From Pseudomonadota bacterium (GTDB lineage Bacteria > Pseudomonadota > Gammaproteobacteria > Steroidobacterales > Steroidobacteraceae): DNA of 46,273 nt. The DNA lies in NCBI GenBank assembly GCA_021838635.1, contig JAKCDC010000020.1, positions 1 through 46,273 of the forward strand, written 5' to 3'. The notes under the pieces were generated by a model. The model had not been told where the DNA came from, did no database searches, and was given only the letters and a program-made list of their open reading frames with translations. Both the position numbers and the translations under genes were made by a program. Below, piece after piece: positions 1 through 46,273 of the stretch (position 1 is the stretch's first letter; each line of letters opens with the position of its first letter).

Positions 1-228
1 CGATCTGCCGGATACCGGAGTGGACATGGGCATGCCTCCGCTACGGCGGGAGCGCGAACCCGCCGGCCATATAACGCAAGGGAGTATGCGCCGAACGCCA
101 GCGACTTTCCCGCCAGGCCGCTCATCGCGGCGTTAGCGGCCACCACACTGTTCGAGTCGCGGAACATCGTCCGCCCTCCTCACCCCTGCTTCGAACGCGC
201 CGCGGATGTGAACCGAGCCGGCGACGCG
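1..228. other. Gene-free left edge
   Basis: This stretch lies downstream of the minus-strand diguanylate cyclase gene. I see no convincing coding frame, RNA gene or terminator in it. It may hold the end of a neighbouring unit that continues outside the window. Confidence 0.4.
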
Positions 229-1329
229 CTAGATTGCGGGGTTGCCCTCGCCGAGACGCGCCGTCGGCAGTTCAAGGTGAGCTTCGCCACCGGAGAGCCG
301 GTGCGTCTCGGGGGACTCGACACAGACCTGGTTGCGGCCGGTGCGCTTGGCCGCATACAGCGCCTGATCGGCCCGGAACATCAGCGTTTCGAGCGTTTCG
401 CCCGGCGCACCGGCCGCCACGCCGAGTGACACGGTGATCGAGCCGATGATCTCGCGACTTTGATCCCGACAAATCCGCCCGCGCTCGATGGTCGATCGAA
501 TCTGCTCGGCCACAATACGCGCCCCCTCGAGCGTCGTCTGCGGCAGCAGCAGCGCGAACTCCTCCCCGCCGATGCGCGCGGCGATGTCCCGACCCTTGAT
601 GCTGTCGCGGAAGATCCCGGCGATACGGCGCAGGACCTTATCCCCCAGCACATGCCCGAAGGTATCGTTGATCTGCTTAAAGTGATCGACGTCGGCGAGC
701 ACGACGGCGCTGCCGGCCAGCCCGCTCTCCGTATCCAGCACCGTCTTGGCCTCGCGCAGAAAGCCGCGCCGGTTGTGGATTCCGCACAGCGGGTCGATGA
801 CCGCCTCGGTCTGTGCCCGCTGCAGCTGCTGCGTGAGCGCCTTGACCTCCTGCGTGCGGCCCTCCAGCTTCTCGGTGAGGATTTGCGTCATGGTCTCCAT
901 GCGCAGCGCTTCGCTCAACAGACGCGAGATCACCTGTTGGATCTTGGCGACCGTGACCTCCTCGCCCAGATCCGAGCGGCTCTCGCGCAGTGTGCGGCTG
1001 AAGTGCCCGGTATCCTCGCCGGCGCTGTTGAAGGTCTGCGCGGTGTCATCGAGCAGGTTCTGTAGCCGCATCTGCAGATCATCCAGGACCGCCGCGTCGC
1101 GCTCGGACACATGGCGCATGTACAGCCCGTACACCTCGTCGTCGTTGAGAGGTTCGTTCGCCTCGACGCGAGCCGCGAGCGCAGTGCTCAGCGACGGATT
1201 GATCCCGGCAAGATGTTCGTACCAGATGGTGTAGCTGATCGGATGGTACGCGGCTGTCTGACGCGACATCAGCGGCAGTGTCAGACGCAGCAACTCGGCG
1301 CTTTGATCTTTGGTCTCGATGTATCTCAT
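229..1329 (-). CDS. Diguanylate cyclase with GGEEF active site
   Basis: Predicted soluble enzyme that makes cyclic di-GMP from two GTP. The C-terminal half (about residues 180-340) is a GGDEF domain: DVDHFKQINDTFGH, then the active-site signature GGEEF near residues 252-256, then the SLGVA strand and the ADQALYAAKRTGRN helix. The N-terminal ~170 residues are helical with a coiled-coil-like stretch before the cyclase; I do not recognise that domain and see no membrane segment or signal peptide. The inhibitory I-site (RxxD upstream of the signature) reads KGRD, so product inhibition may be absent (inference). ATG start. A sigma-70-like promoter lies about 130 bases upstream. The gene stands alone; links to other cyclic-di-GMP-responsive genes in the window are speculative. 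Confidence 0.93.
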   Translation of the reverse strand: MRYIETKDQSAELLRLTLPLMSRQTAAYHPISYTIWYEHLAGINPSLSTALAARVEANEPLNDDEVYGLYMRHVSERDAAVLDDLQMRLQNLLDDTAQTFNSAGEDTGHFSRTLRESRSDLGEEVTVAKIQQVISRLLSEALRMETMTQILTEKLEGRTQEVKALTQQLQRAQTEAVIDPLCGIHNRRGFLREAKTVLDTESGLAGSAVVLADVDHFKQINDTFGHVLGDKVLRRIAGIFRDSIKGRDIAARIGGEEFALLLPQTTLEGARIVAEQIRSTIERGRICRDQSREIIGSITVSLGVAAGAPGETLETLMFRADQALYAAKRTGRNQVCVESPETHRLSGGEAHLELPTARLGEGNPAI

Positions 1330-1778
1330 GGCGAAATCAATCGATCACCCCGCGCGGTGCGCGGCGCGTGATGTCGGTGCGTGAACCCCTGATGCCCGCC
1401 GCAGGAATGGCGATGCCTTTCTTCTTGTACCGGACGCCTGAACGAAACTTCACATAACCGTATGATCTTATTCCATTTGCACACGATTGTGAACGCACCC
1501 GTACCCGCAAGGCGGCCCCGCACCGGTGCGGCGGCGTCCATGACGAATATCATGGCAAGGTTCGGAACCCAGCGCTTCTCCCGGCGGTGCAGTCCGGTCT
1601 GTGGAGCCGTGCAAAGCGCCCGCGGATCGCGCCCGACCAGGCCTCGGGCGGTGAACGTCCCCCGGTTCGGCCGCTCCTCCACCACGGCAAAGCCGCTCTC
1701 GACCCTGCCCTGAGCAGCGGCGGTGCCGGCGCTGCCACGCACGGGAATCGGTACCGTGAAGCGCAGCGCACCGACACG
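1330..1778. other. Intergenic region without a gene
   Basis: Several frames are open here, but none has a protein-like composition or a believable start. Apart from the candidate promoter listed separately I see nothing coding. Confidence 0.45.
1465..1493 (-). promoter_or_regulatory. Candidate sigma-70 promoter for the diguanylate cyclase
   Basis: Read on the minus strand: TTCACA (1493-1488), a 17-base spacer, then TAAGAT (1470-1465). The -35 box matches 5 of 6 consensus positions and the -10 box 4 of 6, in a locally AT-rich patch. Transcription would start near 1458 and give a leader of about 130 bases. Confidence 0.45.
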
Positions 1779-1836
1779 GCCGTCCGCGGCTCAGCGCCGC
1801 GGACGGCGCCCCGAGGGTGGGGACCCTCGGGGCGCC
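1779..1836 (-). terminator. Tandem GC-rich hairpins after the phosphoesterase gene
   Basis: Two perfect inverted repeats sit 8 bases beyond the stop codon of the phosphoesterase. 1805-1836 has 14-bp arms around a GGGG loop; 1779-1807 has 12-bp arms around a 5-base loop. They share three bases (1805-1807), so only one can be fully paired at a time. There is no T-tract, so this is a possible Rho-dependent or pause-type terminator or an mRNA 3'-end stabiliser rather than a classical intrinsic terminator. Confidence 0.5.
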
Positions 1837-1844
1837 GCCTCAGC

Positions 1845-4748
1845 TCAACGCACCTCGCCGTCGTTGGCCTCGTAGGACGCGAGCGTGTTGCCGTGTCGGG
1901 CCGCATAGGCGCGCAGGTAGCGCAGGAACGCCCCATAGCGGCGTGCGCCCTGACTCGCGATCCACTCCTGGCGCATCTGCTCCGGTCCCTCGACCGTCAG
2001 AATGGACGTGGGCGTATAGCGTTCGCTCGCCGTGAGCGTCATCCCGCCCCCATGCGGGTCGGTGTGCCGCCGCAGCCACCCGGCGCTCAGCGTATGCCCC
2101 GCCGCAGCGGCCTCTCGACGCAGGAGCTGCTGGTTGCTGCATTTCCCGGCATTGAACTGCACCGGTACCTGCATCGGCAGCACCGGCACGGACTGCTCAC
2201 GGGGAGATTGAGTCCAGATGCCGGAAATCACCCGTGCATTGGCATCCCACTGTGACATCGGCGGCAGGTGGAAAACCGTCTCGATGGTGCGCACGATGTT
2301 CACCTGAGAGAGCGGATGCGTATCGAGAACGCCGGATTTGACCCACGGACCAATCGCCAACGCGAGCGTGCGGTGCGCATTGATATGGTCGGCGCCGCTT
2401 TGCGCATCGTCCTCGGTCAAGAAAACAGCCATGTGCCGCCACTGCGGCGTCGTCGACAAGTAGTGCAGCAGCTGCGCCGTGGCGTGATCGTTGTTGGCCA
2501 CGTAGTACGGCGGGCTGTAGTAGCAGGGACTCCCTCCGGCCGTGTGGTCGTCTGGAATCCAAATGAAGATGAAGTGCGGGAACGCCTTGCCGGGGTGTGC
2601 CTTGAGCCAGCCAATCGCGGCGGAGACCCGCTCGGTGTCGCGAATCATCCGATTCCAGCCTGGGTAGGTCTGATCCACGTGCGCGAGCAGGGCGCGGCGG
2701 ATTACCCCATCGCGGGCACGAGCGAGGTTTTCCCCGAAATCCTCGAACGAGACGTGGTGCGCGAGCAGGTTGTTGAACAGATACAGCCGCTGCGGATAAC
2801 TAATCCAGGGATTGGTGAACGCACCGAGCTGCCGGTGGGCATATTGCAGCGCATCGTGGCTGGCGCGTGCCTTGGCGGTCAGCGCCCCGGTACCGCCCGG
2901 GCCGGCGTTCCAGATCAAACCACGGTTGGAGTAGTACTCGGGCCAGAGCCGCTGCACCACGTCCGAATCCGACGCGCCGTCCGTCCACTGATGCCCCTGC
3001 GCGGTGACTTCCCCATCCGCCATGAAGTTGGCGAACAGCACGTCATGGGCGGCCAAACGGTACAGGTTCGGCAGCTCCTTCGCCCCGTACAGGTCGAAAT
3101 GGGCATTCGCCCAGGCGCCGGCCGGACGATACTCGCCCATGTCCTCATCGAACGTCTTGTTCTCGCGCAGAATGAACACCACGTAGTGGATGTGCCGGCG
3201 CACGAGTGCCGCGGTGCGCGCGTTGCTCTGCGCGAGCGTGGCCCGCTGCGCCGGCAGAAAGCCATCGTTCGAGAGGCTCGCGCGAGTCCAGGCGCCGAGG
3301 CGGTGGGAGAGTCCCCGCAGCGGCACCTGCTGCAGCAGACCGTGCATCATATTGCCGATGTACTGCCACTGCAGATTCGCTCCGCTCCCCAATCCCTTCG
3401 CCGCGACCACGTAAAGCATCTGGTGCGCGACGGTCAGTGCGCTTGGGTACCAGCCGGTGGGGATGAGGCCGAGCCGCCGACCGGTGGCCAGGTCATAGAC
3501 CGCGACGTCATCGTTGCCGGCATTGGCAACGAACAATCGGCCGTTGGCCACCGCCAGCGCGTCGGGATAGCTGCCCGGGGGTGCGCCCGCATAGGGGCTG
3601 TCATTGAGGGTGCGCTCGGCCCGCAACGTGCGCGAGTTGACCTCGACGATCCGATCGTTGTTGGCATTGGCGACCCACACGTCAGGTCCCTCGGGCACGG
3701 CCACCATGGCCGTTGGATGCACCCCGGCGGCCACGGTGTGCGCAAAAACCCTCGGGCCGGTCGGCACCACGCCAAGCACCTTCAGGGTGCGCCGGCTCAG
3801 GACAGTCACGCCGCTGCCGGCCCAGTCGCTCACGACCAGGCGCCGCCCGCCATCGGCCAGCACGACCGCGAACGGATACGGACCGGCGTTGACGTAGCGT
3901 GTCCGCCCGGTGCGCAGGTCGATCCGCGCCAGGCTGTTGGCCAGCATCCCGGTCACGTAGAGGTGCGTGCCACGCGGCCCGACCGCCACGGCGTCCGGAT
4001 AAAAATGATACGGCGCACGGCCGTGCGCGCCCTGGTAGGTGTACGGGTACTGCGTGCGCGGAAACGCCTGCCAGAGCAGCGGATATTCGCGCACCACGCG
4101 AACCGCGCCGTGGTGCATCTGTAGCGCCAGCACGCGATCGGACGCCCCGCCGGTGGCGTACACGATCCCGTGCGCCCCCGCGGCAAGACCCTGGAACAGG
4201 TCGCGATGCGACACGATGGTCGTGGCGAGCGCAGAGGGATTGCGCTGCGCCTGCTCGGTGGCGAGCGCCTGCGCTGCACGCGTCTTGGCCGGCTCGTTCG
4301 TGCTGTACACGGTGCCGGCCGCGCCGGTGTGGCGCGGGTCGATGGCGATGGCCGACCCGCCGCCGAATGTCTGCACGCGCGGCTTGCGTGGCGCAACGCC
4401 CGAGAAGGCCGCGAGGCGCGCCTCGCGGCGCAGCCGCGGGCTGTACCAGGTGACCGTCTGGAAGGGCGTCGCGCCGTTGGCGAGCACCAGCACGTGCGCA
4501 CCGGTGCTGAGCACCTTGGTGGGGAAATTCGGCGTGCTGACCAGCGTACCGACCGGTGAAACCCGGCGCCACGTCGGCAACACCCCGATGTAGCGGGCGC
4601 GGTTGGCGGCCGTAACGGTCACCGGCGCCGGCACGAAATCGCGCGGACCGCCCACAGCGGCCGCCGCCAGCGCCGGCAGGCACATCCCCAGCACAATCCC
4701 GAGCAGTCCGGTGCGGCGGCGCGGGATGTCGATCTTCGTCTCAGGCAT
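1845..4748 (-). CDS. Secreted YVTN beta-propeller / phosphoesterase fusion
   Basis: Predicted periplasmic or secreted protein of 967 residues. After an N-terminal Sec signal peptide (charged RRR, then a hydrophobic stretch ending in ALAAAA) come about 450 residues of repeated beta-propeller blades (for example VAVPEGPDVWVANANND and LAVANGRLFVANAGNDDVAVYD). From about residue 520 there is a phosphoesterase/alkaline-phosphatase-like domain with RENKTFDEDMG, a later IPDDHTAG and EDDAQSGADHINAHR near residue 780. This domain is related to phosphate-monoester and phospholipase-C-type hydrolases; the real substrate is unknown. I chose the ATG at 4748 because GGAGAG lies just upstream and it begins the signal peptide; a longer in-frame start at 4811 would bury it. 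Monocistronic, followed by tandem hairpins. Confidence 0.85.
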   Translation of the reverse strand: MPETKIDIPRRRTGLLGIVLGMCLPALAAAAVGGPRDFVPAPVTVTAANRARYIGVLPTWRRVSPVGTLVSTPNFPTKVLSTGAHVLVLANGATPFQTVTWYSPRLRREARLAAFSGVAPRKPRVQTFGGGSAIAIDPRHTGAAGTVYSTNEPAKTRAAQALATEQAQRNPSALATTIVSHRDLFQGLAAGAHGIVYATGGASDRVLALQMHHGAVRVVREYPLLWQAFPRTQYPYTYQGAHGRAPYHFYPDAVAVGPRGTHLYVTGMLANSLARIDLRTGRTRYVNAGPYPFAVVLADGGRRLVVSDWAGSGVTVLSRRTLKVLGVVPTGPRVFAHTVAAGVHPTAMVAVPEGPDVWVANANNDRIVEVNSRTLRAERTLNDSPYAGAPPGSYPDALAVANGRLFVANAGNDDVAVYDLATGRRLGLIPTGWYPSALTVAHQMLYVVAAKGLGSGANLQWQYIGNMMHGLLQQVPLRGLSHRLGAWTRASLSNDGFLPAQRATLAQSNARTAALVRRHIHYVVFILRENKTFDEDMGEYRPAGAWANAHFDLYGAKELPNLYRLAAHDVLFANFMADGEVTAQGHQWTDGASDSDVVQRLWPEYYSNRGLIWNAGPGGTGALTAKARASHDALQYAHRQLGAFTNPWISYPQRLYLFNNLLAHHVSFEDFGENLARARDGVIRRALLAHVDQTYPGWNRMIRDTERVSAAIGWLKAHPGKAFPHFIFIWIPDDHTAGGSPCYYSPPYYVANNDHATAQLLHYLSTTPQWRHMAVFLTEDDAQSGADHINAHRTLALAIGPWVKSGVLDTHPLSQVNIVRTIETVFHLPPMSQWDANARVISGIWTQSPREQSVPVLPMQVPVQFNAGKCSNQQLLRREAAAAGHTLSAGWLRRHTDPHGGGMTLTASERYTPTSILTVEGPEQMRQEWIASQGARRYGAFLRYLRAYAARHGNTLASYEANDGEVR

Positions 4749-4894
4749 CGTGTCATCTCTCCAGTGGGACCCACCCTGGCACCGCGCCCGCACGGGGCGG
4801 TCGCGAAGCACTGCACGGCAACAGCCGGCGCAGCGGGAGGGTACGGACGATAGATGACAGGCCGATGACCGGCCGGTCCCTCCTGGCCCGCCGC

Positions 4895-5833
4895 TCAGCG
4901 GCCAAAGGCAACCAGAAACTCGATGAGCCGGTGCACGAAGGCGTAGAGCGGAACGGCGAGCAGCGGGGCGAGCAGCGCCGAGGTGGCCACACGCCGACCC
5001 GGGAACGCCCGAGCGCCTCTTGCCGGCGGCGCCAGCAGGCGCTTGATCCGCTGCTCAAGCCCGCTGACCTGTCCGCCGGCGCGCGCACTGCGCGCCGGAC
5101 GCGGACCGGCAATGGCCAGGCGCGCCACCTTGATCAGGGCGGAGGCCAACGCGACGCGTTTGTGTGGATCGGCGCCGCTGGCGCGCTCATCCGCCTCGAT
5201 CTCCGTGGCCGCCTGCCACTGGGCATTCAGCGCCCTGCCCGCCGGCAGCCACGCCAGCACATCCGGCACGGCGAGCAACGCGAGCCGCTTCAGATTGTCC
5301 CGAGCATCGATGTGTGCCGCCTCGTGCGCCACGACCTGACGGAATTCTTCCCCGTCGCACGCGGCCACCACGCAGTGCGCCGCGACGATCCGCTGCCGCC
5401 AGCCGCCGACCACCGCCACGACGGGTTCGGCCAGGTTCACGAGGTCCACCTCGGGGCCGTCTTCGAATGCCTCGGTCCGCAGCAATTCTGCCCTGCGCAC
5501 CAGCGCACGCGCCGCGCGCGCCGCCCGCCAGGTCCGTCGAATGCCATCGAGAAACACCAGCAGCGCCAGCCCCGCCGCCAGCACCAGCAGCGGACCGGGC
5601 CGGTCATCGGCATGCGCCGGCTCGTAGAGGAGGAATGCCGGCAATACCACGGTGAGCACCGCCAGCGCCGCGCCTGCCGCCGGCAGCAGCCGCAGCGCGA
5701 GCAGCACATCGGCACGCCTGAGCCGCGCAAACCCCCCGGCCCGCCACCCGGCAGCCACCGTCACGGACAGCAACAGATTGGACAGACCGTAGCTCGCCAG
5801 GAGCACCAGCACGAGCGTGGTCGGAAAGCTCAT
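4895..5833 (-). CDS. M56/M48-like membrane metallopeptidase (BlaR1-type partner)
   Basis: Predicted inner-membrane zinc peptidase. Hydrophobic segments lie at the N-terminus (FPTTLVLVLLASYGLSNLLL), around residues 45-70 and 80-95, and at the C-terminus. Between them is the zinc motif HEAAH at about residues 169-173, followed by DARDN. The gene overlaps the upstream blaI-like gene by 4 bases (ATGA), so the two are translationally coupled. In the family, such a peptidase inactivates the BlaI repressor after a signal is sensed. At 312 residues it lacks the penicillin-binding sensor domain of true BlaR1, so a beta-lactam signal cannot be assumed and no beta-lactamase gene is nearby. Confidence 0.82.
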   Translation of the reverse strand: MSFPTTLVLVLLASYGLSNLLLSVTVAAGWRAGGFARLRRADVLLALRLLPAAGAALAVLTVVLPAFLLYEPAHADDRPGPLLVLAAGLALLVFLDGIRRTWRAARAARALVRRAELLRTEAFEDGPEVDLVNLAEPVVAVVGGWRQRIVAAHCVVAACDGEEFRQVVAHEAAHIDARDNLKRLALLAVPDVLAWLPAGRALNAQWQAATEIEADERASGADPHKRVALASALIKVARLAIAGPRPARSARAGGQVSGLEQRIKRLLAPPARGARAFPGRRVATSALLAPLLAVPLYAFVHRLIEFLVAFGR

Positions 5834-6267
5834 TTCACCGGTCCCTGCAGCCGCAGCCGCTCGGCGTGCACCAGTGCCTCGAGCTCATCGAGCAGCTCCA
5901 CATCGGCATGTCCGACCGCTTGCACGAGCGTGCAGAGCAGCGCCGAGCTGTCCGCGCAGGCGCCAAGCAGATCGATGACCTGGCCGGACATCATTTGACC
6001 GAGCAGCTCATCGCGCGTGCAGCGCGGTTCGTACCCGAAGGCCCGTCCGAGTCGGCAGCGGCGCAGCACTCCCTTGCGGTACAGACGGTCGAGCGTCGTC
6101 ATGAGCGTCGTGTACGCCAGCTGCGGAAAGGACGCGTGCACATGGCGCACCGTCGATGCTCGACCGCGCTCCCAGAGCACCGCGAGCACCCGGCGCTCCA
6201 GAGGCCCCAGCTCGACTCGATCCTCCACGCGAACCCCCTGGCGCATAGCACTGCGGCCGACCGCCAC
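5830..6267 (-). CDS. BlaI/MecI/CopY-family repressor
   Basis: Predicted DNA-binding repressor of 145 residues, the usual size for the family. The winged-helix domain runs from LGPLERRVLAVLWERG to the recognition segment TTLMTTLDRLYRKGVL, followed by the wing (RAFGYEPR) and a C-terminal dimerisation region. It is the first gene of a two-gene unit with the M56-like peptidase, whose start overlaps its stop. This is the standard repressor/protease pairing. An alternative in-frame ATG lies at 6246. An imperfect palindrome upstream (6344-6361) is a candidate operator. Controlled genes beyond its own operon are not evident; the divergent TonB receptor is a possible target. Confidence 0.88.
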   Translation of the reverse strand: MAVGRSAMRQGVRVEDRVELGPLERRVLAVLWERGRASTVRHVHASFPQLAYTTLMTTLDRLYRKGVLRRCRLGRAFGYEPRCTRDELLGQMMSGQVIDLLGACADSSALLCTLVQAVGHADVELLDELEALVHAERLRLQGPVK

Positions 6268-6343
6268 AGCCGAAGCCTCGCAAGTTCCACGGCACTCTGC
6301 AATGGCCGGGCCGCGCGGGGCTGCCCGGGGCGCAATTACGATC

Positions 6344-6361
6344 CCTGGTAGTACTGCCGGG
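6344..6361. promoter_or_regulatory. Candidate operator of the BlaI-like repressor
   Basis: An 18-base imperfect palindrome, CCTGGTAGTACTGCCGGG, in which 14 of 18 positions are symmetric around a perfect AGTACT core. It lies about 80 bases upstream of the repressor start, in the region shared with the divergent TonB receptor gene. BlaI-type proteins bind dyads with TACA/TGTA half-sites; this core is only similar, so the call is tentative. Confidence 0.3.
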
Positions 6362-6571
6362 TCGCTCTTTAGACTTCATCTTAAAAGGCACACCCTCACA
6401 GCGCATGGGGGGGCCGTCTAGGCGCAGCCCTTAAACCGCTGCCACGGGATGCCGATCGCCGGGGCGACCTCCGACCACAAGCGTCCCGTCGGCGGAACCG
6501 AACCCCATCGCAGCATCCCGCGGAGGGCGAGAAGGTTCGCGCACCATGTCCGCCTTGAAGGGAGAAGATGA

Positions 6572-9514
6572 ATGCCTGATGCACTCGGCGCAGAGCCGAC
6601 CGCCGGAGCCGTGCACCGGCGGGGTTCCCCCGCCCGCGGCGCGGCGCGGCACCGTTCCCCCGCGGCAATCAGACACCGATTGCCGCTCGCGCTGTGCGCC
6701 GCGCTCCTGTCCCGCTATGCCGCTGCCGGCACGAAACAGCGACCCGCCGGGGCGCAAATCGGCCCGGTGCTGATCGAAGCACGCCAGCCACCGGTGCTCG
6801 GACTGCAGTCGCGTGCGCCGGTGAAAGTGCTCACCGCTACGGCGCTGCACGACCTCGGCGTGCAGAACCTCGGTCAGGCATTGCGGCTGATGCCGCTGTT
6901 TGGCAGCTCCAATGGACTTGGGACCGGCAGGACGAGCAAATTCACCAACGGCGGTGAACAGAGCGCGGATCTGTTCGACCTGACCAACTCACGGGTGGTG
7001 ATCCTCGTCAACGGGCAACGCTGGATTGAAGGTTTCCAGGGTGATACGGACCTGTCGACCTTTCCCGTGGCGCTGATCCAGAAAATCGAGGTCTATCCGG
7101 CGCGTGGCGCGGTCGCCTACGGCGACGGAGCAATCGCCGGTGTGGTCAACATCATCACCGTACCCTCATTCACCGGCGTGATGGCCTCGGCGGGCACCGG
7201 CATATCGCACGGCAGCGGACATTGGGACGGACAGCGCACCTGGGCGAGTCTGGCGCTCGGGCGGCGCGGTAAATCCTCTGGTCTGATGGCGCTGCTCAGT
7301 TGGTCGAACCAGAGCGGCGTATCGAGCGCGGCGCGCGCGCTCACCGCCGCGCCTCTGGCCGGCAGCGGCACCACCCGCGAGAGCCCCATCACGCCCTACG
7401 GTCAATTCACGTTCGTGCCGACCGGCGGACCTTACGCGAACTCGAATCTCTGCCCGCTGCAGAGCAATGGATCGCGCCTGTGCAACTTCACCGCCTCGCC
7501 GATCGCCGGCGGCGGCGTCGTGCCGCTCGCCACCGCGACGGCCTTCAACACTCTGCCCTACAACGATCTGATCATGCCTCTGAAACAGTGGGGCTTTTAC
7601 GTCAGCGGCTTTCATGTGCTCGGCGGCGGCGTGCGCGCCGATGCCACTCTGTTCGTCGGCCGGCGCACCGCGCGCCAGTCCGGCGCGCCGAGCACGATCA
7701 CCCTCGGCACCTCCGGCCTGCCCATTTCCGTCAGTGCGAACCAGCCGTACAATCCGTTCGGCGTGGCGCTTGAGGCCAGCGGCCCGAATGCCAATCTGAT
7801 CGCTCTCTCGCAGCGGCTGACCGGCCTCGGCCCGGTGGTGTTTCGCGACCGCTCAGACACCTACCGCGCCACCGTCTCACTCACCGGCAGTCTTGGCCGC
7901 GGCGCACGCTCGTCGTGGCGCTGGCATATGGATTATCTCTGGTCGGCGAGCCGCGTCAATGATCAGAATCAGGGTCGGGTCAACCTGAACAACCTCGCTT
8001 TGGCGCTCGGCAATCCACGGGTCTGCGCTTCGGTGCCACAGTGCACGCCCCTGAATCTGTTCGCCGGACCCGACGGCGAGACGCCCGCGATGCTCGCCTT
8101 CATCGGTCTACCGGAACAGAACCAGATCGCCAACTCACTCCAGACACTGGATGTTCGGCTTGCGCAACACCAGTTGCTCAAACTGCCCGCCGGTGCACTC
8201 GCGCTCGGTCTCGGCTACCAGTATCTGGCGCGCCACGGGGATTTCACACCCGACCCGGCGGCGAGCCAGGGGATCGACAGTGCCGTGCCGATGCTGCAGG
8301 TACCGGCCTACATCGGCGGTTACACCGGCAACGCCCTGTGGGCACAGAGCATCGTCCCGATCATCGGCGGCGTCCACGCACTGACGCTCGGTGCCGGTCT
8401 GCGCGTGTACCGCTATTCCGATACCGGCACGGGTCACGTCGCCGAGACCACACTCAGCTACGATGTCCGCACCGATCTGACGCTGCAGGCCGGCTGGACG
8501 CAGGGCTTGCGCACGCCGGATCTGCGCGAGCTCGGACAATCGATGCCCGGCGCCGCCGCCACCGTCAGCGACCCGTGCAGCAACTACGGCGCACCATCGG
8601 TCGCCACCGTGGTCGCGGCCGCCTGCGCTGCGGCCGGCGTCCCGGCGAGCTACATCCAGACGAACAACCAGGTGCAGAATCTGAAAATCGGCAACTCCGT
8701 GCTGCAGGCCGAGCGCAGCGAGAATGCCTGGCTCAGCGCCCGTTGGACTCCGCGCTCGGTGCCGGCGCTGTCGCTGAACGTGGCGTATTACCGCATCCAG
8801 ATCAATAACGCCATCACTCGCCTCAGCGCACAGCAGACCTTGATCGACTGTTACGACCTAGGCTACGCGCCGACCTGCGTCGGCATCGACCGCGCTGCGG
8901 ATGGACAATTGACCGTGATCTCGACCCAGGCGACCAACGGCCAGAGCATCTTCACCGACTGGCTGACAGGCGGCTTCCGATATGTCTGGCGCACGGCGCT
9001 CGGCCGCTTCAGCGCGCGCAGTGATATCGCCTGGACCCACCACTACATCGTTACGACCGTGACCACCGCCGGCGTGCAGGTGCAGGAGCTCGCCGGCGTC
9101 GAACTCGGCTCGGGCTCCCCGAGCGGCATTCCGACCTGGAACGGCACGGCAATGCTCGAATGGACGCGCGGTCCGTGGGATGTGGGCTGGCAGATCGCGG
9201 CCATCGGTCCGATGAGCGAGGCCTGCACCAACGGCTACGAAGGTACCCCGTACAGCTACACTGCACTCGGCCTGTGCTCGGCACCGAACCTGACCGATCC
9301 CAGCCGCTCGCTCAACCACCTCGGCACGACTCTGTACCACGATGTTTATCTCAATTATCGGTTCTCGCGCCGATTGACCGTGACCGCTGGGGTCGACAAC
9401 CTGTTCGGCAAAGCGCCACCGGTGTCGGTTACACAGCCGTCGAACTACGATCCGTCGATCTACCGAGCACCCGGCCGGACGGTCTACGCCGGTATGAATT
9501 ACGGCATTGAATGA
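6572..9514 (+). CDS. TonB-dependent outer-membrane receptor
   Basis: Predicted outer-membrane beta-barrel (980 residues) that takes up a substrate using TonB energy. An N-terminal region with a hydrophobic stretch (LPLALCAALLSRYAAAG) is followed by a plug domain at about residues 70-195 (LTATALHDLGVQNLGQALRLMP, VVILVNGQRW, IEVYPARGAVAYGDGAIAGVVNII) and then a long barrel rich in alternating aromatic strands up to a TonB-box-family C-terminus (VYAGMNY). The last residue is Glu rather than the usual aromatic. GGGAGA lies just upstream of the chosen ATG. The unusually long pre-signal leader (about 35 residues) leaves the exact start uncertain. Substrate unknown. The gene converges with the flavoprotein at 9561, with 46 bases between stops. 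Confidence 0.88.
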   Translation: MPDALGAEPTAGAVHRRGSPARGAARHRSPAAIRHRLPLALCAALLSRYAAAGTKQRPAGAQIGPVLIEARQPPVLGLQSRAPVKVLTATALHDLGVQNLGQALRLMPLFGSSNGLGTGRTSKFTNGGEQSADLFDLTNSRVVILVNGQRWIEGFQGDTDLSTFPVALIQKIEVYPARGAVAYGDGAIAGVVNIITVPSFTGVMASAGTGISHGSGHWDGQRTWASLALGRRGKSSGLMALLSWSNQSGVSSAARALTAAPLAGSGTTRESPITPYGQFTFVPTGGPYANSNLCPLQSNGSRLCNFTASPIAGGGVVPLATATAFNTLPYNDLIMPLKQWGFYVSGFHVLGGGVRADATLFVGRRTARQSGAPSTITLGTSGLPISVSANQPYNPFGVALEASGPNANLIALSQRLTGLGPVVFRDRSDTYRATVSLTGSLGRGARSSWRWHMDYLWSASRVNDQNQGRVNLNNLALALGNPRVCASVPQCTPLNLFAGPDGETPAMLAFIGLPEQNQIANSLQTLDVRLAQHQLLKLPAGALALGLGYQYLARHGDFTPDPAASQGIDSAVPMLQVPAYIGGYTGNALWAQSIVPIIGGVHALTLGAGLRVYRYSDTGTGHVAETTLSYDVRTDLTLQAGWTQGLRTPDLRELGQSMPGAAATVSDPCSNYGAPSVATVVAAACAAAGVPASYIQTNNQVQNLKIGNSVLQAERSENAWLSARWTPRSVPALSLNVAYYRIQINNAITRLSAQQTLIDCYDLGYAPTCVGIDRAADGQLTVISTQATNGQSIFTDWLTGGFRYVWRTALGRFSARSDIAWTHHYIVTTVTTAGVQVQELAGVELGSGSPSGIPTWNGTAMLEWTRGPWDVGWQIAAIGPMSEACTNGYEGTPYSYTALGLCSAPNLTDPSRSLNHLGTTLYHDVYLNYRFSRRLTVTAGVDNLFGKAPPVSVTQPSNYDPSIYRAPGRTVYAGMNYGIE

Positions 9515-9560
9515 CATCGGGCCGCCGGTCACAGCGATCCAGCGCGCACCCGAGGAACGC

Positions 9561-11186
9561 TCAACCGCTCCTGCGCAGGCGCCGCAGACGAAAGTCGCTC
9601 ATGATCTCTTGCGCCGCATTGTGCCCCGGAGCGCCCGTGACCCCGCCCCCGGGGTGGGTGCCCGACCCGCACAGATACAGCCCCTGCAACGGCCCGCGAT
9701 AATTGCCGTAACCCAGCATCGGGCGGGCGGAGAACATCTGGTCGAGTTGCAGTCGGCCATGGAAGATATCCCCTCCGATGAGTCCGAATGTACGCTCCAG
9801 ATCCAGCGGGCTCATGATCTGCCGCCCGAGCACGGACTGTTTGAAATTGGGAGCATGCTGATTCACTGTGTCGATCATCAGATCGGCGACTTTGTCGCGG
9901 TGATCGTCCCAGGACTCGCCATTCGGCAGCTCCGGCGCGACATGCTGACAGAACAGGCTTGCCACGTGCATGCCCGCTGGGGCGAGCGAATCATCAAGCG
10001 TCGAGGGAATGACCATCTCGACGATCGGTTTGCGCGACCAGCCGCCGATCCGCGCATCGAAATAGGCCTTTTCCATGTAGCCGAGCGTGGGCGCGAGGAT
10101 GATGCCGGCTGTGTGGTGATCGGCCACGGCGGTGCCGGGCAGGCAGGTGAAGTCCGGCAGCTCCGACAACGCGACGTTCATGCGGAACGTCCCCGAACCG
10201 CAGCGCCACTGACCGATGCGCTCAAGAAACGACTTCGGCAGGACCGCCGGATCGATCAGACTGAGATAGAGCAGCCGCGGGTTGAGGTTCGAAACCACGG
10301 CCGCCGCCCGCACGGTCTGACCGTCCGCGCTCACCACCCCGACCGCGCGGCCCTTCTCCACAATCACCTCGCGCACCCCGCTCCCGACTCGGATGTCCAC
10401 GCCGCGGGCGGCGGCGGATTTGGCCATCGCCTGGGTGATCGCACCCATGCCCCCTAGCGCGTGACCCCAGGTGCCCTTCTTCCCGTTCACCTCGCCGAAA
10501 CAATGATGCAGCAGCACATACGCGGACCCGGGGGAGTATGGGCTCGCATAGTGTCCGACGATGCCATCAAAACCATACAGCGCCTTGATCGGATCGCTCT
10601 CGAACCAGTCCTCCAGATAATCGCCGGCGGAAGTCGCGAACAGGCGCAGCAGTTCCCGTCGCGAGTCCATGTCAAGTCGCCCGAGGCGCGAGCCGAGCCG
10701 GGCGGTACGGAGCAGCTCCGGGATCGCCTCGAACCAGTTCCCCGACACCACGTTCGGTGGCGTCTGCAGCACCAGTTCGCGCAGCACGTCAGCAATCCTC
10801 TCGAGGCGCTCCGCGTAACCCTCCAGACGCTCGGCGTCGGCAGCGGAGAACTTAGCCACTTCGCCCCGCGTTCGCCCCGCCCCGCTGCACAGATAGCGTC
10901 CGTCCGCCGTCGGCAGGAAGTTCGCCAGACGGCGCTCCACGACGCGCAGACCGTACTCGTGCAGCCGCAGGTCGCGAATGATTTTCGGATTGAGCAACGA
11001 CACGGTGTAGGCTGCCACCGAGTTGCGAAATCCGGGATGAAACTCCTCCGTGACCGCCGCACCACCGACCACGGACCGGCGCTCAAGGACGGTGACCTTC
11101 AGTCCGGCGCGCGCCAGATACGCCGCGCACACCAGCCCGTTGTGACCGCCCCCGACGATCACGACATCGCGTACCTCAGCGGTCAT
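9561..11186 (-). CDS. FAD-dependent oxidoreductase, PYROXD2/phytoene-desaturase-like
   Basis: Predicted flavoprotein oxidoreductase of 541 residues. The N-terminus has the dinucleotide-binding fold VVIVGGGHNGLVCAAYLARAG followed by VLERRSVVGGAA. A second FAD-contact region near the C-terminus reads GLYLCGSGTHPGGGVTGAPG. The overall pattern is that of the PYROXD2 branch of the phytoene-desaturase superfamily; the bacterial substrate is not established. Its start overlaps the end of the Rieske oxygenase gene by 11 bases, so the two are co-translated and probably act in one pathway. It does not resemble the ferredoxin-reductase type that usually feeds electrons to Rieske oxygenases, so it more likely acts on a pathway intermediate (inference). 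Confidence 0.85.
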   Translation of the reverse strand: MTAEVRDVVIVGGGHNGLVCAAYLARAGLKVTVLERRSVVGGAAVTEEFHPGFRNSVAAYTVSLLNPKIIRDLRLHEYGLRVVERRLANFLPTADGRYLCSGAGRTRGEVAKFSAADAERLEGYAERLERIADVLRELVLQTPPNVVSGNWFEAIPELLRTARLGSRLGRLDMDSRRELLRLFATSAGDYLEDWFESDPIKALYGFDGIVGHYASPYSPGSAYVLLHHCFGEVNGKKGTWGHALGGMGAITQAMAKSAAARGVDIRVGSGVREVIVEKGRAVGVVSADGQTVRAAAVVSNLNPRLLYLSLIDPAVLPKSFLERIGQWRCGSGTFRMNVALSELPDFTCLPGTAVADHHTAGIILAPTLGYMEKAYFDARIGGWSRKPIVEMVIPSTLDDSLAPAGMHVASLFCQHVAPELPNGESWDDHRDKVADLMIDTVNQHAPNFKQSVLGRQIMSPLDLERTFGLIGGDIFHGRLQLDQMFSARPMLGYGNYRGPLQGLYLCGSGTHPGGGVTGAPGHNAAQEIMSDFRLRRLRRSG

Positions 11187-12366
11187 GATCAGGATGACTC
11201 CAGCCCGGCAGCGGTGCCCGCGGAGCGCGCGCCTCGGGTATGGTCAAACGCATCCGGCGCGCGAAACTTCGCAGACAGACTTCGTTGGTCCCGAGCGGCC
11301 CAACAGTGTAGCTGTCCGAGGCCATACCCGCCTGGACACGCTCGATGAGCGCGGTGTCCTCGCGATTGACCTGACGGTTGATCCGCCAGTTCAGATAGCG
11401 CGCCGCGCGCATCTGGCGCCGCTCATCGGGGTGGACGTAGGCGATCTCGCGGATCAATGTCTCGCTCGGAGATATCGGCAGGAACTGCATGAAGTCGACC
11501 TGATCGGGATAGATGTCGAAAGCCAGATTGGGCCAGAGCTTAAAGTAGATCCACAGCCGCTGGCGCGACGCAGGCAGATGCGCCACGGGCGGTAACAGAG
11601 CCTGGTAACGTCCCTCGGACCAGTTGCTCGACGGCGTGGCGCGCACCTGACCCCACATTTTGTCGATCCACGGCTGCGCCTCGACGCCATAAGTGTCGCC
11701 GAAGAGCCGCGAGAGCCCCGGATGCGCCACGGGAATGTGCAGTCCATCGGCATAATTATCGGCGATGTTCTTCCAGTTCACGGCCCGCGGCCGCAACGTG
11801 ACCCGCCGTTGGGGAATCAGCCCCTCGAGCCGATACTCGGCGAGCTCGTCCAGGTACGGCGCGGCCATCTCGCGCACACTCGGCGTACCGGACGCGAACC
11901 GCACGAACACGAATCCGAAAAAGATCTCCTGCTCCAGTGCGGCGAGCCCATGTTGCTGCCGGTCAAGCCCCAGGAAAGCGTCGCGTTGCGGCAGAGCCAT
12001 CAGACGTCCGTCTGTGGCGTAGGTCCACGCGTGGTACGGACAGGTAATCCGACGTCCACAATGCCCCCTCGGACCATCGAGCAGACGGGCGGCGCGATGC
12101 CGACAGACGTTGTGGAAGCTGCGCACCTCGCCATCATCGCCGCGGACGGTAACGACACTCTGGCCGAGGAAATCGAAGGTGTGATAGTCCCCAGGCTGCG
12201 CAATGTCGTTGACGTGGCAGACGAGCTGCCAGCTGGTGCGGAAGATCTGCTCCCGCTCGCGCTCGAAGAATTCCGGATCGCGATAGATCCATGCGGGCAA
12301 ACTGAGCGACTGCTCCTCGACTGCCGAGACGATGTCGGTCGCAGATGCGTTCACGGCCGGACTCAT
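11176..12366 (-). CDS. Rieske non-heme iron oxygenase, alpha subunit
   Basis: Predicted aromatic-ring or amine-type oxygenase, 396 residues. The Rieske [2Fe-2S] ligands are visible as Cys88-x-His90 and Cys109-x-x-His112 (CRH, CPYH). The catalytic iron site shows NIADNYADGLHIPVAH with His210 and His215, and a late acidic ligand in REDTALIERVQ. The N-terminal sequence (LPAWIYRDPEFFEREREQIF) resembles the GbcA/choline-monooxygenase branch. Combined with a BetI-like regulator next door, a quaternary-amine or betaine-like substrate is plausible but unproved. I chose the ATG at 12366 because the family N-terminus begins there; the frame is open to 12552 but that extension is not protein-like. No reductase gene is adjacent. 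Confidence 0.88.
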   Translation of the reverse strand: MSPAVNASATDIVSAVEEQSLSLPAWIYRDPEFFEREREQIFRTSWQLVCHVNDIAQPGDYHTFDFLGQSVVTVRGDDGEVRSFHNVCRHRAARLLDGPRGHCGRRITCPYHAWTYATDGRLMALPQRDAFLGLDRQQHGLAALEQEIFFGFVFVRFASGTPSVREMAAPYLDELAEYRLEGLIPQRRVTLRPRAVNWKNIADNYADGLHIPVAHPGLSRLFGDTYGVEAQPWIDKMWGQVRATPSSNWSEGRYQALLPPVAHLPASRQRLWIYFKLWPNLAFDIYPDQVDFMQFLPISPSETLIREIAYVHPDERRQMRAARYLNWRINRQVNREDTALIERVQAGMASDSYTVGPLGTNEVCLRSFARRMRLTIPEARAPRAPLPGWSHPDHDR

Positions 12367-12373
12367 ATGGCCC

Positions 12374-12397
12374 ACTGTTGAACGACTGTACAGCAGT
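12374..12397. promoter_or_regulatory. Candidate operator for the BetI-like repressor
   Basis: A 24-base imperfect dyad (ACTGTTGAACGA / CTGTACAGCAGT) in which 8 of 12 base pairs are symmetric. It lies 8 bases upstream of the Rieske oxygenase start and overlaps the candidate -10 box of its promoter. That position suits repression by a TetR-family protein encoded divergently. Confidence 0.4.
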
Positions 12398-12414
12398 ATT
12401 TTGAGCAGGGTCAA
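12385..12414 (-). promoter_or_regulatory. Candidate sigma-70 promoter of the Rieske oxygenase operon
   Basis: On the minus strand: TTGACC (12414-12409), an 18-base spacer, TACAGT (12390-12385). The -35 box matches 5 of 6 positions and the -10 box 4 of 6. The leader would be very short, and the -10 box is inside the dyad at 12374-12397. Confidence 0.4.
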
Positions 12415-12554
12415 GCGAGTGCATCGTGCCCCGCACTCATCGCTGTGGGGCGCGCACCTGGGGAGCCGGGCGGATCGGCCACCCGGGGGTATCATGGACG
12501 CACCGCGCGGGCTGACCCGCTCGTGGCAATCGCACACTGAAAGGGAATGCATTG

Positions 12555-13253
12555 ATGGCCCAAGCGCAACGCCAGCCGAAATTCCGTCGCGCGCCGCCAG
12601 AGGTTCGGCGCGAAGCCCTGATCGATGCGACGCTCGTGTGCCTGCGCACGCACGGCCATGCGGGGCTATCGGCGCGCCGCATCGGTTCGCTCGCCGGGGT
12701 ATCCCCGGGGCTGATCACCCATCATTTCCCCAGCCTCTCGGCGCTGGTCGCGGCCGCCTACGAATCACTCGCCATGTCGCTGCTGCACTCCATCGAGCAA
12801 CATGCCCGCGAAGCGAAGACGACGGCCCGGGAACGATTGCGGCGGTTCTTTCGAGCATCATTTGCCCCGAGACTCCTCGAACCCGGACTGTTCAACGCGT
12901 GGCTCGTGTTCTGGAGCATGATGGCCCATGACGCCAGGGTACGCGCGGTGCACAACCGCACGTACGTCGCCTATCGCGCCGTGCTCGAATCGATGCTCGG
13001 GGACCTGTCAGGCTGCGGCGGCATCCCGCCGTTCAAGCTGCGGCCGGCCGCAATCGCACTCGCCGCCCTGCTCGATGGCCTGTGGATCGAGGCGAGCATG
13101 AACGCGCGCACCTTCAAGCCCGCCGAGGCGGTCGCCCTGTGCGAAGACTGGATCAATGCGCTCAGCGAGGGGGCTTTCCCGAGTCTGCTGCGCTCACGCA
13201 GCCGAAGCGGCGGGTCCCGCCGCTTCACTCGTGTGTCTGTCCGTCGCGGCTGA
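12555..13253 (+). CDS. TetR-family repressor, BetI-like
   Basis: Predicted ligand-responsive DNA-binding repressor of 232 residues. The N-terminal helix-turn-helix reads RREALIDATLVCLRTHG, then LSARRIGSLAGVSPGLITHHFPSLSALVAAA. The ligand-binding domain carries the BetI hallmarks FNAWLVFWSMMAHDARVRAVHNRTY and AALLDGLWIEASM. In enterobacteria BetI controls choline-to-betaine genes. Here it is divergent from the Rieske oxygenase operon (about 190 bases apart), which is its likely target. The ATG at 12555 directly follows an in-frame TTG; AAGGGA lies 8-13 bases upstream of the ATG. No betA or betB is visible in the window. Confidence 0.85.
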   Translation: MAQAQRQPKFRRAPPEVRREALIDATLVCLRTHGHAGLSARRIGSLAGVSPGLITHHFPSLSALVAAAYESLAMSLLHSIEQHAREAKTTARERLRRFFRASFAPRLLEPGLFNAWLVFWSMMAHDARVRAVHNRTYVAYRAVLESMLGDLSGCGGIPPFKLRPAAIALAALLDGLWIEASMNARTFKPAEAVALCEDWINALSEGAFPSLLRSRSRSGGSRRFTRVSVRRG

Positions 13254-13265
13254 AGCGTCCGTGGA

Positions 13266-14069
13266 CTAGGGTTCGCGACGGTCATCGTCGACAAAGACCA
13301 GGCTGCAGCACGTGACCGCGCCTTCGGCTTTTTCCAGTTCCGAAACGTCGATCACGGAGACCGCCACACCACCGCGGCGCAGCCGCTCCGCGGTGCGCGG
13401 CTTGGACGCCGGGTAGATCACCTCGCTGTCGAGCAGCAGCGCATTGGCGCCGAGCGGCTCGGCAGAGTCGACTTCGATCCACTCGAGTCCCCTGAACGGC
13501 TCGGTGGCAACGTACTGCGGATTGAGCAGCAGAGTCTCCGGACCCACCCGAGTCACCGCGCTCTTCAAATGCAAACAGCCGTGCACCGGAACGGCTTCGA
13601 CCCGATAGCCAAACGGCGCCACGTGCTCGGCCAGCTGCTCGAGGCCTGAACGGCTGCTGCGACCGGAAAGTCCGACGTAGAGGGTCCGGTTCACGCGCAA
13701 CACGTCACCGCCATCGAGGGTCGCCGGCGCCGCAATCCCCGCGATCCGCCGGTAACGGCCGAGCACCTTCGCCACCGAATCGGTCTCGGCGCGCCGGGAC
13801 GGTGCGCCCGGCCGGGTCACGACGGCGATTTCATCGAGAACGATGGCGGTGTCCTCGACGAACACCGAGTCGGCGAGCAGCGGCGCTTCGGGCAGCCGCT
13901 CGAGACGACAACCAACGCGAAGCAGCGCCTGCTCGTAGGTCGCGTGTTGCTCTCGAGCCCGGTCGATGTCGATCGGCGCCCGCGCCAGATGCGTCAGCTC
14001 GCACCGCAGCAACGCCGGGCTCACGGGGCGTGTCACCGCGATGCGCACCTGCTTCGCGCTGCTCGGCAT
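13266..14069 (-). CDS. Dimethylarginine dimethylaminohydrolase (DDAH)-like amidinohydrolase
   Basis: Predicted cytosolic enzyme of the guanidine-modifying superfamily. DDAH converts N(G),N(G)-dimethylarginine to citrulline and dimethylamine. Visible signatures are FVEDTAIV near residue 70, LDGGDVLR, a catalytic-His segment VHGCLHLKSAVT, PLGANALLL, and the C-terminal catalytic Cys in EGAVTCCSLVFV. Its 267 residues fit the family. The start at 14069 is preceded by GAGGTGG; the longer open frame to 14366 overlaps the permease and is not coding. It is divergent from an arginine/agmatine-antiporter-like permease, which supports an arginine-derivative substrate. Arginine deiminase is a less likely alternative because that enzyme is much longer. 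Confidence 0.87.
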   Translation of the reverse strand: MPSSAKQVRIAVTRPVSPALLRCELTHLARAPIDIDRAREQHATYEQALLRVGCRLERLPEAPLLADSVFVEDTAIVLDEIAVVTRPGAPSRRAETDSVAKVLGRYRRIAGIAAPATLDGGDVLRVNRTLYVGLSGRSSRSGLEQLAEHVAPFGYRVEAVPVHGCLHLKSAVTRVGPETLLLNPQYVATEPFRGLEWIEVDSAEPLGANALLLDSEVIYPASKPRTAERLRRGGVAVSVIDVSELEKAEGAVTCCSLVFVDDDRREP

Positions 14070-14087
14070 GGCCACCTCGTGAGGGAT

Positions 14088-14109
14088 GATATTCGGCCCG
14101 AAGAATATC
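14088..14109. promoter_or_regulatory. Palindrome between DDAH and permease genes
   Basis: A perfect inverted repeat with 7-bp arms, GATATTC and GAATATC, separated by 8 bases. It sits in the 94-base region between the two divergent starts (14069 and 14164). It is well placed to be a shared operator for a regulator that is not encoded next to it. Confidence 0.5.
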
Positions 14110-14163
14110 AGGTACTGTGTACGGACTCGAATTCCCCGTCCCGCCTTCGGAGGAATCCGCGAC

Positions 14164-15465
14164 ATGCACCCCGGCAGTGAACCGCGACGCAGCCTCGGTC
14201 TGGCCACCACCACCTCCGTGGTGGTCGGCAACATGGTGGGCTCGGGAGTCTTTTTGCTGCCGGCCGCACTGGCAATGTACGGACGATACAGCCTGTGGGG
14301 CTGGGGGTTCAGCACCGCCGGTGCGCTGCTGCTGGCGTGGATGTTCAGCGACCTGGCACGGCGCATGCCCCGCTCCGGCGGACCGTATGCCTATACGCGC
14401 GAGGGACTTGGGGATTTTGCCGGCTTCCTGGTCGCGTGGATGTACTGGATCAGCATCGCCGCATCGGTGGCCGCGATCGCCGTCGCGTTCGTCAGTTACC
14501 TGGTCCCGTTCGCACCCGCACTGGCCGTGCACCGTTGGGCCGGCGCGGGCGCGGCTCTGCTCACGAGCTGGGTGCTCACGGGCGTGAACATCTGGGGCGT
14601 GCGCGCAGCCGGCCGGCTGCAGCTCGTCACCGTGATCCTCAAACTCTCCCCGCTACTGGTGCTGGCCGCCGTCGGCAGCTTCTATTTTGACCCCACGTTG
14701 ATCACGGCAGGACCGGCCACCGTCAATCCGTTTGCCTCAATCAACACCTGCGCAGCACTGACGATGTGGGCCTTCGTCGGCCTGGAGTGCGCCACCGTCC
14801 CGGCCGATCATGTCAAAGACCCGGCAAGAACCATTCCCAGAGCCACGCTGCTCGGCACCACCATCGCCGCCGTCGTGTATATCGCCTGTACCACCGCGGT
14901 GATGGGCGTCGTGCCGGCCGCAACGCTCGCACACTCGAACGCGCCCCTCGCCGCCGCTGCGCAAGCGCTCTGGGGGGGCTGGGCCGGGGATCTGATCGCC
15001 GCGGCCGCGGCGATTTCCTGCTTCGGTGCGCTCAACGGCTGGACGCTCATGGCCGGGCAGTTCGCGCAAGCCGTCGCCCGCGACCAGCTATTCCCGAGCG
15101 TCTTCGCGCGCGAAATCCGTCGCGGCACCCCGGCGATCGGGCTGGTGCTCTCCGGGCTCATCGCCAGCGGTCTGATCGCGATGAACTACAGCCGGGGTCT
15201 GATCGGCACCTTCGACATCATCATCCTGATCGCGACATTCTTCACGCTCGTTCCGTACATGATGTGTGCCGTGGCGGAGGCGCTCGGTAGCGGCACGCAC
15301 CCCCGACCGCTGCGCAACGTGCTGCTGGCATCGGCGGCGTTCGTGTTCGCGCTCTGGGCCGCGGCGGGCACCGGACGACGTTCACTCTACTGGGGCACAC
15401 TGGTCATGCTCGCCGGCCTGCCGGTCTACGCGTGGCAGAAATGGTCACAGGTGAAACACGCTTGA
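14164..15465 (+). CDS. APC-family amino acid permease, AdiC-like
   Basis: Predicted inner-membrane amino acid/polyamine transporter of 433 residues with about 12 hydrophobic segments. The N-terminal substrate loop GNMVGSGVFLLPAALA, the segment MWAFVGLECATVPADHVKDPARTIPRAT and NGWTLMAGQFAQAVARDQLFPSVF are the same in pattern as the arginine:agmatine antiporter AdiC. The start at 14164 follows GGAGGAA. Divergent from the DDAH-like gene across a palindrome, so import of methylated arginine or exchange with citrulline or ornithine is a reasonable guess. No arginine decarboxylase is present nearby, so an acid-resistance role is not supported. Confidence 0.87.
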   Translation: MHPGSEPRRSLGLATTTSVVVGNMVGSGVFLLPAALAMYGRYSLWGWGFSTAGALLLAWMFSDLARRMPRSGGPYAYTREGLGDFAGFLVAWMYWISIAASVAAIAVAFVSYLVPFAPALAVHRWAGAGAALLTSWVLTGVNIWGVRAAGRLQLVTVILKLSPLLVLAAVGSFYFDPTLITAGPATVNPFASINTCAALTMWAFVGLECATVPADHVKDPARTIPRATLLGTTIAAVVYIACTTAVMGVVPAATLAHSNAPLAAAAQALWGGWAGDLIAAAAAISCFGALNGWTLMAGQFAQAVARDQLFPSVFAREIRRGTPAIGLVLSGLIASGLIAMNYSRGLIGTFDIIILIATFFTLVPYMMCAVAEALGSGTHPRPLRNVLLASAAFVFALWAAAGTGRRSLYWGTLVMLAGLPVYAWQKWSQVKHA

Positions 15466-15737
15466 GCGCCACACGCCGCAACCGGCGTAGCGCGCGGAGA
15501 TCCGCGATTCACCCGCCTCACCGACAGACCCCCGCTGGTCTGCGCCAGAACAACCAACCCTTAAGCCGGGCCGTCACACCGCGACTCACTGCGCGCCGAG
15601 CTGAGCGGTTGCGCCAGTGAGGCACGCACCTTGCGCAGACGACGTTCACTCACACGGTGCCGCAGTACTTCCATACACTCATGCAGTCCTAGGCGAGGAC
15701 CGTACCGCAGGCCGATCACGCTGCTGGCCGCCGCGGG

Positions 15738-17264
<1,527 letters not shown>

Positions 17265-17295
17265 TCAAAGAAAGCGTATAATTACGACAATATCA

Positions 17296-17310
17296 ATCGA
17301 TAAAATCGAT
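17296..17310. promoter_or_regulatory. LysR-type binding box (ATC-N9-GAT)
   Basis: The sequence ATCGATAAAATCGAT is a 6-bp inverted repeat with a 3-base centre and fits the LysR T-N11-A / ATC-N9-GAT consensus exactly. It lies between the divergent tpl and lysR starts and ends one base before the lysR ATG, a position suited to autoregulation. A TATAAT hexamer at 17277-17282 is just upstream of it on the plus strand. Confidence 0.6.
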
Positions 17311-17311
17311 C

Positions 17312-18205
17312 ATGACGCGCCCCGATCTCGATGCGATACGCGCCTTGGATGCTGTGGTGCGCCACGGCGGGTTCGCCCAGGCGGCCGCAGCGCTGCACAG
17401 AGTTCAATCCACGGTGAGCTATCAGGTCGGTAAGCTCGAAGCACAGCTCGGGGTGCCGTTGCTGGATCGGACGCACTACCGTGTCCAATTAACCCCCGCG
17501 GGGGAGGCTTTGCTCGCCGAGGGACGCCGCCTGCTCGGCCAGGCGGATCGCATGGCGTGCATGGCTCAGCAGTTCTCGTCAGGCTGGGAGCCGCGCCTCA
17601 CCGTGATTCTCGACGGGATCCTGTCGCTCGAGGCGACCTTGCGCGCGCTGAAGACATTGGCCGACGAAAAGGTGCCAACGCGGATTCAATTAAAGGTCGA
17701 GTATCTCGGCGGCGTCCAGTTCCGCTTCGAGAAGGACAACGCCGATATCATGCTGGTCAAAGATTATGTGGGTCGTTCGGATCTCGACGCGCATCCACTG
17801 CAGGAAGTGGAATGCATTTTATGCGTTTCGCCGCGCCACCCTCTTGCGAACCGCGCCCGCGTCGCGCTCTCTGAACTTCACGAGCACGTAGAGCTCTCCG
17901 TCCAGGATTCGAGCGACCGGGGCGACGATGAGCATATGTTCGGCGGCGATCGCGTCTTCTATCTCTCCGGATTCATTGCCAAGAAGCAGGCTCTGCGGAT
18001 GGGCTTAGGCTTCGGTTGGATGCCGCGCCATCTCGTCGACCGCGAATTGCACACCGGCGCGCTCACCGAGCTGCACTACGCTGGTGGCTCCAGATATCGA
18101 TTCACGCCCCAACTCGTTCATCGCGTCACTGCACCGCTCGGTCGGACCGGACGGCGGCTGGCGGAGTTGCTCGTCGGCGAATCGACGCCGATTCGCCAGC
18201 GGTGA
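17312..18205 (+). CDS. LysR-family regulator of the tpl/tnaA region
   Basis: Predicted transcription factor of 297 residues. The N-terminal helix-turn-helix is typical: LDAVVRHGGFAQAAAALHRVQSTVSYQVGKLEAQLGVPLLDR. A linker helix follows, then a periplasmic-binding-like co-inducer domain with CILCVSPRHPLA and GLGFGWMPRHLV. It sits between tpl (divergent) and tnaA (same strand, about 215 bases downstream). An aromatic amino acid as co-inducer is an inference from the two enzymes. In Citrobacter and Erwinia tpl is controlled by TyrR, so LysR control would be a different arrangement. The start codon abuts a canonical LysR box. Confidence 0.88.
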   Translation: MTRPDLDAIRALDAVVRHGGFAQAAAALHRVQSTVSYQVGKLEAQLGVPLLDRTHYRVQLTPAGEALLAEGRRLLGQADRMACMAQQFSSGWEPRLTVILDGILSLEATLRALKTLADEKVPTRIQLKVEYLGGVQFRFEKDNADIMLVKDYVGRSDLDAHPLQEVECILCVSPRHPLANRARVALSELHEHVELSVQDSSDRGDDEHMFGGDRVFYLSGFIAKKQALRMGLGFGWMPRHLVDRELHTGALTELHYAGGSRYRFTPQLVHRVTAPLGRTGRRLAELLVGESTPIRQR

Positions 18206-18421
18206 CGCCGCTCCCGGTCCCCAAAGGGCCGGGGCTGCCCGGTGGGCGCGTCCGTTTCCTGCCCGCAGTGATCGCCGACGCCACTCGCGCAAACAGTTTC
18301 CCCTCCGATCAAGAAGATACAGGCGGTTGTTCTTTCGCGGGCCGATTGCAGGGACCATTCAGGAACAATGTTCTTGAGCGACTGCTTAAGATCTCGGAAC
18401 ACGAGGCAAGGCCATACCGCT

Positions 18422-19786
18422 ATGAAAACCATCATCGAGCCGTTTCGCATCAAGGCAATCGAGCCGATCCGGCTCACCACGCCCGCGGAGCGGCGCGAGG
18501 TGCTCAAGAGCGCCCACTGGAACCTCTTCGCGGTGCGTTCGGAGGACGTCACCATCGACCTGCTCACCGATTCGGGCACGAGCGCCATGAGCGCGCGGCA
18601 GTGGGCGGCCCTGATGGCGGGCGACGAATCCTACGCCGGCTCACCGTCATTCTACCGGTTCGAAGCGGCAGTGAAGGCACTCATGCCGTTCCGACACGTT
18701 ATCCCGACGCATCAGGGCCGCGCTGCAGAGGCGATCCTCTTCGCCCTGATCGGCGGCGCAGGACGGGTGATTCCCTCCAATGCGCATTTCGATACGACGC
18801 GGGCAAACATCGAAGCGAGCGGAGCCGAGGCGCGTGATCTGCTCATCGAGGAAGGACGTGATCCAGCCTCGCGCCATCCGTTCAAGGGCAACATGGATAC
18901 CGCGCGGCTCGAGAGACTTCTGGAGGAGCGCCACGCCGAGGTTCCCGCCGTGATGCTGACGGTGACGAACAACACCGGAGGCGGCCAGCCGGTGAGCCTC
19001 GAGAACATCCGCGCCACGGCGGCAATTGCCAATCGCTACGGCAAGCCGCTGTTCATCGACGGTTGCCGATTCGCAGAAAACGCCTACTTCATCAAACTTC
19101 GGGAGCCTGGCCAGCAGTCCCGCGCCGTACCGGACATCGTGCGCGACATGTTTTCGGCTGCCGACGGCATGATCATGAGTGCCAAAAAGGACGCGCTTGC
19201 CAATATTGGGGGCTGGCTGGCGGTGAACGACGACACACTGGCCCAAGGTGCGCGCGAGCGACTCATTCTTACTGAGGGATTTCCGACCTACGGGGGACTG
19301 GCGGGCCGAGACCTCGAAGCGATCGCCCAGGGACTCGCCGAGGTCATCGACGAGGATTATCTTCGCTACCGCCTGCGGACCTGCGAATACGTGGTCGAGC
19401 GCTTGCGCGCGCTCGGTGTACCGACCGTGGAGCCGAGTGGCGGGCATGCGGTATTCATCGACGCGCGTGCCTTCCTCGACCACATTCCGCCCCTGCAATA
19501 TCCCGGGCAGGCGCTGGTGGCGGCGCTGTATGAGCAGGGTGGCGTTCGCAGTTGTGAGATCGGCACGGTGATGTTCGGCCGGCAGAGCGACGGCAGCGAA
19601 CGGCCCGCCATGATGGATCTGGTGCGCCTCGCGATGCCGCGGCGAGTATACACGCAAGCCCATGCCGACTATCTGATCGAGGTCATCGGCGAGATCGCGG
19701 CACGGCGGGGTGATCTGCGCGGGCTGCGCATCGTCGAGCAACCGCAACGGTTGCGGCACTTTACCGCGCAGTTCGCGCCGTTATGA
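18422..19786 (+). CDS. tnaA: Tryptophanase (tryptophan indole-lyase)
   Basis: PLP enzyme that cleaves L-tryptophan to indole, pyruvate and ammonia. The 454-residue protein shows LLTDSGTSAMS, IPTHQGRAAE, the PLP-lysine Lys256 in SAKKD, and PRRVYTQAH. At the positions that separate the two enzymes it has the tryptophanase forms: CEIG (Ile380) where TPL has MERG, and His446 in LRHF where TPL has Phe. The family-typical Gly in THQGRGAE is Ala here. The ATG at 18422 follows GAGGCAAGG; the frame is open to 18368 but that extension is unlikely. I see no TnaC-like leader with a critical Trp upstream. A strong hairpin follows the stop at 19809-19838. It could act on a related beta-eliminated amino acid. 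Confidence 0.85.
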   Translation: MKTIIEPFRIKAIEPIRLTTPAERREVLKSAHWNLFAVRSEDVTIDLLTDSGTSAMSARQWAALMAGDESYAGSPSFYRFEAAVKALMPFRHVIPTHQGRAAEAILFALIGGAGRVIPSNAHFDTTRANIEASGAEARDLLIEEGRDPASRHPFKGNMDTARLERLLEERHAEVPAVMLTVTNNTGGGQPVSLENIRATAAIANRYGKPLFIDGCRFAENAYFIKLREPGQQSRAVPDIVRDMFSAADGMIMSAKKDALANIGGWLAVNDDTLAQGARERLILTEGFPTYGGLAGRDLEAIAQGLAEVIDEDYLRYRLRTCEYVVERLRALGVPTVEPSGGHAVFIDARAFLDHIPPLQYPGQALVAALYEQGGVRSCEIGTVMFGRQSDGSERPAMMDLVRLAMPRRVYTQAHADYLIEVIGEIAARRGDLRGLRIVEQPQRLRHFTAQFAPL

Positions 19787-19808
19787 GCGAACGCGCGATT
19801 TGCCACGA

Positions 19809-19838
19809 CCGTGCAGAGGAACATGCTCCCCTGCACGG
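19809..19838 (+). terminator. Hairpin 22 bases after tnaA
   Basis: Perfect 8-bp arms CCGTGCAG and CTGCACGG, extended inward by 3 more pairs after one mismatch, around a 6-base loop. No T-tract follows. It is probably the 3' end of the tnaA transcript (Rho-dependent or processed) rather than a classical intrinsic terminator. Confidence 0.5.
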
Positions 19839-20522
19839 CGATGGTTATCGGCGCTGTACCGTCACACACCAAGTTTCGGACACTGCCCTCGCGGACCGAC
19901 GTACCGGGTCCCGACGCCAGGAACCGCACGCGCGATCGCTTCGTCATTCGTATTGGGCCGCATCAACGACCCGATACGAACGCTAACGGTAAGGTCGGCA
20001 GGCACAAGCATGGCGATTTTCACGCACCATGTACGAGCACCGCGCCTGGGCGGTAGCCGACGGCGCGGGCGACCGTAAGGCAACGGCCTCACCGCCGCTC
20101 GAGCTGCCACGCATCGATCTGCCGCCCCGGCACACCACCAGTCGGCACAAGGGGGGCTCGGCGCGCACCGGTCGGAGGAGCGGTCCAGAGAGCAGCCGCA
20201 GCGGTCGCCGGCCGAGAGCGAACCCTGCACGAGGCAGGAGGCCGGCATCAAGACGACCGGCATGCGATCCGGGGGCCACCGGCACAGGTGCCGGCAGCGC
20301 GGGAGCGTGGAAATCGACGCGCGCGCAGCGCAAAAAAAAATCAGGTCAATCCGCGCAGCGACACTCTCGTCATCCGTAACGTTACGCCCCGCAGCCCGCG
20401 CCACCACCCCGCGTCCGTCAGGACGGGCGCTGCGAACTCCACAGCACTCCTTTCGCCCCCCCAGTCACACCCTGTACCATTGCCGGCCTTCATCCTCCTG
20501 ACCCTCTTTGCAGTGACTGAAT
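19839..20522. other. Gene-poor gap after tnaA
   Basis: About 680 bases without a convincing gene. Open frames here have biased, non-protein-like composition (Arg/Pro/Ala runs). An A9 tract occurs at 20332-20340 but has no stable hairpin beside it on either strand. Confidence 0.45.
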
Positions 20523-20564
20523 AAAAAAAAACGTCCTGTATCTATCCTGATACATCCGACGTTG
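20523..20564 (-). terminator. Intrinsic terminator on the minus strand with no known gene
   Basis: Read on the minus strand: a hairpin with arms ACGTC/GACGT and TGTATC/GATACA (small internal loop GGA opposite G, apical loop AGGATA), followed directly by nine Ts (20531-20523). This is a classical intrinsic terminator. No minus-strand gene precedes it, so it may end a small RNA from 20565-20804 or an antisense transcript of the regulator gene. Confidence 0.6.
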
Positions 20565-20804
20565 TTCCCACCGATGTCCGCCGATCGCCCCGCGCGCGCC
20601 GCATCACGGTACGGTGGGCTCAAATTCGAGCAGCCCGATTATCTCCTCGGCCTTGCGTCATAACTTTCGCCGGCGATCCCGACTAAAGGCGCTTCCGGGG
20701 CAACACGTAAGGGACCTCGCGTGCTACGTACAAGCCCCACTGTGAGCACGCCCGTCGTCACTATAGCGTGCCCCCGCATGCACGTGACATAAGAAGCTCT
20801 CCAG
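20565..20804 (-). other. Possible minus-strand small-RNA unit
   Basis: The 240 bases between the minus-strand terminator and the regulator start contain no protein-like frame. On the minus strand there is a TATAGT hexamer (20766-20761) that could be a -10 box, and a GAAA...GACGCAAGGCC segment (about 20672-20650) that recalls the core of cyclic-di-GMP-I riboswitches, but the helices expected around that core are not evident. The same region must also hold the promoter of the plus-strand regulator. Confidence 0.25.
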
Positions 20805-22163
20805 ATGTCTCGGCGCGTCGTCGTACTGCAGGGTGCCGGATCCGCACTGGAACTGGACAACCTGATCGTTGCCCAGAATTGGGAGATCCGCCGTGCGACT
20901 CGACTCGACGAAGTACATGTTTCCGACGGCGCGTCGGATTGCTCCGTCGGCATTGCGGTATTCGACGCAGCGCTCCTCTGTAGCCCGGGGGATTTCATGC
21001 AAGCGGATGCGCCCAGCGACATGGAGTGGCTGGCGGTCATTCCCAAAGACGCGCCGCGAGACCCGCGCACGGCGCGCGCGCTCGCCTCCGTATTCTTCGA
21101 CTTCCACACGCTGCCGCTCGACGGTGCGCGCCTTTTGCACTCGCTCGGACATGCGTACGGAAAGTCTCTGCTGCGCCGCGCCGCGTTCGCCCCCCCCGTC
21201 CGCAGCCGTGGCCAGTACGGCATGATCGGAGACAGTCCCGGCATGCAGACTCTGTACCGCCAGCTCGAGCGAGTGATGCGCGCGAGCGCGCCTTTGCTGC
21301 TGACCGGTGAGAGCGGCGTCGGCAAAGAGCTCGCCGCCCGAGCAGTGCACGTCGGTTCGGAACGAAACGCCGGTCCGTTCGTGCCGGTGAATTGTGGTGC
21401 GCTACCCCCGGCGCTCATCGAAAGCCTGCTATTCGGCCACGAGCGAGGCTCCTTCACCGGCGCACATGAGCGTCAGATTGGATCGATTGAAGCGGCCGCT
21501 CATGGAACGATCTTTCTCGATGAAATTGGCGATCTACCGCGTCCGGCGCAGGCGAGTCTGTTGCGCTTTCTGCAGGAGTCGACCGTTACGCGCGTCGGCT
21601 CGACGCGCGAACTGCGGATCGACGCCCGGGTCATTGCCGCGACCCACAAAGACTTAAGCACCGCGGTGCGCGCCGGGGAGTTCCGCGAAGATCTCTTCTA
21701 TAGGCTGAACGTCCTGCACATCGAAATTCCGCCGCTACGGGCGCGGGGCGCGGACTGCGTTCTGCTCGCCGAGCACTTTCTGCATCGGGAAATCATTGGC
21801 TGCCCATCCGGTGTGCGCGGCTTTTCGGAAAGTGCGCTCACTGCGATCCAGCGTCACAGCTGGCCCGGGAACATCCGCGAGCTTCTTAACAAAGTCCAGC
21901 ATGCCGTGGTGATGTGCAACGGTCCACTGATCACCCCGACCGACTTGCAACTCGAACGCCGCGGCGCCTTCTGCGTGAGCGGTTCTCTGGCCGATGCACG
22001 TGCAGGAACCGAGCGACAACTGATTGAAATCGCGCTCGATCGTAGCGGGCACAACATCGCCGCCACCGCGCGCGAGCTCGGAGTGTCCAGAGTCACGCTC
22101 TATCGGATCCTCAAGCGCCTCGGAATGTCCCCGCGAGGAGGATTCAGCGCGCTCGACTCCTGA
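20805..22163 (+). CDS. Sigma-54-type enhancer-binding regulator (VpsR-like)
   Basis: Predicted transcription activator of 452 residues. The N-terminal ~135 residues form a receiver-like domain resembling VpsR. The AAA+ domain has Walker A GESGVGKE (168-175), the sigma-54-contact loop GSFTGA (215-220, Ser in place of the usual Ala), Walker B IFLDEI (236-241) and REDLFYRL (294-301). A Fis-type helix-turn-helix lies at about 405-445 (NIAATARELGVSRVTLYRILKRLG). It is followed after 33 bases by the FapF-like gene. A perfect sigma-54 promoter lies upstream of the facing operon at 26810-26825, making that operon the likely target. VpsR itself responds to cyclic di-GMP and can work with sigma-70, so the mechanism here is open. 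The ribosome-binding site is weak. Confidence 0.87.
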   Translation: MSRRVVVLQGAGSALELDNLIVAQNWEIRRATRLDEVHVSDGASDCSVGIAVFDAALLCSPGDFMQADAPSDMEWLAVIPKDAPRDPRTARALASVFFDFHTLPLDGARLLHSLGHAYGKSLLRRAAFAPPVRSRGQYGMIGDSPGMQTLYRQLERVMRASAPLLLTGESGVGKELAARAVHVGSERNAGPFVPVNCGALPPALIESLLFGHERGSFTGAHERQIGSIEAAAHGTIFLDEIGDLPRPAQASLLRFLQESTVTRVGSTRELRIDARVIAATHKDLSTAVRAGEFREDLFYRLNVLHIEIPPLRARGADCVLLAEHFLHREIIGCPSGVRGFSESALTAIQRHSWPGNIRELLNKVQHAVVMCNGPLITPTDLQLERRGAFCVSGSLADARAGTERQLIEIALDRSGHNIAATARELGVSRVTLYRILKRLGMSPRGGFSALDS

Positions 22164-22196
22164 GTGATCAGTCGCCATGCCATGGGAGCAAGAACA

Positions 22197-23246
22197 ATGC
22201 ACCGCTGCCATACTCTCGCCGCAAGCGCACTGCTCGCGGCCGCGCTGTCCCCCAATGCCCAGACACTCGCGGCCGATTCGCCGCCGAGCGCTCCGCCCAC
22301 CCCGGTCGGTCAAGCGCCCGCGGCGCCGAAGGCCCCCGCCCCGGCCGCACAAGTTTTCGCCGAACCTACCGCATTGACTCCACAGGGAACTCTGGTTCTG
22401 GAACCGTCCATTCAGTATATCCACTCGACCAACAACCAAATCGCGTTGCTCGGATATACGGTGCTGCCGGCGCTGACCATAGGACTCATCGACGTTCAGC
22501 GCATCGAGAGCAATTTGACGACCTACAACCTCACTGCACGCTACGGTTTGCTGAGGCGCCTGGAAATCGAGATGCGAGTGCCGTACGTGATCGAAAACAC
22601 CACCACCGAGATGCGCCCATTGGCCACTGCAGCTACGACGAATTCGTATTTCAACGCCTCCGGCAGCGACATCGGTGACGCGGAAGTGGCGCTACGTGCG
22701 CAGCTGAACGAGTTTCATGGCGATAACGTGGTATGGATCGGCTCCCTGCTGTTTAAGTCCCATACCGGCACCAGTATTTTTCAGGAGCCGGTCGATCCGA
22801 ACACAGGTCTGCAGAGTACGCTCGCCACCGGATCCGGATTCAACGCGATTCAGCCTGGGATCACGTTCCTCATGCCGTCCGACCCTGCCGTGTTTTTTGG
22901 CGGTGCCGATTACACTTATAGTATCGGCCGGGACGTAGGCCACGGATACGGATACATCCATCCCGGCGCGATCATCGACGTGACCCTCGGTATGGGACTT
23001 GCGCTCAATGCACGCGCTTCCTTCAGTATCGGTTACCAGCACAGCATCGTGTTCCAGACCACGCAGACCTCTCCGGCCAGCGGCCTGGCGCTCGCCCGCG
23101 TGGGCACATTGCAGCTCGGCACGCTGCGCTTTGGCGTGACCTACCGTATCAACGCACGCACCCTGCTGAACGTCACGATTGGCGTCGGGGTCACACGCGA
23201 TTCTCCCGATCTCGAGGCGACGGCCCGGCTGCCCGTCTCCTTCTGA
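22197..23246 (+). CDS. fapF: FapF-like outer-membrane amyloid exporter
   Basis: Predicted outer-membrane beta-barrel of 349 residues. In Pseudomonas, FapF exports functional amyloid subunits. A Sec signal peptide ending about residue 25 is followed by a Pro/Ala-rich linker (to about 55), then the conserved entry LTPQGTLVLEPSIQYIHSTNN, LLGYTVLPALTIGLIDV, LTARYGLLRRLEIEMRVPYV, and amphipathic strands to a C-terminal Phe (ARLPVSF) as expected for barrel assembly. The Pseudomonas protein carries an N-terminal coiled coil; here only the Pro/Ala linker is seen. GGGAG lies 8 bases before the ATG. Same transcript as the regulator; it converges with the minus-strand operon with only 16 bases between the stops. 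Confidence 0.78.
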   Translation: MHRCHTLAASALLAAALSPNAQTLAADSPPSAPPTPVGQAPAAPKAPAPAAQVFAEPTALTPQGTLVLEPSIQYIHSTNNQIALLGYTVLPALTIGLIDVQRIESNLTTYNLTARYGLLRRLEIEMRVPYVIENTTTEMRPLATAATTNSYFNASGSDIGDAEVALRAQLNEFHGDNVVWIGSLLFKSHTGTSIFQEPVDPNTGLQSTLATGSGFNAIQPGITFLMPSDPAVFFGGADYTYSIGRDVGHGYGYIHPGAIIDVTLGMGLALNARASFSIGYQHSIVFQTTQTSPASGLALARVGTLQLGTLRFGVTYRINARTLLNVTIGVGVTRDSPDLEATARLPVSF

Positions 23247-23262
23247 TCGGTTCCGCAACGAC

Positions 23263-24282
23263 TCAATGGCTGATGGAGGCGGCCACCTGCGCCTGAATCG
23301 CGGCCGCCAACGACAGCGCATTGGCCACTGGCAGACCGCCCAACGTCGCGGTGATGGTCGTCTGAGTCTGGATGGTGGTCGCCTGCACGTCGTTCTGCAC
23401 CGCCGTCGTGATCGCCGCGGCGTTCGGGAGGTTGCTGATCACGATGACCGGCACCACGCCGCCCCCAGCGGGCGCACTCATCACCTGCGGCGATGCTGCC
23501 GCGATGGGCGCAGCGGTGGCCGGTGCCGACGGAGCCGCCGGGATCGCAGCGACCAAGGGGCTGGACTGAACTGAGGGGTCCACCTGCGTCGCCACCGGTG
23601 TGCTCGTGGCGACCACTGGCTGCACGTTCGGCGCCGAGACCGATGGCGTCGGAGCCGAGGGAGCCGGCGCGCTGGCGGCGCCGGACAATGCGCCATTGGC
23701 CACCGCGACGGCATTCGTGAGTGCACTGGCGAATTGTGAGGTCGACCCACTCTGCACATCAGGAGAACTCACCGACCCGCTGGTCTCTCCTGGGGCACTC
23801 GAGGTGACCGCGGGCGCAGTCGCCACGGCAGGAGCGCTGATCGGCGCGGTCTGAACTGCAAGCGGGGTGGCCGACCCGGTAGCCGCCGGGGTGGCGACGG
23901 GCGTGGACATCAGGAGTCCCGCCGCGCCGCCCGCAGACACGCCCTGTCCCGAATCGAGCACCTGGATCAACTGGGCGAGCGGACCGGTAACGGAGATCTG
24001 CGGCAGGCCACCGGAGGCCAGATTGCCGAGATTGGAGATCACCAGCTGCATTTGCGCCACAACCTGGCCGTTCACTTCCACGGTGCGCGCGATGGCGAAG
24101 TACGCGACGAGGTTGTTTTGAGGGAAATCGAAGCCGCCATGCAACCTCGCCAGCTCGGCATCCGGCACCACCACCCAGGACGCTGCGGTCCGTTCTGCCG
24201 CTAGAATGTTCCCCGACGAGGCGACTGCGGCCGCACTGGAGCCGATGCACAGTCCCATGATCAACGGTTTGAGCATGCGCAT
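23263..24282 (-). CDS. Secreted protein with double-glycine-like motif, FapE-position gene
   Basis: Unrecognised secreted protein of 339 residues, last gene of the Fap-like operon. A Sec signal peptide (LIMGLCIGSSAAAVASS) is followed by PDAELARLHGG at residues 40-50, which looks like the ELxxLxGG processing site of C39-peptidase substrates, then FDFPQNNLVAYFAIARTVEVNG. The middle (about 110-280) is low-complexity Ala/Pro/Ser/Thr/Val. The C-terminus is Thr/Gln/Ala-rich (VQNDVQATTIQTQTTITATL). The start at 24282 follows GGAGG by 5 bases; another ATG is two codons later. It begins 16 bases after the C39 peptidase stop. Its place and secretion suggest a FapE-like minor subunit, but sequence homology is not certain. 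Confidence 0.7.
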   Translation of the reverse strand: MRMLKPLIMGLCIGSSAAAVASSGNILAAERTAASWVVVPDAELARLHGGFDFPQNNLVAYFAIARTVEVNGQVVAQMQLVISNLGNLASGGLPQISVTGPLAQLIQVLDSGQGVSAGGAAGLLMSTPVATPAATGSATPLAVQTAPISAPAVATAPAVTSSAPGETSGSVSSPDVQSGSTSQFASALTNAVAVANGALSGAASAPAPSAPTPSVSAPNVQPVVATSTPVATQVDPSVQSSPLVAAIPAAPSAPATAAPIAAASPQVMSAPAGGGVVPVIVISNLPNAAAITTAVQNDVQATTIQTQTTITATLGGLPVANALSLAAAIQAQVAASISH

Positions 24283-24298
24283 ACGGGCCTCCACTCGC

Positions 24299-25000
24299 TC
24301 AGAAGCGATTCCCGTTCGGAATTTCGAGCAACTCAAGGGCCAGGGAATGCCGATCCACGCCAACGAACAGCGGCGGCGGCGTTGCCGAGTTCCAGTCCGC
24401 CGGCAGGTTGAACCGGGCAATATTCAAATCGTTACGAATCACGAAGAACAGATTTCCCACACGCGCACGCGCAAACGCCTTGCGGGACATCACCCGGCGA
24501 CCGAGCGCTGGATCACCGAGCACCACTCGGTACGCATTGGCACCCTTGACGACCACGAAGTGGCGATACCCATGATCGGTAATCAGGGCGATCGCCGGGA
24601 TGCCAATCTTGATCAGCGTGCTCAGTGGAACGCGCACGCCGTCGGCAACGTAGCCCAAGCTCTGCAGATAGCGCTTCATATCGAGCAAAGAGAAGCCCTC
24701 GACGCGGATCTGTGCCTGGTTGCCTACCGCGTACATCGCTCTGAACACGGCCGTCTCGGTAGTCGGCCGTCCGTACTGGTAGGTCAGCAGCGTCGCCAAC
24801 GCCGCCGAGCCGCAACTGAAGTCGTACTGCTGATGCACCGTACGGCGAAATCCCCAGTAAAAGCGCATCTGCTGCAGCGTGTGCACCGGCACCGCATACG
24901 ACTCCCCGCCGCTCAGCTGCACCACGCCCTCGGCGAGCACGGCTCGGGCGGCCAGCAGCCCGAGCGCCATCGCGAGCATCGCCCCCAGGACTCTATTCAC
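24299..25000 (-). CDS. fapD: C39-family cysteine peptidase, FapD-like
   Basis: Predicted periplasmic papain-like peptidase of 233 residues. A signal peptide (MLAMALGLLAARAVLA) precedes the C39 domain. The catalytic Cys63 is in QQYDFSCGSAALATLL, with His147 in YRHFVVVKG and Asp163 in LGDPALGR. In bacteriocin ABC exporters C39 domains cut after Gly-Gly; the stand-alone FapD peptidase is part of Pseudomonas fap operons. Here the neighbouring downstream gene encodes a protein with a double-glycine-like motif, a candidate substrate. GTG start at 25000 with GAGG 7 bases upstream. It is separated by 10 bases from the preceding gene and by 16 from the next. Confidence 0.85.
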   Translation of the reverse strand: MNRVLGAMLAMALGLLAARAVLAEGVVQLSGGESYAVPVHTLQQMRFYWGFRRTVHQQYDFSCGSAALATLLTYQYGRPTTETAVFRAMYAVGNQAQIRVEGFSLLDMKRYLQSLGYVADGVRVPLSTLIKIGIPAIALITDHGYRHFVVVKGANAYRVVLGDPALGRRVMSRKAFARARVGNLFFVIRNDLNIARFNLPADWNSATPPPLFVGVDRHSLALELLEIPNGNRF

Positions 25001-25010
25001 GGCGACGCCT

Positions 25011-25502
25011 CTATTTCTGACCAGTCAATTGCAGGTTCAGAATCGTCGAATTTTGAATCAGCACGTTGTTGCCGGTGTTCTGGATCACGATCGGTATCCC
25101 CGAGGCATTCGAAAACGCGCTGCTACTGATCGAATTCGAGCCGGTGGTCAGCTGCGAGGCGACGTTTCCGCTCACCGCCCCATTGGAGTTGTTCTGGCTC
25201 AAATGGGTATCTGTGCCACCGCGCTCCTTGGCGAGAACCGCATCCCCGAGCACCGCGGCGCTGAGCAGCGCAATCGACCTTATCGAGCGCCGGGCAGCCG
25301 CAGCGTGCGCTCTTGATTTCGGCGGCTGCGCCGCCGCAGTCCGGTGCGCCGGAGCGCTGTGCTCGGCAGCGAATTGGATGATCGGGTGGCGCTGGACCTT
25401 TGTAGCCGGTGGAGGCGCTTGGGGCGTCTCACCCCGCGCCGCAACAGCCCCGAGCGCACCCAGGGCCGCCAGCATGATGATCGGTACTATGGGGCGATTC
25501 AT
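25011..25502 (-). CDS. fapA: FapA-like small secreted protein
   Basis: Predicted secreted protein of 163 residues, second gene of the operon. Signal peptide at residues 1-23 (PIVPIIMLAALGALGAVAA), then a Pro/Ala/Arg-rich basic stretch, and a C-terminal ~60-residue module rich in Asn/Ser (NNSNGAVSGNVAS, SNSISSSAFSNASGI, VIQNTGNNVLIQNSTILNLQL). In Pseudomonas FapA is proposed to chaperone the amyloid subunits. The C-terminal module is shared with the glycine-rich protein encoded just upstream. The ATG at 25502 follows GGAGG by 5 bases. The gene name is given by operon position and motif style and could be wrong; FapB-like is the main alternative. Confidence 0.6.
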   Translation of the reverse strand: MNRPIVPIIMLAALGALGAVAARGETPQAPPPATKVQRHPIIQFAAEHSAPAHRTAAAQPPKSRAHAAAARRSIRSIALLSAAVLGDAVLAKERGGTDTHLSQNNSNGAVSGNVASQLTTGSNSISSSAFSNASGIPIVIQNTGNNVLIQNSTILNLQLTGQK

Positions 25503-25570
25503 GGCAACCTCCGCAATGAGCGTCCGGAGCGTCGCGCCCACGGCGCGACGCTCCGAAGCGCTCCCCGGTG

Positions 25571-26713
25571 CTAATGACCGGTCGCTGAAAGCGACAGGTT
25601 GGCCTGTACGTTGACGCTCTGCTGGATCAGCGACGACATGCCGCTGTTCTGGCTCGCCACCGTGATGCCGGCCCCATTCGTGAAGGCGCTGCTGATGTTG
25701 TTGGACATATCGAACGTCCCGGCGGTGACGGTATTGTTCCCGCCCATGCCGCCTGCACCGCCGGCTCCGCCCACCGCACCATTGCCGACGCCACCGGTTC
25801 CGGTCGTCGTCGCCTGCGTGCCTCCGGTTCCGGAGCCGCCGCTGCCGCCGCTGCCGCCGCCGCCGCCGCTACCCGCATTACCGAGCGATGCCGTTGCACT
25901 GCCGTTCGCAGCATAGCCATTGGTGGCCGAACCGCTTGAGCCGCCCGATCCGCCCGTGTTGGTGCTGGCGACGGTGTTCGCCGCGCCACCACCAGTGCCA
26001 TTTCCAGACGTTGCCGCTCCACCGCTGCCGCTCGTCGAGGAGTGATTCGACTTCGTGCTCGAGCCACTGTTTACCGCGGCACTCAGTCCGCCGTAGGCCT
26101 CTCCGCCCGACCCCATCCCGCCGCCACCAGCGCCGGTCCGGGTGAAGCCTACGTCGCCGCCGCTTCCTCCGGAACTGGCATCCGCGCTGCCGTTGCGAGC
26201 GCTTCCGTTAGTCGTGTTGCCGGCGGTCACTGAACCGCCCGATGCCCCAACGGCGCCCCGCGCTCCGTTTCCGCCGGATGTCGTCATGCTCGCCGACGAG
26301 TCGCCGCTCGCTCCGCCGTATCCGGCGCCGCCCTTACCGCCCGCCGCGCCGCTGGCTCCGTTGGCGTTGCCCATATTCCACGCCGTATTTCCAATGCCAG
26401 CAACCGTGTTTCCGGACACCGTCGCGTTCAGGTTCGACGTCGCCGCGACCGTCGTATTCCAAGTGTCGTTGGTGACTGTCTTGGTCACGGTCATGGTCGA
26501 TGTCGTGTTCGTCGTCGGGTCATAGCTGCTGAGATTTGCCGACGAACCGAGGTTCGCTTGCGGGCTACCGTTGCCGCCCTGCGTGGCTGTACTGGTCTTC
26601 GTGACAGACGAGGATGGAGGATTCGCTCCTCCTCCGGGGGTCGCCATCGCCAGCCCGGAGGCCGACGCCAGCGCCATGGCGATTGCCATGGCAATCAGTT
26701 TATTCGTCTTCAT
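25571..26713 (-). CDS. Glycine-rich secreted protein, candidate amyloid subunit (FapB/C-like)
   Basis: First gene of the Fap-like operon, 380 residues. A clear signal peptide (LIAMAIAMALASASGLAMA) is followed by a Thr/Ser/Asn-rich segment, then about 240 residues dominated by Gly, Ser, Ala, Asn and Thr (runs such as SGGGGGSGGSGGSGTGG). A conserved-looking C-terminus follows: SNNISSAFTNGAGI, ASQNSGMSSLIQQSVNVQANL. The mature protein has no Cys, so the CxxC of Pseudomonas FapC is absent, and I see no clear long repeats like those of FapC. It is the best candidate for the exported fibre or matrix protein. GGAGA precedes the ATG at 26713. A sigma-54 promoter lies about 100 bases upstream. Confidence 0.72.
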   Translation of the reverse strand: MKTNKLIAMAIAMALASASGLAMATPGGGANPPSSSVTKTSTATQGGNGSPQANLGSSANLSSYDPTTNTTSTMTVTKTVTNDTWNTTVAATSNLNATVSGNTVAGIGNTAWNMGNANGASGAAGGKGGAGYGGASGDSSASMTTSGGNGARGAVGASGGSVTAGNTTNGSARNGSADASSGGSGGDVGFTRTGAGGGGMGSGGEAYGGLSAAVNSGSSTKSNHSSTSGSGGAATSGNGTGGGAANTVASTNTGGSGGSSGSATNGYAANGSATASLGNAGSGGGGGSGGSGGSGTGGTQATTTGTGGVGNGAVGGAGGAGGMGGNNTVTAGTFDMSNNISSAFTNGAGITVASQNSGMSSLIQQSVNVQANLSLSATGH

Positions 26714-26809
26714 TGAGGATTCTCCGCACATGGATGGTTTGACTTCGCGATGCATTGCGCCGCCGCTCACCACTGCACACAGTCGGTTCCTGGCCGCAGC
26801 GCTCTTCAA

Positions 26810-26825
26810 GCAACCCTCGTGCCAC
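26810..26825 (-). promoter_or_regulatory. Sigma-54 promoter of the Fap-like operon
   Basis: On the minus strand the sequence is TGGCACGAGGGTTGCT: TGGCAC (26825-26820), 5 bases, TTGCT (26814-26810). This matches the -24/-12 consensus TGGCACG-N4-TTGCW at every conserved position. Transcription would start near 26799 and give a leader of about 85 bases before the glycine-rich gene. Confidence 0.8.
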
Positions 26826-26917
26826 GCGGCGACCTGCTGCCAAGTGACTGATTGGAAACACTTGTGCGCCGTTCGGCATGGCGCGTCCGCCGCTGCAGCG
26901 GCGAAACATGTGTCCGG

Positions 26918-26937
26918 TACGAGTCACCTCTCGTACG
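26918..26937. promoter_or_regulatory. Candidate upstream activator site (20-bp dyad)
   Basis: A perfect 7-bp inverted repeat, GTACGAG and CTCGTAC, with a 6-base centre. It lies 93 bases upstream of the -24 element, in the range where sigma-54 enhancer-binding proteins bind. The likely binder is the regulator encoded at 20805-22163 (inference). Confidence 0.55.
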
Positions 26938-27522
26938 GTGCCGGCCGTTGCGACTCGCGCAACCATCCATCACCGCAGCCGAGGTCGGCGCACCCGACGG
27001 TTCACCAATAAGTTCGACGCCAACCAGTCGCAGTGGACCGGTTCGGTCGCCCAACAGAGGCTGCGCGACCGCAAGGCGAAGGTGCGCGTGCCCGGCATCA
27101 GTCTGACCGTGCACCGCATCGCGGAACGCAGGCGGCACGATGATTCAGGGCGACCGGGGGGGGGGTGCGGGAGGCGCAACATCGACGGCGATGCGTCCAT
27201 GTGACGACAGTCACCGAGTGAGTCCCCGCGGAAGTGGGCGGTCCTGGACGCCGGTCGATTCGGCGCGCTGCCATACCCTTCCGATCCGGCCTTGGCCGTA
27301 GAGCGCCGCCCTAGGAGACATCCATGTCCCGGGTGAACGTCGCGTGCCTCCCGGCGCAACGGACCAGAGACGCGCTGACCGATGCGATCACGGCGGGTGA
27401 TGGCGCACCGGCGCCGACTGGTCCTCTGTCGTCGTGGCCACAATGGGTACGTCCTGCAGCGAAGGTGTCGCGGCAAACCGCTGTGTGCGCTACAGCGCAG
27501 CGCGCGACTGATCGCGGATCGG
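26938..27522. other. Gap between the Fap-like operon and the small membrane protein
   Basis: No convincing gene. One frame opens at 27324 with a fair GGAG upstream, but its composition is unlike a protein and it runs across the following small gene in another frame. The region contains a run of ten G (27156-27165). Confidence 0.45.
27156..27165. repeat. Homopolymer G10 tract
   Basis: Ten consecutive G on the plus strand, in the non-coding region about 330 bases upstream of the sigma-54 promoter of the Fap-like operon. Such tracts can vary in length by slippage. Confidence 0.85.
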
Positions 27523-27531
27523 TGCTAGAAT
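27523..27531 (+). promoter_or_regulatory. Candidate extended -10 promoter of the small membrane protein
   Basis: TGCTAGAAT: a TG dinucleotide one base before TAGAAT, which matches 5 of 6 consensus -10 positions. No good -35 box is present. The GTG start at 27565 is 33 bases downstream. Confidence 0.4.
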
Positions 27532-27564
27532 TCGTGCAACCCGTAGCTCAAGCGGTGGAGTGTC

Positions 27565-27780
27565 GTGAAAGTATCGATCATTGCCGGACTCATTCTGGCG
27601 GTTGGGGGCGTGTTTCTCATCCTGCGACCGCCGCATTACTCGTCACAGCAGCGCGTGTTCAAGATCGCGGGCGTGCAGGCGAGCGTGCGCCAGGAAAAGA
27701 CGCTGCCGGGCTGGGTTGGGGGAACCGTGCTCGGTGCCGGATTCGTGCTGCTGGCGGCGGGACTGTTGAAACGCCTCTGA
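27565..27780 (+). CDS. Small two-helix membrane protein
   Basis: Predicted inner-membrane protein of 71 residues. It has a hydrophobic N-terminal helix (IIAGLILAVGGVFLIL), a polar loop (YSSQQRVFKIAGVQASVRQEKTLP) and a second helix (WVGGTVLGAGFVLLAAGLL). Small proteins of this shape, with a central I-x-x-V-x-A-S-V-x-x-x-K-T-x-P pattern, are common uncharacterised proteins in proteobacteria. GTG start with GGAG four bases upstream and an extended -10 box 33 bases upstream. It stands alone; function unknown. Confidence 0.75.
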   Translation: MKVSIIAGLILAVGGVFLILRPPHYSSQQRVFKIAGVQASVRQEKTLPGWVGGTVLGAGFVLLAAGLLKRL

Positions 27781-28046
27781 CGCACCTCGCTCAGAGTCCC
27801 GCGCTGACCCCTCTTGACACCATTGCTGACAGTGCCACGGCGGGCTTAGCGCTCGCGGGCCATCGGGCCGATTCGCGATTCCACGTGGGGCGGCGCTGAG
27901 TGCCCGTGGCGAACACCCGGCGCGGGTTCTCCGTCGCGCCGGCCGCTCCCCGCGCGCGCCTCCCTCGGCGTCTGGGTCACTGCAAGCGATGAGCCTGCCA
28001 GGAGTGAGCGCAATCCTTCGGCCCGAACCTCAACACTGACGCCGGG
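27781..28046. other. Non-coding spacer
   Basis: Together with the element at 28047-28105 and the bases up to 28259 this is a 480-base stretch between two small genes. I see no coding frame in it. Confidence 0.4.
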
Positions 28047-28105
28047 CGCCAGTGATTTGAACCCTCGAAATCGCGAGCATCGGTGCTCGCTCCGTTGCAC
28101 TGGCG
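28047..28105. other. Nested inverted-repeat element, possible structured RNA
   Basis: A 59-base element with perfect 8-bp outer arms (CGCCAGTG and CACTGGCG). They enclose a perfect 7-bp hairpin GCGAGCA-TCGG-TGCTCGC at 28073-28090. The strand is not decided by the sequence. Possible structured RNA or protein-binding site; the minus strand carries a GGTTCAAATC string like a tRNA T-loop, but a full tRNA cannot be folded. Confidence 0.35.
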
Positions 28106-28259
28106 AAGGCCGTGTCCTCGAGAGTTCTCGGACCGATCACACACGCCGACCCGGCACCTTACCCCAGAGCGTCTTCTGCGGCGTCGATCAACAGCCCCCC
28201 GTGGAATTCGCCGACCGCGGCGACGTATACTCGAGCCTCCTTCAATGCTGGAGACTGGC

Positions 28260-28367
28260 ATGAGCAAAGGCATGGATAAGAAGAAAGAGGCCAAGAAGAA
28301 ACCGGCGAAGACCCTCGAGGAAAAGCGCGCGGCAAAACGAGAGAAGCGCGAATCCCGAGGACGTTGA
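28260..28367 (+). CDS. Lysine-rich 35-residue protein
   Basis: A very small basic protein, MSKGMDKKKEAKKKPAKTLE... ending EKRESRGR, about half Lys/Arg and otherwise mostly Glu and Ala. Such short, highly charged proteins recur in gammaproteobacterial genomes and are probably real. GGAG lies 6 bases before the ATG, and the composition is unlike a random frame in GC-rich DNA. It could be helical and bind nucleic acid; the function is unknown. It has no operon partner. Confidence 0.68.
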   Translation: MSKGMDKKKEAKKKPAKTLEEKRAAKREKRESRGR

Positions 28368-28888
28368 GAGACGCTCGGCCCGGCTCGCCGCAACGAGTGC
28401 CCCTCGCTTGCGGCGAATACGGGGAACGGGGCGACACGCTCGGCGCTTCGGATTCGGCGCGTCCGCGGTGTCTCGCTCGGCGCGGGTGCGGTGAGTCCCT
28501 CAGCCGGGAACACGCGTGCCGTTCACTCGCGCCCTGTGCGCGCATTGGCAGCCCTGCTCCACGGACATCAGCTCGCACCCGTACACCGCTGCGGCGATCA
28601 GTGGTTCACTGACACTGGAATCATTCAGATCCAGCACAAGAAATACGCGCAGAAATAATCTATAACTAATTGAATATTTTCGAAATTATTGTGCCACTCA
28701 GTGCCGTTCTCAGCTGAATGTTCTGGCGCAGCTGCGATGCGAGCGTCCTTCCCATGGGACGCCGCAATGGCAGGGTGATCCCGCAACGCTATTCAAACCA
28801 CACCTGCACACCCTCAAGGCCGCAGTACTCGGTCATCACCACCGGCATCGATGCACGCACCGACCGAGGGGTAGGTGTGCGCCGCCGC
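28368..28888. other. Gene-free stretch with an AT-rich island
   Basis: No protein-like frame. Most is GC-rich, but 28620-28692 is strikingly AT-rich and contains the dyad listed at 28674-28691. It lies between the small Lys-rich gene and the 3' end of the MFS gene, so no known gene start explains the island. Confidence 0.5.
28674..28691. promoter_or_regulatory. AT-rich 18-bp palindrome
   Basis: AATATTTTCGAAATTATT: 16 of 18 positions are symmetric around TTTCGAAA. It is within an AT-rich island in otherwise GC-rich DNA. It looks like a binding site for a dimeric protein, but no gene begins nearby. Confidence 0.4.
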
Positions 28889-30316
28889 TCACACGGATAG
28901 TGATGAGGTCGCCGGCGTGGTGCGCCGAAGCCAAACGCTACCGAGCACGGCCGCCACCAGTGCAAAGCCGGCCCCGGTACCGAAGGCCGCCTGATAGCCA
29001 CCCGCAAGCGCTTGCACATGAGTGGCGCCGTCGGCGAGCAGGCCGCCACTGCGCGCCGCCGCCACACTCGCCAGCACCGCCAATCCCAAAGCGCCCCCCA
29101 GCAGGAATGCGGTGTTCACAATGCCGGATGCCAGACCGGACTCCGTATGCGCCACCTCGCTCATGGCCGCCATCAGCATGGGGTTGAAGGCGATGCCGCC
29201 GCCCACACCGAGCAGGAGCATGCCGGGCAGAACGTCACCGACCAGCGTGCCCGCCACCGGCGCTCGGGCGAATAGCGCCAGGCCAATCGCGGCAATGACC
29301 AGGCCCACGCCCAGCGGACGGCGTACGCCAAAGCGCATCACCAGCTTCGCAGACAGGCTGATCGAGAACGCCGCCATGACCAGATTGGCCGGCACGAAGG
29401 CGATCCCGATCTGCATCGGGGTGAACCCGAGTACGCGCTGCATGTACAGCGCCGAGAGAAAGAACCAGGCAAACATCGCCGCCGACCACAGCATCGCGGA
29501 AATGCTGGCGATGGAGAGATTGCGCAGCCGGAACAGACTGAGCGGCACGAGCGGGTGAGCAGATCTTGACTCGATGCGCAGGAACAGTGCGAAGAAGGCC
29601 GCGGCAAGTCCGAACACCCCGAGGGTGCGCATCGATGTCCAGCCCGCGCTATTGCCATCGATCGTGGCGTAGACCGCCAAAAGCAACGCGAGCGTGACGG
29701 TCACGGCACCCCCGACGTCAAGATGCCGAGCACCCGTGGCCTCCCCGGCATGGCGCGGCAACACCCGCCAGCACAATGCGAACACCACCGCCCCGAGCGG
29801 AACGTTGACCAGGAAAATCCAGTGCCAGTTGAAGCCGCCGGTCAGCACACCGCCCAGCACCGCACCGATGCACCCGCCTCCTGAGCACACGAGGCCGTAC
29901 ACACCCATCGCCTTGGCCCGATCAGCCGGCTCGCTGAACAGGTTCATGATGAGCGAGAGCGAGACCGAATCCACCACGGCACCGCCGAGGCCCTGCACCC
30001 CTCTCGCCACGACCAGAAGCACGCGCGAGTCCGCCAGTCCGCAGCTGAGCGACGCCGCCGTGAACAGCACGAGCCCGATCAGAAACACACGGCGATGACC
30101 GTACAGGTCTCCGAGCCGTCCGCCGAGCAGCAGGAACCCACCGAAGGTGAGCATGTAGGCGTTCACCACCCACGCCAGCGACGCCTCGCTGAAATGCAAA
30201 TCGGCTCGGATCGAGGGTAAGGCGACATTCACGATGGTGATGTCGAGCACGATCATGAGCGCCCCGAGACACAGGATGCCCATGGCCAGCCAGCGGTCGT
30301 GCTCTCGGTGGACCAT
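28889..30316 (-). CDS. MFS drug exporter, DHA2 (EmrB/QacA) family
   Basis: Predicted inner-membrane proton-driven exporter of 475 residues with about 14 hydrophobic segments. The family motifs are visible: LDITIVNVALPSIRADL in helix 1 (the D-x-T-I-V-N-V-A-L-P signature), GGRLGDLYGHRR in the first cytoplasmic loop (motif A) and VVARGVQGLGGA (motif B). Later segments such as PLVPLSLFRLRNLS are typical of 14-helix transporters. Substrate unknown; drugs or toxic metabolites are typical. No adjacent HlyD-type adaptor, so it probably acts at the inner membrane alone. The weak ribosome-binding site suggests modest expression. A DUF1648-like gene lies upstream on the same strand, 308 bases away. Confidence 0.9.
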   Translation of the reverse strand: MVHREHDRWLAMGILCLGALMIVLDITIVNVALPSIRADLHFSEASLAWVVNAYMLTFGGFLLLGGRLGDLYGHRRVFLIGLVLFTAASLSCGLADSRVLLVVARGVQGLGGAVVDSVSLSLIMNLFSEPADRAKAMGVYGLVCSGGGCIGAVLGGVLTGGFNWHWIFLVNVPLGAVVFALCWRVLPRHAGEATGARHLDVGGAVTVTLALLLAVYATIDGNSAGWTSMRTLGVFGLAAAFFALFLRIESRSAHPLVPLSLFRLRNLSIASISAMLWSAAMFAWFFLSALYMQRVLGFTPMQIGIAFVPANLVMAAFSISLSAKLVMRFGVRRPLGVGLVIAAIGLALFARAPVAGTLVGDVLPGMLLLGVGGGIAFNPMLMAAMSEVAHTESGLASGIVNTAFLLGGALGLAVLASVAAARSGGLLADGATHVQALAGGYQAAFGTGAGFALVAAVLGSVWLRRTTPATSSLSV

Positions 30317-30624
30317 GTCTTTGGGTCAGCTCAAGTGGGGGCGCAACGCGGTGGCCAAGGCTTCCGGTGAGCGGAAGATTACACGGTGGATCGGATCCGT
30401 GTCGCCCCTGCCCCGCGGACCCGGTCCGCCTCGAACCGTCGACGGCCGAGGGTGCCGGTGACCGGCGCTTCGGGGTCCGAGAGAGGGCACCGCCGGACGC
30501 TCGGCCGACACGGAACATCTCTCCCCGCGCCGACAAGGTGCTCAGGCCCGCGCATCGGACCGGCGGACACCGTTCGTCCAGTTCCACCTTCCAGGACCGC
30601 AGCGCGGTGCGCCCTGACGCACCA
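30317..30624. other. Intergenic region upstream of the MFS gene
   Basis: About 310 bases between two minus-strand genes. It presumably holds the MFS promoter, but I see no convincing promoter hexamers or terminator, and the open frames here are shadow-like. Confidence 0.35.
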
Positions 30625-30975
30625 CTACGACAAGGCGAGATGCCACCCGAGGCCCGCCCGGAGCACCCAGAGGTTGACGATGAAGATCAGCCCTGCAACG
30701 CCCGCCACCACCCCCGGATATTGGCGAGCGTCAAGACCGCCGGTGTCTTCCTGAATTCCGATCGGCTCGAACACGATCGTGCCGACTCCGATCACCACCG
30801 ACGCGAGCGGGGCACACCACGAACCGAGCCATTTCGGCATCCACCCGTCGATCACGCCCGCAGCTTTCCAATGGGTCGGGATGATTGCCGGGAGCATCGG
30901 ATACAGTACCGCCAACATTGCGAACAGCGCGAGGACGAATGCGATCGCAAGCCGGAACCGCTTTACGTCTTCCAC
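30625..30975 (-). CDS. DUF1648-like small membrane protein
   Basis: Predicted membrane protein of 116 residues with four hydrophobic segments. The core motif MLPAIIPTHWKAAGVIDGWMPKW matches the DUF1648 (SdpI-related) pattern P-x-H-W-x-A-x-G-x-x-D-G. Full SdpI immunity proteins are about twice as long, so this is the short form. I prefer the GTG at 30975, which has GAGG eight bases upstream; a longer ATG start at 31038 has no ribosome-binding site. It reads toward the MFS gene on the same strand. A role in immunity or envelope stress is only a family-based guess. Confidence 0.72.
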   Translation of the reverse strand: MEDVKRFRLAIAFVLALFAMLAVLYPMLPAIIPTHWKAAGVIDGWMPKWLGSWCAPLASVVIGVGTIVFEPIGIQEDTGGLDARQYPGVVAGVAGLIFIVNLWVLRAGLGWHLALS

Positions 30976-31636
30976 AGCGTCTGCCTCATTCCACTGATTC
31001 GGGGTGATTCGGTCAACACTCACGCCACTCTGGCACACACTTCACGAGTCGAATACATGCCCATCTGCGCGCGTTGCCCGTGCCGTGAATGCCCCCCGGT
31101 CCAGGTGCATGTCCAAAAGACCTCGAATGGTCACCCGCCTGAACTCACGGCACACGAGGATCGGCTTTGCAGAGATAACGCCGAAGTCTGCCAAACTCTG
31201 AATCGTACGTCGTCGTGGAATCTGTGAGTGCGCACCACATCGCGGAGTGCGCCAGAAATTCACAGGCGGCTTCGCGGCCAGCGAGACTTCGCGCGGAGAC
31301 CTCCGCGAGCATGAAGGCGTGTGCGACACGGCCGTTGATGCCCCGTTCGAAGATCGGCCCGAACGGGCAACGATTTCACTGACGGTCTTCGACGGCCTCG
31401 AGCGCCCCGGAATCGGCGATCTCGATCTCCTCCTTGTGCCCTCCAGACCTCTCACGGGCCACCCCAGGATCCTGGACGCGACGGACTCGGCGCCGCTCTG
31501 CACACCTGGATCGCGCACCTTTCATCGTGATCGAGACAATTGACAGCGCTGGGATTCGATGGCGCACCCCAAGGGGTAGCGCTCCCCGCCGTATGCGCAT
31601 AAACTGGATCCTTTGCGTCTTCATCCGGATCAGCGC
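30976..31636. other. Gap between the DUF1648 gene and the peptide transporter
   Basis: About 660 bases between divergent genes. Frames of 98 residues (plus, 31247-31543) and 158 residues (minus, 31042-31518) are open but resemble no family I know. A 7-bp inverted repeat CGCGGAG-AC-CTCCGCG is at 31292-31307. The promoters of both flanking genes should lie here, but I cannot assign them. Confidence 0.4.
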
Positions 31637-33139
31637 ATGACACAAAAACAATCCGCTTCGCGGACCGCAGGATTCGTCACCCTCTTTCTGATCGAGATGT
31701 GGGAGCGATTCGGCTACTACGGCATGACGGCCGTAGTGGTGTTGTTCATGGTGCAGCACCTTCACTACAGCGACGACCGTGCGAATCTCACGTTCGGCGC
31801 GTTCTCCGCCATGGCCTACGCCGTGCCCGCCATCGGGGGATGGATCGGTGATCGTGTGCTCGGCAGCCGCCGCACCGCGCTGCTCGGCGCCATCATTCTG
31901 GCGATGGGCTACGCGATGCTCGCATTGCCATACCCGGGATTGCTGTTTGTCGCGTTGAGCGTGGTGGCAGTGGGGGGCGGCATTTTCAAGGCCAATCCGG
32001 CGAACCTGATTTCCAAGCTGTACGAAGGTGAAACGGCCAAGATCGACAGTGCCTTCACCCTGTACTACATGGCCGTCAATACCGGCGCCACGATCTCCCA
32101 AATTGCTACACCGCTCATTGCCGTCTGGGTGGGCTGGCACGTCGCATTCGCGGTCTGCGCGACGGGCTTGGTCATCGGCATCCTGAATTATCTGCTCATG
32201 CGCCGCCACCTCGCGAATGTCGGGTCCGAGCCTGATTTCGCGCCGTTCCCGGCCAAGAAAATGCTGGCTGTTGTGCTCGGCGCCGCCATAGGCATCGGCC
32301 TGGTCGCAGTGATCCTGCAGAATCTCGCGCTGGCCGAGGCAGTCGTGTGGCTGGCGTTCATCACCTTGGTCGTGATATTCGCCGCGCTCATCTGGAAGAG
32401 CAATGCGCAGGAGCGCAAAGGGCTTTGGGCCGTCATCATCCTCACCGTCGAGACCATGCTGTTTTTCATCTTCTATCAGCAGATGTCGACGTCACTCACC
32501 CTGTTCGCACTGCGCAACGTCGATTTGCATCTGCACGTGCTCGGCATCCACTACACCGTACCGGCCGGCCAGGTACAGGCGCTCGATCCGATCTGGATCT
32601 TCGTCCTGAGCCCGGTGCTCGCGTGGCTCTATAACCGTTTGAGCCGCGGCCGCGGTGATTTGCACATTGCCACGAAATTCGCGATTGGCTTCGTGGTGTT
32701 GAGCGTAGGGTTCTTCGTCTACGGACTGAGCAGCATGTTCGCGGTACAGGGCAAGGTCGCCTTCGGATGGATGATCGGCGGATTTGGCTTACAGGCCCTC
32801 GGCGAGCTGCTCATCAGCGGCCTCGGACTCGCCATGGTCTCTCGCTACGTGGGTCCCCGGCTTCGCGGCTTCATCATGGGCGCGTGGTTTCTCGCCACCG
32901 GCATCTCGCAGTATCTGGGCGGTTTCGTCGCGAACTACGCCGCCGTACCTAACCAAACCACCGATCCGGTGCAGACGCTGCCACTGTACTCACACCTGTT
33001 CTACGGCCTCGGAATCGTTGCCATCATCGGAGCGCTGGCGGCGGTCGCCATTGTGCCCCTGATGAAGCGCTTGTCCGCCACAGCGCAGGACGTGGTCATC
33101 CCCGCGGGCATCCCAGGGACCATCCGCGCAGAGGAATAA
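31637..33139 (+). CDS. POT/PTR-family proton-coupled peptide transporter
   Basis: Predicted inner-membrane importer of di- and tripeptides, 500 residues with about 14 hydrophobic segments. The hallmark ExxERFxYYG motif is present as EMWERFGYYGM near residue 22. The PTR signature region reads GGWIGDRVLGSRRT and later GGGIFKANPANLISKLYEGE, and YYMAVNTGATISQIATPLIA is also typical. A conserved glutamate lies in ALGELLISGLGL late in the protein. The ATG at 31637 begins the family N-terminus; the open frame starts 8 codons earlier. The ribosome-binding site is weak. No operon partner. Confidence 0.92.
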   Translation: MTQKQSASRTAGFVTLFLIEMWERFGYYGMTAVVVLFMVQHLHYSDDRANLTFGAFSAMAYAVPAIGGWIGDRVLGSRRTALLGAIILAMGYAMLALPYPGLLFVALSVVAVGGGIFKANPANLISKLYEGETAKIDSAFTLYYMAVNTGATISQIATPLIAVWVGWHVAFAVCATGLVIGILNYLLMRRHLANVGSEPDFAPFPAKKMLAVVLGAAIGIGLVAVILQNLALAEAVVWLAFITLVVIFAALIWKSNAQERKGLWAVIILTVETMLFFIFYQQMSTSLTLFALRNVDLHLHVLGIHYTVPAGQVQALDPIWIFVLSPVLAWLYNRLSRGRGDLHIATKFAIGFVVLSVGFFVYGLSSMFAVQGKVAFGWMIGGFGLQALGELLISGLGLAMVSRYVGPRLRGFIMGAWFLATGISQYLGGFVANYAAVPNQTTDPVQTLPLYSHLFYGLGIVAIIGALAAVAIVPLMKRLSATAQDVVIPAGIPGTIRAEE

Positions 33140-33245
33140 TAGAGAAAGGCCGCAGCGAACTGCGCAGCACCCGGAACACCGCTTGCCAGGATCCATCGCT
33201 TGCACCTTCCGGAGGTTCGGGCCGCGCTTGCACGCGGCATTCCGA

Positions 33246-33560
33246 TCAGGCCGGGTGCAGCGAGATCTTAAGATGGAGTGCCTGCAGGACTTTCAGCACC
33301 GTTGCGAGACTCGGATTCCCGTCCTTCGACAGGGCCTTGTAGAGCCCTTCGCGCGTGAGCCCCGTGTCCTTCGCAAGCTGCATCATGCCGCGAGTGCGCG
33401 CCACCGTTCCAAGAGCCTGCGCAATGAAGGCCGGATCGTCGGGTGCCTCCTCCAGGCACGCCTGCAGGTAGGCCGCCATATCCTCTTCGGACTTCAGATA
33501 GTCGGCGCTGTCGTAGCGGCTGAAAGTCTCCTTCACTCGTCTTGGTCGTTTGGTTGCCAT
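33246..33560 (-). CDS. Antitoxin with XRE-type helix-turn-helix (HigA-like addiction module)
   Basis: Predicted DNA-binding antitoxin of 104 residues, second gene of a toxin-first module. The N-terminal half (YDSADYLKSEEDMAAYLQACLEEAPDDPAFIAQALGTVAR, broken here by the text limit: about residues 16-55) carries the typical toxin-binding region. The C-terminal half has the helix-turn-helix MMQLAKDTGLTREGLYKALS followed by GNPSLATVLKVLQAL. It is complete, unlike its partner toxin, whose reading frame is broken. The start codon lies 3 bases after the stop of the restored toxin frame. In the family the antitoxin represses its own promoter; a dyad at 33878-33894 is a candidate site. Confidence 0.88.
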   Translation of the reverse strand: MATKRPRRVKETFSRYDSADYLKSEEDMAAYLQACLEEAPDDPAFIAQALGTVARTRGMMQLAKDTGLTREGLYKALSKDGNPSLATVLKVLQALHLKISLHPA

Positions 33561-33563
33561 GAT

Positions 33564-33858
33564 TCAGCGTTTCCAGTTTTTTGCAATCTCGACCGCGCGA
33601 CGTATCGCCACCCTGAGTCCGCTTGTCTCCACCACAGAAGAGAAGCACGACGGTCGTGCCGCCCTGCTGATAAAACACACGGTAGCCTGGACCGTAGTCG
33701 ATGCGCAGTTGGCTTATGCCACCCTGGGTGGGCTTCACATCCCCAGGATTGCCCATCGTCAGCCGATCTATGCGTGCTTGAATACGCACGCGGGCCTGAC
33801 GATCCTTCAGCCCGGAAAGCCAGCGGTCGAACGTCTGCGACTTCACGACCGTGAACAT
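33564..33858 (-). pseudogene. RelE/HigB-like toxin gene, frameshifted
   Basis: Remains of a type II toxin (killer-protein-like mRNA interferase family). The first 82 residues read MFTVVKSQTFDRWLSGLKDR, then IDYGPGYRVFY and LLFCGGDKRTQ. After that the frame runs on into unrelated sequence across the antitoxin gene. Shifting by one base at the CCC run 33611-33613 restores VAIRRAVEIAKNWKR and a stop at 33564, giving the expected 97 residues. So a single base seems inserted (or two lost). The antitoxin is intact. Alternatives are a sequencing error in the run or programmed frameshifting. Confidence 0.8.
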
Positions 33859-33877
33859 GGGCAAGATGTATCCTATG

Positions 33878-33894
33878 GTTTACAGCATGTCAAC
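33878..33894 (-). promoter_or_regulatory. Candidate promoter/operator of the toxin-antitoxin pair
   Basis: On the minus strand a perfect -35 box TTGACA lies at 33893-33888, 30 bases upstream of the toxin ATG; the -10 box is poor (TACATC after 17 bases). The -35 box is inside an imperfect palindrome GTTTACAGCATGTCAAC (12 of 17 positions symmetric), suited to autorepression by the antitoxin. Confidence 0.4.
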
Positions 33895-34639
33895 TCCCGT
33901 TTGCCTCTCGGTGACAGGTCAGATCCGTGCGAAGGCACATCGACGCCGTGGGGCTACTGCGTGTTGACGAAGCACAAGTTGGCATTCGGTCCGCGACGCC
34001 GTCTGGCGGGCGGGCGGGCGGGCGGGCACTTTCACCGGCGGCGCAGCGGATCCGTGCGCCCTCTCATGGAGGCATTACGAGGGCCTCGATCTTGATGCTT
34101 GGGGGCATCAAAATAGCGGGCCATCGATGTGGTATGAGCTTGGCGCCTTCGCTGTTCCTCAAGCGTGTTGGCGGAGATTAGGAACTGTGTGATTCTGGGG
34201 GTGAGAGTCGGGTTCCTGAAGCAGCGCCAGGAGCCGGCCGTGACCTTGGCCCTGTGGACCCACGACTGCAGCCAGACTCGGCGGCAGTGAAATTAATATG
34301 TTGTTTGGCGAAGGCAAGGGACAGAGCCACGGAACGAGCAATTACCTCGCCAGAAATTCGCGAAAACGCGTCGAACATCAAAAGGAGGCGGATTTGGGCC
34401 CCCATCAACACTCAAGCGAATAGAACGCATGCATGGCACGCATCCAGTGCGTCCTCTCCGGCCCTACTAGCGCGCACGAGGACGCGCCATGCGCAACGAA
34501 GACGGTCTGCACAAGTGTTTCAGAGCCGATCTACCGCGTTTGGTGCAGTGGACCAGTGCCGACACACGCTGGAATACCTGGGGAAATCAAAGGCGGACCC
34601 AAACGCGGACACAGTCCACATCGTTACCGCTCGTTTTGA
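33895..34639. other. Gene-poor stretch next to tRNA-Pro
   Basis: About 745 bases without a recognisable gene. Base composition is less GC-rich than the core genes on the right. It ends exactly at the 3' end of tRNA-Pro, a common integration point, but I see no integrase or duplicated tRNA end in the window. Confidence 0.45.
34005..34027. repeat. Tandem tetranucleotide repeat (GGCG)
   Basis: Five and three-quarter copies of GGCG in a non-coding stretch. Copy number of such repeats can change by slippage. No gene is obviously affected. Confidence 0.8.
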
Positions 34640-34716
34640 TGGTCGGAGCGCCGAGATTTGAACTCGGGACCCCTTGCACCCCATGCAAGTGCGCTACCAG
34701 ACTGCGCCACGCTCCG
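34640..34716 (-). tRNA. tRNA-Pro (anticodon GGG)
   Basis: 77 bases with an encoded CCA end. The acceptor arms CGGAGCG/CGCTCCG pair fully. The anticodon stem CTTGC/GCAAG encloses the loop ATGGGGT, anticodon GGG (Pro). The T-arm reads CCGAG-TTCAAAT-CTCGG. It lies just downstream of the merR gene on the same strand. Confidence 0.95.
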
Positions 34717-34808
34717 ACGAGAGACTTTTGTTCTTCTGGACGGCACGAGCGGGGATCTCTCGTGCGCGCGGCAATGATACCCCGAATCCCGCCTCGTGCG
34801 GGAGAGGA

Positions 34809-35165
34809 TCAGCGCCTGAGGATCTTCAGCAGCTCCTCGAGCTCCAGGCGCATCTGCTTGGCGATCTGCTGGCTCTGGAATACGTCCGTTCGCGCCTCGT
34901 CGCCCGTCAGGTGATTGCGCGCCCCGCCGATGGTGAAGCCCTGCTCGTAGAGCAGGCTCCTGATCTGGCGGATCACGAGCACATCCTGGCGCTGGTAATA
35001 GCGGCGGTTGCCGCGACGCTTGACCGGCTTGAGCTGCGGGAATTCCTGCTCCCAATAGCGCAGCACGTGCGGTTTGACACCGCACAGGTCGCTCACCTCG
35101 CCAATGGTGAAATAGCGCTTGCCGGGGATCGCCGGCAGCTCGGCGTTATTCTTGGGCTCCAACAT
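34809..35165 (-). CDS. MerR-family regulator next to ihfA
   Basis: Predicted DNA-binding protein of 118 residues. The N-terminal MerR helix-turn-helix is clear: [28 protein letters not shown], then [19 protein letters not shown]. The C-terminal part is a dimerisation helix ([16 protein letters not shown]). There are no metal-binding Cys in the C-terminus, so it is not a metal sensor of the classical kind. This short MerR-like gene directly downstream of ihfA is a conserved arrangement in gammaproteobacteria, but its role is not known. It overlaps ihfA by 20 bases, so translation is coupled. Confidence 0.9.
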
Positions 35166-35445
35166 ACGCTTCGACCCGTGCCTTCAGTTTCTGTCCCGGA
35201 CGGAACGTCACCACTCGCCTGGCGGTGATCGGAATCTCCTCACCCGTCTTGGGATTGCGGCCCGGCCGCGGACTCTTATCTCTGAGGTCGAAATTACCGA
35301 AACCCGAGAGCTTGACCTGCTCGCCGTTCGAGAGCGCCGCACGCACCTCCTCGAAGAACAGATCCACGAGCTCCCGCGCCTCCCGCTTGTTCAGACCCAG
35401 CTGGTTGAACAGTGCTTCGGCCATCTCCGCCTTGGTCAGCGCCAT
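35146..35445 (-). CDS. ihfA: Integration host factor subunit alpha
   Basis: DNA-bending nucleoid protein that forms a heterodimer with IhfB and shapes promoters, including sigma-54 promoters, and recombination sites. The 99-residue length and sequence fit: [23 protein letters not shown], then [22 protein letters not shown] (the last residues of this segment form the DNA-intercalating arm), [23 protein letters not shown]. It follows pheT with 3 bases between, as in E. coli, and overlaps the downstream merR gene by 20 bases. IHF would be expected to assist the sigma-54 promoter of the Fap-like operon, though no clear IHF site was identified there. Confidence 0.97.
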
Positions 35446-35448
35446 TAT

Positions 35449-37833
35449 CTATTCTCGTATACTTGCGTTGAAGCTCACGCGCAAATCCGCCACCACTGCG
35501 GCGACGAGGCGGGCCACATCGTCATCAGTAAGCGTGCGAGAAAAGTCCTGAAAAATCAAGCCTAAAGCGACGCTTTTTCGACCATCCTCGATCCCCGGAC
35601 CGCGATAGACGTCGAACACGCGGAGATCTCGCAACAGGCTCGATCCAGCCAAGGCTACACGCTCGGCGAGCCGACTTAAAGACACAGATTCATCCAAGAC
35701 CACGGCCAAGTCGCGCCGGACTTGAGGCTGGCGGGAAATCTCGCGGTACGAGGGGCGATCAAGCGCCAACGCCGCCCAATCGAGCTCGAACAGCACAGGG
35801 GTGTGCACGAACTGCAGGTCGCGGACCCGCGAGGGGTGCAGCTCGCCAATCCAGCCGATCGGCGCCCCGGCGCGCAGCACACGCGCCGAGCGACCGGGAT
35901 GTAGGCTCGGGTGTTCCTCCGGCACGAAACTGAACAGCGCGCCGGGCGAGACCGCCGCGAACAGCGCCTCGAGGTCGCCTTTGACGTCGAAGAAGTCCGC
36001 CGCCTCGCGCATCGGGCGCGGCAGGCCCCACTGCTCGGGCATCCGCGGCCCACAGGCCACACCGCTCACCGTTTCAATCTCCTGCGTCACGCCGTCGTGC
36101 TGCTCGAACCGTGCGCCGTGTTCAAACAGGCGGATCCGATCGCGCTGGCGGCGCTGATTCTCGAGCGCCGCGCCGAGCAGCCCCGGCCACAGCGAGACGC
36201 GCATGACCGACAGGTCGCTCGCGATCGGGTTGGCGAGGCGAGGCGCGCTCCGATCCCCAAAGAGCTGCTGCTGCAGCTGCGGATCGACGAATGCGTAGGT
36301 GATGGCCTCTTGGTAGCCGCGCGTCGCCAGCAGCTCGAGCACCGCCCGCTCCGCCGGCACGAACTCCGGCAGTGCGCGAATTCGCTCGGCGGCGAGCGCA
36401 TCGCGCTCCTCGATGGCCTCATAGCCGACGATACGCGCCACTTCCTCGATCAGGTCCGCCTCCAGGGCGATATCGAACCGGTGAGTGGGCGGTATGACCT
36501 CCCAGCCCTCCGCCAGCCCCTGCACGCGCATGCCGAGGTTCTCGAGCACGGTGCGCACACGCTCATCCGGGATCTGTGTCCCGAGGAGCCGCGCGAGCTG
36601 TGCGCGGCGCAGCATGACCGGCGGCCGTACGGGACGGTCCTCCTCGGACTCGCTCAGCGCGAGCGGTCCGGCGCTCCCGCCGCAAATACTTTGAATCAGC
36701 TCGAGCGCTCGCCCCAGGGCGCGCTCCTGTCCTGCCGGATCGACGCCGCGTTCGAACCGCTGGCTGGCGTCGGTGCTCAACCCCCAACGCAGCGCGCGCC
36801 CGATGATGGCCTCCGGCGCGAAATAAGCCACTTCGAGAAAAACATCGGTCGTCGCGGCGCTCACCGCCGTTCGCTGCCCGCCCATGATCCCGGCTATACC
36901 GACAGGACCCGCCACATCCGTGATCAGCAACACGTCGGGTGACAACTCGACGCCGCGTCCATCGAGCAGCGTCACCGACTCGCCGGCCGCGGCCAGACGC
37001 ACTCGAATCGGGCCTTGGAGCCGAGCCAGATCGTAGGCATGCATCGGCTGGCCGAACTCGAGCATCACATAGTTGGTGACGTCGACCACCGGGCTGATCG
37101 AGCGCACGCCGGACCGCCGCAGCCGCTCGCGCATCCAGAGGGGGGTGGGCACGGTGTTGTTCAGACCGCGCAGCACACAGCCGGCAAATCGCGGACACGC
37201 CGCCGGCGCGTCCAGTTGCACCGTCACGCTGTCCGCATGAGCGGCGCTCACCGCCTGAGGCGCGCGGGTCTTCAGCGCACGACCCGAAAGCGCCGCAACG
37301 TCCCGGGCAATCCCGAGGATCGAGAGCGCATCGCCGCGATTAGGCGTCACATTCAGGTCGAGCGTCGAGTCATCGAGCTGCAGGTACTCGCGCAGCGGCG
37401 CCCCGAGGGGTGCATCCGCGGGCAGCTCCAGGATGCCGTCGGAATCCTCCGCGAGTCCGAGCTCCTTCGGCGAGCACAACATGCCGGCCGACTCGCTGCC
37501 GCGCAGCTTCGCGGCCTTGATCTTCAGCCCCCCGGGCAGCACCGCCCCGATGACGGCGAGCGCGCTCTTCAGGCCCGCACGGGCATTCGGCGCGCCGCAG
37601 ACGATCTGCAGCGGCTCACCCTGCCCGGTCGCGACCCGGCAGATGCGCAGTTTGTCGGCCTGCGGGTGCTTCTCGGCGCTGAGGATCTGCCCGACCACCA
37701 CGCCGGAGAACGCCTGAGCCGCAGGCGTGATCGCCTCCAGCTCCAGCCCCGCCATGGTGAGACGCTCGCCGAGCGCCGCCGCATCCCACGGCACGTCGAT
37801 CCACTCAGTAAGCCACGCGTAAGGTACCTTCAT
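35449..37833 (-). CDS. pheT: Phenylalanine-tRNA ligase beta subunit
   Basis: Beta subunit of the alpha2-beta2 enzyme that charges tRNA-Phe. The 794 residues match the family. In order: the N-terminal domain MKVPYAWLTEWIDVPW and a tRNA-binding OB fold (VVVGQILSAEKHPQADKLRICRV), the B3/B4 editing region (PVVDVTNYVMLEFGQPMHAYDL), the B5 domain, the core fold with GLSTDASQRFERGVDP, and a C-terminal ferredoxin-like anticodon-binding domain (QPQVRRDLAVVLDESVS). It follows pheS with 4 bases between and precedes ihfA with 3, so all are one transcript. Confidence 0.97.
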   Translation of the reverse strand: MKVPYAWLTEWIDVPWDAAALGERLTMAGLELEAITPAAQAFSGVVVGQILSAEKHPQADKLRICRVATGQGEPLQIVCGAPNARAGLKSALAVIGAVLPGGLKIKAAKLRGSESAGMLCSPKELGLAEDSDGILELPADAPLGAPLREYLQLDDSTLDLNVTPNRGDALSILGIARDVAALSGRALKTRAPQAVSAAHADSVTVQLDAPAACPRFAGCVLRGLNNTVPTPLWMRERLRRSGVRSISPVVDVTNYVMLEFGQPMHAYDLARLQGPIRVRLAAAGESVTLLDGRGVELSPDVLLITDVAGPVGIAGIMGGQRTAVSAATTDVFLEVAYFAPEAIIGRALRWGLSTDASQRFERGVDPAGQERALGRALELIQSICGGSAGPLALSESEEDRPVRPPVMLRRAQLARLLGTQIPDERVRTVLENLGMRVQGLAEGWEVIPPTHRFDIALEADLIEEVARIVGYEAIEERDALAAERIRALPEFVPAERAVLELLATRGYQEAITYAFVDPQLQQQLFGDRSAPRLANPIASDLSVMRVSLWPGLLGAALENQRRQRDRIRLFEHGARFEQHDGVTQEIETVSGVACGPRMPEQWGLPRPMREAADFFDVKGDLEALFAAVSPGALFSFVPEEHPSLHPGRSARVLRAGAPIGWIGELHPSRVRDLQFVHTPVLFELDWAALALDRPSYREISRQPQVRRDLAVVLDESVSLSRLAERVALAGSSLLRDLRVFDVYRGPGIEDGRKSVALGLIFQDFSRTLTDDDVARLVAAVVADLRVSFNASIRE

Positions 37834-37837
37834 GGCC

Positions 37838-39240
<1,403 letters not shown>

Positions 39241-39258
39241 TTGGAACCTCGCTCGTAT

Positions 39259-39462
39259 TTATTTGTGATAGGGAAGGAGCTGCACGAGACGACCTACGTC
39301 GCTCTCGTGAACGAGGCTCGTTCCGCCCGAGCGGGCATGGCGCTTGACCTTCGGGTCCTTGTGCCCGAGGTTGTGGCGTCGCTTGGAGGCATACCGCTTG
39401 AAGCCCTTCGCCGTTTTGCGAAAGCGCTTGGCAGCAGCCCGGTTGGATTTCAACTTAGGCAT
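39259..39462 (-). CDS. rpmI: 50S ribosomal protein L35
   Basis: Small basic large-subunit protein of 67 residues: [20 protein letters not shown], then [22 protein letters not shown] and a C-terminal [10 protein letters not shown]. It lies between infC and rplT in the standard order. About 97 bases separate it from infC, a gap that includes a perfect 14-bp hairpin. Confidence 0.97.
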
Positions 39463-39527
39463 ATCTACTCCTCAACAATGACTGTAGCCCCGGTCGCAAG
39501 GCGCCTGGCGGCACCCGCTACGGGCGA

Positions 39528-39560
39528 ACGATTGGCCGCCGTCCGTCGGCGGCCAATCGT
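39528..39560 (-). promoter_or_regulatory. Perfect 14-bp hairpin at the infC stop
   Basis: Arms ACGATTGGCCGCCG and CGGCGGCCAATCGT around a 5-base loop, beginning at the last base of the infC stop codon. On the minus strand no T-run follows, so it is not a classical terminator for infC. It may limit read-through into rpmI-rplT, stabilise the infC end after processing, or be part of the L20 control structure. This is the only marked feature of the infC-rpmI gap. Confidence 0.55.
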
Positions 39561-40081
39561 CACTTCTTTTTGGGACCGAACACCATGACCATCTGGCGTC
39601 CTTCCATCGACGGATGCTGCTCGACCACGCTGCATTCAGCCAAATCGTTCACCACCCGATCGAGGAGCTTGCGCCCGATATCCTGGTGCGCCATCTCCCG
39701 GCCACGGAACCTCAGGGTCACCTTGGCCTTGTCGCCCTCGGTCAGGAAGCGGATCAGATTACGCAGTTTGATCTGGTAATCCGCCTCTCCCGTCCCAGGA
39801 CGGAACTTCACTTCCTTGACCTGGATCTGCTTCTGCTTGCGCTTAGCCGAGTGGGCTTTCTTGTTCTGTTCGAACAGGAACTTGCCGTAGTCCATGATGC
39901 GCACGACGGGGGGCACCGCCGTCGGCGACACCTCCACTAAATCGAGCTCCGCGGCGGATGCCATCTGCAGCGCCTCGGCACGGGACATCACTCCTGCCTG
40001 CGACCCGTCGGCCGCGATCACGCGAAGTTGCGGCGAGTTGATTTCATCGTTCCGCCGAACCCGCTTGGTTACACTGGCTAT
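39560..40081 (-). CDS. infC: Translation initiation factor IF-3 with apparent ATA start
   Basis: IF-3 binds the 30S subunit, keeps subunits apart and checks start codons and initiator tRNA. The 173-residue product shows the N-terminal domain ([29 protein letters not shown]), the lysine-rich linker ([20 protein letters not shown]) and the C-terminal domain ([21 protein letters not shown]). No ATG or GTG gives the conserved N-terminus. The codon ATA at 40081-40079 does, and GGAGG ends 8 bases before it inside thrS. IF-3 discriminates against such codons, which in E. coli (AUU) produces autoregulation. A GTG at 40021 would lose about 20 conserved residues. Confidence 0.93.
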
Positions 40082-40084
40082 GCG

Positions 40085-42013
40085 TCAATCCTCCAAAGTA
40101 CGGCGCCCGCGGCTCTCGGCTTCGATGCGGAGCCGTTCACTGAACGACTCCAGACTCATCGTGCCGAGGTCCTTGCCGCTACGGCTGCGCACTGACAATA
40201 AGTTCGCGGCTACTTCCTTGTCGCCCGCGACCAATAGATACGGAACACGCTGCAGCGTGTGCTCGCGGATCTTAAAGCCCACCTTCTCGTTACGCAAGTC
40301 GGACTCGACCCGAAACTGCTGATTTTTCAGGGTTTCCGTTACGGAACGCACGTATTCGTCTTGCCGATCGGTGATTCCCATGACCACCGCCTGCACTGGG
40401 GCAAGCCACACCGGCAACCGCCCGGCGTGATGCTCGAGCAAAATGGCGAAGAATCGCTCCAGGGAGCCGAAAATCGCCCGATGCAGCATCACCGGGGTGC
40501 GCTTGGCGCTGGTCTCATCAACATAATGCGCCCCGAGCCGCCCGGGAAGATTCAGATCCACCTGGACCGTGCCACACTGCCAGTCGCGACCGATGGCATC
40601 CCGCAGCACGAACTCGAGCTTCGGGCCGTAGAAGGCCCCCTCCCCCGGATTGAGGATGTACTCGATGCCGGCCGCCTTCGACGCGGCCTTCAGGGCCTCT
40701 TCGGCCCGATCCCAGACCTCGTCCGCCCCGACGCGCTTCGGCGGCCGGTCGGCGAACTTGATGCGTACGTCCTCGAAGCCGAAATCCCGGTAGATCTCAA
40801 GGATCAGCCGGGTCACCGCCACGCATTCCTCGGTGATCTGATCTTCGGTGATGAAGATGTGCGCATCGTCCTGGGTGAACGCGCGTACCCGCATCAGTCC
40901 GTGCAGGGCCCCGGAGGGCTCGTAGCGGTGGACCTTGCCGAATTCCGAGAAACGCACTGGCAGCTCCCGATAACTACGCAGCCCGTGCTTGAAGATCTGG
41001 ATGTGCCCGGGGCAGTTCATCGGCTTGATGGCGTACAGACGCTCATCGGGCGTCTGGGTGAGAAACATGTTCTCCCCGAACTTCTCCAGATGCCCGGACT
41101 GCTTCCACAGCGAAGCGTCCATCAGCTCCGGGGCATTCACTTCCTCGTAGCCGGCCGCCTGCTGGCGCTCGCGCATGTACTGGATCAGGTTCTGAAAGAC
41201 GCGCCAGCCCTTGGGATGCCAGAACACCGCCCCGGGGGCCTCCTCCTGGAGGTGGAACAGATCCAGGTCCTTGCCGATGCGCCGGTGATCGCGCTTCTCG
41301 GCCTCCTCCAGACGGTGCAGGTAGTCCTCGAGCTGCTTCTTATCCGCCCAGGCCGTTCCGTAGATGCGCTGCAGCATCTCGTTGCGCGGGTCCCCGCGCC
41401 AATAGGCGCCGGCGAGCTTGGTCAGCTTGAAGGCCTTGAGCTTGCCGGTCGACGGCACGTGCGGCCCGCGGCACAGATCAACCCAATCGCCCTGTCCGTA
41501 CAGGCTGATCGGCTCGTTGGCCGGAATGCTGGCGATGATCTCGGCTTTGTACCGCTCGCCAAGCCCCTTGAAGAACGTGACGGCCTCATCACGCGGCATC
41601 AGTCTCCGGGTGACCTTCTGGTCGGCCTTGGCGAGCTCGGCCATGCGCATCTCGATGGCCGCAAGATCCTCCGGGGTGAAGGGCCGCTGGTAAGCGAAGT
41701 CGTAATAGAAGCCGTCCTCGATCACCGGACCGATGGTGACCTGCGCTTCGGGGAAGAGCTGCTTGACCGCCTGCGCGAGCAGGTGCGCGGTGGAGTGCCG
41801 GATGACCTCAAGGCCCGCCGGATCCTTCTCCGTCACGATGGAGAGCGACACGTCATGGTCGATGACATGAGAGGTGTCGACCAGCTGGCCGTCGACGCGC
41901 CCGGCGAGCGCCGCTTTGCGCAGCCCGGCACCAATGTCCGCGGCCACGGCCTCGACCGTCACCGGATGGTCGAAGCGCCGCTCACTGCCGTCCGGCAAGG
42001 TGACCACTGGCAT
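40085..42013 (-). CDS. thrS: Threonine-tRNA ligase
   Basis: Class II synthetase that charges tRNA-Thr, 642 residues as in E. coli. In order: TGS domain ([19 protein letters not shown]), the second editing domain with [16 protein letters not shown] and the later [21 protein letters not shown], the catalytic core with motif 2 ([25 protein letters not shown]) and motif 3 ([18 protein letters not shown]), and the anticodon-binding domain ([15 protein letters not shown]). Zinc ligands are consistent with [20 protein letters not shown]. tRNA-Val lies upstream. The stop codon is 3 bases before the infC start. In E. coli ThrRS represses its own mRNA; I could not identify an operator in the 83-base leader. 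Confidence 0.98.
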
Positions 42014-42096
42014 GTCGAAGCACTCCCGATCGAATCGGCTCTATAAAATAGCGGGGGCCGCTCCCGGGGGGTACCGGCAGCGACCGCCTTCAATTC

Positions 42097-42171
42097 TGGT
42101 AGGCGCGAGTGGGATCGAACCACCGACCACCACCATGTCAAGGTGGTGCTCTACCACTGAGCTACGCGCCT
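42097..42171 (-). tRNA. tRNA-Val (anticodon GAC)
   Basis: 75 bases with an encoded CCA end. The acceptor arms AGGCGCG/CGCGCCT pair fully. The anticodon stem CCACC/GGTGG encloses TTGACAT, anticodon GAC (Val). The T-loop is TTCGATC. It lies 83 bases upstream of thrS on the same strand and could be part of the same transcript. Confidence 0.95.
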
Positions 42172-42280
42172 ATAAAAGGAATTCTCCCGAAGGAGGGCCG
42201 CGAAAGATACAAGAGCGGCACGGTGCGCGCAAGCCAATCCGAGCCTGGCCAAGCGCTTACGCGCTCCCCGTCCGGCCGGT

Positions 42281-44308
<2,028 letters not shown>

Positions 44309-44412
44309 GCTGCCGACGTTTTCCTCGTGAGCGCTGCCCGCCGGATGGTGGCGGTGACGCCGATGGCTTAATATAGCCGCGCCAGTTGCTTTGGCGCATC
44401 ACAGGATTCCCA

Positions 44413-45618
44413 GTGACCGTAACCGTCTCGCGGCGCGTCCAGCGCGTAAAGCCCTCGCCCACGCTCAACGTCTCGGCCCGAGCGGCGCGCCTGCGCGCCG
44501 AAGGCAAGGACGTGATCAGCCTTGGCGCGGGCGAACCGGATTTCGACACTCCGGAGCACATCGCGCACGGCGGGATCGAGGCGATCCAGAAGGGACTGAC
44601 CCGCTACACTCACGTCGAGGGAACCAATGAACTGAAGGATGCCATCATCGCGAAGTTCGCGCGCGACAACGGCATCCAGTACGAGCGCTCGCAGATCCTG
44701 GTCACCTCCGGCGCCAAGCAGGCGATCTACAATCTGTGCATGGCGGTGCTCGACAAGGACGACGAGGTCATCATTCCGGCGCCGTACTGGGTGTCCTACC
44801 CGGATATGGTGCTGCTCGCCGACGGTCAACCGGTCATCGTCACCGCGGGTGCCGCCCAGAGCTACAAGATCACGCCGAAGCAGCTCGCAGCCGCCATTAC
44901 GCCGAAGACCCGCCTGGTGCTCTTGAACAGTCCCTGCAATCCCACCGGCGCGGCCTATACGCGCGCGGAACTGCGTGCGCTCGGCGAGGTGCTGATCGAC
45001 CAGCCGCGCATCCTGGTCGGCGTCGATGACATCTACGAGAAAATCTACTGGGGGGCAGAGCCGCTGAGCAGCCTGCTCACCGTGGTACCGGAGCTCTACG
45101 GGCGTACGGTGACCATCAATGGGGTCTCGAAGTCCTACGCCATGACCGGCTGGCGCATCGGTTATTGCGGCGCCCCGAAGGAGCTGATCGCCGCCATGGC
45201 GACGATCCAAGGTCAATCAACCTCGAATGCATCGAGCATCTCGCAGCGTGCCGCCACCGTGGCGCTCTCAGGCGATCAGAGCTGCGTCGCTCGGATGAAC
45301 GAGGCATTCAAGACACGCCACGATTACCTGGTCGGCACGCTGAACGAGCTGCCCGGCGTGAGTTGCCTGCCGGGCGCCGGCACGTTCTATGCGTTCGCGG
45401 ACGTCACCGGAGCGATGGCCGCCATCGGCTGTGCCTCAGACACGGACTTCGCCGAGGTGCTACTCACCGAGGGCGAGGTCGCGGTGGTTCCGGGTTCGGC
45501 TTTTGGCGCACCGGGTCATATCCGCCTGTCTTTCGCCTGCAGCCTCGAGACGCTGCAGAAGGCCCTTGAGCGCATCGGCCGGGTGCTCTCGAGGGGAAGT
45601 GCGGCACGGAGCACCTGA
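44413..45618 (+). CDS. Class I aminotransferase, aspartate aminotransferase type
   Basis: PLP-dependent aminotransferase of 401 residues, fold type I, of the thermophile/1-beta subgroup of aspartate aminotransferases. Substrate segments: LGAGEPDFDTPEHI, TRYTHVEGTNELKDAI, VTSGAKQAIYNL, NSPCNPTGAAYT, and DDIYEKIYW. The PLP-lysine is in NGVSKSYAMTGWRIGY. The C-terminal substrate arginine is in HIRLSFACSLETL. I chose the GTG at 44413 because it starts the family N-terminus (TVTVSRRVQRVKPSPT); an upstream in-frame TTG at 44386 is less likely. Divergent from uvrB, and followed after 4 bases by the DUF2784 gene. Confidence 0.93.
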   Translation: MTVTVSRRVQRVKPSPTLNVSARAARLRAEGKDVISLGAGEPDFDTPEHIAHGGIEAIQKGLTRYTHVEGTNELKDAIIAKFARDNGIQYERSQILVTSGAKQAIYNLCMAVLDKDDEVIIPAPYWVSYPDMVLLADGQPVIVTAGAAQSYKITPKQLAAAITPKTRLVLLNSPCNPTGAAYTRAELRALGEVLIDQPRILVGVDDIYEKIYWGAEPLSSLLTVVPELYGRTVTINGVSKSYAMTGWRIGYCGAPKELIAAMATIQGQSTSNASSISQRAATVALSGDQSCVARMNEAFKTRHDYLVGTLNELPGVSCLPGAGTFYAFADVTGAMAAIGCASDTDFAEVLLTEGEVAVVPGSAFGAPGHIRLSFACSLETLQKALERIGRVLSRGSAARST

Positions 45619-45622
45619 GGCC

Positions 45623-46015
45623 ATGTTCTGGCGGGCGCTGGCGAACGGGGTGGTGCTCCTGCACCTCGCGTTCGTGGCGTTCGTCGTTTTCGGCGGGTTC
45701 CTCGCCTGGCGCTGGCCGAAAGTGCGCTTCTTGCACGTCCCGGCACTGGCCTGGGGACTCTGGGTGGAACTCTCCGGACAGATCTGCCCGCTGACGGCCC
45801 TGGAGAACCATCTGCGGCGCCTCGCCGGCGAAGCCGGCTATCGCGGCGGGTTCATCAGCCACTACCTCCTGAGGGTCCTGTATCCGCCGGGCCTCACCCG
45901 GCCCGATCAGTGGGGACTGGCCGTCCTGCTCACCGTACTGAACGCACTCGCCTACGGCCGAGTGCTGCGCCGGCTCGCACTCGCCCCGCGCACCGGAACG
46001 GCGCGGCGGCCCTGA
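45623..46015 (+). CDS. DUF2784 membrane protein
   Basis: Predicted inner-membrane protein of 130 residues with four hydrophobic segments: ALANGVVLLHLAFVAFVVFGGFLA at the start, HVPALAWGLWVEL in the middle, and LAVLLTVLNALAYGRVL at the end. The pattern LHLAFVAFVVFGG, then SGQICPLTALENHLR, and GFISHYLLRVLYPPGL is that of DUF2784. The function is unknown. The ATG follows the aminotransferase stop by 4 bases, and its TGAGG ribosome-binding site overlaps that stop codon, so translation is coupled. Confidence 0.9.
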   Translation: MFWRALANGVVLLHLAFVAFVVFGGFLAWRWPKVRFLHVPALAWGLWVELSGQICPLTALENHLRRLAGEAGYRGGFISHYLLRVLYPPGLTRPDQWGLAVLLTVLNALAYGRVLRRLALAPRTGTARRP

Positions 46016-46075
46016 ACCCGGCCGACCGAGGTCCGCAGGGGTGCTCGAAATCGCAAAAAATTTGCACCGCGTTTC

Positions 46076-46104
46076 TTGACGCGCGCGGGTTTGCACCGCA
46101 AAAT
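46076..46104 (+). promoter_or_regulatory. Promoter of tRNA-Asn
   Basis: TTGACG (46076-46081), a 17-base spacer, and CAAAAT (46099-46104). Initiation near 46111 would give a 25-base leader. A 10-base direct repeat TTTGCACCGC flanks the -35 box (46061-46070 and 46090-46099). Confidence 0.6.
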
Positions 46105-46135
46105 TCGCGCCCTTTCGCGGATCTCGCGAATCGGT

Positions 46136-46211
46136 TCCCCGGTAGCTCAGTTGGTAGAGCGTCGGACTGTTAATCCGTTGGTCGTTGGTTCGAGTCCAAC
46201 CCGGGGAGCCA
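46136..46211 (+). tRNA. tRNA-Asn (anticodon GTT)
   Basis: 76 bases with encoded CCA. The acceptor arms TCCCCGG/CCGGGGA pair fully. The anticodon stem TCGGA/TCCGT (last pair mismatched or wobble) encloses CTGTTAA, anticodon GTT (Asn). The T-arm is GTTGG-TTCGAGT-CCAAC. A good promoter lies upstream. Confidence 0.95.
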
Positions 46212-46273
46212 ATAAATCAATATGTTAGCGCGTGCGGCGCGAGAAGAACCTCTAACTTTCCGGTCCTCGCGTT

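What the first reader, a model, noticed from the sequence alone, without database searches (positions are those of the whole stretch)
20805..26937. Variant Fap-like functional-amyloid locus in a split, convergent layout
Seen: a FapF-like barrel and an enhancer-binding regulator on the plus strand converge on a minus-strand operon of a glycine-rich secreted protein, a FapA-like protein, a C39 peptidase and another secreted protein. All four operon products have Sec signal peptides. Known: Pseudomonas fapA-F is one collinear operon with FapD (C39) and FapF (export pore). Here the pore is on the opposite strand with a dedicated regulator, the main subunit candidate has no CxxC and no clear FapC repeats, and the order differs. 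Inference: a distinct branch of Fap-type secretion with its own fibre or matrix protein.
Basis: partly seen in the sequence, partly recalled or inferred. Interest (0 to 1): 0.85.

Follow-up and report, generated by a model that had tools for sequence, protein, structure and literature searches.

The report
Divergent Fap-type fibre secretion locus
This is a real but very divergent relative of the Pseudomonas system that exports biofilm amyloid fibres, and it is informative because two of its exported proteins carry clear cut-here signals for the system's protease, whose target in Pseudomonas has not been established.

Summary
The six genes are there and belong together. The barrel is FapF-like by sequence (NCBIfam FapF 2.5e-30, PDB FapF 2.7e-19) and predicted fold (best PDB match FapF 1.8e-19); the peptidase is FapD-like. 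They form a separate branch: FapF scores leave a gap between 171 and 307 bits, and a peptidase tree splits the two kinds, support 100. In 84 related loci with peptidase and barrel, the order glycine-rich / short secreted / peptidase / FapE-like is kept, with the barrel collinear, convergent or divergent, so the split layout is not the novelty. The short protein is not FapA-like: it and the glycine-rich protein share a C-terminal Fap-repeat-like motif. The gene after the peptidase is a FapE homologue. Main find: the FapE-like protein (87 of 87) and the short protein (71 of 83) carry C39 double-glycine leaders behind Sec signals; classic FapE reads RG[RK][YF] there (17 of 17 assessable). This points to the peptidase's targets. 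The window's barrel lacks the FapF coiled coil. A sigma-54 promoter precedes the operon. Cleavage, export and amyloid are inferred, not shown.

The parts
20805..22163 (+). Sigma-54 enhancer-binding regulator, 452 aa: VpsR-like N-terminal domain, AAA+ sigma-54 activation domain, Fis-type HTH; GSFTGA loop (motif recalled)
   Evidence: Pfam VpsR 4.5e-7, Sigma54_activat 2.3e-65, HTH_8 3.7e-11; rpoN is present in the same genome
22197..23246 (+). FapF-like outer-membrane barrel, 349 aa, without an N-terminal coiled coil (by eye, about 33-residue Pro/Ala-rich linker); E56, L60, E69, R115, R344 lie opposite FapF E98, F102, E111, R157, K401 (my numbering)
   Evidence: NCBIfam FapF 2.5e-30 (105.6 bits, cut-off 700) and FilC 2.8e-7; PDB 5o67 2.7e-19; AF2 model pLDDT 80.6, best PDB hit FapF 1.8e-19
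23263..24282 (-). FapE-like secreted protein (P0003 plus its start Met); low-complexity insert, conserved ends
   Evidence: Family of 94 ORFs; profile match to classic FapE 2.2e-6 over leader and first strand; one copy found in the genome
24133..24282 (-). Leader of the FapE-like protein: Sec signal plus double-glycine leader VPDAELARLHGG, predicted cut before F
   Evidence: [RH]GG in 87 of 87 non-redundant family members; 45 of 45 members found by phmmer, not chosen by motif
24299..25000 (-). FapD-like C39 cysteine peptidase with Sec signal; Q57, C63, H147, D163 conserved
   Evidence: NCBIfam FapD 2.2e-37, Pfam Peptidase_C39 5.6e-18; residues kept in at least 97% of rows in each of the two groups, 72 rows
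25011..25502 (-). Short secreted protein in the FapB position
   Evidence: Family in 83 of 84 type II loci
25215..25502 (-). Leader of the short protein: Sec signal plus GDAVLAKERGG; predicted mature peptide of 67 aa
   Evidence: [LM]xxx[RHK]GG in 71 of 83 family members, 63-70 aa from the C-terminus, median 64
25014..25130 (-). C-terminal Fap-repeat-like motif of the short protein (ISSSAFSNASGIPIVIQNTGNNVLIQNST)
   Evidence: Profile match to 68 classic FapB/FapC repeats, E 1.2e-4, 0 of 40 column shuffles as good
25571..26713 (-). Glycine-rich secreted protein, candidate main fibre or matrix subunit (FapC position): 26% G, 16% S, 14% T, 14% A, 0 C
   Evidence: Composition; family in 72 of 84 type II loci
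25574..25693 (-). C-terminal motif of the glycine-rich protein, same register as that of the short protein
   Evidence: Profile match short vs glycine-rich family 6.7e-7; direct match to classic repeats weak (E 0.015, 2 of 40 shuffles as good)
26809..26824 (-). Sigma-54 promoter TGGCAC-N5-TTGCT, 95 nt before the start of the glycine-rich gene
   Evidence: Exact match; strict site in a 500-nt window around the 5' end of the first gene in 17 of 37 loci with the regulator, 1 of 21 without; background 0.7% of random 500-nt windows

Best explanation
A divergent branch of the Fap functional-amyloid secretion family (here 'type II Fap'). The VpsR-type regulator, with sigma-54, switches on the minus-strand operon from its -24/-12 promoter. 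The glycine-rich (FapC-position), short (FapB-position) and FapE-like proteins, and the C39 peptidase, enter the periplasm by Sec. There the peptidase removes a second, double-glycine leader from the short protein (leaving about 67 aa) and from the FapE-like protein. The processed proteins and the glycine-rich protein leave through the FapF-like barrel and assemble at the surface through their shared C-terminal N/Q motif into a fibre or matrix. Shown here by computation: homology of barrel, peptidase and FapE-like protein; conservation of the gene set, leaders, catalytic residues, C-terminal motif and promoter. Inferred: cleavage, export through the barrel, fibre or amyloid formation, activation by this regulator.
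For: Barrel and peptidase families, fold, recurrence of the set, one-branch split from classic Fap in the peptidase tree with SH-aLRT 100, gap in FapF scores, both kinds in one genome G051 (L042 type II, L178 classic), GG leaders in the FapE-like and short proteins against 1 of 75 glycine-rich, 3 of 84 peptidases, 9 of 89 barrels, 0 of 53 regulators and 211 of 13438 other ORFs with the same pattern, catalytic residues kept, FapE homology, repeat homology, sigma-54 sites, rpoN. From papers: FapD is a periplasmic, catalytically needed C39 peptidase with unclear target, and FapE was the only Fap protein with no peptides from its N-terminal part in mass spectrometry (PMC5557850, passages).
Against: No experiment. 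NCBIfam cut-offs for FapF and FapD are not reached. The body of the glycine-rich protein does not look like FapC and its own match to Fap repeats is weak. FapE homology rests on the leader and first strand: with the leader removed no significant match remains (E 0.023). The FapE-like model is weak and has no PDB match at E 0.001. The coiled coil needed by Pseudomonas FapF is absent. 20 of 37 assessable loci with a regulator lack a strict sigma-54 site.
Confidence: 0.75

Rival explanations
1. An ordinary Fap system that has merely drifted and been rearranged: same subunits, same chemistry, nothing new.
For: B/C-D-E-F order; a sigma-54 activator also in 16 of 17 classic loci; fapF separation and fapA loss known in Fap (PMC3792158, parts 1-2 and passages).
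Against: Clean split of peptidases with long stem, gap in FapF scores, coexistence in one genome, one degenerate repeat in place of the three of FapC, and a second double-glycine substrate; no such leader was noticed by eye in classic FapB.
Confidence: 0.15
2. A secreted-peptide (bacteriocin-like or signalling) system: the short double-glycine peptide is the effector, and the glycine-rich protein an accessory.
For: Double-glycine leader and C39 peptidase are hallmarks of class II bacteriocins (recalled); the predicted mature peptide has a nearly constant length of 63-70 aa.
Against: The peptidase is a lone enzyme with a Sec-like signal, not part of an ABC exporter; no ABC transporter was recognised among the translations of the operon (immunity genes were not searched for); the peptide's C-terminus matches the glycine-rich protein and Fap repeats.
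Confidence: 0.06
3. A non-amyloid surface adhesin or pilus system like the putative Fil system of Acinetobacter.
For: Second-best NCBIfam hits are FilB (1.3e-30) and FilC (2.8e-7).
Against: Both score below FapD and FapF; the leader pattern was not found in the plus-strand ORFs of the one A. baumannii Fil region examined; Fap-repeat-like C-terminus of the short protein.
Confidence: 0.04

Closest known systems
Fap system of Pseudomonas (fapABCDEF)
   Same: FapF-like barrel, periplasmic FapD-like C39 peptidase, FapE-like protein directly after the peptidase, two substrates with related repeat-like C-termini before it
   Different: No fapA; one degenerate repeat instead of three; glycine-rich main subunit; canonical GG leader on the FapE-like and short proteins where classic FapE has RG[RK][YF]; no coiled coil on the window's barrel; separate peptidase clade
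Fil putative pilus system of Acinetobacter (FilA-F)
   Same: C39 peptidase (FilB) and FapF-family barrel (FilC)
   Different: Weaker matches than to FapD and FapF; other partner genes; no such leader found in the one region examined
C39 double-glycine processing of bacteriocin precursors
   Same: Catalytic Q/C/H/D residues and an ELxxLxGG-type leader (canonical motif recalled)
   Different: Peptidase and substrates carry Sec-like signals, so processing would be periplasmic, with no ABC exporter recognised in the operon
COG4313 channels (Pput2725, PDB 4rl8)
   Same: Second-nearest fold of the barrel (9.1e-11)
   Different: Uptake channel; C39 peptidases had not been reported in operons with such pores according to PMC6173800 (passage)

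Membership tests
Fap system | FapF-type barrel | tested here: met
   NCBIfam 2.5e-30, PDB 2.7e-19, fold 1.8e-19; below the curated cut-off of 700 bits, which none of 369 class genomes reached
Fap system | Periplasmic C39 peptidase FapD | tested here: met
   NCBIfam 2.2e-37, below the 330-bit cut-off; separate clade
Fap system | FapE | tested here: met
   Same position; leader and first strand align, E 2.2e-6; no significant match without the leader
Fap system | FapB/FapC with three Fap repeats (fewer or more in some genera, PMC3792158) | tested here: not met
   One degenerate repeat-like motif at each C-terminus
Fap system | FapA | tested here: not met
   No FapA match in the short or FapE-like family (E 0.71, 0.85, FapA profile of six loci); fapA is often absent in Fap (PMC3792158)
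Fap system | Coiled coil on FapF | tested here: not met
   Absent in the window's barrel (sequence, by eye) and its nearest relatives L059-L064 and L066 (rough rule); present in many other type II barrels
Fap system | Secreted amyloid fibre | not testable with these tools
   -
C39 double-glycine maturation | Catalytic Q, C, H, D | tested here: met
   Q57, C63, H147, D163
C39 double-glycine maturation | Substrate with GG leader in the same operon | tested here: met
   Two substrates
C39 double-glycine maturation | Cleavage after GG | not testable with these tools
   -
Fil pilus system | Better match to FilB/FilC than to FapD/FapF | tested here: not met

The most novel reading that the evidence does not exclude
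Type II Fap uses a two-leader export route: Sec takes precursors to the periplasm, where a free C39 peptidase cuts a double-glycine leader from two substrates (short FapB-position peptide and FapE-like protein) to license export through a FapF-like pore. The classic Fap peptidase then acts on FapE at the homologous RG[RK] site, and perhaps on small upstream proteins with the same kind of leader. Coil-less barrels would show that the FapF coiled coil is dispensable in part of the family.
Probability: 0.65. Interest if true: 0.78.

Novelty: new variant of a known kind. Interest (0 to 1): 0.68.

Why it matters
The substrate of FapD was left open in the papers seen: PMC5557850 (passages) states that Fap proteins have no canonical C39 site and that the target is unclear, and PMC6173800 (passages) repeats that the substrate is undetermined but hints at FapE. 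The type II branch shows the site in canonical form, on two proteins, and the alignment places the counterpart in classic FapE at RG[RK][YF]. That makes the question testable in a laboratory system. The branch also gives natural FapF-like barrels without the coiled coil that PMC5557850 found necessary (section 7) and that PMC6173795 says all FapF homologues possess (passage). In the one annotated record with the set that I saw, the genes are named only transporter, C39 family peptidase and hypothetical protein. Eight paper searches listed no title on such a system; four of them printed only part of their matches, only open-licence papers are held, and supplements could not be read.

Tried and rejected
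FapA identity of the short protein: rejected. Structure of the FapE-like family (representative from L128, 139 aa): pLDDT 74, pTM 0.53, no PDB match at E 0.001, so no fold claim. Direct profile match of the glycine-rich C-terminus to classic Fap repeats: weak; its link rests on the short protein. Post-leader match of FapE-like to FapE: not significant. FapF and FapD models in 14 control genomes: FapF in 0, FapD-like C39 in 7, none over the cut-off, so C39 alone is no marker. I did not reach a Pseudomonas fap operon; an Aeromonas caviae Fap locus served as a named classic example. The Cupriavidus record had no annotation in the stretch. Phages: two C39 hits only, covering 59% of the query. A viral-contig search with the FapE-like alignment could not run.

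Limits of the counts. The coiled-coil state was judged by a rough rule (21 residues without Pro, at most one Gly, at least 38% D/E/K/R/Q); 8 loci had no anchor and others gave no value, and these were dropped. In that table L049 and L056 are classic loci (same places as L191 and L190) printed as type II; I removed both, giving 28 of 29 collinear. Three type II loci of unknown layout (2 coil-like) are outside the counts. FapE-like leader counts are partly circular because the first seeds were picked by the motif; the 45 of 45 phmmer set was not picked by a motif pattern, but its query contains the motif. The classic FapE pattern asked for RG[RKG][YF], so only the choice among R, K and G there is a free result. 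The peptidase tree used 60 type II rows (a thinned set) and 12 of the 17 classic loci. Loci are related to each other, so the Fisher value (0.001) is not a true probability; with one mismatch allowed the counts are 24 of 37 and 4 of 21. The signal-peptide check is a hydrophobicity rule: 68 of 71 short, 64 of 77 FapE-like. Hits of 78 bits and below were not examined, and G193 (111 bits, L189) showed no FapE-like gene, so not every hit in the low group is shown to be type II.
Full report
What is there. The window is contig C72 of a 3.47-Mb draft genome. Between 20805 and 26824 lie six genes and a promoter. On the plus strand a sigma-54 enhancer-binding regulator with a VpsR-like N-terminal domain is followed after 33 nt by a FapF-like barrel. 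On the minus strand an operon runs towards it: glycine-rich secreted protein, short secreted protein, C39 peptidase, and a second secreted protein. The flanks (beta-eliminating lyases and a LysR regulator on one side, an MFS transporter on the other) look unrelated, by reading of the translations.

The barrel and the peptidase. The barrel's best NCBIfam hit is FapF (2.5e-30), and its only PDB sequence hits at E 0.001 are four FapF sequences (2.7e-19 to 3.3e-18). The predicted structure (pLDDT 80.6) matches FapF chains first (18 chains, best 1.8e-19, TM-score by target 0.78-0.83), then the COG4313 channel (9.1e-11). In the alignment, numbered by the residues named in PMC5557850, the window has E56, L60, E69, R115 and R344 opposite E98, F102, E111, R157 and K401 of FapF; this numbering is my own reading, and K401 is replaced by R. 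L60, E69, R115 and R344 are invariant in 50 type II barrels; E56 is not. The peptidase matches FapD (2.2e-37) before FilB (1.3e-30), and Q57, C63, H147 and D163 are kept in at least 97% of rows of both kinds, 72 rows in all.

A separate branch. The FapF model found 69 of 369 genomes of the class at E 0.001. The 17 best places score 307-456 bits; the next 18 score 104-171 bits, the window among them; weaker hits follow from 78 bits down. Of the 17 classic loci fetched, 13 show FapB/FapC-type proteins by eye (not L050, L058, L173, L181). The loci of the second kind that I examined mostly have the window's gene set; one, L189, showed no FapE-like gene. One genome, G051, holds both kinds (L042 and L178). 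In a tree of 72 peptidases, 60 type II and 12 classic rows are the two sides of one branch, SH-aLRT 100 (quick method, midpoint root). The 80 best of 556 confirmed named barrel relatives are, by record title, mostly Burkholderiales, Rhodocyclales and Xanthomonadales (orders recalled, except Zeimonas) and unclassified MAGs. Among 40 relatives of the window's genome 7 had the barrel, the own genome included, so presence is patchy; many of these genomes are incomplete.

Layout. In 84 non-duplicate type II loci with peptidase and barrel (chosen by barrel similarity), the FapE-like gene is present in 84, the short gene in 83, the glycine-rich gene in 72 and the regulator in 47; all six in 42. One search printed 77 for the FapE-like gene and 37 for all six; its misses L060-L063, L065, L091 and L101 had been removed as sequence duplicates, and one search lists them all, five of them with all six genes. 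Some absences are due to contig ends. The module glycine-rich / short / peptidase / FapE-like keeps its order in the loci listed, while the barrel is collinear, convergent or divergent. The split is therefore not the special feature.

Who is who. The gene after the peptidase has the position of FapE, and its profile matches classic FapE over 45 columns (E 2.2e-6). The match depends on the leader and first strand; beyond it there is no significant match (E 0.023). The short protein does not match FapA (E 0.71). Its last 40 residues match 68 FapB/FapC repeats (E 1.2e-4; 0 of 40 column shuffles as good) and match the glycine-rich C-terminus (E 6.7e-7); the glycine-rich C-terminus alone against the repeats is weak (E 0.015, 2 of 40 shuffles as good).

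Leaders. The FapE-like proteins carry a leader of the type xDxxLxx[ML]RGGF: 86 of 87 non-redundant members fit L..x[RH]GG and the last has M for L. All 45 members found by phmmer alone fit the relaxed pattern. Classic FapE has RG[RK][YF] at the homologous place in 16 of 17 classic loci (the 17th, L181, ends at its contig end before these genes), and an Aeromonas caviae FapE does too, making 17 of 17 assessable; the pattern used would also have accepted RGG there, and none had it. The short proteins carry [LM]xxx[RHK]GG in 71 of 83, in each of the 71 at 63-70 residues from the C-terminus; of the other 12, 11 show by eye a near variant such as RGR, SGG or RAKG at about the same place. Controls with the same pattern: glycine-rich 1 of 75, peptidase 3 of 84, barrel 9 of 89, regulator 0 of 53, other ORFs 211 of 13438. 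The window's own sites are VPDAELARLHGG|F and GDAVLAKERGG|T, giving predicted mature chains of 289 and 67 residues. Some coil-bearing barrels have RG[GA] after the coil, which fits the suggestion in PMC5557850 that FapF may be cut there.

Coiled coil. PMC5557850 (section 7 read) reports that FapF without its N-terminal part inserts but does not support secretion, and PMC6173795 (passage) says that all FapF homologues have coiled coils. The window's barrel has no coil, only a Pro/Ala-rich linker. By a rough rule coil-like segments occur in 21 of 35 convergent, 28 of 29 collinear and 8 of 9 divergent type II barrels that gave a value (after removal of two mislabelled classic loci). Whether coil-less barrels secrete is unknown.

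Regulation. An exact TGGCAC-N5-TTGCT lies 95 nt before the glycine-rich gene (sites with up to one mismatch are expected 1.4 times in a window of this size by chance). Strict sites occur around the 5' end of the first gene in 17 of 37 assessable loci with the regulator and 1 of 21 without, against 0.7% of random 500-nt windows. rpoN is in the genome. A c-di-GMP input through the VpsR-like domain is a guess from recalled knowledge of VpsR.

Literature seen. PMC3792158: parts 1 and 2 of 5 and passages; it notes that FapD and FapF models hit many other proteins, as two larger families, and that fapF may be separate. PMC6173800: section 6 and passages; it notes fapD-fapF pairs in five further phyla, counts only loci with at least four fap homologues, and leaves the FapD substrate open. 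PMC5557850: section 7 and passages. PMC5135000 and PMC6173795: passages. All others: search listings only. I found no description of this branch or its leaders in the searches named under Why it matters.

Verdict. A real, conserved, widespread and, as far as my searches show, uncharacterised branch of Fap-type secretion: a new variant of a known kind. Its main value is that it shows the peptidase's probable recognition site in canonical form.

Noticed in passing
L190 12267-12590, L172 2364-2699, L191 12249-12728, L183 11479-11922, L057 3476-3868: Five classic Fap loci have a small secreted protein (about 104-122 aa) outside the fapA-F set, with a leader like that of FapE (for example DDQLGQVRGLF) and a conserved ILWDE/TLWDE motif; its profile aligns with the type II short protein over the leader (E 1.9e-4). 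Candidate extra Fap component and FapD substrate; no literature search was made for it.
   Followed up: partly
L042 and L178 (genome G051): One genome carries both a type II and a classic Fap locus, about 88 kb apart on the same contig.
   Followed up: partly
L075, L080, L085, L088, L090, L120: Six type II loci show two glycine-rich ORFs in the listing.
   Followed up: no
L193 (Vibrio sp. plasmid) and L194 (Croceicoccus marinus plasmid): Plasmid-borne relatives in Vibrio and in an Alphaproteobacterium, both with the RGG leader on the FapE-like protein.
   Followed up: partly
window 15738-17144 (-) and 18368-19786 (+): Two tryptophanase / tyrosine phenol-lyase-like genes lie on either side of a LysR-type regulator (17312-18205); identified by reading the translations only.
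   Followed up: no
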